A stretch of DNA of 64,000 nt from Cystobasidium ongulense (Eukaryota > Basidiomycota > Cystobasidiomycetes > Cystobasidiales > Cystobasidiaceae): contig BQUP01000002.1 of NCBI GenBank assembly GCA_022835595.1, forward strand, positions 1,474,534 through 1,538,533. Direction: 5' to 3'. Positions 1 through 64,000 of this stretch are shown one piece after another; the first letter of the stretch is position 1; each line of letters opens with the position of its first letter. The notes below the pieces were generated by a model, which saw only the letters and a program-made list of their open reading frames with translations, was not told where the DNA came from and did not search any database. Made by a program: the position numbers and the translations under genes.

Positions 1-933
1 CAGGACAGATGGCTGATATTTCTCTGCATATGCGCATGCTCATGGCTGCTGGTTAACTTGTAGCAGACTCTTCTCCTCGGGATGATCCTATTGTCCAGGC
101 TTTCCTCTTTCTCTCCGCGTGGCTTTTGGAGGCGGAACAGCAGCAGTATCGTGCACTTGGATCTACTATACTGCGTGAGTAATGTATGAATGTAATCCAA
201 AGGGTAAGGAAGCAAGTCTGACAAGCATAAAAGTCACTTTATTAATGTCATTCCATCTTCATCGAATAATGCACGCGGCCAAGCTTTTATCGCCTGCCGC
301 TCCACTCCGCCACAAACGCCGACTCTCGGCCGGCTACGGCAAGCAAGGCCATCATCCACACTCACTACGGTAGTACTTTCATTTGAAGTGCAATCAGTCA
401 ACCACTGCATTGATACGCTGGAAGAACGTGTTCCATTGCTGCCAGCTCCAAAGGCCGAGTGTGGAGTAAAGCGGGTGTACGCATGTCTTCTACATCTAGT
501 GCAGCTTCGACACGGCTTTGAAATATGAGTAAAGACGACCCGGTCAAACATCTAGCTGAAAACGGAAGAGAGCAGTCCTCGAGACTATATACAATCGAGC
601 GAGAGTCCAGCGTGGTAAACCAACCAGACCCCGAATAGAGCGCCGCAGCGAAAATTCAGACAAAGGTGACAGGCATAATACAAATCCTAGAAGAAAAATA
701 GATAGATAGAAAGCGGGATAGGGAGAAGGTCAAGTATTATACTTTTCTTTGTCTTCCAGCTTGCACCAATTCCCTTCCCAAAACGAATGGGTAAATGGGT
801 CAATCGACTAAAGCGGGAATGAGATCCGGGGATGGAGGGGATTTGTGTAGTAAGAGGACAGACCAGGTCTTCGAGCTTTCGTCTTGAAGTCACAAGTCAC
901 TCCATTGTGGATAAGCGTAGACGTCATCGTCCC
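1..933. other. left-edge region, no supported gene
   Basis: The first 56 bases could be the 3' end of a plus-strand coding exon: an open frame from base 3 ends at a TAA at 54-56. It is too short to identify. Bases 57-933 hold only short overlapping ORFs on both strands with no family signature and no exon chain. Part of this must be the 3' UTR and downstream flank of the minus-strand DUF6533 gene that stops at 934. Confidence 0.4.
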
Positions 934-2294
934 CTACAATCTTCCCTTTTCAACATCAAAATCCTTCTTCTCATCTTCTCCAGTACCAGTAAGAGTTTTA
1001 GGTAATTTATTGAATTCATTCAATTCAACTGAAGAGTCATTCGAAACGCTCTTTTCATCTCCAGCACTACTTTGGAATGCATCCAAATGTACAGTTCCAC
1101 TGCTCGAATCAGAGCAATAAGCTTTCATAGTCTGAGTTGAAATTTGTACTCCAGATTGATGCGAGTTCTTGCTATTGATCTTGGTTCGAGAAGAGCGGTC
1201 GCTCGATGAAGCAATGACACCAGATGTAGATGCAGAACTCCATCCTCTTGCTTCGTCCGACTCGCGCAGACTGAGGACCAATCGGCAGGCAAGAGAGGCA
1301 GCAATGATAGTGCAGAAGTTGGAGCCTGAGAAACGATTCGATGAGTGATGGGGAACATGAAGAGCTGGAGCGAGTAAACTAGACATACCAGGATAGCCCC
1401 GGAATGCTGAGTCGTTCTTCAAGGAAATAGCACCAAAGGCGAGGTTGGCAACGACGGAAAGACCGAGTCCAAGGGCGTACAGAGCGCCATGTCTGACGAC
1501 GAGCGAGAGGACTGGTGGTGTGGGAAGAGAGAGAGGAAGCTGAATAACTGCACTCGTTGAATATTGTCTGGAACAGCTGCAACCTACTTTCAGACTTGAC
1601 TCCGCCAGCAACACGGGTTTTAATTTGGTAAGCGCGATAAACGAGAAGACCAGTGGCGGTAAAGTCGAAGAGGACGGAAAGGATCTGCAGAGAGGAGCGC
1701 GAAGGATACGCGCGAGAACGTTAATTTGACTCAACAGGCGGATTCCTTCTTTCACTCACGCATCCTACGGTCATTGTAGGCCTGGAAATCATGTAAATGC
1801 ATGGGCCACTTCCTCCGGGGAACCGAACGACTGAAGTCGACAGGAACGAGATATGAGCAGCGCCCGTTATTTATGCACATGTTAAGTGACAACTAACCCT
1901 GTATATACGAGGCGACTAGCCAAGCGCCAACTGCGGACTGGGCTCCTTGCAGGGCTAGGAAGAATGCGAGGATCCATTTGTTTCGATTCCACTGAGTGGG
2001 ATAGGAGGAGAGGCGTCAGAGCGTGGATGAGGAACGTGGACCTGTATTTGGAGAGGGAGGGGCGACATACAATAGCTGGACAAGGAAGACAGTCAGTGAG
2101 GTGATCTGAGCATAACTAGACGAGTAAAGGGAGACCACCTTACCATAGCATCTGATCATGACAATGCCCGAGACTGTAGCTTGTATGAGCAGAGGGAGTG
2201 CATTGGCAAGGGGCATGAGGGTCCTTCTGCATTGTGCTTCTGTATAGTCGACATTGAAGCTGTGGGTGGCGGCGACTAGAATGAGCGGGCTTGA

Positions 2295-2375
<81 letters not shown>

Positions 2376-2601
2376 NNNNNNNNNNAATGTACAAGGCCTT
2401 GATGATGCTCCAGTCGGCCTTCCATATCCTCTTGTACTCTGCTGCCAGAGTGGATATCCAGTCATGCCAGTAGATGCAGTAGAGGCTGTGTCATGTCAAC
2501 GAGGTGAGCATGGGATGGACGAGGCAGAGTAAGGCAGTTACGCACCCGACATAGAAGACGAGCATGTACTGCCTAGTCTGTTCAGCGGTCGTGGATGCCA
2601 T
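934..2601 (-). CDS. DUF6533-type seven-helix membrane protein, copy 1
   Basis: Integral membrane protein of the fungal DUF6533 family; molecular function unknown. Exons (minus): 2601-2546, 2485-about 2385 (cut by an assembly gap), 2259-2154, 2075-2071 (5 nt), 1991-1898, 1830-1760, 1684-1588, 1511-1389, 1325-934. The start MASTTAEQTRQYM aligns with copy 2. The family motif WHDWISTLAAEYKRIWK is in exon 2, RCY-A-I-W spans the micro-exon, FPGGSGPCI follows, then RHGALYALG and a last helix ending ACRLVLSL. The C-terminal tail is hydrophilic, Ser-rich and probably cytoplasmic. The gap (2375-2384) hides the end of exon 2, where copy 2 has the conserved VNRY segment, so full length is unknown. A (GA)n tract lies in the next intron. 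Copy 2 at 5964-8062 is a diverged tandem paralogue; introns differ between them. Confidence 0.82.
2071..2075 (-). other. 5-nt micro-exon of DUF6533 copy 1
   Basis: Exon 3 ends in phase 1 (TGC TAT G) before a GT donor at 2153. The exon starting at 1991 begins in phase 0 with TGG. Between them, an AG at 2077-2076 is followed by CTATT and then GTATGT. The five bases complete Ala and add Ile, giving RCY-A-I-W, the usual family motif R-x-Y-A-[LIV]-[WY]. Flanking introns are 78 and 79 bp. Confidence 0.72.
2295..2375. repeat. (GA)n microsatellite beside an assembly gap
   Basis: About 80 bases of uninterrupted AG dinucleotides run straight into ten Ns (2375-2384). On the coding strand of DUF6533 copy 1 this is a (TC)n tract in an intron. 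Ten Ns is a placeholder size, so the true gap length is unknown. Confidence 0.95.
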
Positions 2602-3546
2602 GCTGGTGGGCGATGGAGATGGATAGAGGGAGGCACGTGACGGGGAAGAAGGAAGAAAAGAGAGCAAAGTAACAAAGCGAGGGAGTGGATGAAGAAGAGA
2701 GAAAGAGAAAAGAGTGAAAAGCTGAAACCAGATGGAGTCCGGAGATTGTTCATCATCTTCATCATCAGTCGATTCTCGTCAGTCATGCTCTGCTTTGACC
2801 CTTGCAATGCTGCTGCTCCTCCTTTCTCTCCCTCGCTCGCTAGCCAGGGCACACAGCGTAGACGTGAGATTAGACTAGATGAGATTCGTGCAGACGACAT
2901 GGTGGCCTAGCCCGCCGTCGCATCGAGTCATTCACGCTGCATTGCATCGACGCCCGTCCCAGGAATGCGAGCTTGCTTCACTCGCTCCCTCACCTTGAAG
3001 CCAGCAGCATGAACAGATACCGCACAGCTTCCCGTATATTAAACCCCACCATATGCTGTTCCTCGGACTCCATTCGCCAGCTCGCGACGCTTGCTCGCGT
3101 CTTCTAAATTGCCCTCCGAGTGTCTTCGCTCAATGCCGCTGCCGTTCTGCCCGCGCGAGGGTCACATGAAACTGCATGGCGACGGTGTGCGAGTACGTTT
3201 GAGGTATTGCATCAAGTGGAGGACATTGCAGTGCAAGTACTTGTAGGACAGAGCATAACTTGCGCTGTTGTACTTTACACGAGAAAGAGGCTGCTGATCA
3301 AGGCCTTGACTCGGGCGAAAGCGGTTTGAGATTCCTCCATCTTCATCGCAGTGGGTACTGCACATGTTCAGTCAACGACAAGTCGCATCCACAGACTGAA
3401 CAGCTGGATGGGGCAAGATCAAGCATGTTCGTACAAACGGAGAAATACGCATTGTCTACTCTGGCAGTCAAATTAAGAAAGAACACGAAACAAAGGCTTC
3501 TATATAAGCTGACAAGTCGAATGGCGGACGTCTCTTGCTTTGACAC
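2602..3546. other. intergenic region, no gene seen
   Basis: Lies between the start of DUF6533 copy 1 and the stop of the sulfite oxidase gene, both on the minus strand. It should hold the promoter of copy 1 and the 3' UTR of the oxidase. The ORFs present are short, overlap on both strands and show no motif. Confidence 0.5.
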
Positions 3547-5472
3547 CTATTCATCGACATCTCTAGGACCGTTTCGCTTGAAAAACTGTGCATACTCATC
3601 CAGATCCTGATACGGAAACTCTGTTGGCTTGGTGATGGGTGCAAAAGACTGGCGACGCTGTTCAAAGTCCTTGAGTCGTCTGCGCGTCTGTTCCCTCGTC
3701 TTGTTGACACTGTATATCTTGATGCGATGTGCCGACGACGTGACGTGCAGACCCCAGTTCCATGCGCTGCGTACTTCAAGAGGCTGAGTGTTGAGACTGT
3801 TGTCCCAGGTACGCACGACTATTTCGATCCATCCCTCGACATCGCACGGTAAATCCATCTGCCAGGTTCGCCAGGCGTACTTGTATTTCTTTGACATGTT
3901 CTCTGGAGGGCAGGCGTACCAAGAGAAGCCCCCATCAGCCGAGAGCTCGACCCGCTCTGGCCAGCGACCACCGCCGGAATAAGCCCAGCCCTTGACCTTG
4001 ATCTTGCCGTTGTGAATGACAATCTGTTTGGTGAGTGGTGACATGATGGCCGAGGAGACGGGCATCTCTTGAATCTGAATTCCATCGGTCCATCGCTGAT
4101 TGTGCTTGCCGACCTGCTGATTAAAGTAGAGGTATTCGCGCGACTGGACGGGCGCCATAGTGGGTGCTTTTAGAGCGTTGATTCTATAAAGCCACTTGAC
4201 GCTGCGTGCGCCGATATACCCCAAGACGACGGCTCGAACAGGGGCACCATGAATCTTGGGCAAAGGGTCGCCGTTCATCTCCCAAGCTAGGATGACCTCT
4301 TCAAGATTTACTTTCGACAGCGGAACGCTTACGGCGTAGTTCATAACCCTGTGTTGCTTGAAGTAGGTGTCTGCGCCAACGAGCTCGAGGTGCTTGCCTC
4401 CGTCGACAAGGCCGCCACAATGGTCGAGAACGCTTTTGAGAGTGACTCCAGTCCAGCGCGCTGTACCAATAGCTCCCTCCGCCCAGGGAGCGTTAATCAT
4501 CTCGTCACCCTCGCCAGGGTAGAGATTGATCTGCTCGATGCGGCGCGTTCCAGAGCATTGAATCGTGACGAGCTTATTAACTCGGGGGAACAGGCTTTCA
4601 TTTTGCAGATCCGCCAGTGTCAGTACTTTTGGCTGGGCGACTAGGCCACCGAGCTCAAGAGTCCACTTTGAAGGATCAATGTCTGGAATTCCTCCATGAT
4701 TTCTGACAAAGTGGAGGGGGTTGGGCGTGACGACCTGTGCGGTGGTGAGTCGCTTCGGAGATTCGCCATTGTAGGGGAACTCGAGAAGATGCAGCATATC
4801 TGGGTGCTTTTCTTTCAGGACAATCTCCCAAGACTCTTCAGGGAGATTGGCCAGATGGCCACCGACGGCTTTGTGCCACATCTTCCAGCGGACGCCTGGA
4901 GAGTAGTCAAGGGATTGGTTATCACAAGTTTAGATGGGCGCTTTAACGCACGTGCTCACTCACCTTCGAGTACCGGATTGGTGTCCGGGATGGGGCCAAG
5001 CTGAAAGTCTGGAGGATCTGGAAACTCGTTGGCCATGAGGATCTTGTGTGCGAGCGCTCGCTTCTCTGGACAGTTTTCCCATTCGATGTATCTGTTGAAT
5101 TTGGAAAGGCGGGGACATGTGTACAGTTTCAGCAAATGCACTCTAAGGGATAGTAAAGGCAACGCACCCATGCCAGCCCTCCTTCTCCTGTGCAAAAGAC
5201 TCGGCCGGCTTCACGTCCTGGAGGTTGATGTGCTTTACGAGCTCGAGTTCGTCGTCCACCGTGTCGACCACGGTCTTGTCGTATTCTGCGTTTGCGACGC
5301 CATCGTGGGCGGGATGATCGTCGGGGTCGTCGCCAGTCTGGTCGAGGATCTGGCTGATAGCGCCGGGCATGCCCTGCTCGAGGCTCCATTCGTTGGGGGG
5401 CTGCATGGCATGGTCGTGCTTTGACGAGTCCCGTCTAGCGGGCGCGCTTCCAGTTGTAGCAATAGCTGCCAT
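3547..5472 (-). CDS. sulfite oxidase-type molybdenum cofactor enzyme
   Basis: Exons 5472-5168, 5091-4964 and 4895-3547 give 593 aa. The Moco-binding domain shows HFVRNHGGIP and VTIQCSGTRR, where Cys (about residue 258) is the expected molybdenum ligand, then WAEGAIGTARWTGV and HGAPVRAVVLGYIGARSVKW. The C-terminal Mo-co dimerisation domain follows (GWAYSGGGRWPERVELSADGG, RTWDNSLNTQP). There is no cytochrome b5 domain, no FAD/NADH reductase domain as in nitrate reductase, and no clear mitochondrial presequence. The build resembles the haem-free plant-type sulfite oxidase, which in plants passes electrons to oxygen in peroxisomes. The tail (GPRDVDE) is not a PTS1. Predicted role is sulfite to sulfate oxidation; the substrate is inferred from family only. 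Confidence 0.9.
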
Positions 5473-5963
5473 TCTTGTCAGCTGGTGGGGAATAGGCGAG
5501 CGCGAGGACAGACGCTCAGAGCCGACAGTCAGTCTGTCACCTGTGGTGGGGTGTGGTTCGTCGAGATGGGAGAGTGCTCCTTGTCGTGCTCGCGGAGAGC
5601 GCAGTACCTCTGTCCTCTCTTTCCAGGCGGAGATCTATCTGATTGCGATATCGTCACTGGCAGCGTTGAAGATGCGATATGCAACCTATCACAGTCAACA
5701 GGGCCACGATAAGATTGCACTGGTCCAGCGACACGAAAGGCAGGGCAAGGCATGAAGCTAACTTACACCGTGCATGCTTTCCGTCTCCGCTTCCCACCTC
5801 ATGTCAGGGATCCCGAGAGACCCGTCTCAAACGTTTAGCTAATGTGGCAAAGGGAGACTCTGCACGTGTCGACGATTCCGGTGGGTGTCCTTCCGCCAGT
5901 CCGTAATTACAGCATGGTCCAAGCTATACAGTACCTCATCCATATACCACCCTTTTGTCAATC
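5473..5963. other. intergenic region, no gene seen
   Basis: Promoter side of the sulfite oxidase gene and 3' flank of DUF6533 copy 2. It contains only short mutually overlapping ORFs in different frames without recognisable features. Confidence 0.5.
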
Positions 5964-8062
5964 TCAAGCACCTTTCTCCAAGTCATTCGCTTCCATAGCT
6001 TTGATGACAGCTGAAACCCGCTTGATGCTCGCTCTCTTGATGGGTTCTTCTGTATCATCCTTCTCATCCAGTGTATTCCTCCCGTCCAATCCCATACCCT
6101 TCTCCTCCTCTTGAATATACTTCATATCAAACCCAGCGACAGTATCTCTGCTATCCATTTCAAGACCACTACCATCTTTCGTCAATACGCATCCACCATG
6201 TCCGTAGATTGGCGACTTGATTCTACTACCTTTTGGAAAAGCAACCAATGCAGTTTTACTATTACGTGATGCCCATCCACTCGCACTTCCACCACTCGCA
6301 GTAGGTCGAGCACTGTTCTCGTAGGTATAGCCTGCTCTGTAACCAGTTGTGGAATCGGCAATGGGTACCCGATCTGCTTCTGCATCTCGCTTGAGTGATA
6401 ATGCCATTCGACATGCCAGGATGGTATTGAACACTGTGCATCTGTATCAGCCGATCCAGTTAGTAGGTGTATATCAGTATATTTTTCTAAATGACTATAT
6501 GGATAATGTCTGGAAAAATGGCCCTACAAATTACCACCCAGATAGCTTCTGAAAGGAGTGTCCTGCTGAGCAGATCTAAGTTGGGACAAATTACAAAGGG
6601 ACAGGCAGGAATACATGGTCAGCATGACAAAGGTAGAGGGAAGTAAATGCAGAAAACTTACAAGCGAATCAAAGCCATATTGGCACAAACAATAATAGCA
6701 GTACCAAAAGCATAAAAAGTACCATGACGTATAAGACTTGAAAGGATTGTAGATTTCATTGTTTTTCCCATTGTTTTTCTAACTTGTAATGCTTTATAAA
6801 GTGTTAATCCTGTTGCTGCTAGATCGTAAATGAGTGCCATGATCTGCAGTTCCAAAAAACCAGGTTGTTATTGTTGTCAGTACTAAAGAGGTGTAAGGAT
6901 AGAGTAAAATAACTTAATCAGAGACTTACACAACCTAACATTACATTTGGTCGCGAGTTGTACGGAATGCAAGGTCCGCTTTCACCAGGGAAGACCATCG
7001 CTAAAAGTCGTAGAGATATATATTAGTTGCGAAAATCTGTATAGACCTGGATGAGAACGCATCGAATCCACTCACTCTTTACATAAGCGATGGAAAGCCA
7101 GCATGAAACCGCCATGTGAGCGGCGTGAAGCACCATCAAGATTGCAAGCACTGTTTTACTAGCTTGCCACTGTAATGAGGAAGCACAAAATACGATTAGA
7201 ACTAGACCAGGCGATGTCTCTCCGGCGAGGCGAGTATATTTGTTGAGTAACTTACTACAGCTATGAGAGGAAAGGATTGGTGCATCATGTCAGCCTTGAT
7301 GAAAACAGACAGATACCCTCAGACCAAAGACCGAACTCACCATAGCAGCGTAGCATTAACATGAACCCTACAGCAGCTTGGACGATCAAAGGAAGAGCAT
7401 TCTGCCATCCTAGCATATATTTAGTGCATTTCGAGGTGTTCCAGTCCATGTTGAATCTGTTGACGTCGTGAACAAGAGCCAAGTAGTTTAAGCTCGATTT
7501 GGGAATAAGTAAGTGTAAGCAACTTACCCTTGCAGAATGAAGATTGTCAATGCTAGCATAGTATATCGATTAACAAGGTACACGATCTTGACAGCTGTCC
7601 ATTTGGATTTCCAGATCCTATAACAACAAGCCAGGATTATGCGTTAGTCTGCTGGTAGAAACATGCACAAATCCGAGTAGTGTCTATACTACTTACTTTC
7701 TATATTCCTAATGCCACGAACGAGTGTCAGAGGGAGATTGGAACGGTGGAAACAAAGGCGTCAGCAATAAAGTACCCTCTTGTGCAGCAACCGACTATGG
7801 AATCACCTCATGAAGTGTAGCGAGCCAATCAAACCAGAAGATTGATGATAGTCTAGTATGAACAAACAGTCGCCATCTTAGTATTGTGCTCGTGTTACGC
7901 AAAGTTGGAGCGGAGGGCTGAAAGCGGTCCAAGCTCACGCCACATAGTATACCAGCCTGCATCAAAAAACATGCTGTAAGTGTCGCGTAGAAGCCAGCCA
8001 CCCAGGTCACGATGCTTTCCAACCTACATGTAACGTCGAGTCTCTTCAGCTGTCGCAGGCAT
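5964..8062 (-). CDS. DUF6533-type seven-helix membrane protein, copy 2
   Basis: Eleven exons (minus): 8062-8028, 7956-7939, 7852-7807, 7707-7697, 7617-7528, 7456-7341, 7260-7256, 7169-7076, 7000-6930, 6843-6662, 6441-5964. They sum to 381 aa in frame. The start MPATAEETRRYM is chosen because it aligns with copy 1; an upstream ATG at 8070 is in another frame. Family motifs: FWFDWLATLHEEYRKIWKSK, KIVYLVNRYT, RCY-A-V-W, FPGESGPCI, IYDLAATGLTLYKAL and RHGTFYAFG. Four exons are only 5-18 nt long. The intron at 6661-6442 (220 bp) is much longer than the others and may contain a further exon around 6545-6590 (a segment reading DTPFRSYLG, comparable to NDSAFRGYPG in copy 1), but I could not fit it in phase. 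Function unknown. Confidence 0.85.
7256..7260 (-). other. 5-nt micro-exon of DUF6533 copy 2
   Basis: CTGTA sits between an AG at 7262-7261 and a GTAAGT donor starting at 7255. The preceding exon ends TGC TAT G and the next starts TGG, so the five bases give Ala-Val and restore RCY-A-V-W. The position matches the micro-exon of copy 1; flanking introns are 80 and 86 bp. Confidence 0.75.
7697..7707 (-). other. 11-nt micro-exon of DUF6533 copy 2
   Basis: GAATATAGAAA lies between an acceptor ending TTAG and a GTAAGT donor. It supplies E-Y-R-K of the motif LHEEYRKIWK. In copy 1 the same residues (AAEYKRIWK) are encoded by one uninterrupted exon. Confidence 0.75.
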
Positions 8063-8229
8063 CCTTCCAAGTATTGAAAAGGAACACTTTAGACAAGAGC
8101 GATGGAAGGAAGAAGAAAGAGCAAGGTCGCCGTGAAGACGCTTGTAGAGAGAGTGCAAAGTAAAGTGGTGGAGAGAAGATAAGGTGAATCCCCTCCAAGA
8201 ACAGGGTCATGCAGCTGTGCAAGCGAAAA

Positions 8230-8901
8230 CTATTGAGCGTTTTCCTCATTCGCCACGGCGAGCATCACCTTCGAATCACTCCTCCAATTTTCATCCAAGA
8301 ATTTCGCCGGGACCGGGACGCACTGAATGACAGCCGGTGGTACGCCCAGAGCATTTTTATACTTCGCACGATGCACCGGGCACCGAGTCACCGTACCCGG
8401 TTCAGCTTCTTGTCCATTGGAAGGGAGCAGAGGGATTTTTTGTCTCGCACACAGCGGGTCCGGAAGATAGACTTCAAGATTATAGCGGTGATGAACCGAT
8501 GCAGCGTGGATGCTCGTTCCAGAAGCTCCCGTGCAAGCCAAGGATAGTAGTGAAGGTATCTGCTGTGAAGACTATCGTCTCCTTCCCCGCCTGGCTGAGA
8601 ACGCAGATACCGGTGTCCCCTGCGGACTCGCGCATTTCGGCAGCTACCGTAGCAAGAAGGCATCGTCATCTTTCTTGCGGATGCAGTCACGACTCGCTCC
8701 TGGTGCTTGGTCTTTGGCGTGCGAAATACGCAGGGCTGCGCGGTTAGGGCATGAACCTAGGAGCAGGACACCTAGACAGGACTTGAGGAGTCTAGAGATT
8801 CCAACAGCTGGCAGTTGAGGAGCAGTGGACGCTGTATTCAATATCATAGCTTGTACATTAATTAGCGAAAGCTTTCGTCGATTGAATCCATCATCTTCCA
8901 C
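8230..8901 (-). pseudogene. possible decayed small secreted-protein gene
   Basis: The minus strand has three adjacent coding-like blocks in different frames. Block 1 (about 8850-8650) has a hydrophobic LLKSCLGVLLLGSC stretch like a signal peptide and ends near DCIRKKDDDAFLL. Block 2 (about 8650-8470) reads TVAAEMRESAGDTGICVLSQ onward to HPRCIGSSP. Block 3 (about 8475-8230) reads YNLEVYLPDP through KFLDENWRSDSKVMLAVANE to a stop at 8230. Together they look like one small Cys-containing protein, but joining them needs two frame changes and I see no good GT-AG introns there. Decay, assembly error or chance are all possible. The rest of 8063-8983 is intergenic and holds the CHO2 promoter. Confidence 0.3.
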
Positions 8902-8983
8902 GGCTCATGGATGGGGCTGCTCTTTCTTTCAGCTTGATCTTCGTTCAGGAAGTGAAGACACGACAAGACAAGGACATTGCAGG

Positions 8984-11900
8984 ATGGCTGCTGGAGGAGG
9001 AGCAGAAGCAGGTCGAGATGGGCCAGCCAGCGAGTTGCGGCTGCGAAGTGGTGGTGCTGGTCAAAGCAAGAGCAAGAGCACCGCTGAGCAGGGCGGCAAC
9101 AGCAGCAGCAGCAGCAACAGCGCCAATGCAACACCAACAGCAACAGCGAGCAAGAAGAGCGTGTACGGCCGCACACCCGATGGGACGGGTCAGCTTGCAC
9201 CACCCTCGCTCGCTCACTTGGTCCATGCTGATGTTATGGCGTGATTGGCAGTGTTCAAGATTCCACAGACGCATAACGTCCTCGCCGGCCTTTTCGACCC
9301 CAGACTCCCCAAATCATCCCTCGACCTCGTTACTCTGGCAACCTTGGGCTCCCAAGTCCTGCTATGGCTCTACCTGCCCCTCGGCGTGTCCCGCTATCTC
9401 TTCATGGCCCTCTTTGCCTTCTGGAGGCTCGCGTACAAGTAGGTCGTAACTTTTCTCAAGTAACCGGAAGTCTGTCCGAGTAGCCTAGAGCAGGAGAATC
9501 CTTGTGGCATATGCATTGACTGACTGCATTCTTTCCCTCTGCAGTGCCGGTCTAGGGTGGCTCCTCACTCAGCAGAGCAAACGCAAGTTCATCGTCAATA
9601 CCGTCAAACGCAATGCTTGGCTCGACGAGAACAAGCACCCTCTGATAAAGAACTGGATAAAGACTCAGGTATCCATCAAGATGGGCAAGGATTACGACTT
9701 TGATGTAGGTGCCACGTATGCGAATCACTAAACCTAGCACTAAATGCTGTTTGGTTCAAACTGCAGGCGATGCCGGTAGAATGGAATTCATGGGTCCTCT
9801 TCCGTCATTCAGTCGACATTATCCTCTTGAACGATTTCCTATCCTACTTCTTCTGCGGAATATCATTCTTGACTTTCCCAGATCCATCTGATAGTAAAGC
9901 GGTCTTCATGTGCGTTTTACGATGGGTAGCTGGAATTACACTCCTAGTGTTTAACCTTTGGGTGAAGACGGACGCTCATCGTATAATTACCGATTTAGCT
10001 TGGTATTGGGCGGATACCTTTTTCACTTCCATGCAGGATTTGGTCTTTGATGGCGTGTTCGAAATGGCCCCGCACCCGTTAGTCGTCTTCACCTCGTTCC
10101 GATGCAGCAAGCCTGTTCTGACATTTAGCCATCACCTATCGCAGCATGTACTCGGTCGGTTATGCAGGCTATGTAAGTGATAGCATGGTCTTGATTACAG
10201 CGCATATCGCTGACCACGATCTTTGGAACAGTATGGCCTCAGTCTGATCGCTGGCAGTGAGGCTGTCTTATACGTCAGCTTAGCAGCGCACGCCTGCCAA
10301 TTCGCCTTCTTAGTATTCTTCGAAGAGCCTCGTAAGCACCCCGTCAGTAGTAATAATAGTTTCACATTGTCTAACAACGCTGTTCTCCCAAACGTAGACA
10401 TCGAGCGGACATACGGTCAACGCAAGCCTATCGCTATGAGGACTCCGCTCCCACCGACTGCGCCTGGACATTCCGATTTTAGCGGATCTGCTGTAGCGGA
10501 AGAAGGAGAAGAGGTCAATCCCTTTGACGATGTCGCACGAAACAATACACCTCGTCCTCGCAAAGCCCGCGTTACTTCGGAAGCTTCCTCTGCGGATGCT
10601 CCGGATTCTTTGGCAGACACTCCATACGCTAGTGATGGCTCGAATAGTTACGACACAGATACCGACTCAGCTGCTCATACCTTTACGGGTGGTAGCAATG
10701 CATCTAACATTCACAATAACAATAACAACAACAACAGACGACCATCAGTAGCTTCCTCTACCATGTCAGAGGATTTGGACGCAGAATACGATGCTCCAGC
10801 ACCAAATTCGTATATTTCTTCATCGGATTTATCATCGAGACACACTTTATTCAAATCATCAGATAGATCACATATTCGATCCAAGCATGATTTCGATGCT
10901 TGGTACTTCCGTCAAGATACGATTATCTTTCAAAATTTTGACCCTCTTCGGGCTACTGATTTCGCATTTGGATTGGCTACCGTTTATCTATGCGCCGCTT
11001 TCGTATTACCGTATCTTAGTCAAAAGCAGCAACTTGTTGCTGTTTTCATTAATGCCTTACTTTGGAGGATTGGTCATACTTTCGTGCTAGGTGGCATCTT
11101 GAAAGCTCAGAGTGAGAAAAAGTGGTTGGTTAGACATTATTTGAGTAGGTTCAAGCTACCTCTGCATGAGTGACAGCGTAGTCTAGCTGATGGTCAACCC
11201 GCTCTTCAGAACATTATCATTACGAAGGAACTGGATATGGAGCTGTTGAAGAAGCTTTCAGCAACTGGAAGAGCATTTACAATATGAGTGTAAGCTCAGC
11301 TCGTGCTTATTCTCGCTGTACTTGTCCGTGGCTAAACATTTCCCCTTTATGCTACTTAGCTGTGTATGGTCTATGGTAAGCAAGAAGAGCTAGATAAACA
11401 AGCGCAGTACTTTGGCTGATTTATGGGATGCATGTAGGATCATTTGGTCTCCTTGCTCTGAAGTGCTACGACTGGGCTTTGACAGAAGAGAAACTACGCC
11501 ATATTTTAGGATTGGTGAGCTACCTTTGTGCTCAAGAAGTCTGCTTTTCAAATCGTGCTGACCTAGTCTTGTCGTTTTGTTTCGTTCGTAGATGTTGATT
11601 GCACTGCACATTTGGACTTCGAAAGGAATATACGAAGTTCTAGGACGATTCGGCTGGTTCTATGGCGATTTCTTCATTTCAAGCGAGTCTGCTCCTCCGC
11701 AACTAGTGTACACTGGCATTTACCGTCACGTCAACAACCCGGAGCGAAGTGAGTACCAGTTGCCATGCTGAGCAACGAGATCATATACTGACACACGTCC
11801 ATCAACTTCGTAGTCATGGGAGGTGCTGCTTTCTTTGGTCTTGCACTGATTAGTGGAAGCAAGCTCGTTGGCATCTTGGCTATTGTCAGCGTTCTATCGC

Positions 11901-13210
11901 ACTTCTGGTTCCTGTCGCGCGTTGAAAAGTCAGTTTACTGCAACACCGAATTCGAGATGCGCGGGTCGACTGACATTGATGTTTTCTGTAGCCCACACAT
12001 GCGAAGACTCTACGGAGACAGTCTACGAACGGACGCTGGAGTCACAAAGACCTTCAAGGGTGTTGCTTCCAAAAACGCTCATCGTGCACCTCCAAAAGTC
12101 GCTAAAGCAGTCCAAGAATTCCAAGGTACCCTCGAACGTGTTTACGATGATACAGCTTTAGCAGTCGAAGACTTTCTAAAGAAATGTAAGTGCCGATGTT
12201 TCGTGAGGGTTTCAGTTTTATTAAGTGATCTGACGCAATCACGATATAGCTGCCCCTCGTCTGAGCGGTTACGTCGAGAATACAAAGGTCCTGCTGCGCG
12301 AGTCTGGGGAAAGACTTCTCATCACGTAAGTCGCCAACTTCCGAGCGTGTATAGAATGGTTCATTGATCAAGTGCTTCTGCCTGCAGTCGGGTCGCCAAT
12401 GTTACAGCTTTGGACAAGTCCGCTTACTCCCTCAAAATTGAACGACCAGAGGAAAATAACACAGCTGAAAACCTACCCGACCTGCCTCAGAGCAAGGAGA
12501 TTCAGTATCGTCTAGGCGAGCCTATCCGCGTCAACTGGACCGCACCAAGCAACTGCTCGAGAAGAGACTGGATTGGACTTTATCGACATGGCGCGAACAA
12601 GAGCAAGCTCGTTACTCGGATTAGAAGCAAAGGACGCTGGTTGGGTATCTATCCCGATGAGTGGGATGGAAACGATTCTCTTTCTCCAGAAGGTACCTCT
12701 ACCTCTCAAGGATCTACAGGACCTAAAAAAACAGGATCCCTTCTCTTCAAAGCACATCGGTTGTTCTGGAAGACTGGACAGTACGAGTTCCGTTACCATC
12801 ATGATGGAAAGCATAACGTTATGGCTGTTTCTGAACCTTTCGAAATCAAAATTGAGCATCCTTCCAACCCACTTAGCTATACATCTGTCTATTCGACTCT
12901 CCTCCCATTGGTTACCAGAGCGCTGGATAGCGATCCTCAACTCGTACCAGAGACGGCATGGCCTTTACTGAAGGATCAACCAGACGAAGCTACAAAAGCA
13001 GAAATACACGCTCAAAGAACAGACGAGCACGATTTCGTGCTGTATGAAAATGAACAAGCTGAAAGAATAGCTTCTATTTTAAAAGATTCTTCTGGCATTG
13101 AAATGTCGAGCGATGTTATTGTCGCTGAAGCTAATTTAGCGAGATTAGCTAGGAGTATAGTCGAATCTCAGAAATTGTTAAAACCATTTGATAAAGTGGA
13201 AAAGACGTGA
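8984..13210 (+). CDS. cho2: phosphatidylethanolamine N-methyltransferase
   Basis: Integral ER-membrane enzyme for the first SAM-dependent methylation of PE on the way to phosphatidylcholine. Fifteen exons: 8984-9188, 9252-9438, 9545-9704, 9767-10077, 10145-10172, 10232-10331, 10398-11144, 11210-11289, 11360-11375, 11438-11514, 11592-11748, 11814-11938, 11992-12185, 12250-12325, 12389-13210; total 1094 aa. Diagnostic pieces: [19 protein letters not shown] at the first splice, [34 protein letters not shown], and the second methyltransferase half [20 protein letters not shown] with [19 protein letters not shown] soluble C-terminal domain follows (from about 12400). A Ser/Asn-rich loop of some 130 residues in exon 7 separates the two membrane halves. 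The start ATG at 8984 precedes a low-complexity N-terminus; an ATG at 8825 in the same frame is possible but less likely. Confidence 0.95.
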
Positions 13211-13434
13211 CAGTAAAAGAGGAGGTGAATTGGATAGGAATATCGATTACTCAAATAAAGAAAGAAGAGAAAGGAATCAGGAGAACATGGGTTTGGTTGG
13301 CATCGGATATTCATCAACTGGATATTGCGAATAGGGCGAGTTGTTTTATCAGTTTGGAGGTGGTTGTAAAACGTGACTTGGGGAAGAATAGACAGGAATA
13401 TCCTCCTAAAATCTTACACATCTTCTGTCACCTT

Positions 13435-15101
13435 CTAGAACCACATAGATACTGAAAATGACCTTTCGAGTGATTTAAGCGAATGCCACCATCTGTTGCA
13501 AATGAACGTACGAGAATCGTTCAGCCCAGGTGCTGACAGTCTGAAATTCCAGCATCAACTCACTTGGGTGGCATGAATAGTAAATCTCCCTCTTCAAGTA
13601 TAGCTTGCCTAGCTAACGGGAGTACCTCCTTCCGAAATAGCTTCTCTTGAGCAGAGCATAAACTTTTGTCACCGTGGGCTGACGAGGCTTTGAAAACGTC
13701 GATTTGAGCGGTATTATCCATGAAATGCTGAGCTGCTGCGTTCCTTCCGTCGACGTCGTCGTCGTCATTCGAGGGCGACGACGAGTAGCTGCCGTCCATG
13801 ATAGGACTGCATTGAGGTGGAGCTACCCAGATATGTTTGGCACCAACGACTTGGGCTATTTTTGAGTGGGGGTTACAATTTAGGTTAACGGTAGCGAAGT
13901 GTATGCCCAGATTAGGTTGGATAATTTCGAAGGATAGCTGTGCTCACCATAGCAGTTATAATAAGGATCGGTATGAGCAGGACTATAGGTATCTCGAGGC
14001 CCCATCCATGCATTTTTCGTGTATCCAGCAGGTACATTCGGAGGTCGATATTCCGGGAAGTGTTTGGGTGGGCCAGGATCAGCGAAGACATAGTCCGGTA
14101 TGTAGATATCCGCTGATAGGTTTGGAAACTGCTGGAACAGGTCGTGTTGCGCTAGGTATAAGACGGGTTCTTCATCATCAACGCCAGTGGTTAAGCCAGT
14201 CGTGTCGTCAATCTCGCTGCTGTCACCCTTCTCATCCCACTTAATTTTCTCGAGAAACTCCTCGAATCTCATCATTCTTTGAGTCCATCCCTCAGCTGTA
14301 TATGAAGACCCTATCTCTACGGGAGCGATACGGCCTCGTCCTGCCACTTTGAGGAGGTATGCCGAGTCCAACCAGGCGCTTTTAGGCGAGGCCATAGCTG
14401 GCCAGTGTGAGATTGCGCCTTTTATGATGAACGGGTCGGTATGGGTGGATAGCTCGCTCATATCGGGCGCGTTATCTTGAGTGTAGGTCGTGACTGTCGG
14501 GAGACCGGGCAGAAGGAGAGAAGTGTGCGATGACGGTGGAATGGACTGCGCTGGAGACTTGCCATGCCTTCGTTGCTTTTTCGCTGGAGGTTCAAAGTCG
14601 GAAGCTTTTTTCGCTGAAGATAGTTGAGATTGAAGCAAGTCAAGAAGGCTGAATAGTACTTCCTCCCTGCCATCATCGAAATACGCAGTGACGATGTTTG
14701 CCATATCCAGCAGTCTGACGAGTTCGAGTAGATCATCGTCCAATAACGGCTTGGACTCGTCACTCAGACGAGATATGACATGTAGGAGAGTGGCATCCAT
14801 ATAGAGCCTTCTCCAATGATTAGGCACTTCTGCATAGGGATAGGTGGATATCGCTTCGTTCGCCTGCTCTTTCAGCATGAGACATCGCTGGGCCGTGGTA
14901 TGAAGTCGGGTCGTGGATCTCAAGGATTCAAGAATACCGGAAAGGATGTGCGTGACTGGCCGGCCACATTGTGGAGCGTCTGTGTAGGCATATGTGTGAA
15001 TAGGAATGCATCATTTATGCTGGTATAGCGCGATCATGCGCACCCTTGTCGCAGTTTTTCAGCATTTCCAGAGCGCGTTGAAGGGAGACCGTCTTGCTCA
15101 T
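13435..15101 (-). CDS. JmjC dioxygenase of the JMJD5/KDM8 type
   Basis: Four exons (15101-15044, 14979-13948, 13855-13564, 13492-13435) give 479 aa. The N-terminal half is helical. The cupin/JmjC part starts near FIIKGAISHWPAM and runs through RIAPVEIGSSYTAEGWTQRM, YLAQHDLFQQFP, HTDPYYNCY (HxD of the Fe(II) triad) and VVGAKHIWV, and ends PPKWWHSLKSLERSFSVSMW, very like animal JMJD5. Family members are 2-oxoglutarate oxygenases acting as protein Arg/Lys hydroxylases; the substrate here is unknown. A basic PAKKQRRHGK segment could be a nuclear signal. An acidic, Ser-rich insertion in exon 3 (SSSPSNDDDDVDG) lies inside the JmjC fold. Start chosen because exon 1 reads straight into exon 2. It is transcribed divergently from CDC20. 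Confidence 0.87.
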
Positions 15102-15334
15102 AATATATGTTGCGGTGTCAGTAGCATCCAATCTTCAATGTCAGGATGTCAGTATACTATAACTCAGTCGTCAAAAGGAAAGAAGGGAAAAGCGAACATC
15201 GTCGCCACATGAACTTCTCTGCGCCTGCTTATGTCATCCAGTTTTCTGCCATGCTTATGTCATCCCGTTGTTCGCGACTTGTTTTGGCAATTGAAGGTGG
15301 ATTGACAGCTTGCATTCGTCCCACATCGACGACT
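15102..15334. promoter_or_regulatory. bidirectional promoter, JmjC gene / CDC20
   Basis: A 233-bp spacer separates the two start codons, so both promoters must lie here. I see no clear TATA box or named factor site. Confidence 0.5.
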
Positions 15335-17609
15335 ATGCAGACCAGCAGACCCAATGCTGCACTCAGAACAGCGCCGTCGTCAGCGGCAAGAGGAGCTGCC
15401 CGGCCAGTCTCGCCCTTGGACGTGGGCGCGACTCGCTCACCGCTGGCTGCAGCAAGACTCGCGTCGCAGCTGGGCAACCTGTCCGTGAGCAGCGGCAGGA
15501 ATGGTAGTGGTCATGGCAGCAGGCCGCCCTCGTCGCCTGGTGCTGCCAAAGTGCGCCCTTCTGCCCATCACAGAAGCAAGTCCACCTCGTCGTCGTCGGT
15601 GAGAGGCAGGTCGTCGGACAACTCTCCAGCAAAGCCATCGACAAGGACTTCATCCCCCAGCAAACCACCACAGCCTAGCAGGTCGTCCAGCAGCACTTCG
15701 AACCACGCCAGAACGCCCAGCAGAAGCCAGGCTGCTGCTCTGCTCAGCAAGAGCGCTGGTCCATCGACCAATGCCAGCCGCGACTCGCTCATTGCTGCTG
15801 GAGGACTGGGCAGGATGGACATTGTCGCCAAAGACTGGGACTCGCGCAGCGGCAGCAACAGTCCGCAGAAGAGACGGCCTGCATCGATGTCTGCGAAGGT
15901 GTGCATACCTAACACTTTGTCCTTACTCTTGCTAATGGATGTTTGCTACATTCTGATAGAAGTATGATCGCTTCATTCCGTCACGTGAGAACTCGAATAG
16001 CGGAGTTGTGGAAGAGAACAGCAATACGGCAAACTACACCAGCTCGAGCAGCACTGGCAAGAAACCTCGCAAGAGCGATGACTCCTTCGAGGCTGATCCC
16101 TCGACCGCGCCAGAAACCGACGAGCAAGGGAACGAGATTGGCTTTGACGATTCCCCTCCACCTACACCCTTCCATCAAGACCATACAGACCAAGCACACA
16201 CTGCTGAACTCAGCTCGTCACTCGGCATCGAGCTAGGCAGGCGCATCCTTTCCTTTGCTTCCGAACCCCCTCCGGCATCCAACGAGCATTCGTCCTTACT
16301 GGCTGCATATGCCAGAGGCGAGGGAGGCGTCGGCCGCACATCAGGCCATCAAACCGCCATTGCAGCGAGCCAGCGCAGGCGCATAGCCACTACCCCAGAG
16401 CGAGTCCTCGATGCTCCAGGCATGGAAGATGACTATTACCTCAACTTGCTGGATTGGAGCACGACCAATCTTGTAGCTATCGCACTATCCGACGCAGTCT
16501 ATATCTGGAATGCAGAATCGGGCGATGTAGGATGCTTGTGTACTCTTTCTACCGGAGAAGAGGACACTACAACTGCGCCTGAGATAGTCACTTCTGTTAA
16601 GTTCTCTGAAGATGGCTCCTACCTCGCGATTGGTGCTTCGACGGGTGCTATACAAATTTACGACCTCTCTACCTCTCTGCGTATCCGAACAATGACGGGG
16701 CACGCGACAAGAGTACCTACACTGTCTTGGTCTGGAGCGATCTTGAGCTCAGGAAGTAAAGATGGTTCCATCTGGAATAGCGATGTTAGAATCGCTCAAC
16801 ACAAAATTGCCGAATTGAACGGCCATAGAGCGGAAGTGTGTGGTTTGGAGTGGAGGAAAGATACTGGTCTATCGGGAGCTAGTGGATCTGGTGGTAGCGT
16901 CGGCGGTCAAGGACTGCTTGCGAGCGGTGGCAATGATAATGTGGTCAATGTGTGGGATGGGAGAATGCTGGGTGCGCCGAAGATGGTCAAGACGAATCAT
17001 ACCGCCGCCGTCAAGGTGAGATCAATCCCGTCTACATAGATGATGTGACTAACTGACTTTGTGTTCTATACATCAGGCCATCGCTTGGTGCCCTTGGCAA
17101 TCATCCCTGCTTGCTACTGGAGGCGGGCAATCCGACAGAACAGTACAGTGGGTACCGCATCAGTTCGTGGGCGGGTAGCGGAAGGCTAACGTGTATTTGC
17201 CAATTGTAGCTTCTGGAACACCACCACCTCTGCCCGTCTTAACTCCCTTGTCACTCCTTCGCAAGTGACTTCTCTAGTGTTCAATCCACACTCACGGGAA
17301 ATCCTGTCTACACATGGATTCCCAGACCATTCGATATCGATATGGACCTATCCGACATTATCCCAAGTGATAGATATAAAACAAGCACACGAGTATAGGG
17401 TTTTACATTCTTGCATTAATCCAGATGGTACTACTATTGCAACTGCAGCTCACGATGAAAATCTGAAGTTCTGGAAGGTCTTTGACCTCCCTAAGAAATC
17501 ATCTACTACTACTGGACCCATCTCTGCTTTGGGAGGCGCTAAAGGAAGTGATGGAAAATTGGAGGGTGATATTGGCAGGAGGGGAAGGACTGGTATTGCA
17601 ATTCGATGA
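15335..17609 (+). CDS. cdc20: APC/C activator CDC20, WD40 protein
   Basis: Exons 15335-15898, 15960-17015, 17077-17147 and 17210-17609 give 696 aa. CDC20 recruits substrates to the anaphase-promoting complex. Signs: a long Ser/Pro-rich N-terminus with many SP/TP sites; the C-box as DRFIPSR; RRIATTPERVLDAPGMEDDYY, typical of the CDC20/Cdh1 entry to the propeller; seven WD repeats (for example VYIWNAESGDV, LASGGNDNVVNVWDGR, TIATAAHDENLKFWKV); and a C-terminal Ile-Arg tail (GIAIR). The second-exon acceptor is ambiguous between 15960 and 15963 (Lys duplicated or not). An in-frame ATG upstream at 15146 is possible; 15335 is preferred because the disordered Ser/Arg-rich domain starts there. CDC20 rather than Cdh1 is favoured but not proven. 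Confidence 0.93.
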
Positions 17610-17997
17610 GCTATGACAGAGCAGGATTGGACAGGATCACGAGCGTCTCACGCGAGACATGCACTAGGTTACAGCACACAGTATTATGGGCTCGTCGTTT
17701 ATTATACCCTCTCTTTTTTTGCAACTCGTAGTACGTTTGTCTTGTTGTCTATCCAGCACGCCATCGTTAGTAGTAATGTGACACCACATCAGGCTTGCCT
17801 GATGGCATAGCCTGTACCGAAACTCCTCAGCGGATTACTCTCAGCTTTCGAGCTCAAGTTAACAGACCCTACCGGATATCGACCTTGCAGCGTCAAAGTG
17901 CCTCGCTTCTTGTCCTCATGCCATCCCAAAGTTGAATAGTCTTTCCAGATTGCGCTCAATAGCAGTGCATGCTCCGGCATAACAAGGCCACGTCCAT

Positions 17998-20900
17998 GTG
18001 ATGCCATCAGAAGAGCGCGGCCGTCCGGCTGTCGTGTCCCAATTCTTCGCAAAGTCGTCGTCCTCGACACAGCCAAAAGCAGCAGGAGCAGGAGCGGGCA
18101 ACGGCTTGAGGAAGCATACCAGCATCATTTCACTCTCGAGCAGCGACGGGATAGACGATGATGACGACATTATCGAAGTAGTTGAACCTGCTCCTGCTCC
18201 GTCGTCTGCTGCAAACAAGCGCAAAGCTTCGCTGATCACCGTTGACGCTGGCGGGTCTGCAAAGACATCCGACAAGTCATTAGCACGTCCAGAAGCGTCT
18301 AGCAAGAAGGTCAAAGTAGCACCACTGTTCGAACGCGTCAAGAACGCCGGCTCCACTTCTTCGTTCTCTGTCAAGAAGGAGGTGGACTCTGACACTGTTC
18401 AGCGCTTGCAGCAATGGAAATTTGCAGCTGGATCGAATAGCGGCTCTCATCAGAGAACTCCGCCGCCTGGCGATTCCACTTCTCGTGAGGCTGCAAACGG
18501 CAGTCCACACTCCTCTTCTCCTCTGCCCGACCTGGCCAAGTCCAACCAGGCTGTCCAAGCGCGTCGCGCACACGTCCGCAAGATGCTTCTAGGAATCGAC
18601 ACTGAATGGCGGAGACCAGCAGATGACGAGCCAGAGGTCGAAACTGCTGTCGCTGAAGACGCTGAAGGAGCTGATGACAATAAGATGATGGAGGACGAAC
18701 CAGTCGCAAGCACTTCTAAGCTTAATGGCACGGGCAAAAGCAAGACTAGCAAGAAGTCGGAGACCACTTCTGCAAGTACGCCGGACTTGTCAAAGTTCGC
18801 AGCTACAACTATAGAAAAGGGCAAGAAGGGAAAAGCAAGCACAGCTGATAAAAAGGGAAAGGGCAAAGCAGTTGAGCCGGCTGTCAAGTATACACCCTTG
18901 GAGCAGCAAGTTCTCGATATCAAGAAGAAATACGTAGGTCGCTCTAGCTTTGCCTCGCGTCGAGAAACCCGTCTAATTGACTATTCTTTTAGCCCGATAC
19001 TCTCCTAATAGTCGAAGTTGGCTACAAGTTCAAGTTCTTTGGCGACGATGCCAAAGTCGCGTCTAAAGAGCTTAATATCGGTGAGCACACGCGCACCCCC
19101 TGTCACTCAGCAGAGCTGCTCATATTAATGTTTTACCTTCGTTCAGCCTGCTTCATGTCACAGAACTTCTACACCGCTATGATCCCTGAGCATCGCTTGC
19201 AAGTTCATGTCAAAAGGTGAGGCTAGAGCGTTCCAAACGTTGACGAAGCTCACACTGATGGACTTTTTCAGACTCATCGCATCTGGTCACAAAGTCGGCA
19301 TTGTACGCCAGAAAGAGACTGCTGCATTGAAGAAGATTGGCGACAATCGCAATGCTCCCTTCACGCGCGAGCTGACAGAGTAAGCTTACACATGATGTTG
19401 CCTCTTTCTGGACCGATCTGACTTCCTGTTGCACAGTCTGTATACGGCTGCGACCTATATCGGAGGTCTCGACGACGATCAGGTGTCGGGATCTACACCC
19501 ACGTTCGGCACCCTCCTTTGTCTGTGTGAGGAGAGTATAGGTGGTAAAGGCAGCGATGAAAAAGTGCGCTTTGGGATCGTTTCTGCTCAGCCCAGTACCG
19601 GAGAAGTAACTTACGATGGTAAGCGAAAATATGTGATATTGCTCAAAACCTACTCTGACTACCCAAATAAAAAGAATTCGAAGATGGGTTTCTTCGTGCC
19701 GAGCTTGAGACGCGCCTTCTACATATACAACCAGGCGAACTTGTTCTTCAAGGTCAGATTTCAGAACCTACAAAGCGTGTCATTGCATATTTATTGTCTC
19801 AAGAGTGAGCTACGCCATCACCCGCTAGTATGCGGTGGGCATTAAGCTAAGGGTTTATGTACCTCACCAGGAGCATGTCAACAGGTCAAGGTCAGGGCCG
19901 TCTTACAGAAAGTCGTCAAATGCTCTCTCAAACAGATGCAATCACCGCATTATCTACCTTCTATGGCAGCACGGCTAAAGACAAGACTGTATCACCTGCA
20001 AGGAAGAAGGCGAACAAGAATGGCACAGCCACACTTGGCGCTAACCTAGACGATGCGATAGACCTTTCGGACTCTGAATCAGTTTCAAACGGTGGAGAAG
20101 TACTGGCATCTGTGCTTGGTCTACCATCTCGCGTCATGTATGTCATCAGTGCTTACACGCTGCCCACATAGCATGCTGACTGCTTGCATATACAGTATTG
20201 CTCTGGCTGGCTTGCTTCAACATCTTACTGAGTTCCGACTTGAGTCAGTCTTTCGGCGGCCTCAATACTTTGTCCCGTTCGCTCAACGCGGTCACATGCT
20301 TCTAAACTCCAACACGGTCGCAAATCTTGAAATCTTCCGCAATCAGACCGATTTTAAGCAGACTGGATCTCTTTTCTCTATACTCGACCACACCAAGACC
20401 GCTTTTGGTCAGCGACTTCTGCGGAGATGGCTCTCTATGCCACTGCTACAAAAGAGTGCGCTACAATCGCGTGTGGATGCTGTCGAGGAAATACTGGAAT
20501 CTCGCTCGTACCTTCTCGGCAAATTGAGAGGCCTGCTCAAAGGCCTGCCTGATCTAGAACGGGGGTTGGCTAGAATCCACTATGGAAAATCTACGCCTCA
20601 AGAGTTGTTGCGGGTGCTTTCAGCATTTCAGCGAATCGGAGATGAATTTCAAAACCTGCCTAAGGATCTATCGCAATCAACGGTCGGTTTCAAGAGCCAC
20701 ACGATCAACGATGCATTCTATGCGCTGCCCAAGATCAAAGACCTCGTTAATAGCTTCCTGTCAATGCTCAACACCGCGAAAGCAAAAGAAGGCGCCAAAG
20801 CCGACATGTGGTTACCTGAATACGAATCCGAAGAAATCACTGATTGCAAGGACGTTCTGGACACCGTCGAAGCAGAGGTTAGTCGCGTTCACAAGGCACA

Positions 20901-22938
20901 TAGTTTATTTACTGACTTCGTAATCACAGTTTCAGATTCACCTTCGAGAATGTCGTAAGCTCCTTAGAAAGCCCGCGCTCGAGTACATCACGTACGTATA
21001 CTGTACAGCATCTCTTCGGTACTAGAGCTAACGGCAGTAAACAGGGTTGCGCAAGATGAATATCTTCTCGAAGTCGTGAATTTATTCTAAATCACTGGCC
21101 CCCATACTAGTACTGACAGTGTTCCATTTCAGCGAATATCCGATTCCAGCGTTGTACCTGCTGACTTTGTTCGCATAAACGGTACAAAGAGTGCGTGCTC
21201 AAGTATTTGACATCGCAAACTTTTGCTGAACGATGTCTCACACAGCTGTCTACCGCTATCGCTCCCCTCGCATGCAAACCCTTCTTCAGGAGCGTGACCA
21301 AGCCACGGAGCGCTTGTCTGCCGAAGCCGCTTATGCCTTTTCGCAACTTCTCGGATCTGTATCCGAGCAGTATGAAGGCTTTCGCCATGGTATGTGCAGG
21401 CTCGCCAGTTTTTTTTCTCGCTTTTACCGTTATTGATGGCTGCTGCAGTGGTGACACAACTGGCTACCCTGGACTGCTTGATTTCCCTTGCGACTGTGGG
21501 ATTGGCACCTGGCTATGTCAAACCAGTCAGTATATCTCCGTCTCAGGAGAACATGCAAGCGGCTGACATCGACTCCCAGATTCTTGTAGATTCCCCTTGC
21601 CTAGAGATAGCTGGTGGACGTCATCCTATCGTGGAAACGGGTGAGCAGGCAGGTTTCTATCGGTCCCAGAACGCGCTTGCTAACGGCAATACGTGTATTA
21701 GTCACTGAAAGACCATTCATACCCAACGATGTGTCTTTTGCTCCCGATGGGCTGAGAGCTATGGTCATTACTGGATGCAACATGTCTGGCAAAAGTTCTT
21801 ATTCGAGAATGGTGGCACTGCTGGTAGGCGAACCTAGAGTCCTTAAAACCTTGTCGCCGTGGGCTCACATCATCAACCTAAGGTCATCATGGCGCAGATC
21901 GGATGTCGCATACCATGCACATCGGCCAAGATCGGTGTAGTGGACTATATTGGCACGCGCTTCGGTGCGAACGACGAGATCGCGCGCGGACGCAGTGTGA
22001 GTTCGATGGCACTTGTCTGGAGGGACATCGCTTACCTCCCCTTCTCAGACTTTCATGGTCGAGCTCACTGAAACTTGTGAAATCATCAAAGCAGCGACAC
22101 CTCGATCTCTGGTTGTTCTGGATGAGCTGGGTCGCGGAACAGCAACCAACGATGGTCTAGCTATTGCGCATGCCGTCCTACAATATCTGGTAAAGAGGAT
22201 CAAGTGCAGCACACTCTTTATCACCCATTTCCCTCAGCTCGCCGAGATCGCCAGAGTAAGTCCACGTTCAGCTCACATCTGGTAGCTGTCAGTTGATTTG
22301 TTGTTTCAGAAATATCCTGAACAGTGCCAAGTATTTCAGATGGCCTACAAAGAAGAACTCGGAATTGACCGAGTCCCCGACATTACATTCTTATATAAAA
22401 TAGTGTGCGTACTCGCTCCACCTTCGCTCTCCATTCCTCCTCTTCTCCGTGCTTCGAACACGTCCGCCCTCTTCCTGCCAGTGATGATTTGCACGACATA
22501 TCAAGCTCAACAGTCCAAGCACAATGTGCGGTGAAGACTATGCACTTCTTCTTTATGTCTGAGGCTATACCCACCCTCCCTGCTGCTCCTTCTTATTAGC
22601 CGATCCGCTTTCTGACTCTGTTCACAATCTTTACATTGCTCAGCCCAGGAGTCACTGATCGTGTCCATGGAGTTGCTTGTGCTCGTATGGCTGGTGAGTC
22701 GTGTTCCCTTGTGTTATGGCGTCTTTTTACCTTACTGACCTTCATGGCTCCAGGCGTGCCTGAGTCTGTCTGCAGACTCGCCGCGGAGAAAAGCGAGGAG
22801 CTCGAGAACACCGACAGTTACATACAGGAGCGCAAGAAGGAGAACAGAGCGCGCACTCTGTTGAAGCTGTTGTCGCATCAGAACACAGTTAGTAGTACCC
22901 AAGTAGTACACGCTGCTAGAAAATCGATTGTAGCATAG
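17998..22938 (+). CDS. msh3: DNA mismatch repair protein MSH3
   Basis: MutS-beta subunit that recognises insertion/deletion loops with MSH2. Nineteen exons: 17998-18933, 18993-19080, 19147-19216, 19272-19379, 19437-19618, 19675-19804, 19871-20137, 20196-20877, 20936-20991, 21045-21075, 21133-21190, 21246-21389, 21449-21640, 21702-21823, 21883-21996, 22049-22255, 22310-22404, 22644-22693, 22754-22938; total 1238 aa. The N-terminus has a PCNA-box-like VVSQFFAK and a long acidic/basic disordered region. MutS domain I starts at [20 protein letters not shown]. The connector/lever region has [20 protein letters not shown] and [19 protein letters not shown]. The ATPase has Walker [11 protein letters not shown] (Cys where most MutS proteins have Pro), the Walker B-type region [11 protein letters not shown] and [13 protein letters not shown]3 is preferred over MSH6 because no PWWP domain is present and the mispair region is MSH3-like. 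The start could be either of two consecutive Met codons. Confidence 0.93.
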
Positions 22939-23334
22939 TCATACCTTTTCCTTACTGTATACCCTCCACTTCTGCTTCAATGCAAGCCTTGCATGCTTAC
23001 AGAAACTCCTCGTCTTTGACATTTTGCTCTGTTATACACCGACGCCGGCCGATCGCATGCGCTTGTTCTCGGCATCTTCAAGATCTTTCTTGACTTGCTT
23101 CCATTCGAAATTCGCGTGTGAAACGAGTTAAGAAGCTTTCGAGGACGCCGAGTTCCAGAATATAAGCTTCAAAGAGCAAGTCTAGCTCCCCCTTGTCAGT
23201 GCTGTGTCTGTCTCCAAGTGCGAACCGACCGAGTCAGATTCATTTCGGTGAGTCCACTAGTCACGTGCTGTACAAGAACTTAGGACGCATTTCGTCCACG
23301 CAAAATGCTTATATACTGCAAGAACATATACAGG
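22939..23334. other. intergenic region, no gene seen
   Basis: Separates the MSH3 stop from the GNAT start, both on the plus strand. No exon-like segment is recognised; it should include the GNAT promoter. Confidence 0.5.
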
Positions 23335-24228
23335 ATGGAAGCGTCCACTTTGATGTATGCGCCTAAGCTGCCTCCACGTTTTGCATGCTGTCGAGCAAGC
23401 CTTGCCGATGCTCGTGCAATGACTTCGATTTTCATCAAAAGTTTTGAAGAAGATGAAATGACTCATTGGGTAAGTTAGCTTTTGCATTGCCCTTCTGAGT
23501 ACACTCGTATCGGATCGCTTGACTGAATAGTGGAACAGATCTATCGATACGCACCTGCAAAAACGGCAGAGCGCGAAGCTCAAATGCAATTCGCCATAAA
23601 CTTTCGGTTGCCCGACTTTAAGAGGATACTAGTGAACAGAGACTTTCATCCCTTTCTGGTGCGGGATAGAGAAAGTGGTCAGGTAGTTGCCTTATCGAAT
23701 TGGAAGGTCACTGCACCGGCGAAGACCGTAGCCGGCCTGGCAGTCGAGTCAACTGATTACCGTGCATTAAGCAAAAATGAGAAGTTATGGTCATGGCTGT
23801 ATTGGGGGCGCGACAAGTTGTCTAAAGTCTTACCGAACTGGCTCTACAGCATATTCCAGCCTCGTAATCATGGCTTTTACGAACGCAAGTCTCGCTGGTT
23901 CGTGAAGGTGCTGAACAACTTCAATAGTAGTGTGCTACAAAGTGACAAGGAACTGGGTTACTGGACATTAATGCACCTAGGCGTCAGTCCACACTATGGC
24001 GGGCAAGGCATCGCTTCTGCGTTACTGCAATGGGGCTTAAACAAGGCAGACAATGATATCAGGGCGATATACATTATCGCTACCACAGCAGGCGCAAAAC
24101 TTTATCGGAAGCACGGCTTTGAAGTAGTGTCTTCAGATACATACTTCCCCGGAGAACCTTATGGCGGATTTGAGGTTCTCATAATGCGAAGAGGCCGCAG
24201 AAGTGAGAGGGAAAAGACGACCTGTTAG
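23335..24228 (+). CDS. GNAT-family N-acetyltransferase
   Basis: Exons 23335-23469 and 23539-24228 give 274 aa. The acetyl-CoA binding motif A is clear: LGVSPHYGGQGIASALLQWG, with Q-x-x-G-x-A followed by an amphipathic helix. A beta strand and IIATTAGAKLYRKHGFEVVS (motif B) follow. The N-terminal part (MTSIFIKSFEEDEMTHWIY, FLVRDRESGQVVALSNWKV) resembles fungal GNAT proteins annotated only as hypothetical acetyltransferases, so the substrate cannot be inferred. The acceptor is placed after CAG at 23538; the AG six bases earlier would break phase. No signal peptide or membrane segment is seen. Confidence 0.85.
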
Positions 24229-24406
24229 CAATGTTACGTAGTCACGAGGATGTTAATTTGCTTGAGCCTGTGGTGGTCGAATCTAAGCTACAGGATCATA
24301 GCTTTTTGAACGTGGGATTGCTCTTGTATATTCATCTCCGGCTAGCCAACAGATGTATATCTCAACTAGCGTCGTCACGCGTACTTACTGCGGTTTGAAA
24401 AGCTTA

Positions 24407-25691
24407 CTAGGTACTGGTGCTAGCAGCCGACGCAGCAGCTGTGCTTGCAGCGGCGGTATTGGTAGTTGCAGCTGCAGTGTCGGTGCTAGCAGCTGCAGTG
24501 TCAGTGCTTGCAGCCGCAGTATCGGTGCTTGCGGCAGCAGAATCTGTTCCACTAGCGCTAGACTCTGCAGCAGAACTTTCGGTAGCAGCGGAAGCAGGTA
24601 GTGATGTGTCTGAACTTCCACCGGGTAGGACGGTAGGTGTGATAGTACCAGTTGCGGTGTTGCTGCCTACACTAGATGCGGAGACACCTCCGCCAGCCGT
24701 GAAGGATGAAACCAGAGCAGCGGCATTGGAAGCTGCTGATACTCCAGAAGGATCTACAGTTCCGGTTGGAAGATAGGCAGGTATGCCGGTCGAAGCACCG
24801 GACAGAGTGAGATTGTTGAAGACCGCGATTGCCGTAGCCTATATGAACACACTTGCGTCAGACATTATTTCGTTAACTATGCCATTGGGTCAGGCTTACT
24901 GTAAGATCAACGACTACTCCATTGCACTCTGCTGTGGTTCCGTCTGCGCTGATATCGCATTCTGTAGCCGCTGTAATGGCGTACAGCACATCAGATGTAG
25001 ACACCTGAAGTTCGTGAAGAAAGTGAGCTTACCAATGACATTGCCTTGCCCATCGAAAACATAGTAGTCGAGCTCATCTTCGCTGACAGCGTAGATTTCT
25101 GCGAGTTGACAAAACCATCAGGCTCTCGAACAGACACGGTGTTATGTGTTTTTGCTCACGTTCTAGAGTTGCGGTGGTAGCTGCTCCGGCGGAATCGGTG
25201 GCAGTGACAGGTTGCAGGCCGACCTATTTATCCATTCAGCGAATGCGGAAAAGTAGAAGCACACGTTCTCCTCTGCTCACCAAGTAGGTCTCATTCGCGC
25301 CCGTAACGGCATAGAGAGTACCATTGGGAGCTCCTCCGGCTGGAAATGCAAAAGGGGTCAGTCCATGCTTCGGATAGCTTTGGGACATAGTGGGCATGTA
25401 TCTACATGGTACGAAAGCAGTTACGGTAGTCTCAGGAGCAGCGGAGGAGCCTGAGGCGGCAGCATCGGAAGCAGCAGAGGTGGTCGCTGCAGAATCGGTG
25501 CTTGCCGCAGAACTGGCGGCAGTGCTTGCAGCAGTATCAGCAGCGGTGCTTGCAGCAGTATCGGCCGCGGTGCTAGCTGCGGTATCTGCAGCAGTGCTCG
25601 AAGCAGCGGTCGAGTCCTGTCGCTTAACCGGAGAAGCCGATACTAAAGCCAGAAGCGACAGTAAGCCGAATGCGGGGCCGAGCTTGACCAT
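24407..25691 (-). CDS. secreted Ala/Thr/Ser-rich protein, copy A
   Basis: Start at 25691. Exons: 25691-25281, 25223-25160, one starting shortly upstream of 25100 and ending near 25036, one near 25015-24905, and a last one from about 24841 to the stop at 24407. MVKLGPAFGLLSLLALVSAS is a signal peptide, followed by a Kex2-like Lys-Arg. Next come three TAADTAAS-type repeats, then VTAFVPC, NGTLYAVTGANETYLVGLQP, DELDYYVFDGQGNVI, ATECDISADGTTAECNG (two Cys) and AFNNL-like beta segments. The C-terminal half is again low complexity with repeated STDTAAA. No GPI hydrophobic tail is clear. Function unknown; likely wall-associated or apoplastic. A tandem paralogue lies at 26465-27363. This copy has a 61-bp intron after VVVDLT that copy B lacks. 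Confidence 0.78.
24411..24560. repeat. 21-bp coding repeats near the C-terminus of copy A
   Basis: Imperfect tandem units encode STDTAAA on the minus strand in the last exon. They also create long antisense open frames on the plus strand, which are not genes. Confidence 0.7.
25495..25620. repeat. 24-bp imperfect coding repeats in copy A
   Basis: About three to four tandem imperfect 24-bp units code for TAADTAAS on the minus strand just after the signal peptide and Kex2 site. The equivalent position in copy B has no such repeats. Confidence 0.75.
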
Positions 25692-26464
25692 TGTTCGAGA
25701 TCTTGATAAACGAGCTTTTGGAGAGGATGGTTTAGATAAAAGTATACACGACCTCGTTCTGATGTGTTGTATAGTAGAATGGGTAGAGAAGAAAGCAGTC
25801 CCCACGAAACTCGCAGAGTGCTGTTCAGCCAGTTTGCATGTGGGCTTTCGTTAGCCATACTCTGTATGGTGGTCCGCCGTATTGCGATCATGAGACCGGC
25901 GGCCTTTTTCAGCGGAGAAAGACAGTCCAAGACACTTCAGTGCGCCTAAACGGCATAACGGCAAGCTCGAGAAGCACTCTCCGCCTGCAGGCTTGAGAGA
26001 CAGGTCTTTCGTGATCTCGATTGGGTGTAAGTAGATGCGAGGATCCACGTCTGACTCGCTTGACTCTGCAAGGAACAGCATGCGGCTCTCGCTCGTGTGT
26101 AGTGCTTGGAGCGGCTGATCTTCAAAGCAGGAGATCTGGTAGCCGAACCGACTGTCGGTCATTCTTGACGGCTGAGTGGATGTCAAGCGACGAAGCAGAT
26201 GCGCCCCCGCATGAGCGGTCAAAGCACAGTTCGAATCAGTGGCCACCGCTGCAAGCACGCAACGCATAGTGCTTGATTGCAGGTGGACGTAACTAACAGT
26301 CGAACAGCTGAACGAACAACGCAATATATGCACGTTGCAATTGAGATCTAAAGCTACTACAGGATCGTCGCTTTCGTGAGCGTGGGGTTGCTTCTACAAA
26401 GTCTAGCCAGCAGAGGTATATCTTGTCCGGCGATGTCGCGCGTTCATGTTGTACTGGAAGTCTA
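25692..26464. other. spacer between secreted-protein copies
   Basis: Contains the promoter of copy A and the 3' flank of copy B. A 160-codon minus-strand ORF (26333-25851) covers much of it, but it lies in the duplicated flank, has no partner ORF in the other unit and shows no motif; I do not call it a gene. Confidence 0.5.
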
Positions 26465-27363
26465 CTAGGCACTGGTGCTGGCGGTAGTAGCCAAGGCAGG
26501 AGCAGAAGCCCCTCCACCAGCCTGGAAGGATGAGATCCTGCCGAAAGCTGCTGATATGGCAGCAGGGCCTGCAGTCCCGGTCGGAATATATGCAGGTAGT
26601 GCAGTCCTAGTAATACGAATGTCGACATCGTCGAGGACAGCAAATGCCGTGGCAGCAAGATCGACTACAACTCCATCACATTCTGCTGTAGTATCATCAT
26701 CGTCGATATCGCATTTGGATGCCGCTGTACAGATGACCAACATATCAGAAACACCAGCCTGAACTTGGCAGAACGACCACAACGCATACTTACCTATTAT
26801 GCCTCCTGCCTCATCGAAAAGATAGTGATCAAGCTCATCGTCGTCGAAAGCGTAGATTTCTGGGCATCAAAGAGAGGGATCAGCCTCGAATAGACACAGG
26901 GATAGTCGATCTCTCTCTCACCCTGACGAATGGCGGTGGTAGCTGCTCCGGCGGGATTGGTAGTTGTGACAGTTTGTAGGCCGAACTTCGTACAAGTTCA
27001 GCGATTAGAGAAGACACACGCGGATAATCTGTCTTTGCTCACCAAGTAGGTCTTGTCGTCGTCGTCAGGGCTGTTACTGCTGCGGCTATCATCGTCATCG
27101 TCGTCATTGTCATCGTTGTCGTTGGTGTTTACACCTGTGACCACATAGAAGGTGCCTCTGGGAGGCCCCCCATCAGCTGTATTTGATTTAAAAATGTAAG
27201 TTTGCAATTCGGACGGAATTTGCAAAGTAACGAAGAGCTGACCGGGTATGAATGCAGTTACAGTTGTCTGGGGGTCTGTTGGGGCCGCTTGCCGTTTGAT
27301 AGGAGAAGATGCGACTAGAGATAGAATCGACAGGAAGCCGACTGCGGAACCGAACTTGATCAT
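26465..27363 (-). CDS. secreted protein, copy B (paralogue of copy A)
   Basis: Start MIKFGSAVGFLSILSLVASS at 27363 is a signal peptide followed by PIKRQ, a Kex2-type site. VTAFIPG, PPRGTFYVVTG, KTYLV / FGLQTVTTTNPAGAATTAI, ELDHYLFDEAGGII, ASKCDIDDDDTTAECDG and VVVDLAATAFAVL match copy A piece by piece. Exons run from 27363 to about 27041, about 26990-26932, about 26861-26794 and about 26728-26465. The Ala/Thr repeats of copy A are missing at both ends. Instead there is an Asp-rich insertion (DNDDNDDDDDDS) before KTYLV, so B is much shorter at its C-terminus. The intron interrupting VVVDLT in copy A is absent; the codons GAT CTT GCT GCC ACG are continuous. Function unknown. Confidence 0.77.
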
Positions 27364-27939
27364 TGTGATGGTTTGGTATATGAGCTTCAAGAGACACTAA
27401 TGGATGATGGTATATGTGATATGTTCAGAATTGCTAGATGAGAGAAATGTAAGTGAAGCAGAGAGCAGTCCTCTCGCAACTCTGACCAAAGTGCAACTTT
27501 TCCCAGAATGCTGAGCGGCTGTGCGACACATTTACTCGCAGGCTTGGAGTGCTTCATTGAGCAAGCTATCTGATAGTCGCACGTTGCGGCCATCGCGAGA
27601 AGCGAGGTCATTTTCTTGCGGTGACAACCAAGCCAAGACGCTCGGGCGACATGAATTTCCAAGAAGTAATAAGAGGTAAGGACGGCGCGGCGCCGTAAGG
27701 ATCTCAAAGACAGCGCTTTCGTAATCTCGATCAGTATAGTGATTACCAGAAGACTACTGGCGATGCAAAACGCTAAGAACACTTTTCTTAGTCTTCTGCG
27801 CCTCATGCGGTGTACCTCTCGAATGCACTGCTCGAACACTGACCACGACAGGAGTCGAGATGTGGCGCAAGATGATTCCATTTCTCGAATGTCGTCTTGG
27901 CTTGCAGTTTACACGGCAAATACTGCATCGCTCTCTACT

Positions 27940-28330
27940 TCTCGAAGCTCTCTCACCCATTACCGTATAGAGTCACCGTGTGGATCACACTCTCTGCCTG
28001 TAAATTGGGATTGAACACCTTCAGATCGCCCAAAGGCAACCTCTCATCAGCATCTGTTTGAACAGGCTTGTACAAGAGTACCACTTACAGTATAATTCGG
28101 CTCCCACCCATTTGGTGTTCGAGAGATCTATGTCAACTAGGTGCTCTACTAAGAAGCGGTCACCCTCCTTGAAATCGATTATGAGGATCTTGGCAGACTT
28201 TGCATTTCTATACTTGTGGCATATACCGCACGGGAATGCGTACTGTCTATTCACTGTCTGAGAGTCAGATCCTCTAGCAGTCTTGGCCATAGAGGCACCC
28301 CTACGATCCTTTTGCAATGTCGTTCCCACC
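27940..28330 (-). pseudogene. partial genomic copy of the photolyase gene
   Basis: About 390 bp matches the 3' part of the full photolyase gene (about 32970-33260) in the same orientation. Recognisable pieces are FKEGDRFLVEHLVDIDLSN (against RKGERFFAENLVDWDLSN), the following intron with GGTACTCTTG and AAGCCTGT words conserved, and ATGCTGATGAGAGG with the last-exon residues up to the HGDYIRKW-like region. Introns are still present, so this is a DNA-level duplication and not a retrocopy. The N-terminal two thirds and the true C-terminus are missing and the frame is disturbed after DLSNT, so it cannot encode a photolyase. Confidence 0.82.
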
Positions 28331-28437
28331 GTTGTCGATTTCCTGACTTGAGACCTGAGAACTCACGCCCATTAAACCCGCAGACGTTGTAGGGAGAGCC
28401 ACGTCATAGTGCCCTAAGTAGAATATTCCCCCAGTGT

Positions 28438-28905
28438 CAGATGTTAGTTGCAAAGACAGGTTCCATTTCATTCAGTGAAACATCTTTACTTTTTGCACGT
28501 GCTAGATCTATGTCAATTTGGTTGATGAAAATCTCATCCAGCTGTTGCACACTCGAGTGCACGCTTTGTTCCTTGAAAGCTTCTCATTCACTTTCGTGCA
28601 TAGCCGCTTGTACGTCTTGCCCATGAGGTAGCCTGACAGCGTGTTCATGTTCTTTGTTCGGGTCTAATCCTCCACAGTCAGACTGACGACCTTGCAGCAT
28701 ACACAAGCTCGGTTCTGCGTTCGGGTTGAAGATGGTTTCAAGTGCACTGGTCATCTGCTCGTCGATGGTCTTCTGCTCGTTGAATTGGCTACCTCCGATC
28801 CAGCCACGACGATATTCTTTCGAAGCATTGGTTCTTTCCATTGGCATGACCTGCTCAACCCACTCACTCCAGTAAAGCTGACGCTCAACGTGCTACACGG
28901 GCCTG
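28438..28905 (-). pseudogene. unidentified gene relic
   Basis: A minus-strand frame reads from an acceptor-like TAG near 28903: VERQLYWSEWVEQVMPMER, then EYRRGWIGGSQFNEQKTIDE, MTSALETIFNPNAEPSLC and on to MHESE. There it meets one TGA at about 28584-28586 and continues in the same frame for about 47 codons (SVQQLDEIFINQIDIDLARA, ending PVFATNI and TGA). The composition looks like real protein, but I recognise no family and the 5' side is cut by the divergent Zn2Cys6 gene starting at 28952. It may be a truncated host gene or an undetected intron case. Confidence 0.35.
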
Positions 28906-28951
28906 AGTGCATATCTCTGCGGGGTCTCCCTGCATAGCTGCCTGCCCCACG

Positions 28952-31900
28952 ATGTCCACTAGCCCGCACATCGACATCAACGCTGCTTCGGACTACGCCG
29001 CTGGTCCATCTGCAAGCCCTCGAGTCGCAGTCGCCCGGCCAGCAAAACGAGCACGCGCAGATGGTGAGTCACGACTATCCTAGCTTGTTCCCAGCTGCAC
29101 TAGCAGGCCTGCTGTAGCTGCCTGTGTGCCCAGTACGAAACTGATCTTGCTGTATCACGGCGCTGTCCGAAGCAGTCGAAGCCAGCGGCGGCTCCGGCAA
29201 CATCAACAGCGACAAGCCCGCCAGCGACAAGATTACCGGTGTGGCATTGCTGGACAAGAGCGCCTCTGCCACCTTTCCATCCTGCTCCGAGTGCAAGAGA
29301 CGCAAGGCGAGTCGGAGTTTGACTTGGCCCGTCTCATATCGACAAAGCTGACTGAAGTCTATGCAATTGTTCGGGGGTCCCCGGCTATAACAATGATGAT
29401 GCTTCTTCACTAACAGGTAAAATGCGACAGACAAGTCCCTTGTGCTGCATGCGTCAAGCGCGGTGCGCCCGAGACGTGCCAGTGGATGGTAAGTTACCGC
29501 ATCAACATACCTTCAGTTCTGTCACATATCCTCCAAGCTGAGCCTTTCTTTCACCGCTTTCCACCTTCGTATGCTATCGCAATACATGCACTCGGTCGTT
29601 GTCTCTGAAGTGGAACGACAATGTCATTGACCCGCTGGTTCTCTTCTCCAAGCTCACTGGCGACATCGCGCAGCTCCAAGCCCGTCTGTCCGAAGTCGAA
29701 ACCTACATCAAGAACTCGCCTAGAAATTCAAGTTCAATTGCTAGTTCAATCTTCTCTTCTTCGGCTGTGGCCAATGGTCCAGGAATCTCGGCTCTACCTG
29801 TACGCTCCTCTGTCTTCCAATCTGAACCTGCCAAGAAAGATGAACCCGTGGGAGGAAGCATGGATAGATCGGACATGCTCACACCGGAGCAGCAGGCACA
29901 CGCGGGTGTCAGTCCAGTGCAGCCCTTGAAGACGAATCCTATCCCCGCTTCTGTCAATCAGATAATCCACCCCCTTGCTGCTTCTAGAGCGAATAGCGGC
30001 CCGCAAGAGGCAGAATATGACGCGGCAGCAGAAAATGCAGCCATATATCTAGAAAGTTTTGCCAACCAAGGTCCGCGTACGGAAGATTCGACAAGTCCCG
30101 TCTCTCCCCAGCATCTTCCTGCCACGACTGTAACAAACCAAAATACACTTTGGCAGGATATGGAATACACCGAAGCTTTGACGAGCATTCGCGACGTTCC
30201 GAACAAAATTCAAAATGAAGACGCGCATTTGACTTGGTTCCCCCATAGCGTAGACGGACTCAGCTACATGTCAGCCCGCACCAAAGCGCTTCAGGAAGTA
30301 TATACATACCTGCCAACTGCCGCTCAAACAGAGTTTCTCATTCAGCTTTTCGAGGAGAAGGTTCATTGGAGGTTCTCCATCGTACACCTCCCAGCTCTGC
30401 GGTTGGAAATCAAACGGCTATGGGAGATGTTCGCTGCAGGCCGGCAATTGGAGGTTGACCCGCTTTGGCTAGGCGTATTGTTCATGGTGCTCGCTCTCGG
30501 CATGAACAACCACCCAACTACCCCGACGCCTGGCAACATCTTCCCAGGATTGACCACGGAACAGATTAGTGCTCTAGCTACCGGATATCACTCCGCAAGT
30601 CTGAAAGCACTGCATATTGGTGACTGCATGGGCAAGCCCAGACCAAGGACTGTTCAGTCAGTCTCTATACCTTTGTCACTTCTATTACTCCAAGTTGACT
30701 GATCTTTGGTTCATCAGAGCGATATGCCTCTTTGCGGTGTACTTCCAACAGTTCTTGCAGCCAGCTGCCGGTCCATCTAGCGCAGAGCGTATGCTTCACT
30801 GGTTGGCCATCGCCATCAGATCAGCACAGATGATGGGATTGCATACTTTAGGGGACAACCCCGAGATGTGAGCAATACTCACCCCTCCAATGAGAATACG
30901 ACCTTATGTACTTATCTTTGTTTCGTGATGTGTTCAGTATGCCACCAGATGATCCGGCATGGCCACCTGGAAAGAATGCCTTCAAACGTCAAATAGCTCT
31001 CCGGCTTTGGGCGAATCTTCAATGGGCAGATTGGATGTCGGCGACTTCTTCTGCACGAAGCTACTCTATCCACCCAAGCTACTGTACTTCGCAGATGGTG
31101 TCAAACGTCAATGATTGGGAACTTTCCATTACGGATTGGAAGATCAAACCGCATCCTAAGCATGTTATAACTACAACGGCTTTTCACGTGACCGTGTGGC
31201 ATATCGCCAATATCCTGAGAATGACCTATGACAAAGTCGTTACTAATGCTTCAACGTTCTCGTATCACAATGGTATGTGATATCTGCAGTAGTATTGGCA
31301 AGCACTGACTGACATAGATTGAAACGTACAGTGCTTGAGCTGGACAAGGAGTATCAGAAGATGCTAGAAGAGTTACCGCTCCTATCCGATCAAGCGGACG
31401 AGTCCAAATTGTCAGAGATTACATACATGCAACGACGTGAGTCTGGGCCCGTCCAGTCTAAGGCTATCGCCCGCTTATAAGGTAAACGCCTCCACAGATA
31501 TCGCTCTTATAGGCACACACTCGCGCATAGCCCGACTCCACAGACCATACCTTTCTCGAGGCTATAATCCTGGTTCTAGATTTTCCTATTCTCGGGATCG
31601 ATGTCTCTGGTCCGCAGGAATCATGGTTCAGTGTCATCATAAAGTCAAAGAAATCACTTCGCGAGGAAGTTTCTGGTACGTTCATATTGACTGGACAAAT
31701 TTAAGTACTGCAATACTAATATACCAATGATTTCAGGTTCGCTTACTCGCACACTTTGAACGCTGCAATGGTCCTATTCTTAGATCTACTGTGGTCAATA
31801 GACAAGTGAGCAGCCAAGATTCGAAATTTAATACAACCATAACTCACGCATGTTTCGAATTTGTAGTGACTTGCCGATATCAGAACTGGTGGCAAAGCGC

Positions 31901-32677
31901 AAAATGCTTTTAAAAATACAGGAAATCTACTCAGACTATGAGAACATTGCCAATAAGTCTCTACGAGAGATGGTCGGCCTCAGTCATCGAGTGATTACGT
32001 ATGTTCTTTTTTCCTGGCCCGTCTATTATGATGCTGAACCTTGTGTGTTACAGTGGCTTGCTGCAAGAATGCTCTGCTCGACAAACCACACGCTTGACTG
32101 CACTTTTCAACAGTACAGGCGACGAGAATAATGACAAGCCGGAAACTTTTGCCTCGATACTTCGGCGAGTCTCGGTGGCGGTACAGAAGGAGCACGAGCA
32201 GAAAGCTGTGGAACAGCAGACAAAGCTAGGTCTGCAGCATATGCAAATGCAGCCGGCTATAGTTGGAGCCGATCAAGCTTCATTCCATTACCTGCTGGAT
32301 CCATTCAACACAAGCGCTTCACTCCATGCTCCCACTCAGATGACATTTGCCGGGAATCAGCTCAGCAGTACTGCACCAACCGACGATACTAATTCAGCTA
32401 TAGCCGCGAATTTCGCTGGTCTTGTAAGTCAGGCACCAGCTCTATGGCCTCAAAAAGGCTGACTCTATCAATTTCCCTACCACCTCAGAATGGACTAGAC
32501 GACTTGTTCGAGATGGGCAACAATGAACGATACAACTTTAATCTGTGGAGCATGCCATCTACTCAGACTCAAGCGCCGAATGCACAATATTACGCCCAGG
32601 ACGTTCCGGAAGAAGAAACGTCGAGAATCTTAAGGCAGCTTATGGGATTTGAGCCCTCTTACCACACCGGCATGTGA
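28952..32677 (+). CDS. Zn2Cys6 fungal-type transcription factor
   Basis: Twelve exons: 28952-29063, 29176-29306, 29417-29488, 29611-30656, 30718-30867, 30938-31272, 31332-31436, 31498-31675, 31737-31805, 31867-31998, 32054-32423, 32489-32677; total 962 aa. The binuclear cluster is CSECKRRKVKCDRQVPCAAC followed by VKRGAPETCQW (C-x2-C-x6-C-x5-C-x2-C-x8-C), beginning near residue 73. A short coiled coil follows (LTGDIAQLQARLSEVE). The fungal_trans middle homology region includes FEEKVHWRFSIVHLPAL, AERMLHWLAIAIRSAQMMGL and ARLHRPYLSRGYNPG. The cluster is split by an intron with a GC donor (29307). The acceptor at 29610 is the least certain. Regulated genes are unknown. It is convergent with the photolyase gene (stops 136 bp apart), so it need not control it. 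Confidence 0.9.
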
Positions 32678-32813
32678 AGATTCGGTATGAGCAGTGTCCA
32701 GTCGTCCTCAAATGGACGGACCCGAGAAGCGATCTGCCATTGCACAACTATCAACGGTACATGAGTATCGCACAAAGCAAATCTATACGACAAGTAAGGT
32801 ATCAAGACGACCT

Positions 32814-34839
32814 TTATTCGTCTTCCGGGGTATGCAAGTCATGCTTATACCTTTCCACCGCTCGAGCTTTGGTCTCCTTGAAATCGACATGGGGTGCGGG
32901 ATAATCTAATTTTTCGAATTCTTCTTTGCTCAAGCGATCATGAGGCGAGAAGATTGCTTTTCCTGTTACGTCTCGAAGTTCTGGCACCCACTTCCGTATA
33001 TAGTCACCGTGTGGATCGCACTTCTCTGCTTGAATCACCGGATTGAAGACCTGCAAGTTGTCCGAAGGCATCCTCTCATCAGCATCTGTTCGGACAGGCT
33101 TGCACAAGAGTACCACCTACAGTATAACTCGGCTCCCAACCATTTGTGTTATTCGAGAGATCCCAGTCGACAAGGTTCTCTGCGAAGAAGCGTTCGCCCT
33201 TCCTGTAGTCGATTCTGAGGTTTCGGGAATTTTCAGCGACTCCGTACTGGTGGCAAAATTAAAGACTTTCCAAGGCACATACAGGAGGTTTGCAGATAGA
33301 TAGCTGCTCACGTTCATGCGCAGTCGATTATGCATGTAAGCCTCTGAAGCGAGCTGTCTCATCCCGGCATCTACGAACGGGACGCCCGTCTTTCCTGAGA
33401 AGAGGGCAGCCATATCAGTCATTGGCAGATAGTGAAGTAGGAATGGGAAAGACTCGCACCTTCACACCATTTCTTCCAACCTTCCTCATCTTTTTCCCAT
33501 TGTACTTTCTGCAAAGGATCTTCATTAGTGACAGATTTCGGGCAATAAACAATCATGAAGCTTACATCAAACTTCAGATTTTGAGGAAGGTTCATTCCTC
33601 CGTGAGGCATCAGCACCATGCCTTGACGGTAGAATCTGATCCATGGTGTGAGGACAGGATTGTCAGATCTATAGGCAGCCAGACATACTGGTATACTATT
33701 GCTCACTCTCTGAAAACAAGTTCCCGAACCCATGAAGCCACTCCAGCGTCACCTTTTGCAAAATCTTCCTCACCGTTATTGAATTCCTTGGCCTTGGCTA
33801 CCAGTTGACGCACGCTCACTACCCCCGATGAGATATACGGCGAGAGCCTAGACGAAGGATCCAAATCTGGTCTTGATCTGTTTTCACTATATGTTTCCAC
33901 CTTATTCTTGAGGAAATCAGCGAGTCGATTCATGCCTGCCTCGTTACCAGGTGGCCATAGCTCCATGATCCTCTTCTTCTCATCTTCCGAATGGAAAGAT
34001 TGACAATCCGGTATGGTAGGCAACTTTGATTCAAAGAGTTTCTTATACTTTTCAACTTTGGCCTTGTCATTGCCTTGAGGTGAAGGAACCAAGTTCAGAA
34101 GGTCGGGATTTTCGGCCACGTGAGCAAGCCAAGCTTTATGGTAGGGTGTGAAGACGCGGTGGGGTTTGCCTGAAGCCGGGGCGAAGGCGCGTGGTGCTAC
34201 GACGGTCTGATCGTGAAATAGCTCGAATGAGATGCTTTCACGTTGAAGTTTCTTCGCCACATCTATATCCCTTCGTAACTCGTCAATCTCATATTCATAG
34301 TTCGCGAACACATGTGTAATCTCATTTTCTTTGATGAAATTGATGATAGTATCGCTCTTTGTGGAACGCTTTTCAGATGTTAAGATGTATAGGGGTATAT
34401 TCTTCTCTTGTAATTGGTTTTGAAGTATTCGAAGGGATTCTGTCATGAATGCACACCGTGCCGGACTAGTACCATGCCATTCCAAGTCTTCAGGTGAATG
34501 TAAGTAAGCAGTGATAAGTATGCCATCTGCTTCTTGAGCTTTCTCATACGCTGCGTTCAAAGAAATGTTATCTTCTTGTCGGAGATCCTTAGATCTAAAC
34601 CAATGCAGAACATTCTTTGTAGTTCCGGATGTTTTGTTATTGCCCAGTACATCTTCCAATTCGTCCATTGGAATATGCTCATCAATTTCACGTGCTCTTT
34701 TGCGTGAAGGATGCTTTAGAATATCATTTTCATTGTTGTAGATCTCATCCATGCCATGGGCATGGTTGGCGGCCTCATTGACGGTACCTGTAGTAGGGTC
34801 GCTGTTCTCCTCATGTGCGTGCTTCTTGCTTTTCACCAT
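32814..34839 (-). CDS. DNA photolyase (class I, CPD type likely)
   Basis: Six exons (34839-33707, 33635-33566, 33508-33460, 33394-33283, 33214-33114, 33085-32814) give 578 aa. Blue-light enzyme that splits pyrimidine dimers using FAD. VLHWFRSKDLRQEDNISL opens the antenna domain. The FAD domain has RLSPYISSGVVSVRQLV, ASWVRELVFREFYRQ, GKTGVPFVDAGMRQL, YMHNRLRMNVSSYLS, LLIDYRKGERFFAENLVDWD and RKWVPELRDV. The start MVKSKKHAHEENSD gives a basic N-terminus with a possible bipartite NLS (HPSRKRARE); an in-frame Met 26 codons upstream exists but adds an unconvincing leader. Fungal photolyases often have both nuclear and mitochondrial forms. The donor of intron 5 is weak (GTACTC) but keeps the frame and the conserved VGDAD region. 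A partial copy lies at 27940-28330. Confidence 0.92.
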
Positions 34840-35206
34840 CTTCTGGTGAGCTTTGATGCGGAATTTGTGGGTTAAAAGAGAGAAAGCGTAGTGGTCAGAG
34901 TCAAGGCAAACAAGCACCAGTAATTTAGCCAGAAGATAAGCAGTTATTTGTTGTTTGAATCTTCCTCAATTCCCAGCCTGGTCTGGCCTTGCTTTCTTTC
35001 AGCCCTCCTCGACGCCCGTCATCGACTTTCGCCACCATCGGCACGCGATCGCGCGCAAAGAGCGCGACTTACATCACTATCTCTGCTATTGCTGTGCCTG
35101 TCTGTACAAGTATCAGGTACCGGAAATATGATACATGTATATCCCTAAAGCTTCGGCGACCGCTCAGCACGTAACCGTTGCTAGGTCCTGCCACAGCCAC
35201 GACAGG
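34840..35206. other. intergenic region, photolyase promoter
   Basis: Lies between the VPS23 stop and the photolyase start, both on the minus strand. No gene is seen. Confidence 0.5.
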
Positions 35207-37511
35207 TCAAGACCTTTGGGCTCGCGATAAAGCGATATCAAGCAAAATCTTGTTGATATGCGCGCGTTTCATGAATTGTTCTCTCGCTAATATTCTCGTT
35301 CGCTATTGACATCATACCAACCGTCAGTACACAGTAGGTAAGATTTTATCACCCTCTACAGTTTTCCAAACTAGACTCACCTTCAGGAAGCGTTCCAGTT
35401 CTTCTTGAGTCCGAGTATCTGAATTAAAATATCTAGAAAGGTGGTATATAGCATCTTCCAGTGCGTTGTCTTCCGCTACCAAATCTAGAAGTCTAATAGG
35501 AAACAAAAGTACATGAACTCAATTTCAGTACAATGGTAAGCACTAAACAAGCTTTTGGCGATAGAGCTTACTGATTATGTACGACATTGGTGCCGCATAT
35601 CAATTCATCCACCTCAGTTTCCGGTCTCGTCGATAGATCTTCGATATTCCTTTGTGCCGCTTCGACTACCTCACCCATCCTATCTTTGACGCTTAAGCAC
35701 ACGTCCCTCACTGCTTCTAATCGTTGCATTTCATCTAAAATAGCAGGTTCTCCCTTCGATAAGTCGCTATGTAATGCCTTCAGGTGGTCATTTTCACTGC
35801 TCAGATGCGATTGTAATGTATGTAAATGGTGTACCAGTTGAGCATATAATGCTCGACGTAGGTTTAACAATGCTGGATTGGTAGGGCGAGGTGGAGGTGG
35901 TGATGCAGCCGAAGAAGACGAAGAAGCATGAGAAGGATCGTCATCTTCGTCTAGAATATTCACCGGCGTAGCTAGACGTTGATGCTGATTTGCTTTTGAA
36001 GCAGCCGGCGATACGGTATTGCGGTACTGATCTGGACGAGGTGGAATGTACGGAGCTGGCGATTCTGTGGCTTGAGGCTGAAAAGATTGTACTGAAGAGG
36101 TGGAACCTTGTCGATTGGGCTGAGGCTGATGCTGCTGTTGCCTGAACGGAGGTTGTAGCTGTTGTTGTAGGTTCGTTGTGGACGGATAGCCCTGCTGCGA
36201 ATTTGGATGGTGCTGTTTTTCCTGTCTATATACTGCTTGAGAGGACTGCGGTGACTTTGGCGATTGAGGAGGATAGAATGTTTGAGGCTGCTGCATCGGC
36301 TGCCCTTGGTATACTTGGTGTTGTGGAGGAGGCGAGCGAGAGTCATACGATGAATTAGGCTGTACATGCAAAGAAGGCTGTCTAACAGGTATAGGTTGAC
36401 CAGCCGAAGTGGATCTATGATGTTCATACACATGCGGTACGGGTGGTCGCGGCGGACCTTGAGTTTGCTGAAACGTCTGTCCGTTGTGTGGAACATGAGT
36501 AGAATGTGGCGCGTGGTGGGCACTAGAAGTGGACGCCGAACGATTATGCTGGCCATTTGGAGAGAGAGGAGCAGGTTGGCCATTCAACCACGGTTTTTGA
36601 GGTCTACCTGGTGGACCCGCTTGTCCTTGAGAGGCATTCACCTGCGAAGGTGAGAGACTGCCCTGTCTATCGTCATAAGCTGAGGGAGATCTAGGGGATT
36701 GACCAGTTTGCGAGGACGTTTGTATAGGTGGTGCTGGTGGAGGTCTAGGCCCACTCGCTTGACGCGAAGGCTGACTTGGTCCAGCAGTTGGCGAGGAAGG
36801 AGCATGTCCGTTCTGCTGGATTTGCTGGACTGGTTTCGCATAGAGAGGAGGTTCTCGCGAGAAGATAGATTGTAGTGTTTCGGTTAGAAGGAGTAGATTG
36901 TTGCCCTGTAGACCATATGAATGGTATTTATCAAGAAGAGACTAACCAGACATTCGAGATCAAAAGCACTCACCTCCCACTTTCTCGACCAGGCTTGCAG
37001 AAAGTCGGCCTTTATCAGTCCCGAGAGATCTACATTGACGCTCTGCCTGACGAGCATGTTGGATGCGGGCACGACATAGGCTATCGGTGCTTCTCGAGGG
37101 TAGGCGTGTGGGACCCAGTAAGCGACGGGAATGTTGTAGGATGCTCCTCTGAATGCAATGGGTATTGTGCCCTGCAGCGTGAGAAGCAGTACCGTCCGGC
37201 CGTCATCGTAGGCTGGAGAGAAGCAGGCGCGTCAGTTCAAGCTGGAGGACCAAGTCACGCTCGGGCTGACTGTAGGCATCAGTCCGCGGAGAGAGCGACG
37301 GGACAGCTTGCAAGGTCCTGTCGACGTCAGCGTACACCTCGTCGCGGTATCGATACTGGAGGGTCGTCCAAGGTGTCCATGAGGGTGATCGGGCAGCACG
37401 ATACAGCAATTGCACGGCATGCTCAGCGCAGTATCGCTGTAGTCGTAGGTGTTGCCCACTCACAGGCCCCAGTACCGACTGCAGCCAGCGCTGGACGGGA
37501 TTCAGCGACAT
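35207..37511 (-). CDS. vps23: ESCRT-I subunit VPS23/TSG101
   Basis: Six exons (37511-37464, 37355-37271, 37212-36974, 36905-35572, 35492-35381, 35302-35207) give 637 aa. Endosomal sorting protein that binds ubiquitinated cargo. The N-terminal UEV domain (residues 1-about 125) starts MSLNPVQRWLQSVLGPYRY and contains VPSLSPRTDAYTYDDGRTVL, FRGASYNIPVAYWVPHAYP and FLQAWSRKWE. A long Pro/Gln/Ser-rich linker of some 270 residues follows. After it come a coiled coil (about 35900-35600) and the C-terminal steadiness box (LLDLVAEDNALEDAIYHLSR and RILAREQFMKRAHINKILLD). The tail ends SRAQRS. All domains expected for the family are present and in order. Confidence 0.94.
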
Positions 37512-37769
37512 CGAGCAGCTGGTGCATGCATGGCGGGAGGAGAAAGACGCAGAGAACAAGACGGATGGATGGACACGGCTTTGCTCTGCTCGCACTGCGA
37601 TGATGATGTTCTCAATCTGCTACAAGATACAGCTATCTGCACATTGGACACCGCTGCACACGCTGGCTGTTCCCACGATTGCTGCCTAGCCGAGACTGAC
37701 GGATTGGGAAAAGTCAACAAGGTCGCACGGACTTTGGATACATCGATAATGGTCGCCCTGATCCACCTC

Positions 37770-38799
37770 TCAATGAACAACCGACACCGTAAAGCCATCC
37801 CACCCTTTGCCATTGACGGTGGACAGAACAGTGGTCGTGACGTTTGGTTCTTGAGCGGCGAGACTCAAGAATGCTCGTACGCCGACGACGTTTCTGATGG
37901 AATAGCACACGAGAACGTCATCAGTATCGTAGTCGTCCTGTTATGTCTTTAATGCTGAATGCTGAATGACACAGTTATTGCCCAACTTCCTCAAGAAAGC
38001 AGGTTATAGGTCGAGGTGGAGATGGAGAGGCCAAACTTACTCGTCTGTATTGTCTGAATCAGCTATGCGACCCTGACGCACTACATTATCGCCTATAATC
38101 ATGCTTCCCTTCTTTGCCATCTTTATAGCTGCTTTCCAGTATTCTGGATAGCCTGTGGAGAGATGGGTACGTCAGTGATTGTACTAAATATTACACACAC
38201 CCTTCTTCCGGTCAGCAAAAGTACAAGCACTCACTGGTCTTATCAGCATCGATAAAGAACAAGTCAAACTTCTCTCCTTGGTCCACTAAGTCGTTGATTG
38301 TCTTTCTTGCGTCTCCAGTTATGACCTGTACCAGCTCCTCTCTGAAACCAGCAGACGCAATATTCCCACGAGCTACTTTGGCATTTTTATCTGAATACTC
38401 CAATGAGATGACTTTGGAGTCGCTCCCTACTTGTTTTGCAGCTTTTGCAAGCCATAGCGTGCTGTCTGGATATACGAGTATAATTAGATATACAAGCCGG
38501 CTATCGATGGTAATCAACTTACAACCAGCCAGCGTGCCCACTTCGAGTATGCGAATGCTACCACGAGCTAGCCCAATGGACAGAGCTGTATTGTAGAGGT
38601 ACATGCCCTGCAAGGGTGATACATTGATAGCTGGTATCCCCTCCTTGCCGTGACTTTCAAGGGTCCACTGGAAAGCGTCAGCTTCTTGAGTGGATGAGCC
38701 TGTGCCTGTCGGGCAGAGCAAGGGCTCAAGATAGTCGTCTACTTTGCGCCATGCTGGGTCGACTGTCTTGTCTACGAGGAGGTATTCATGACTTGCCAT
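37770..38799 (-). CDS. SAM-dependent O-methyltransferase, CCoAOMT/COMT-like
   Basis: Exons 38799-38523, 38465-38235, 38152-38041 and 37893-37770 give 247 aa. Family-3 O-methyltransferase fold: ILEVGTLAGYSTLWLAKAA (SAM glycine loop), VISLEYSDKNAKVARGN, FDLFFIDADK (metal-binding Asp), GSMIIGDNVVRQGRI (the DN pair) and GKGWDGFTVSVVH at the end. Members methylate catechol-type hydroxyls with a divalent metal; fungal substrates are mostly unknown. The size matches single-domain relatives. No targeting signal is visible. The third intron (38040-37894) is long at 147 bp. The gene is divergent from the LEA2-like gene. Confidence 0.9.
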
Positions 38800-39179
38800 G
38801 CTGCAGGCGGGGGGGGGGGGGNNNNNNNNNNAACACTGTTCAGCAGGTAACTCTAAATCTGTGGATCTACCCTGATATACCTTTCAAGTCTTTCCTGCTT
38901 TGTAGACGGGTGTTGGAAGCGGAAGAACAGACCGAGGCCTATAATCCAACACGTGATCCCACAAGATGAGTTCAAATTAACGATATGCAGACGATTGCAC
39001 AGTAAAGAGCAAGCAGTGAGCCAGCGCGATAGACCTGATGCTGCTACGTGAGCTGTTAGCTTCTATCCCGTACTTTGCATCAGTCCGCCACTTTCTACGC
39101 GCAGAATGGCGACAGAGATGTAAAGAGTAGGAGGACCTGGATCCACTCCATCACCACCACACTCACTATCCAGTGCACC
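38800..39179. promoter_or_regulatory. divergent intergenic region with assembly gap
   Basis: About 380 bp between the O-methyltransferase start and the LEA2-like start, so it should hold both promoters. It contains a run of about 11 G (38811-38821) followed by ten Ns (38822-38831), so some sequence is probably missing. Confidence 0.6.
38822..38831. other. assembly gap (10 N) after poly-G
   Basis: Ten Ns follow a run of about 11 G upstream of the O-methyltransferase start. The true size of the gap is unknown. Confidence 0.95.
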
Positions 39180-40924
39180 ATGGACCGCCAGCATCCTCCG
39201 TATGGCTACGATGGACAGCAGCAACAGCACCCCGCAGAGTACGCCGACCACTCGTACTCGTATCCGCCAGTCGAGCAGCAGCAGCAGCAGCAGCATCAAC
39301 AACACCACGACAACGACCCGCGCTATCTGCAGGCAGGCAGCGACGACAGGCCATACGACAGCACCAGCAGCCTGGGCGCATACGACAACGAGAAGCAGCT
39401 CCATCGCCAGGCCGCAGGAGGGTACGCCGACAGCGATGCAGAGACCCGCGTCGCCTCGCTGTACGACGAGAAGAGCAATGGGGCGCAGTCGACGGCAATG
39501 GCAGCTGTACGGAGCAGCGAAGACTACATCCCGCCTGCCATCCCACGCCCACGCAACAGTATGGCTGCTGGGAACGGTCAAGTGTCGAGAGGCTCTGTCG
39601 CCATTCAAGCTGCTGCGGCAGGAGAGATCCCAAAGAAAGAAGCACTCAAGATGTGGAGGTCGGACGAGCATCATGGCACTTTTACTGCAGGTGGTAAAGG
39701 CAGAGCGGCGATGAGATGCTGCTGCTGCACTCTTATCTTTGCTGTCATTCTCATCGCGGGCATTGTTGCTGCTTTCCTGCTCTGGGTAGGTCGGGTCACC
39801 TGTTTGTTGGAGAATCGCGCTGACCTATTTCAATCTACCTTTACTATGTACGACCTTTATACATACTCGCTGCCAAAATAATTCGCGTCCATCCCTCCAG
39901 GTCCGCCCTCCAAACATCCAGTTTCAAGGCATCACAGCGCCACAGGACGGCACTCAGCAACTCACTGTCACCTCCTCTGGCTTTGACCTGAACTTTGTAG
40001 GTCCTCATATCGATGGCACATCCCACTGAGGTAGTTTGACGCGTCCAGCTAACTCGTGGACTGCCTTTTATCTGCACAGGACCTCGACATTGCAGTGTCA
40101 AATCCAAACTGTAAGTCGCCTCTGATCAATGCAAAAACAGCAAATGAACAGCACAGAAGAGCTTGAATTCATAACTGACTCATACTTCCTTCTACTTCTC
40201 ATACGCTACAGTCTTCGGCGCTTCATTTAAAAGAATAGGAGCGAAAGCCTACTACCCTACAAATAGAAATCAAGCCGTTGGAGGCGGTGAAATGCTAAAT
40301 GTCAAGATCCCAGCACATAGTCATAACAAGCTCTATTTCCCATTCAATCTAAAGTGAGTTGATATACCATTCTGTTTTATTCGGGCGTTCTAGCCGTTAT
40401 GCTTTCCCGGGAGGGCCCATGTTGGCTGGTCCTCACGGCGTTTGGCCTTCCAAGAGAAGCAGCAACATTGCGGATATGAGAACAACTTTGAGCTATAAAC
40501 TGATCTGATTCTTGGTAACTTCCCATTAATTTTTCACTGCTTTCGTCTCAACAGCTACACAAAATCAATAGATCCAAATTCCGCAATCCTCCTCGACATA
40601 GCTACAAAATGCGGTTTCGTTGGCGACTCTGGCAAACAAGACATCACAGTCGATTATGACCTCACGTTGGCTTTGAAAATTGTCGTCTTTACTATTTCAC
40701 CTACGTTTAGATCGAGTACGAGTTTCGCTTGTGAGTTGCCTTGTTCTGTCGCCTCGGATGCCACCGTTCGGGAATGCCTCCAGGCACAAGGTACATCATC
40801 AGGAGAGCATTGCTGATTATGCTTCCTCTCGTTACTCATTACAGGCCCCCTGTCGCAGTCAGATGTAGAAGGACTAGTGGGAAGTTCTGGATTAGGCTCA
40901 CTCACGGGTGGAGGAAGCACATAG
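39180..40924 (+). CDS. single-pass membrane protein with LEA2-like domain
   Basis: Six exons (39180-39785, 39901-39996, 40080-40110, 40212-40353, 40555-40730, 40845-40924) give 376 aa. The N-terminal cytosolic half is low complexity, rich in Gln, His, Tyr and Asp. One transmembrane helix follows a Cys cluster (MRCCCCTLIFAVILIAGIVA). The outside part is a beta-rich LEA_2/NDR1-like domain (RPPNIQFQGITAPQDGT, GFDLNFDLDIAVSNPN, ASFKRIGAKAYYPTN, YDLTLALKI). Such proteins are common in basidiomycetes but have no assigned role. The Cys cluster next to the membrane could be palmitoylated (inference). Confidence 0.83.
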
Positions 40925-41262
40925 TTTATGACAAACAGCAGTTCAGTTCAAGTTTTTAGTATAAATTGGTAAAATTAGCAGCACACGACCATGCAATATC
41001 TTCTTTCTTTCTTTCTTTCTTTCAATCGTTGGTGTAGCTTGGCAGTATTTCATTTTACCCATTTCTTATAGTCTATTCTGTGGACATTCTTTGACGCATA
41101 TCTGTGTTTGTTCTACTGTTTATACTTTGTACTTGAGTAGCAATTGAATAACGAATGACTACTTAATACCAACTTGTACTCGGTGGCGTCTTTATCAGAT
41201 CTTGGATTCTTCTCTCGAGACTCAGTTGCAACAACACCAACTTGCATCAAAATCAAGCAATC
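40925..41262. other. intergenic region with short TTTC repeat
   Basis: AT-rich 3' flank of the LEA2-like gene and promoter of the COQ11-like gene. A (TTTC)n run occupies about 41000-41023. No gene is seen. Confidence 0.6.
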
Positions 41263-42624
41263 ATGGCGTTGAAGCATGCACTCGTCGTTGGTGGATCAGG
41301 CTTCCTAGGTGAGGTCTCTTGCCATCCAAGCTGGCTATACTGTCTAATGTGACTTCAGGCTCGTCGGTGTGTCGCTCTCTGCTCAAGCATGGGTATGCAG
41401 TCACCAGTCTCGCAAGGAACGGGAAGCCTGCGTTTGCAGGAATGCAAGAGCCATCGTGGAGTAAGAACGTACGTTACGTCTGCTGATATTCGCTGGGAGC
41501 TTTCCTCACGTCACTTGCTGTTTCAACAGGTCAACTGGATCCAAGGCTCAGCATTCGACGAAGCACTGCTCAAGAAGGAAATACTGCCAAATGTAGACTG
41601 TGTAGTACATACATTGGGAGTTCTGTTCGAAGAAGACTATAAATCCAATGGAATACAAAGTCTTGCGAAAGCCATCAAGGACAATTTCAAAGATCGGCTA
41701 GTGGGGAGCACGAATAATGGGAAAGGATCGTCATTCTCTTTACTTGGGACATTCCTGCAAGATAACAGCAAGAATCCACTTGGTACTCGTACAGATGCTG
41801 CTTATCCTCACGCTGCCAGCAATAATGGAAGAAGAAGCGATAATAATACTCAAGAAGGTGCTTATGAACGCATCAACCGCGATTCTGCTCTTACAGTCCT
41901 TCGAGCTTTCCTAGAAACTCGACCTGTTTCCACCATTTCCACCTCTACCTCTACCGTTACAATGCCACCACCGACAAATCCATTCATCTACATCTCAGCA
42001 GAAGATATCTTCCGTCCTTTCGTTCCGGATAGGTATATTTCTACAAAAAGAGAAGCTGAATGGGAGATTATCCGTATGGCCGATACAGCGAGGAGTTTGT
42101 TTGAGCTGAGCGAACAATCGCCAGGAGAGAATGAAGGCGAAGATTTGGAGAAACCTGCGAGACTCGTGAGACCTGTTCTCGTGCGACCAGGTGAGGCTAT
42201 CTACTTCACGCCGAGGCCTGAATGCAGTAGCTGACTGACAGACTTTGTGCATTGCACAGGATTGATGTTCGACTATGACACACGACCTATCACAAGATTG
42301 CCTACCAGTCTACTCAAGCTTTCAACAGCAATACAAGAGACACTCCCTTCTCCACTTAAAGCACAAACGCTCTCAATGCTCCTTTCTTCCGTTGCAGATT
42401 CATATATATCACGACAAGACGGAAGCGTCGTACCGCCAAATCACGCTTCATTGGCAAATTTACTTGCTACACCTCCTTTACACGTCGATGTCGTCGCAGA
42501 GGCAGTTACCAGAGCTATTGAAGTCCCTCATATAGAAGGTGTGCTAGATGTGCAGGATATGAGAAGGATGGTAGAAGGTAAAGGAGCAAGTGATCACGTA
42601 CATTCAGCTCACACTTTTGCATGA
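41263..42624 (+). CDS. COQ11-like mitochondrial Rossmann-fold protein
   Basis: Four exons (41263-41308, 41359-41468, 41530-42190, 42260-42624) give 393 aa. An atypical short-chain dehydrogenase of the YLR290C/Coq11 and NDUFA9-like group. MALKHALVVGGSGFLGSSVC has the NAD(P)-binding GGxGFLG loop at the very N-terminus. VDCVVHTLGVLFEEDYKSNG, NPFIYISAEDIFRPFVPDRY, STKREAEWEI and LVRPVLVRPGLMFDYDTRP follow. In yeast Coq11 associates with the CoQ synthome. A Ser/Thr-rich insertion (STISTSTSTVT) sits before the ISAED strand. The C-terminus ends HSAHTFA. A splice at 42572 (GAAG|GTAAAG) could give another tail. Confidence 0.85.
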
Positions 42625-42795
42625 GGGCATTCAGGAAGTCAAAACCACTCGCAGAGATTCGGCAAGGATGTTCACGGGTGAACGAAGATATAGCTTTACA
42701 ATCAACAAGCAACATGCTGTGCGGGGAATGGACTTGAAGGCGTACGGAGACAAAGCAAGACTAACTGACAGCCAACGCTGTATGATTGAGATCTT

Positions 42796-44908
42796 TCAAC
42801 TATACAAATCCTCTTCCTCGTATAACGGCGCTTGTTCCGCATCTGCAGCCGAGACTGTGGATCCTTCACCTGCAAGTAGTGCACTCTTCAGAGGCGAAGT
42901 ATCTTTGGCAGGCGAGGGTAAACTCGCAGCAGGAGGAGCAGTAGCTGCGGAAGGGACAGAAGAAGTTTTTTTCTGGGATAAAGATTCAGAGCCTTCCACG
43001 GTCTTGAGAAAGTCTTCATCGAACGCGTCGTCAATCTCGAAGTTGACCTCTTGAGCGGACGAAGATGTTGTTAGAGATGGTGTTTTCGAAGAAGCTGTAC
43101 TCGCAGCATTATCGTTTGGTCTTGTAATAGTGCTTGTACCAGCATCGGTGGAAGCAGCATTCTCAGCCGCTCTTTTCTCCGCTGCCAGAGCAGCAGCTTC
43201 TCTATCGCGCCGTTTTTTGTCCGCCAACTCCATTTCTCTCATAATATCGTCTTCTTCATTACCAAAATCGAAGTCGTCGAAGTTCTCTTCCTCCACATCT
43301 ACTGCTTGTGGGCGCGATACCGTACTTGATGAGGCTGCTTGCTTGTTTATATTGCCCATGACAGGTTTGCCAGCTTGCTTTTGGCTCGCCTTGGCCTTCG
43401 GATCGGCATAGAAATCAATGGCTGAATTGACTGCTCTAGCTGCAGAAGCTAATGTTGTATGTTTCTTCGTGCTAGGTCTACCTTGTTTCATGTGATAATC
43501 TCCTCTTTCCATGCCATTCATAAAGTCATCATTCATTTCATCCATCTCCCTCATTGCAAACCAACCCTCAACTTCCATCTCCGCGTCATATTCATCCTCG
43601 TCGAGATCAAAATCAAGATCCGCATCATTGAATCCGATATCTGAAGTTGGCATTCTTGATGCTGTTTGTTTTTGTGTTCTTGAAGTCGAAGGACCAGCAG
43701 TAGGAGGAGCACCAGAACCGAACAATGATTCTGCAAGGTCTCCATCATAATCTTCTTCCATTCCTGGGTCTCTAGATAATGCACCACCAGGAGAAGAAGT
43801 TGGTATATCATCAAAGTAAGACTTCTTGGGTAATCCTCGATCTGGTGATCCTGCTTGTGAGGTCGTCGTAGGTTCGTTTCCGCCTCGATTATGCGCTAGC
43901 ACTTCCGCTACATCATCGTCATCAGAACCAGCGTGCCTTGTTGGTCCATCTCCTTCATCATCGGAATATCCACCCTTGGCAAGAGGTGGTGGCAGTTTGC
44001 CTTGAGCTTCGTCTCGCCAGCCTTTCAGCACGCCCTGGAAAGACCGCAATCAGTTCCTAGCCAAGATATTATATCCATACAGGTCATGAGGATTAGCGCA
44101 CCTTTACGCTTCGCTTCTTGCATAGTTTCTCGACTTGTGAGATGGTATCCTTGAACGACCCAGCTGGGAACATCTGATGCGCCCACAGCTGATACACATT
44201 CATCAATCGCCGAAGGTCATCTTCCTGTAATGTACGAGTAAAGTTCAGAATTGATTTGCAATCAGTCTACGCGTCTTGCCAGTATTGATCAACATGTATT
44301 CCTGAACCCACCTCGTGCCCTTTGCCCTTAATCTTGAAACCCTTTAGGTTCTCCTTCAACCTTCTGATACCTTTATCGCCCAGTAAACGTTCCTCGTTCA
44401 TAAGGACCGGTTTCCTCTTTGGTTTCTTTGCCTTTTCAGCATCAATCTTGTCATTTGTCGCGTCGTCTCCGTCGTCGTCGAAGAATCCGTTGGTCGCTCT
44501 TCCTCTGCCCTTGGAATTACCAAACGGGTTGATTCTATCGTCCATCATGCTTTCTTGCGTGCCATCTGGCCTACTGCGCTGCAAAGGCGGTGGAAGGTCG
44601 TCGTCTTCGTCGTTGTCGAGGTCTGCAAACATCCGGTCCACGTCTTGGGCTGTGGTGCGCTTCTTATGGCCCATGGCGAGACCGCGACGGGCATCACCCC
44701 CGTAAGCAGCAGCGCCATATCCACCATCATCATCATCATCATCACCGCCATCGCTGCTTGCGTCGTCTCCCAGGAAGCGGGCGACGCGCTTCAGTGGACG
44801 CGAGACTGCGCCTGCTCTGTCCTGGGCAGCGGGCGGCTGTTGAGCTGGCGGCGGCGGCGGGGGACTCGAGGCTGTCGACGACTCGTCGAATGCGAGTACT
44901 CTTGCCAT
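42796..44908 (-). CDS. replication fork protection protein Csm3/Swi3 (Tipin)
   Basis: Three exons (44908-44312, 44224-44102, 44034-42796) give 652 aa. Partner of Tof1/Timeless at stalled forks. The Swi3 domain is split by two introns: GDKGIRRLKENLKGFKIKGK, GHE-EDDLRRLMNVYQLWAHQMF, then DTISQVEKLCKKRSVK. The N-terminus has a Pro run and acidic blocks; the C-terminal 400 residues are acidic and disordered, with a coiled segment (EMELADKKRRDREAAALAAE). Start chosen at MARVLAFDESS (44908); an upstream in-frame Met at 45004 lies in probable 5' UTR. Stops of this gene and the COQ11-like gene are 171 bp apart, tail to tail. Confidence 0.9.
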
Positions 44909-45141
44909 CCTGCTTGCTTGCCTGTTGAGTCGGTGCAAGTTTATGGATGAAAGCTGAAAGCTGATTTGAATACTGTTGTTCAATCTCGTGTTTATTGGTG
45001 GCAAGACACCGCGTAGAAGGAAAGAAAGTATGAAAGCAGATTTGTAATGTTGCTTAACGAATGCATTGCATGCTAATCACTATACAGATACACCCTATAC
45101 CCCTCAGAAGCTGATTCAAAGCCGCTTCACAGGGCCTGCCC

Positions 45142-47258
45142 CTACGCTGAAGTACGCCAGTAGACAGCGGTAGTACCATCTATGAAGCAGACAGTGAACG
45201 ACATGATATTAGCATTACATCCTCACTCACGCAGCATGTGTAAAGCCTGCACTCACATCCACACACAATCTTCTCCTCCAATCTGCCAGTCTTCGGCGCC
45301 AGCTGCAATCGACTATGCGGCATATGGCTTACACTTCCGCTATCCAGACGTTCTTCCTCCTTATCCCCACCAGAACTTTGTTTCTCCTTTATAAACTCCT
45401 TGACAGTCTGTGTCAACTTATAAGGCAGAGGACCGATATGTTGTGGAATAGCCAAGTTGCTACGCTTTCCCGTACCCAATTGATAATCAGAGTTGTGTCC
45501 AAACATGAAAACATCATTCCCAAATTGCACTTTGCTTATTGGGTCTTGGAATGCATCGTTTAACACTACAGCTACGTGGGTTGCGTTGACAGAGACATCT
45601 TCTATCGGAATGCCTCGAACCGATTGCAGACTTTCGTCAAATTCGGATAGACCAGAGACGGTCTTGACTTTGGTAGGTGTTCCAACCTACATTTACTCAA
45701 TGCTTCGGCCTTAGCTCTCCTTCCCGATCAATATCGTTGTATGACTCCACTCACCGAGAAAAATTGCCCGCTGCCCATCCCACCATACATACCATTTCCA
45801 GCAGCCAGCAAATCAGTATAAGTAATCTCGTCTCCCTTCGAGTTGCGCTGATTCATATCCTGTCTTTCAACTAGGAAGTATGACATATCTCCACCAGCGT
45901 ATAGCTTCTTGCATGCAATTCTAGCTGTCTTCGGGTAACTTGCTCCAAAAGGTGCTTCTGTCGGTGCTGGAATGGTCGGGAATGTGTACGATGCACCGAG
46001 GGCAAGTTGTCTGTTGCAAGAAAGTGTCAGTAACCGTTCCGATGACCATCTCAACTATACGTCATGAACAAGGGCATGCTCACCCTAACGAATTGTTGCC
46101 CCAGCCTAGAACGCGACCTTCCGAAGTCAGAGCCAAACTATGCCTATCTCCAGCAACGAGCTGTTCGACAGTCAACTTCCTTAGAGCTGGGATTTCTTTA
46201 AGCGTCGTATCATATCCAATATCTCTATCATCCATCACTTTCTCCTTCTCTTCTAAATTGCTACTGCTGATCTGCTCCAACAATCGCGAGCCACCCAATT
46301 GGCCCATTTCATTAGCAGCGCTATCGACAGCAGCACATAATGCTTTGCCTCCTGATGAGAGAGCTAACAAGTGAGATCTACCAGCAGAAATGTCTACAAC
46401 CTTACTACCTCCTACCAATTCCTTATTCTGAATATCCATTTGTACGAAATGAACGCCCGGGTTACTGTATCCTAGTATTCTCCAGAAGATAGAAATGCTA
46501 GGTAGTGATCTGCCGTTACTTGTGTCTAGTTGAGATGTTCGCGATACAGGCAGGATGAGGACAGTTCCCGACTTGGTACGAGCGTAAATCTTGGAAGGAG
46601 TGAGAGCTACTTGAACTACATTCTGTCCTTTCAAGGTAGGTGTAGGTACGGTGGCTTCTTCCGAGTACGCTGAGCCCCATTGCAGGAGATCGCCTTTCGA
46701 AGTGACTGCTACTGCATATGCTTCGTGCAGTGCTAGATCCCGGAATGCTTGTCCTGACAGGGGAGCTAGATATCGTGGTTTCTTGACGACTTGGGTAGCT
46801 GCGTTAGGCGTGTTGTTAGGAAGTACGGAAGCCTTTCTGACGGGTGGTTCGGCGTCAGGCGCTACGATCTTGGTTCTGAGAGTCATGTAAATCAGAATAT
46901 ACGATACAAAGTGCGTGTAATCAAGCAATCAGACATACTTGTTTGATCCCCATAAGAAGACACCCAGCTCATCGATGCCCGCGTGCAGACTGGCAGTCGG
47001 CGAAGTGAGGAGTACGTTCTTTAACGGCGCAGCATCCAGGCGCATTTCACCCTTGTTAGTCAGTTCATAGGTCAAGAATGCCGCAGCAGATGCTGCGAAT
47101 ACAGCTTTCGCAGCAGTGTTGGTTCGTGTCGATGTATCCAGGATCGGAGAACTGCTCGTCGACGCTGCACGCCGTGGAATTGCGAGCTTCTTGCTGGCAC
47201 GGGTGAGCATGGATCTTGAGCATGATGCGAACGTACTGCTGCTGCGAGAAGCGAGCAT
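45142..47258 (-). CDS. mitochondrial RCC1-repeat protein, FMP25/BCA1-like
   Basis: Five exons (47258-46939, 46875-46084, 46010-45752, 45686-45257, 45179-45142) give 612 aa. The N-terminus is Arg/Ser/Ala-rich without acidic residues (MLASRSSSTFASCSRSML), a strong mitochondrial presequence. One predicted membrane helix follows (AAKAVFAASAAAFLTYEL). RCC1-type repeats: GVFLWGSNK, LLQWGSAYS, VVDISAGRSHLLALSSGGKA, VAGDRHSLALTSEGRVLGWG, TYTDLLAAGNGMYGGMGSGQ and FMFGHNSDYQLGTG. In yeast, Fmp25/Bca1 is an inner-membrane protein needed for complex III assembly before Rip1 insertion; the same role here is inferred from build. The last exon is only 38 nt. Confidence 0.88.
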
Positions 47259-47558
47259 TCTTGATGTTGTGTATTATCTTGTGTTGCTTCTGGATGGAGT
47301 GGAGCAGGTAGGTAATCGAGAAAGTTGGAAAGAAGTTGGAGAGAAAGTTGAGGAATTGAGAAGCTACGCAGGGTAGACGAAGTGCACTCTAGCTACAGTC
47401 TACAGCCCACTCTGCTTACGACTGCTGTGGCTTAATCACAACTTTGATGCATGGTCTCTTGACTTCTCGCCACCATCTTCAAGCTTGCAGCTCTGCTCTT
47501 CTCCAACGACATCCATTGCAAGTCCATCTGAGCTATTCCGGCATAGCCAGCAGTCATC
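47259..47558. promoter_or_regulatory. bidirectional promoter, FMP25-like / LIN1-like
   Basis: A 300-bp spacer between divergent start codons. No clear TATA box or repeated motif is seen. Confidence 0.5.
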
Positions 47559-49032
47559 ATGCCTCCCAGGAAGAGGTAAGTGGAGCTATCTAGGTTCCAG
47601 TCCTGGAGCTGCAAACTCACCTGCTTCTGCACACAGGACATACAACAGCCCGCCAGCAATGGGCGGAGACTCGTCCAAGCGAGTGCGCTTTGGAAGTGAC
47701 GATGAAGACGACAATCTCGTAGACGCCGCCGAGCTCGACTTTCCCAACCGCAAAGCCCGCAGAGGTGCAGTCAAGGACACCGAAGGCTACCATTCAGACA
47801 GTTCCAACGAAGATGACGAGACCATGATAAAGCGCAACTCGGCTACTAATGCAGTGGATGAAGAGGATGACATGTTCGGCGGTGATGATGCTGCTCCTGC
47901 TTCGGGGAAAGCTGGGCCTGATGGCATGAACGCCAAAGATAACGACACCAGAGTCAAGGATACAGGTCTGCAATTGAAGGGTGATGCGGCCAAAGGGGGC
48001 AAAGAGTTCTTGGAGTTGGGAGATATCGAAGGACAAGAGTTTGACGACAGAGAAGGCGACGCTGCTCGTTCCCAAAGAGAAGCAGTACAGCAGGCCAAGA
48101 AGGTCACAGAAGATGAAATCGATTACATTTCAGGAGATGAGAAGGCAAACGACGATGATGCAGTAGTAGTCAAAGAACGCAAATCAGCTACAGGAATGGG
48201 TTTCGCAATGTCCTCTTTCAATATGAAGGACGAAATGTCAGAAGGAAGGTTTACAGCCGATGGATCATATGAAGCTAATTCTAAAGATCCAGACGCAGTA
48301 TATGACAACTGGTTGACTGCAGTCACGACAAAGGATATCGAACTAGCACAGAAAGCAAAAGAAAGGCAAGATTCTTTATTCAATGCTAGGTCCCAACAAC
48401 TAGCAGCCTCTTCAATGTCCAGAATCGACTGTCTGAAAGCTTTAATCGAAGGAACGGGTGGGTTAGTCAAACCTGGAGAAACTGTTCAATTTGCTTTAGC
48501 AAGATTAGGAAAAGCAAGGAAGGAAGAAGTTGAAATTGAAAAAGAACGTTTAAAGAAGGAGAAACGGAAAAACAAGTCCAATGCTCCAAAGAAGGACTTT
48601 GATGCTCCTGATAATCCTGCTACACAAAGCACGCCCTCGACATCTTCGGCAGAGACGACGGAAAAACAAGATATGGATCTAGATCCTATAGCTCCTCCTA
48701 ATCTTACAACAGCCTCAGTCAAAGGAAAAGGAAAAGAAACTGATTTAAATTCATCAGACAGCTCCACCAAGATCGCAATTGATCGTCTCACAACGCTAGC
48801 TTCAACGTTATTAGGCATACATGGCGAGACCGACATATACGAGGAGACACACGAGGGCATCATTAGACAGCTCGTTGCAGAAGGCGAAGTTCCCAGAGGG
48901 TGGACTCCGAAGACTGAGGATATTTTGAGCCGAACATCGCATGATGATGCATCAAGTAGCATCACAAAAGTGCAGGGACAACCACAACGGAAAGGCGTAG
49001 TCTCGAGACCACTTATTCCTCGTCCGAAATGA
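47559..49032 (+). CDS. LIN1/CD2BP2-like U5 snRNP-associated protein
   Basis: Exons 47559-47575 (17 nt) and 47637-49032 give 470 aa. MPPRKRTYNSPPAMGGDSSK starts across the intron, followed by KRVRFGSDDEDD. The family signature is FNMKDEMSEGRFTADGSYEA followed by DPDAVYDNWL. CD2BP2/Lin1 bridges U5 snRNP proteins. A charged, KR-rich region and a helical segment (KIAIDRLTTLASTLLGIHGE) follow. The usual C-terminal GYF domain is not present: the frame ends RKGVVSRPLIPRPK and the next 220 bp before the convergent arrestin gene has no room for it. The first exon is tiny, but its splice keeps phase and gives a family-typical N-terminus. Confidence 0.86.
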
Positions 49033-49256
49033 TTTTCCAAGCTGTAATATTGCAACGACTTCATAAAGCATGAAATAATAGAAAAATTCATCTAAATATA
49101 CTGATGATGCAACAGAACACGGGTAAAGCTATGGTTCATGCTGACTTACAACGAGGATATGCTAAAGACCTGTCACAACGAAGATAGTGTCCGTGCACAG
49201 ATGAAAGGGTTTTTTTAGGGTACACGTAGGGCTGAGAAAAGATCAGATATGTAGAG

Positions 49257-52200
49257 TTACATTCCGGAGTTTCGAAGAACAGAAGTAGACGCCATTTTAC
49301 GCATGCCGCCTTTCGTAGGTTGTGACCTGATTACAGAAGGGTTCGATAGAGGCCCTGGGACTCTTTCTATATGTTGACGCTTCGCGTCACGGCTCAGCCC
49401 TGGCGAAGGTGCTGTCTCTGAATTGGGCGATGGTCTTGCTTTACGAACTGAAGAAGTTGATGTCCTTGCACCTGCTATCGAGGAAGGTGAAGCCGGAGTC
49501 ATCCGTGGTGATCTACCGCCTGCGTTAGTCGAGCTTTGAGGTGCTAGAGTCCGTGTATTGCGACGAGGCGGTGAAGTAATGGGTGTATAACTCTTCTTGA
49601 CGGGCGAAGTAGGACTCGCAACTCCAAAGGACATCCTTGTAGATGCGCCAAGTGAACTTTCTGCCCTGGATGAAGGTCGAGCAGCGTCTTCGGCTGAAGT
49701 CGCATTGGCGCCGAGTTGAGGACGTGCAATTACCATATAAGGGACTTTGGATATCGCCGATTTCAATGAGCTGGACACGACTGGTCCTGCCGGAATACTG
49801 ATACCTCTGGCGTGGCCTGCGGGAGGGCGCATCGTAGGAACTCGGGCCGAAGGCTCGTATACATCCTCCTCGTCTGACTCATACTGCTTCGCTTGAAGAA
49901 CAAGGTCGACCTCATCTTCTGATTCATTTTCGTATTCGGCATAGTCTGTATCGTGAAGCTGAATATGTTCAGAGTACGAGTAGGGTGTACCGTCTTGCTG
50001 GTTATACTGCATCTGGTGAGCGGGATGAAGGTAGCCCGGCTGAGGAATCGACAATTGCTCATATTCATCTGGAATATCGTCCAGATCATCCAGCTGTACG
50101 CCGCGAGAATGATTCCCATCATTATACTCTTGTAAGTGGGGCAACGGATGTACTTCCTGCTCTTCTTCCACTGCGGTGTAGCCCAATGAAAGCCCACTAT
50201 TGGTACGTTGATGACCAGCTCTCCTGGCAGTAGCACTAGCAATAGCTGATCCGATACAATCTAGAGACATCTGGTGACGCAGTTGACGTCTGAAGATAGG
50301 ATCTGCGCCTGGAAGGCCCGGCGCAGCGGAAGGAGTGTCTCCATTTTCGCTTCTGTTCTCCTGTATGATATGAAGTCCGCCGGGCATGGTGAATGAGCGT
50401 GCCACTGGAACACCGTGAGGTGTTGCTTGTCTTTCTGAGATCTGTGAATTATCCGAGTGTTGCCTGGACATGCCATGCTGGGCGTTGTACATCTTGTTCA
50501 GGTCTTGCATATTCAACGAATCCATCGAGGTCATCCGTCCTATAGCGGAGCGAGCAGCTACCTGAGCAGATTGAGGCGCGGTATTCTGATCATTCTGATG
50601 AACTTGTCTCAGGTAGTCGGTGCTCCAGGCGCGTGCCATCGGCTTATGACTTGTTGGTTCTGGGGATGGTTTTGGTCCAGGATGGCCAGGTGGTGGATCG
50701 ATAGATACGAAGTTTATGATGCGGCACGGAATTTCTACACTCACTTCCGAAGAAAGTGATCCACTGACAGAGACCTTGAGCGCGTACGAGATCTCAAGAT
50801 AACGCCCGCGTTCGATAGTCAAGGCGTCAGACTGCAAAAGGAACGGGTTCAGCTTTTGCTCGAGTCCTGCAACCTCGATATGAAACCTTACAGGTAACTC
50901 CAGGAAGTGACAGAATTCTGTTTCTTGATCTGTATCGACACCCATCCACATTCCTTTCGCTGTGACCGATCCTTTAGCGTTTTTCTTACCCATGTCGAGG
51001 CTTGTTTCAGCGATTTTCTTCTTTGTGGTTTGCGTAGAACAAGCGTCCTGGTCGATATCTGCATACACCGGGTCCTGATCATCGAATCCATTTCCAGCTG
51101 TGAGATGTGGCTTAGGTCGGAAGATCGTCGTTGTGCGAATGAGCGAGAGAGTGAGAGTCTTAATCTGACAAAAGTGAAATTGTTCAGCTATAAATCACTT
51201 CAGATCTGCAGAAAGAGTGGCATTTACCTTTTTGCTTGCCTCGTTCCTAACGTGAAGGTTGGCATAGCACCTCTGACCCGCAACCCAAGTCGAGCGATGC
51301 AAGCTAGCCTTGAGATAGACCTTTCCGCTTCCACCCATGAACAATGCTTTCGAAGTTTCAGCGTGCAATGCTTTAAGTGCTGGTGCTAGGATTATGGAAG
51401 GATTGAGGTAAGGGAAAACATCGATATGACGGTAAAAGTGTGCGATGGAGCGGTCCAAGCCGACATGTGACTTCAGTTTTATTGAGCTAGACATCAGAAT
51501 ATAAGATCAGCATGTAATGCATGCCTTCCGTATCATCGTTTGATTGCTTACCCAATAACGATGTACTTGACGACACCAGCTTTGCCCCTCCAAGATCCTT
51601 TCGCACCCTTTCCAACGGGAAGATGCATCTCGAAAGGAAAAGCATGAGCGCCTGTTCTGCCTTTGCAGAAGCCTTCGTCATCGGCTTTGGAGGCATAACA
51701 AGGGAGAGGAACAGTATCGGGCGATCCAATGGACGGAATCTGATCGATGTTAACTGAATGGTGGTAGAAGACATGTCTTGCATCCTCTCCTGCCAACTCT
51801 GCGTACGTGTTTTCCAAAAGAATAAGCGCCAGCTGCTTTAATCATAAAACAGACAGCGACCCACCTTCAAACCCGACAATACGCGCCTTCACAGCTCCTA
51901 ACCATACTTCGCCTTCACCAGCCTTTTCTTTTCCGACTCTAACTTCCATGCGTCCTTTCAATTTCCCACCTTCAACAACCATCGTGCCAGCGAGGGTCAG
52001 GTCCAATTCAACTCTAGCTTTCCCCTTTGCAGATTGTTCCAGTACTACAGTGCTTGGTTTCCTCTTGAGCTGCAAGTGCGTAGAAACAGCTATACCGTGA
52101 GGATGGAAAGAAGTTCCACCCATAGTACTACTCTTTCCTCCTTCTTCAGCGGAATCAGACGCAAAAGTAGCACGGCTTGGCATATCTGTTGAATGATATG

Positions 52201-54058
52201 GTTCTGCAGTAGGTGAATATTGAGATCTGACTTGTGCAGGTTTAGGATCTAATAATCTATCTAGCTCTTTCGCTCTTTTGAGAGGATTACCACCTGCGCT
52301 TAAAAGAGTAGATTGTCGTTGTAGTGCTTGAGCTCCACCGGTAAGACTTGGTAATCCTTGCGTAGAAGGTAGACTGGCTAATGATGCTGAAGCGGCTCTA
52401 GAATGGCCAGATGAAGACGCAGTCTTGTTCGTTGCTGTACTAGCTGCTCTGCTTCTTCCCTTTTGACTCGCTTGTTCGGAAGCCGTCTGTGCCATAAGTA
52501 TGCTACCTTGAACGAGTTCCTTACTTCCGAAGACGATATTGGGACTGCCTAGTTGACCCGCATGACGCGGATCCAGAGGTACACCTTGTACGAAACCTTT
52601 ACCCAGCGAGTCTAAAACGACAGCTGCTCCACCTGTCTCTGCTTCCTCCAAACCTCGCATTGAAGCCATGGATCGCATAGAAATGGCAGAATGAGCTTTA
52701 CGAATTTGCGGTTGACCGGCTTGCTGCTGTTGTTGATAATTGTGGTGCCTAGTTAAGGGATTATACGAGGATGAGCTGCTCGATGAACCAGCTTGCATTG
52801 CTGGTGCTTGTTGAGGGGTTGTAGAAGAAGCTTGTTTGCCCATAAACACCGCGCTTGGTTTGGGTTCTGCACTTCCCGCCCCGAATACAGAAGAAGGTGC
52901 GCTAGACGCATACCCTTCCTCTGTAAAGACCGAAGCAGGTGATGTTTCGCTGTAGATTCCAGCCGAGGAAGAAGCTGTAGTCTGCACCGATAGTTGATGC
53001 TCCATTGATGTAGACGCGTGCTGAGGAGCATTATAATAGTTCACGCGCTGACCACGACTAAATGATTGTCGTAACTCTTGCACATCCAGATGTGCTCCTG
53101 CATTGTATAACTGATTGAGCTCCATCATGCTCTTGGGCCTTGACATTGCTCCTGCTCTTCTCAAGGTGGGCCCTTTAGCGAGATTGTTTGCGGAATTCGA
53201 GACGGGTAGATTGCCTCGAATGGTCGCTACTGCTTTGGAGGTAGGTAGGCTTTCGTCTACCGTGTAGGATCGTTCGTGCAAGGCTGGACGGTGATAGGCT
53301 CCATAGCCCGTGTAGTCATCTCGTATACTGAGATTTGCAAGCTTGGCTTCGAACTCCTCTACTGTGTTCGTGAACTGATTAGTCTGAGTTGTATGCTGTG
53401 GATGAGCCATCGTGAGAGCATCGTTGTACCGAGTAGAGGAACCGGACGAGACAGCTCCGAGTGAGCGTGCCGAGAGGGTGGTCTGCATTGTAGGAGCGGG
53501 GGAAGGATCCGAGAGTGAAGGGTAGACGATACTATCTTGCTCTTCATATGAGTTCTCGTTGCCTTGATGGGGCGACGCAGCATAGTCGTCGAGGATGTCG
53601 TCCTGATCGTTGTATTCTCTCATGCCGTCGTATGGCGATGTGGCAGATGCAGCGTCATTATAGCCATCTTCAGCTTCGCCAAGGGCAGGACTGTTTTCCC
53701 CGCTGGAGAGGTAGTGTTGCTCGTGGTAGGTGTTGGCTGCGCTGACTATGCGTACTTTTCTTCTGACTGCGGGAGGAGCGTGGTATGCGTCGTACTCTTG
53801 TTCTTGATGTTGCGCGTTGGAGCTGTATTCATCGTGTGTATCGGCGTTCTGATGCCGACGGACCAGAGTGTCTGCGTCGTTGGCTGAAGCTGTCCGACGG
53901 GATAGGAGGGCCGGGGGAGGCAACGAGGGCTTCTTGCCTAGAGCAGCCTGGCCTTGGAGTCTTGAGATCGCTGGATTGACTGGGTTGTTCGTAGCTTGCG
54001 GCGATGGCGGTGGATCAAAGTCGATTCCCAGCCCGAGGCCTTGCAGCGAGCTCTCCAT
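49257..54058 (-). CDS. very large arrestin-fold protein
   Basis: Four exons (54058-51865, 51798-51552, 51486-51228, 51164-49257) give 1535 aa. Residues 1-about 650 are disordered, rich in Ser, Gln, His and Tyr. The arrestin N domain starts near VSTHLQLKRKPSTVVLEQSA and includes GEVWLGAVKARIVGFEELAG and PFEMHLPVGKGAKGSWRGKA. The C domain includes GKVYLKASLHRSTWVAGQRC, KKIKTLTLSLIRTTTIFRPK and RGRYLEISYALKVSVSGSLS, up to IPCRIINFVSIDPPP. About 460 further disordered residues follow, basic at the end. Fungal arrestin-related proteins guide Rsp5/Nedd4 ligases to membrane cargo through PPxY motifs; I see no PPxY here. Orthology to Rim8/PalF or ART groups cannot be decided. Confidence 0.87.
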
Positions 54059-54411
54059 CGTTGAAGCAGCGGTAAGCGAGACCAGAGACCGCGGATTCCA
54101 CTATCGTATGTGTGTATCAGTGTGTGTGAGTTAGTTGTAAGCCAGTCAGTCTCGCTCTTCCACCGCGAATCCTCGATACATTGGCGATAAACATCCATCC
54201 ACGACGGCGAGGCATGCAATCGCGACTGGCAGAATGGCGGGTCATCAGAAGTCTTGGAGGGCGCATCTTGCGAGCGGTAGCACCATGGCTGAGTGCTGGT
54301 GTCGTGGTAGGGTGCTGTTTGCAAGTCGATAGTGGTCAAGAGCAGAGAAAGCTCAGTGTTGAAGGATGCTGCTTCTTGAATGCCATCCAACTTACCGATA
54401 GACAACACACG
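54059..54411. promoter_or_regulatory. bidirectional promoter, arrestin / NCA2
   Basis: 353 bp between divergent start codons. A plus-strand ORF from 54181 runs through it into NCA2 in the same frame, but that leader has no conserved features and is treated as untranslated. Confidence 0.5.
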
Positions 54412-56833
54412 ATGGACTACAGCAGCACTCTGGCTGGCGAGCTGGCTGTACGGCTGTCGCGGCAGATAGACCTTGTAGCAGCGTCGTCCGTGTCGTTGTC
54501 GTCGTCTTCCTCTTCTGAGAGCAAGAGTGGTGATAATGGCGATAATGATGATGATGATGACGAACAAGACGAGCAACTGAAGAAAGACACACTCGAGGGC
54601 AGCGACACCGACAGCACCAGCACCCCCTCGGAAGACGCAGCTGCAGCCTCGCTCGAATCAAGCCCATCGATGCTCTCTCTCCAGGCTTCTCTCGCCCGGT
54701 TAAGAAGCAATCCCATGCCTTCGTCCTATAGCAAGCTTCAGGACAGCATAGACCACGCATGGAGAGCAGAGATGGAGCTTCACCATGCTCAGACTATCGT
54801 CTCTGCTGCTTCGTCTACCTCGAACGAACTGCCCGAAAGCATCGCTGACAACCTCGTATGGACCGTCAATGCCCATCTGACAGCAAGCAGCTATTGTGCT
54901 GTACTCGAGAACCTCCTCAACCAGGCTGAAAAGGTCAAGCAGGAGGAGCTCTACTGGCAGAGTGTGGAAAGCAGGGATAGGTACTCGACAGTGTACCTTG
55001 TTCAGAGTAAGTCGATGCAGGACCCCGGTTACCTAATTCAAACCGCTTACACTTGCCGAAAGCTCTCCCAATACGCCTTGCAAGATCGCTCAGAGTCCTT
55101 CTCGACCGTCTGCAATACCTCGCCGCCTCTCCCCGTCCTCCTCGCCGCCTGCTCTCGTACACGGCAGTCAAGCGCGCTTTGCCACCCTCTTTGCTTCTCA
55201 CCTCCCTCTTCCCGCACCTCGCAGCAAGCTCCTCTTCAACCCCATCAAACTCACTCTTGACCACCTCCCGGATCAAGCATTCACCCTCTCGCAATCGCTC
55301 TCTTCTTTTCCTCACTCTTTCACCTCTTCTCCTTACCCGACAAGAGGTATCCCTCAAATTGAAAGAATTGAAAGCCCTACGATTTGAATTGGCCGACAAG
55401 ATTGGTGGAATCATGAGAGATGCAGAGGACGGATTGAACAGCATCGCTTCATTGCAAGCTAGCTCGCGACCGGATAAGCTGCAAAGCCTGGGAGCTATCA
55501 TGGGTCGCCGCATTGCGCATCTCGAGACCGTAACAACCTCAGCTTCTGAGGCGTCGTCAGACCAGTCTGTGCGGCACACTACTACAGCGTATGAACCGAG
55601 AGCACCCAGCGAACTCCTCCTAAGCCTGCAACAGACGGTCCATAAGCCAATTCTCTCCCACGCCGAAACAGTCTCCGCCCGCTTGAACGCGCTCTCACGT
55701 CCTTCGCGCTTAACCCGTGCCTGGCCATGGCTTCTTACTGTCCCACTAGGTTCCTACCTAGTTATTACCCAAGTCTACAACTCACGCATGACAATCTACA
55801 ATTATTACTGTTATGCCAAAGAAACAGCGACTGGATTCTTGATGGATTGGGTAATCGAACCAACAAAGAAAATATTCGAAACTTTAAGACATGGGGAAAA
55901 TGATGATAGCATGAGAATTATGTCTTCTGAAAGTTTAAAGAGTGATTTTGATAGTCTTGAACGAATGGTTGTACAATTTGCGAAAGATCAATCTCATAAT
56001 TTAACCCCAGAACAAGTAGAGCTCATTGGAAGAAACGTTAGACAAGGCGATTTGAGTGTTGTTCTGGGCGCTTATGAGCAGGATCTAAAGGTGAGAATTG
56101 ATCAAGAAGTGGATCCTGCCTTGAGACAATGACTGATACATTGAGCTGTATTCCAGTCTCCGCTCAAATCCGCGATTTCGGGCACACTTGTCAGAACCCT
56201 TCTCATTCAGGTACAGAAAGTCAAGGTGGACGTTGATCTCGCCATGGATGGTATCGAAAAGATGCTTCGAAGCCAGCAATTGACGTAAGTTTCCTTTTCC
56301 CCAACTTCGACTTGGGTCGCCGTGTACACGAGGAGAGACGTCTGGCTGATCTGTAGTTGTCCTTCTACGCAGATTCGCCTTCGTTGGTGTAGCGCCAAGT
56401 ATGGTATTGCTCTACTTTTTGTCCGTTTGGGCAAAGTCCGCCTTGAGTGTCGGCGAGAGTAGCAGTAGTAAATCCGCACGTCGGAAGGTGTGGTATACTC
56501 TAAGGTGAGTCTGCCTATTCGATGTGGTACTGCTGGAATCGCCGCTAAGCGCCTTGCACCTACTCTACAAACAGGAATATTGATCGTCTCTTGACGACTT
56601 CGCTAGATTCATCATCTTCGAAGCTATCAGATCAGACGACAGGCCGTCTGCTCATCGAACTTACAACTCTCCGAAAATATGTCGCCTCGCCTGCATTCCC
56701 TACCAGAGACCGGAGCATTCGAGCTTCTTTCTTGGAGGATGTGAGAGACCTCGAGAAGGATAGAGGGATACAGTCAAGGTTGAGAGCACTGGATAGACTG
56801 ATGAGGGTTTGGGAAAAGTATATCAGGGTATAG
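54412..56833 (+). CDS. nca2: NCA2-like mitochondrial membrane protein
   Basis: Five exons (54412-55006, 55063-56090, 56157-56284, 56373-56504, 56575-56833) give 713 aa. Yeast Nca2 is a mitochondrial outer-membrane protein that affects expression of the ATP6/ATP8 message. The NCA2 domain covers the C-terminal half: LKLKELKALRFELADKIGGI, PWLLTVPLGSYLVITQVYNS (membrane segment), FLMDWVIEPTKKIFETLRHG, LSVVLGAYEQDLKSPLKSAI, LVRTLLIQVQKVKVDVDLAM, a second helix FAFVGVAPSMVLLYFLSVWA, and RNIDRLLTTSL to the end (VWEKYIRV). The N-terminal 100 residues are Ser/Asp-rich and disordered. The intron order fits the domain with no frame breaks. Confidence 0.92.
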
Positions 56834-57106
56834 GAAGAGGTTCGGGGTTGCATTCTTCTTAGTAGTACTCTCCGAGTGGCGAACCCGTCTGCGAGACCTT
56901 GTCCATGGTTTATAGGGCGTGACCTGTTGTGTGTGAATATGGAAATGCATCTGCAGACTGTCAGATATGCCTTGTGGTGCGCGCTGTGAGTCAGCCTTGC
57001 TCGCTGTGTTTTGCTTTCTACGCGTGTCCTTGCTTGCCTCTGCTTTTGACAACACCGACACCAACACCAGCAACTGGAAAGACATCAACAGGATTGAGCA
57101 GCAGCG

Positions 57107-58909
57107 ATGGAGGACAGTCTGCTCTACGCCAAAGACAGCAACAAGGCGTTGAAGCTGCGTCTGTGTGAGTTGCATCGCACGCGACTGCAGCAGCCATCCA
57201 GCAAGCAGGCACACTGGAACGACGAGCTGATAGAGCACGGTAACACCAACAGCAAGCACATCTGACGACACGACGTCCGACTTTGCACCCACATTCACCT
57301 ATCCCATCTTTGGCGAGCAGGAAATCATCTATGGCTACCGCGACCTCGTCATAAAGCTCTACTTTGCATCTGGAAGCCTGAAGAACTACCTCAGCATCGA
57401 ATACTCGGGCGAGCCACTGACGGGAGACAAGGTCATCGATATTGAAAAGACGCTGTACGACTTTATCCCGCCCGGTAGGTCGTTCGTCGTCGTCGTTGCT
57501 GTTCTAGAGGGCGATCGCGTTGTTGACTTGGATACATGTTGGTTGCCGCAGACTACACAAAAGACAAGGCTACATTCGACAAGACAGTAGCTAAAGATGA
57601 AAAGACCTTCAAGCCGATGGGAAGGAAGATTGGCGAATATGCAAGAAGAAAGAAAAAAGACGCGTTTAATGGAGAAGATGCAAAAGGAAAAGGAAAAGCC
57701 AAGGAGATCAACGCGAAACAACAGTGGGAGAACTGTGAGGTGAATGATGAGGGTGCTACTGTTTTTGAAGCCTATCAGGTAAGATCACATTACCCATCTA
57801 GAAGCCTGTCTTTGTACAAAGTGGTGGCTGATCAGATGCCGTGATTTTACAGACGCGCTTCGATACCAAAGGCTTCAAAGAGTATCACCGTCGAATGCAG
57901 TTATTCGTACTCCTATACATTGAAGGTGGATCGTATATTGATGAAGATGACGATAGATGGGAGTTTGTGACCCTGTAAGTTTGATCCGAATTTGGAGATC
58001 AACATTGCAGCTCAACGCTGAACTATCATATAAATGGCAGCTACGAGAAACGAAAGACGGAAAAGAAGAATCAATTCACATATCACTTTGTCGGGTACAC
58101 TTCGCTCTATGCTTTCCTGCACTGGCCCGACAAGACACGGCTCCGCTTAGCGTGGGTCCATGCTAGTCCTTTGCATAGGGATACAAGCTGACATACAATC
58201 TACATCAGCCAATTTGTCATTCTCCCGCCGTATCAAGGTGCCGGACATGGCTGTGAGTATATGCAGTTTATCAATGTCACAGATATCTGTTCCATTGACT
58301 GACACTTCCTCTGTCCTACAGCTACTTTCTACTCCCTCGTCTACCTATGGCTCTTACAGCGACAAGACATCGCCGAGCTAACAATCGAAGATCCAAGTGA
58401 AGCATTCCAAGATATGCGAGACAAAGTAGATTATCGAACTCTGGCATCAGCAAAAGTATTTGAGAATATCAAAGCACCAATACCATTGTCATTTCAAGGT
58501 AAAAAAGATTGGAAAGAAGAAACTCGTAAAGAATGGAAATTAGCTTCAAGACAATTTTCTAGAATATTAGAAATGGCTTTAAAAAAGAATTTGATTAAAT
58601 CTGCTATTGATTTTAGTAATGGTGCTAGTGGAAATACTTCTCCCAATAAAAGAAAAGCTAAAATGTTGGATTCGGATGAGAAAGAATACAGACTTTTGGT
58701 TAAAGAAAGATTGGCCAGAATGAATTATGAAATTCTCGCTCCCATGAGCAGGTCTGAAAAACGAGAGGTCTTGCAACAGGTAAGAATGATCCTGTCAGCT
58801 CCGCATACAGATACAAATCTATAGAGCTGACTTGTCTTTCATCCGTCAGACCTACGAGAGTTGCGTTGATGAGTACCTACGACTGCTCGACCAGATGGGA
58901 GAGATCTGA
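57107..58909 (+). CDS. hat1: type B histone acetyltransferase HAT1
   Basis: Eight exons (57107-57164, 57253-57474, 57552-57778, 57853-57974, 58041-58151, 58209-58252, 58322-58779, 58850-58909) give 433 aa. Acetylates newly made histone H4 on Lys5/Lys12 with Hat2. MEDSLLYAKDSNKALKLRL starts the N-terminal domain; FTYPIFGEQEIIYGYRDLVI and KLYFASGSLKNYLSIEYSGE are HAT1-typical. The GNAT core has RMQLFVLLYIEGGSYIDEDD, QFTYHFVGYTSLYAFLHWPD and the acetyl-CoA motif QFVILPPYQGAGHGSTFYSL. DIAELTIEDPSEAFQDMRDK (catalytic Glu region) and a helical C-terminus follow. Codon choice shifts from GC-rich in the first exons to strongly AT-rich in exon 7. Confidence 0.95.
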
Positions 58910-59203
58910 AAAAGACTGAGCAATATTGTCAATTCATCGCTTTTGAGCCATGTAGTATAGTAGGGAAATTAGATGTAAGCGAGTCAGTCGGTCCAGTGGG
59001 ACAGACAGGGACACGATGTTCTAGGCCGTGAAGAACTTAGTTGTCAGTTTGGGCTACAGCGCAGCTGATAAGATCGAATGCGTTTCGATAAGAGGGGTAT
59101 ACGTTGCTGGGAATACTGCAGAAATTGCTGTGCTCTTGCTAAACAATAATAAATACTACTTCAACCTTCTAGCAGGCGTTCTATATATATATATCCATAT
59201 AGT

Positions 59204-60763
59204 CTATAACTCATTGTGACTCGCTTCTTTCGCAATGACTCCAAAAGCTTCTTTCAGCTTCTTAGCAGCTGCATCGGATACTTTCTCCGGCAGTACGATA
59301 TTATACTGTACGAAGAGATCGCCAAAGTCTGAACTGTGATAGCGTGGTAGACCTTCTCCGTGGATCACTTCGATATGCCCAGGCTGAACTGTACCTCCAT
59401 GTGTTGGTGACTTGAGCTTTATGCTGTGATTATCGAAATGCGGGAGATCTCGCTCGAATCCAAGCAGGGCCTGCGTTAATCGTCGAATATATTAGCATAC
59501 GAAAGGTCGAATGACGGGACAAGAGGTGGGGTCCCACTCACATCCGCAACACTTATGGTTTCTGTCCAATATAGATTACTTCCCCTTCTTTGGAAACCAC
59601 CTTTCATAGGTTTCGTTCTGACTCTAACTACAAGATCTCCAGCTTGCCAATCTGGATTTTCATCTGCTTCACCTTCAAATACGAGCTCTGCATTCTCAGG
59701 CAGACCTCGATCTATATCTACTGATATGTCACTGTCTGCTTGTACGATTCGTGCACCTTTGCATACTGGACATGCATGCTTAATTACTTTGCCACGGGCG
59801 TTGCAATGGTCGCATTGCATTTGCACTTGCTGATACATGCCGGGAGCACTGTTCGACAATATTGTGGGCATCAGCTATACGAGCTAGAGGGACATTGTAT
59901 GTGTGTATTGACTCACAGCATGTGCTTGACGATCCGCACGCCTCTGCCCTGGCACACGTGGCAGTCCACGATGTCGTCTCTCGTCTTTGCGCCTGTTCCG
60001 GTACATTGGTCGCAGATTTGCTTTCTCTGTATTGTAATCTCGTACGTTTTGCCATTGTAGACGTCCTCGAGATCCACCTCCATGTCCATGACCATATTCG
60101 GTCCTCGCCGTGCTTGTTGCGAGTGGCCGCCATGATGTCCGCCTGTAAAAGGGCGACAGGAGGGAGGTCAGTTGGACGATATACGCGTCGTTGCAGATAC
60201 AAGCATAGCATCACGCACCAAAGAACTGAGAGAATATGTCGAATGGACTGTGCTGCTGTGCCGAGCCAGTCTGCGCGTGCTGTCGTAGGCCATCCTGCAA
60301 TTATTGACATGTCCATCAGTATGTATACAGAACATGCAGACAGCATTGCAACCAACATGGCCGTATTTGTTGTAGATGTCGCGCTTCTCTTCGTCAGAGA
60401 GGACTTCGTAGGCTGTGTAGAGTGCATCAGCTGCTGCTCTACTCCATCTCTGTATATTGTCTTCTACCCACCCTGCGACACCTCTACAAAGCGCTGCTCA
60501 GCATCCTCGCTCTTGTTCTTGTCTGGGTGGAACTTTTTCGACAGCTTGCGATACGACTTCTTGATGTCTGCATCACTTGCACCTCGTCGCAATCCAAGTA
60601 TCTTCCAGTAGTCGAGGTCGCCTGCTGCGGCCTCTGCCAGCAGGGCACACAGCGCGAGCAGCAGGACGAGCAGCTGCGACAGCCGGACAGGCGTGCGAAG
60701 GCAGTATTGACCATCATGCCTGCGCCGTGACGCGCCTATCGACATGCGCATGTTCGTGAACAC
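59204..60763 (-). CDS. ER-lumenal type I DnaJ chaperone, SCJ1-like
   Basis: Six exons (60763-60472, 60412-60357, 60294-60219, 60142-59917, 59848-59542, 59470-59204) give 407 aa from the first Met; Met codons at 60751 and 60745 in the same frame are alternatives. Signal sequence: RLSQLLVLLLALCALLAEAA. The J domain (DYWKILGLRRGASDADIKKS, with HPDK), a G/F region (SPFDIFSQFFGGHHGGH), four zinc-finger CxxCxGxG-type repeats (CDQCTGTGA, CHVCQGRGV, CDHCNARGK, CPVCKGARI) and the two C-terminal substrate-binding domains are present. The C-terminus is HNEL, read as a variant ER-retrieval signal. This favours the SCJ1/ERdj3 role, co-chaperone of BiP in folding. Tail to tail with HAT1 (294 bp between stops). 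Confidence 0.92.
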
Positions 60764-61195
60764 TGATTATTATCGATGATGGTGGCAAGAAGCAAAGAAA
60801 GAAAGCTGCAAAGTGACAGCTTTTCATCTTATCACGACCGACTTTACTTTCCACGCGACACGACACGACACGAAATGATACATGTCATGCACCCACTGAC
60901 GAGGACTGACCGAGTGACTAAGCTACACCCTTTCACTTGCAACTGATGTAGACTCGAAAGCTTAAGCTCAAGATGCCAGTTTAATGGCGCAGGACTGCTC
61001 CTTGGCCCAGTTGGGGTGGATGCTGGCCAGGAAAACATTCATGGTCTGCCCGCACCGACAGCTTGGCTCTGCATGCAGTCCTCACTTTCGTTCCAGAGCT
61101 GAGCTCGAGATCTGTCGAGAACACCATCCCCAAGGAGGACAGAGGCACTAAACTTCCTTTGGCTCGTCCAGCAGTCATTAGAGAGTCGGTTCAAG
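60764..61195. promoter_or_regulatory. divergent intergenic region, DnaJ / glycosyltransferase
   Basis: 432 bp between divergent starts. A plus-strand ORF from 61063 overlaps the start of the glycosyltransferase in another frame and is not supported. Confidence 0.5.
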
Positions 61196-62375
61196 ATGCC
61201 ATCAGACATCAAGAGCGTACAAGGTACTCGAGTCCCATCGCAAAAGTCTGGCTCGCCTGTGTCGAGAGCTCTCCTCTACCTCGTTCTCGCACTTTCAGCA
61301 GCACCCGCCTTTCGTTACGGACAATCCCAGTGGTTGCAATCAGAGTGGAGAAATGACCAGCTTATCGTACGCGAGCTGCATTGCGGTCCCTGGGCTCCAT
61401 GGTACTTATTCCCGGACAAGACCAGGCCACAGCATACCAGTCAAGAGCTTTATACACCACCAGCTCGAGGCTCTGAAATTGGGATCTTGCAAGTAGGCTT
61501 GACTGCTCTTAAGAGCTGGTACCTCGATTTATTGATTGACAATCATCGGGACTACGCCACACGCTGGGGCTACAAGTACGGTATGTATTCCGGTCGAATT
61601 GAGGATTCACATTAGGCCAAGGCGGAGGCATTAAAAAACAAACTCTTGGTCGAATTTGGGAAGCCCGAGTCTCAACGCATCCAATGGCTCTTGTAAGCCT
61701 TAGGAACCTGATTTACCTCAGTTCGAGCTCTCAAACTCCTTTACAACGCTTTCACTGATGCGCCCACTTTTCTAGCTATACGGACATTGATACTATAATC
61801 ATCAATCCGTACGTCAAATTGGAATGGATGCTTCCCCAAGAACAACAGGAAGGCGACGGACCCATGCTCGTCATTGCTAGTGAGTGACACTCTGCTTCCG
61901 CTCAGAAGGCTGCTGTTGAGGCCTGCACATGTTGGTAGATGGCCATAATGGTCTGAATAGCGGAGTGCTTTTTATTCGAGTTGGAGAAGGGTCACTTCAA
62001 TGGGTGAACTCGGTATTACTGCATCCACGCACCGGCAAGAAGCACCTCCACATGCACGAGCAAAGCATCATGGAGCACACATTACAAGATCTACACTTTG
62101 AAGAGCGAGGACAGGTTATATTTGTACCGCAAACCTGGTTCAATAGTTACAGTGGCTCCAGCGCAGTGAATCGGTTACGAGACCATACTTCTGCAGAATC
62201 AACATTTCAGTTACACTTTCCTAGCCCAAATTTCAAGGCTAGGGCTATGCTCCCGCTGCTGAAGAGCTTCCGTGAAACACCTCAACTTGTTTCGCCAGAA
62301 GATCTGATTAAGGCTAGCGAGAGGTTCAAGGCACAAACTGCAGCATGGTGGGCAGAACATAGCAAAAAGCGCTAG
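61196..62375 (+). CDS. GT34 (Gma12/Mnn10) glycosyltransferase, frame interrupted
   Basis: Golgi type II membrane enzyme that adds alpha-linked galactose or mannose. A short cytosolic tail is followed by SRALLYLVLALSAAPAFRYG (membrane anchor). VGLTALKSWYLDLLIDNHRD, YATRWGYKY, KAEALKNKLLVEFGKPESQR, then LFYTDIDTIIINP (DxD motif), HNGLNSGVLFIRVGEGSLQW and FVPQTWFNSYSG are family pieces. Exons: 61196-about 61579, about 61616-61692, 61776-61879, 61939-62375. Between the first two the reading frame is the same on both sides, but an in-frame TAG lies at 61613-61615. A 36-nt segment (61580-61615) would have to be removed, and neither possible boundary pair is GT-AG. It is either an unusual intron, a sequence error or a true nonsense change. 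All later introns are normal and in phase. Confidence 0.75.
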
Positions 62376-62657
62376 AGCATATCTCGCAGTCATAGTGGAT
62401 TTCTGACTCAAGACAAGATTAGCCTGTTAATAAGAAGCAGAGACAAATAGAGTCCTTCAGTGGAGCAACAATACCGCAATTTTTGTATATAGCGCCTGGC
62501 CTGGCCTACGGGCAATACCAGCGAAGGAGCATGTCTCTAACGACTGTGACTAGCTTGCACAATAGACTGGACGAAGTAACAATTGACTCTTATTTCTGTG
62601 CTAGTCTGCTTTGCCCGCTGTCTCGTCCATCTGGGAACAACCGACCTCGCCCTCAAC

Positions 62658-63964
62658 TTATGTCTTTTTATAATTCAGCGTGGCCGAGGCCTGGTTGACC
62701 GGCATCACAAAGAGTTCTGTGAGGAAGGATGGGTGAGTGATTTTATTTGACTGGTGAGACACCATACAAGAGAAGCCTTTGCTTACGTGCTATATTGATA
62801 TGAGGCGGTCTGCTGGCGATGTAGAAAATGTCTTCGGCCTAGTGTTGTGGAGAACAGATGAGGAGAGGGTAAACAAATGGCGGCGTGATCTTTTTGTCGA
62901 CTGTGGCTTACAATATCCAGAGCTGTCAAAGGCTGAAGCCCTTTGTATACATTATCAGCGGCAGCTTTATCGCCTCGGAAGCGTACCACTGAGAATTCAG
63001 TTTCGACCATTCTATTTTTATGAATCGAAGGCAGAAGGCACATCACACATGAGTAGGTGATATACGCTAAAAAATTGTACATATCTACTTACCCAGGTTG
63101 AACCTCGCTAACTCTAATCTGAGTTGCCACCAGCTCTTTCAAAAGGGCACTGGTGAACCCAGCAATTGCGAACTTGCTAGCGTTATATATGGAGCCGCCT
63201 GGGTAGGCTTCACGTCCAGCTATGCTGCCTGCGTACGAAACGATGTAGTCAGTCGAGCAGCCCAGTAGAAGACGTTATCTATGAGGTTAGGCTGCCTACC
63301 TAGATTGATGATATGTCCTCGGTCACGTTTCTTGAATTCGCGTACGAATACCTAAATACAGAGTAAGAAGCGGAATTTGGGAAGGGGCCAGATTAGATAG
63401 TCTTACCTGGGTAATACCACTTTATTTCAGATAGAAGGGTCAGTATTGTTACGTGCAATTGGGAGGGGGACATTTCCTGACATTAATCCTCGGACGTTTG
63501 TATCGAGAACGACTTCGATGTCTTCGTCGGCGATATCTCCGACCTTTTCAACGCCCTTTACAAGTCCGGCATTGTTGACGAGGAGGTCAACTGATAGGAT
63601 AGAAGAAGAACGACTCGCAGGTCAGCACTCAATCGACCAGACTGACGTTCAGAAATGACAGCTTCCCACCTTCTTGCAAGTCTGCGGGGATCCTGGAGAG
63701 GATACCCTTGACCTGATCCGGCTTGGAGATATCGAGTTCAATGGTCTCTACGCGCGCATCTTTGTTGGCCTGAAGACAGAGTTCTTTTGTCTTGTCGAGC
63801 TGCTCTTTTCTTCTAGCAGTCAGGATAACCGAGCTGCCGGCTTTAGCGAAGAGGATCGCTGTGTCCCGTCCGATGCCTAGACGAGAAGCAGAAGCGGAGG
63901 GAGTCAGGACCGACTAGGACAGGATTGTACAGATGCATTCCAACCTGACGATGCGCCTGTGATG
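62658..63964 (-). CDS. short-chain dehydrogenase/reductase, 5' part outside window
   Basis: Nine exons visible: 63964-63945, 63876-63670, 63590-63482, 63419-63407, 63351-63300, 63228-63093, 63011-62912, 62838-62787, 62716-62658. The first in-window exon starts in mid-codon, so the start lies past the right end. Rossmann signature [40 protein letters not shown] (NNAG); INLGSIAG with catalytic Ser; [20 protein letters not shown] (YxxxK); [17 protein letters not shown]; and a C-terminus [16 protein letters not shown]. This resembles the NADP-dependent serine/3-hydroxy acid dehydrogenase group (YMR226C-like); the substrate is inferred only. The gene has 13- and 20-nt micro-exons. Confidence 0.9.
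63407..63419 (-). other. 13-nt micro-exon of the short-chain dehydrogenase
   Basis: TGGTATTACCCAG lies between an AAAG acceptor and a GTAAGA donor. The upstream exon ends GGA TTA AT, the downstream one starts GTA TTC GTA. Together they read GLIGITQVFVREF, as expected for this family. Confidence 0.75.
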
Positions 63965-64000
63965 CTGCAAGAATGAAGTCACATCGTATCAGATTGTGCA

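Follow-up and report, generated by a model that had tools for sequence, protein, structure and literature searches.

Two DUF6533 genes of Cystobasidium ongulense probably share a 5-nucleotide coding exon

The window, a stretch of 64,000 nucleotides from the genome of Cystobasidium ongulense, carries two DUF6533 genes on the reverse strand (Table 1). They had been described as tandem, which holds only loosely: the two are not directly adjacent, and a molybdopterin oxidoreductase gene sits between them. The coding sequence of gene 2 is complete, with 1194 nt in 12 exons and GT-AG boundaries at all introns. Gene 1 contains an assembly gap of 10 N that adjoins a GA repeat upstream of the feature described below; because of the gap and the repeat, its model is incomplete at that point and the 5' boundary of the exon at 2144..2289 is uncertain, with two placements that differ. 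Exons that our aligner proposed at the borders of the gap were dropped. The DUF6533 profile (PF20151) matched all nine predicted DUF6533 proteins of the genome at E up to 1, the gene 1 protein scoring 26.9 against a cut-off of 24.1; on genomic DNA, seven of the nine places lay above the cut-off, genes 1 and 2 included. A protein search with gene 2 yielded no new DUF6533 paralogs and recovered only six of the nine known loci, which means that distant members may have escaped it. By a simple hydropathy method, gene 2 has seven peaks, two of them overlapping. A search for relatives of solved structure returned four weak gap-junction entries (best E 0.057), which we took as chance.

Table 1. Coordinates of the two DUF6533 genes and of the features around their micro-exons (a slash marks an exon boundary)
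Feature	Position	Strand	Length	Details
DUF6533 gene 1	934..2601	-		start codon to stop in open frame of last exon; assembly gap inside
Gene 1 downstream exon	1898..1991	-		starts TGG AAT
Gene 1 downstream intron	1992..2070	-	79 nt	GTATGT...CAG; CTRAY branch A 25 nt before end
Gene 1 micro-exon, CTATT	2071..2075	-	5 nt	completes Ala codon G/CT, then Ile ATT
Gene 1 upstream intron	2076..2143	-	68 nt	GTAAGG...CAG; CTRAY branch A 18 nt before end
Gene 1 upstream exon	2144..2289	-		ends TGC TAT G
DUF6533 gene 2	5964..8062	-		12 exons, 397 aa
Gene 2 exon 8, downstream of micro-exon	7076..7169	-		
Gene 2 downstream intron	7170..7255	-	86 nt	GTAAGT...CAG; CTRAY branch A 27 nt before end
Gene 2 micro-exon (exon 7), CTGTA	7256..7260	-	5 nt	completes Ala codon G/CT, then Val GTA
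Gene 2 upstream intron	7261..7340	-	80 nt	GTGAGT...TAG; CTRAY branch A 30 nt before end
Gene 2 exon 6, upstream of micro-exon	7341..7456	-		
Gene 2 second micro-exon (exon 4)	7697..7707	-	11 nt	GAATATAGAAA; LHE/EYRK/IWK

The original prediction held that both genes need a 5-nt exon, and its sequences, strand and coordinates for CTATT and CTGTA were as claimed. Each is bounded by an AG and by the expected donor (GTATGT in gene 1, GTAAGT in gene 2), and in both genes the five nucleotides join a phase-1 exon to a phase-0 exon, as the phase demands. CTATT and CTGTA occupy the same alignment columns and the same phases, and their residues fall in an R-x-Y-A-[IV] motif just past the third hydrophobic segment. 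The longer form of this motif that had been put forward, R-x-Y-A-[IV]-W, is restored by the five nucleotides in both genes, but its final W occurs in only three of the nine paralogs. From the computed reading frames, dropping the 5 nt from gene 2 gives CYVAS and a stop, three further codons, and from gene 1 it gives 76 foreign codons before a stop; retaining either flanking intron leads to a stop too. Since skipping shifts the frame, inclusion of the exon should be obligatory. The introns on either side were said to measure 78-86 bp throughout; in fact those of gene 1 are 68 and 79 nt and those of gene 2 are 80 and 86 nt. A CTRAY branch site lies 18-30 nt from the end of all four; at 12-50 nt, CTRAY occurs in 28 of the 53 introns used for training and, as a control, in 18 of 352 overlapping windows of exon sequence. 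Their splice scores fell within the range of the 53 ordinary introns (donor percentiles 28-94, acceptor 56-88), on a matrix trained on models from the same aligner and the same DUF6533 family.

We aligned both genes against a profile built from the genome's seven other DUF6533 genes, with a spliced aligner that sets no lower bound on exon length. With genes 1 and 2 thus left out, the aligner selected both 5-nt exons, the seven profile sequences being hand-curated with gene 2 among the templates. Forbidding the micro-exon acceptor lowered the score by 29.1 half-bits in gene 1 and 49.0 in gene 2. None of 300 shuffles of either gene reached the real score; the aligner is prone to micro-exons, and its best path contained one of at most 15 nt in 45 of the 300 shuffles for gene 1 and 174 of 300 for gene 2, at lower scores. 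As a chance test we made 5000 dinucleotide shuffles of the inter-exon stretch of each gene. An AG-5nt-GT arrangement coding A-[IVLFM] at any score occurred in 72 (gene 1) and 91 (gene 2) of them, and one with splice scores at least equal to the real ones in 1 and 0, respectively. When coding was ignored, a phase-restoring exon of 2, 5, 8, 11 or 14 nt that was as good appeared in 28 of 5000 shuffles for gene 1 and 1 of 5000 for gene 2. In silico, the claim that the exon is real is strongly supported. The splice sites, phases, motif and paralog agreement are read directly from the sequence.

The residues at the micro-exon are known independently, because the motif is unbroken in six of the other seven paralogs, as in RTYAIWQKQKW of paralog C5; in the seventh, the motif lies inside a 21-nt exon. 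Among the nine DUF6533 paralogs, only genes 1 and 2 have the two flanking introns, which argues that these introns predate the duplication that produced the pair and are not family-wide. The exon had been called old. That description stands relative to the duplication of the gene 1/gene 2 pair, whose members now share 42% identity and have intron sequences that can no longer be aligned, but it fails for the family, since seven of the nine paralogs are without the introns. A frameshift-rescue scheme proposed for CYP621A (PMC12940212) offers one route to such a structure: starting from one ancestral intron, a small deletion at the edge of an exon is followed by adoption of a cryptic exon from within the intron. 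It needs one intron gain against two, and the micro-exon restores exactly the family residues. Yet no intermediate state appears in the data, and the scheme has no advantage in parsimony for the 11-nt exon in gene 2, a stretch that is uninterrupted in gene 1; in gene 2, the intron upstream of that exon has a weak donor (GTGATT). We consider this origin possible but on balance unlikely.

Other very short exons, of 1-12 nt, appear in the genome. The DUF6533 genes contain eight of at most 12 nt, spread over five of the nine genes; an 8-nt exon in paralog C11 (donor GTGCCG, frame unclear) and a 6-nt terminal exon proposed by the aligner in paralog C4a were dropped. The aligner was also run on 24 housekeeping loci and suggested 26 internal exons of at most 15 nt there (20 + 6), some of 0-3 nt. 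Twenty were dropped as unsupported, mostly because they lay at protein ends, followed long introns or had weak sites; among these were a 5-nt AACAA in L038, exons of 5 and 8 nt in L049 and one of 9 nt in L042. Four of the 26 are firm (11 nt in beta-tubulin, 9 nt in EF-1alpha, 7 nt in a BiP-like gene and 5 nt in a RAB11-like gene), and 10-nt exons in L030 and L041 are likely. The 5-nt exon of the RAB11-like gene, separate from those in the DUF6533 genes, restores GVGKSNLLSRF, which we take to match RAB11; the alignment template was RAB1A, and 0 of 300 shuffles did as well. In beta-tubulin, a 9-nt stretch with the start codon is followed by internal exons of 11, 8 and, it appears, 1 nt. For the last of these, exactly one nucleotide between a canonical AG and GT restores the frame and a conserved motif. 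The exons of 8 and 1 nt came from an extended aligner, an earlier run having given a 30-nt exon there; a CTRAY near the end of the intron that follows the 1-nt exon was not found, and a rival reading is that the assembly lacks one base where the 8-nt exon ends. We lean toward the view that ultra-short coding exons in essential genes are routine, constitutive work for the splicing machinery of this fungus, and that such exons come from repeated, lineage-specific, closely spaced introns and are no ancient relics.

Very probably, genes 1 and 2 each have a genuine 5-nt coding exon that is included constitutively and lies between two short introns of the ordinary kind. Each flanking intron, with its own donor, branch site and acceptor, would be recognised by intron definition. 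With just 5 nt between AG and GT, the two introns probably leave in succession, and once the first is out the five nucleotides would be no more than the edge of a large exon. Inclusion in the mRNA, this splicing order and constitutivity are the most likely reading. If the exon were instead regulated, its inclusion would give the full membrane protein and its skipping a frameshifted mRNA that is destroyed, an on/off control that would use the stops reached in both genes upon skipping or retention of either intron; a regulated micro-exon is reported in Trichoderma Xlr2 (PMC11121469). We regard such a switch as improbable, since every splice site at both micro-exons scores in the ordinary range and the like exons in beta-tubulin, EF-1alpha and the RAB11-like gene can hardly be optional.

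The confinement of both introns to the gene 1/gene 2 pair and their lack in the other paralogs would fit delivery of the two together by introner-like elements. We think this very improbable: an all-against-all comparison of 74 introns gave just two 12-nt matches at E up to 0.1, and the two flanking stretches have no second genomic match in DNA searches that pass over simple repeats and highly frequent words. Introners of great age may have diverged too far to be recognised. Set against the window, introns from other paralogs yielded, in two cases, nothing beyond short matches of 17-23 nt. A single long intron with a shifted, frame-preserving site in place of the micro-exon is scarcely credible: in-frame joins can be made (we list 6 in gene 1 and 21 in gene 2, of which three contain a stop), and exon lengths in the best micro-exon-free paths of the aligner agree with a donor 5 nt downstream in gene 1 (GTGGTC, giving RCYGKW) and an acceptor 32 nt upstream in gene 2 (GTCTAG, giving RCYVLIVFCASSLQW), but these sites are not the same in the two genes, their products disrupt the motif, the paths score lower by the same 29.1 and 49.0 half-bits, and the single-intron stretches of 152 and 171 nt are about twice the training-intron median of 76 nt.

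Five nucleotides had been placed close to the lower limit for an exon, a claim that goes too far. Exons reported as validated reach 1 nt (APC11 and VPS55 in plants, CYP621A in Fusarium), with 5 nt known in rice (PMC4674806, PMC8831610 and PMC12940212); and this genome shows more exons of at most 5 nt. For the 1-nt exon of Arabidopsis APC11 (PMC4674806), which raises the same steric difficulty, intron definition with successive removal of two introns is the authors' preferred account; that exon is 1 nt long, from a plant and shown by experiment, whereas ours are read from sequence. The 1-nt exon of Fusarium CYP621A (PMC12940212) likewise restores the frame in a conserved motif between canonical sites and was inferred, as here, from phase with an intronless family member as length marker; unlike ours, it measures 1 nt, belongs to an ascomycete P450, is kept in many orthologs and has RNA reads. 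The P450 genes of Phanerochaete chrysosporium (PMC1184071) also form a multigene family in a basidiomycete, with short introns and numerous tiny exons (2-10 aa), but the family is another one and the shortest exon given is 6 bp against 5 nt here. SNB1 of mushroom-forming fungi has the same DUF6533 Pfam/InterPro domain and is a predicted seven-helix membrane protein; its likeness to genes 1 and 2 is the shared domain, and the available text (PMC10949477) mentions no micro-exon.

Gene finders and read mappers readily overlook exons of 1-12 nt, and the genes that contain them therefore tend to receive broken-frame predictions, a risk that extends to the DUF6533 family and even to beta-tubulin. 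With 5-nt, and perhaps 1-nt, exons recurring in essential genes, the genome may serve as a test bed for intron-defined spliceosomes at nearly touching introns, and its paralogs with and without the same micro-exon as one for micro-exon origin. A close parallel is rice Os08t0562700, with adjacent micro-exons of 5 and 12 nt (PMC8831610): the 5 nt are internal, coding and were missed by annotation. The rice and plant micro-exons described there are confirmed by RT-PCR, whereas ours are predicted in a basidiomycete-specific gene family; adjacent tiny exons occur both in the rice gene and in this genome.

In the 19.77-Mb, 19-contig genome of Cystobasidium ongulense, a molybdopterin oxidoreductase gene lies between two DUF6533 genes (gene 1 and gene 2), on the same strand as both. 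PMC10949477 describes DUF6533 as basidiomycete-specific. The gene 2 model is complete, with 12 exons totaling 1194 nt that encode 397 amino acids and GT-AG introns throughout (71-99 nt). The gene 1 model is incomplete upstream because of an assembly gap of 10 N and a long GA repeat; an exon/intron boundary is expected where the repeat adjoins the gap. Each gene has a predicted 5-nt micro-exon within the motif R-x-Y-A-[IV]-W, directly after the third hydrophobic segment. The predicted joins are TAT G/CT ATT/TGG in gene 1 and TAT G/CT GTA/TGG in gene 2 (slashes mark junctions). In both genes the upstream intron has phase 1 and the downstream intron phase 0, and these introns measure 68 and 79 nt in gene 1 and 80 and 86 nt in gene 2.

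Predicted micro-exons and associated features (plain coordinates refer to the window; L-numbered loci have their own numbering)
Feature	Location	Strand	Sequence or length
DUF6533 gene 1 (membrane protein)	2601 to 934	minus	
Gene 1, counterpart of the CTGTA exon	2071-2075	minus	CTATT, 5 nt
Gene 1, long GA repeat at gap	2299-2385		
DUF6533 gene 2 (membrane protein)	8062 to 5964	minus	
Gene 2, exon 4	7697-7707	minus	GAATATAGAAA, 11 nt
Gene 2, exon 7	7256-7260	minus	CTGTA, 5 nt
DUF6533 paralog C5, successive exons	L011	minus	CCTGC, 5 nt; TGCCTGCG, 8 nt
DUF6533 paralog C4a			12 nt
DUF6533 paralog C4c, successive exons	L015	+	AAAACTGG, 8 nt; CATCGATTAAAC, 12 nt
RAB11-like gene, completes GVGKSNLLSRF	L052:892-896	+	CAACC, 5 nt
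EF-1alpha, HVN/VVV/IGHVD	L043	minus	CGTCGTCGT, 9 nt
BiP-like HSP70	L041	minus	TCATTGG, 7 nt
Beta-tubulin, internal exons	L033	+	11, 8, 1 nt
Beta-tubulin, apparent single-nucleotide exon after the 11-nt and 8-nt exons	L033:998 (G000:C6)	+	G

We aligned protein to DNA with a purpose-written spliced aligner that sets no minimum exon length. Given a profile built solely from the other seven paralogs, whose rows were hand-curated, in part with gene 2 as template, the aligner chose both 5-nt exons; forbidding the micro-exon acceptor lowered the best score by 29.1 (gene 1) and 49.0 (gene 2) half-bits. The aligner proposes micro-exons freely: when the inter-exon stretch was dinucleotide-shuffled, the best path contained one of ≤15 nt in 45 of 300 shuffles for gene 1 and 174 of 300 for gene 2. 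These scored below the real one in every case, and the real score was matched in 0 of 300 shuffles for either gene. In a simpler test, 5000 shuffles per gene were searched for AG-5nt-GT encoding A-[IVLFM]. Such an arrangement arose at any score in 72 (gene 1) and 91 (gene 2), and it matched or exceeded the real splice scores in 1 and 0, respectively. With coding ignored, an equally good phase-restoring exon of 2-14 nt appeared in 28 shuffles for gene 1 and 1 for gene 2. Scored with a matrix derived from models of the DUF6533 family itself, the splice sites of the four introns flanking the 5-nt exons fell within the span of values from 53 ordinary family introns. A CTRAY branch site lies 18-30 nt before the end of each of the four; CTRAY was present at 12-50 nt in 28 of the 53 ordinary introns versus 18 of 352 overlapping exonic windows.

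The paralogs provide an independent record of the residues. A family search located nine DUF6533 loci genome-wide; querying with the gene 2 protein matched six of these and yielded no further ones. Of the seven other paralogs, six carry the motif uninterrupted (RTYAIWQKQKW in C5, QRASALFHD in C4a, LRTWGFSG in C3, RASAVYGNS in C4b1, RASALYGNS in C4b2 and QRAYYVSLR in C11), while in C4c it lies inside a 21-nt exon and intron positions differ. The protein alignment across the micro-exon is gap-free. The same logic applies to the 1-nt exon of Fusarium CYP621A, for which an intronless family member is the length marker (PMC12940212). In C5, a GC-AG intron (GCAAGT) follows soon after the motif.

Introns at alignment columns 101 (phase 1) and 103 (phase 0) occur only in gene 1 and gene 2, which a tree separates from the other seven paralogs with support of 100. 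The two genes are 42% identical, and comparison of their introns no longer found alignable similarity. These findings argue that the micro-exon predates the duplication and is not family-wide. The original prediction had called it real and old; its age holds relative to the gene 1/gene 2 duplication but does not extend to the other seven paralogs, from which the exon is absent. Either the two introns arose five bases apart in the ancestor of gene 1 and gene 2, or both were lost in the other paralogs; an introner-type insertion as their source found no support. The 11-nt exon of gene 2 repeats this pattern on a smaller scale: gene 1 is uninterrupted at the corresponding site, and both introns flanking the exon are absent at these positions from gene 1 and the seven other paralogs. 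Around columns 81-85, intron positions of five paralogs (at loci L011, L012, L014 and L015) are bunched into a stretch of few codons; some of them are offset in phase by a single nucleotide, as if by sliding or repeated gain.

The introns flanking the 5-nt exons are short and self-complete, which fits intron definition. Because an acceptor and a donor five bases apart could hardly be handled jointly, we infer that the two introns are removed successively. For APC11 and its 1-nt exon, the authors of PMC4674806 favour intron definition, with introns removed in turn; they also point to a potato exon of 9 nt at which the second intron is the first to be spliced out. Skipping is predicted to leave gene 2 with CYVAS and a stop, and gene 1 with 76 foreign codons before a stop, and inclusion should therefore be obligatory; a regulated switch via the micro-exon is possible but unsupported.

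According to PMC8831610, adjacent 5-nt and 12-nt exons have been validated in rice, as have 1-nt exons in APC11 and VPS55. P450 genes of P. chrysosporium contain numerous exons of 2-10 amino acids, the shortest 6 bp (PMC1184071), and PMC2897884 describes basidiomycete genomes as intron-dense with frequent small exons. Searches of open-access titles and abstract openings, with queries less specific than these subjects, found no report of DUF6533 micro-exons, a basidiomycete exon of 5 nt or a 1-nt beta-tubulin exon. We therefore take the DUF6533 5-nt exons, as far as seen, as a new example of an already known phenomenon. What gives them wider interest is that such exons recur throughout the genome, beyond the gene 1/gene 2 pair.

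With leave-one-out profiles, the spliced aligner identified eight exons of ≤12 nt in five of the nine DUF6533 genes. Six tests spanning all eight reached the real score in 0 of 300 shuffles each; lower-scoring micro-exons appeared in 12 to 174 of 300. Some of the eight have weak splice sites: the donor upstream of the gene 2 11-nt exon ranks at percentile 1 among ordinary donors, and the donor after the C4a 12-nt exon and the acceptor after the C4c 12-nt exon are each at percentile 7. CTRAY was present at 12-50 nt in 8 of 13 undoubted introns adjoining a micro-exon. A further candidate in C11, which would have been the ninth, was rejected.

The background set comprised 24 housekeeping loci (18 + 6), located with human protein templates; gene names beyond the templates' own are presumptive. 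Here the aligner output held 26 internal exons of ≤15 nt, of which four were kept as firm and two as likely, and 20 were dropped. Counting two beta-tubulin exons found later, firm cases occur in 4 of the 24 loci. The shuffle test covered the cases in the RAB11-like, EF-1alpha and beta-tubulin genes, which were matched in 0 of 300 shuffles each.

Finally, an apparent exon of a single nucleotide occurs in beta-tubulin, for which the matches listed include a single high-identity gene copy. In this gene ACT G closes the 8-nt exon and A CAA TGT opens the next clear one, so completing the Gly of IVHLQTGQCGNQ takes one further base. Across the 512-nt stretch, exon lengths of 1, 4, 7, 10 and 13 nt give a single AG-N-GTR candidate, the G in ...TTCTGCAG/G/GTATGT. 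Among 5000 shuffles, some AG-G-GT arose in 476, an equally good one in 1 and any equally good phase-restoring exon in 5. The upstream intron (239 nt) has CTRAY 36 nt before its end; in the downstream intron (272 nt) the nearest CTRAY is at least 154 nt from the end. A rival explanation is that there is no 1-nt exon and the assembly lacks one base where the 8-nt exon ends. With the 1-nt exon included, the predicted beta-tubulin protein reads through from MREIVHLQTGQCGNQIG.
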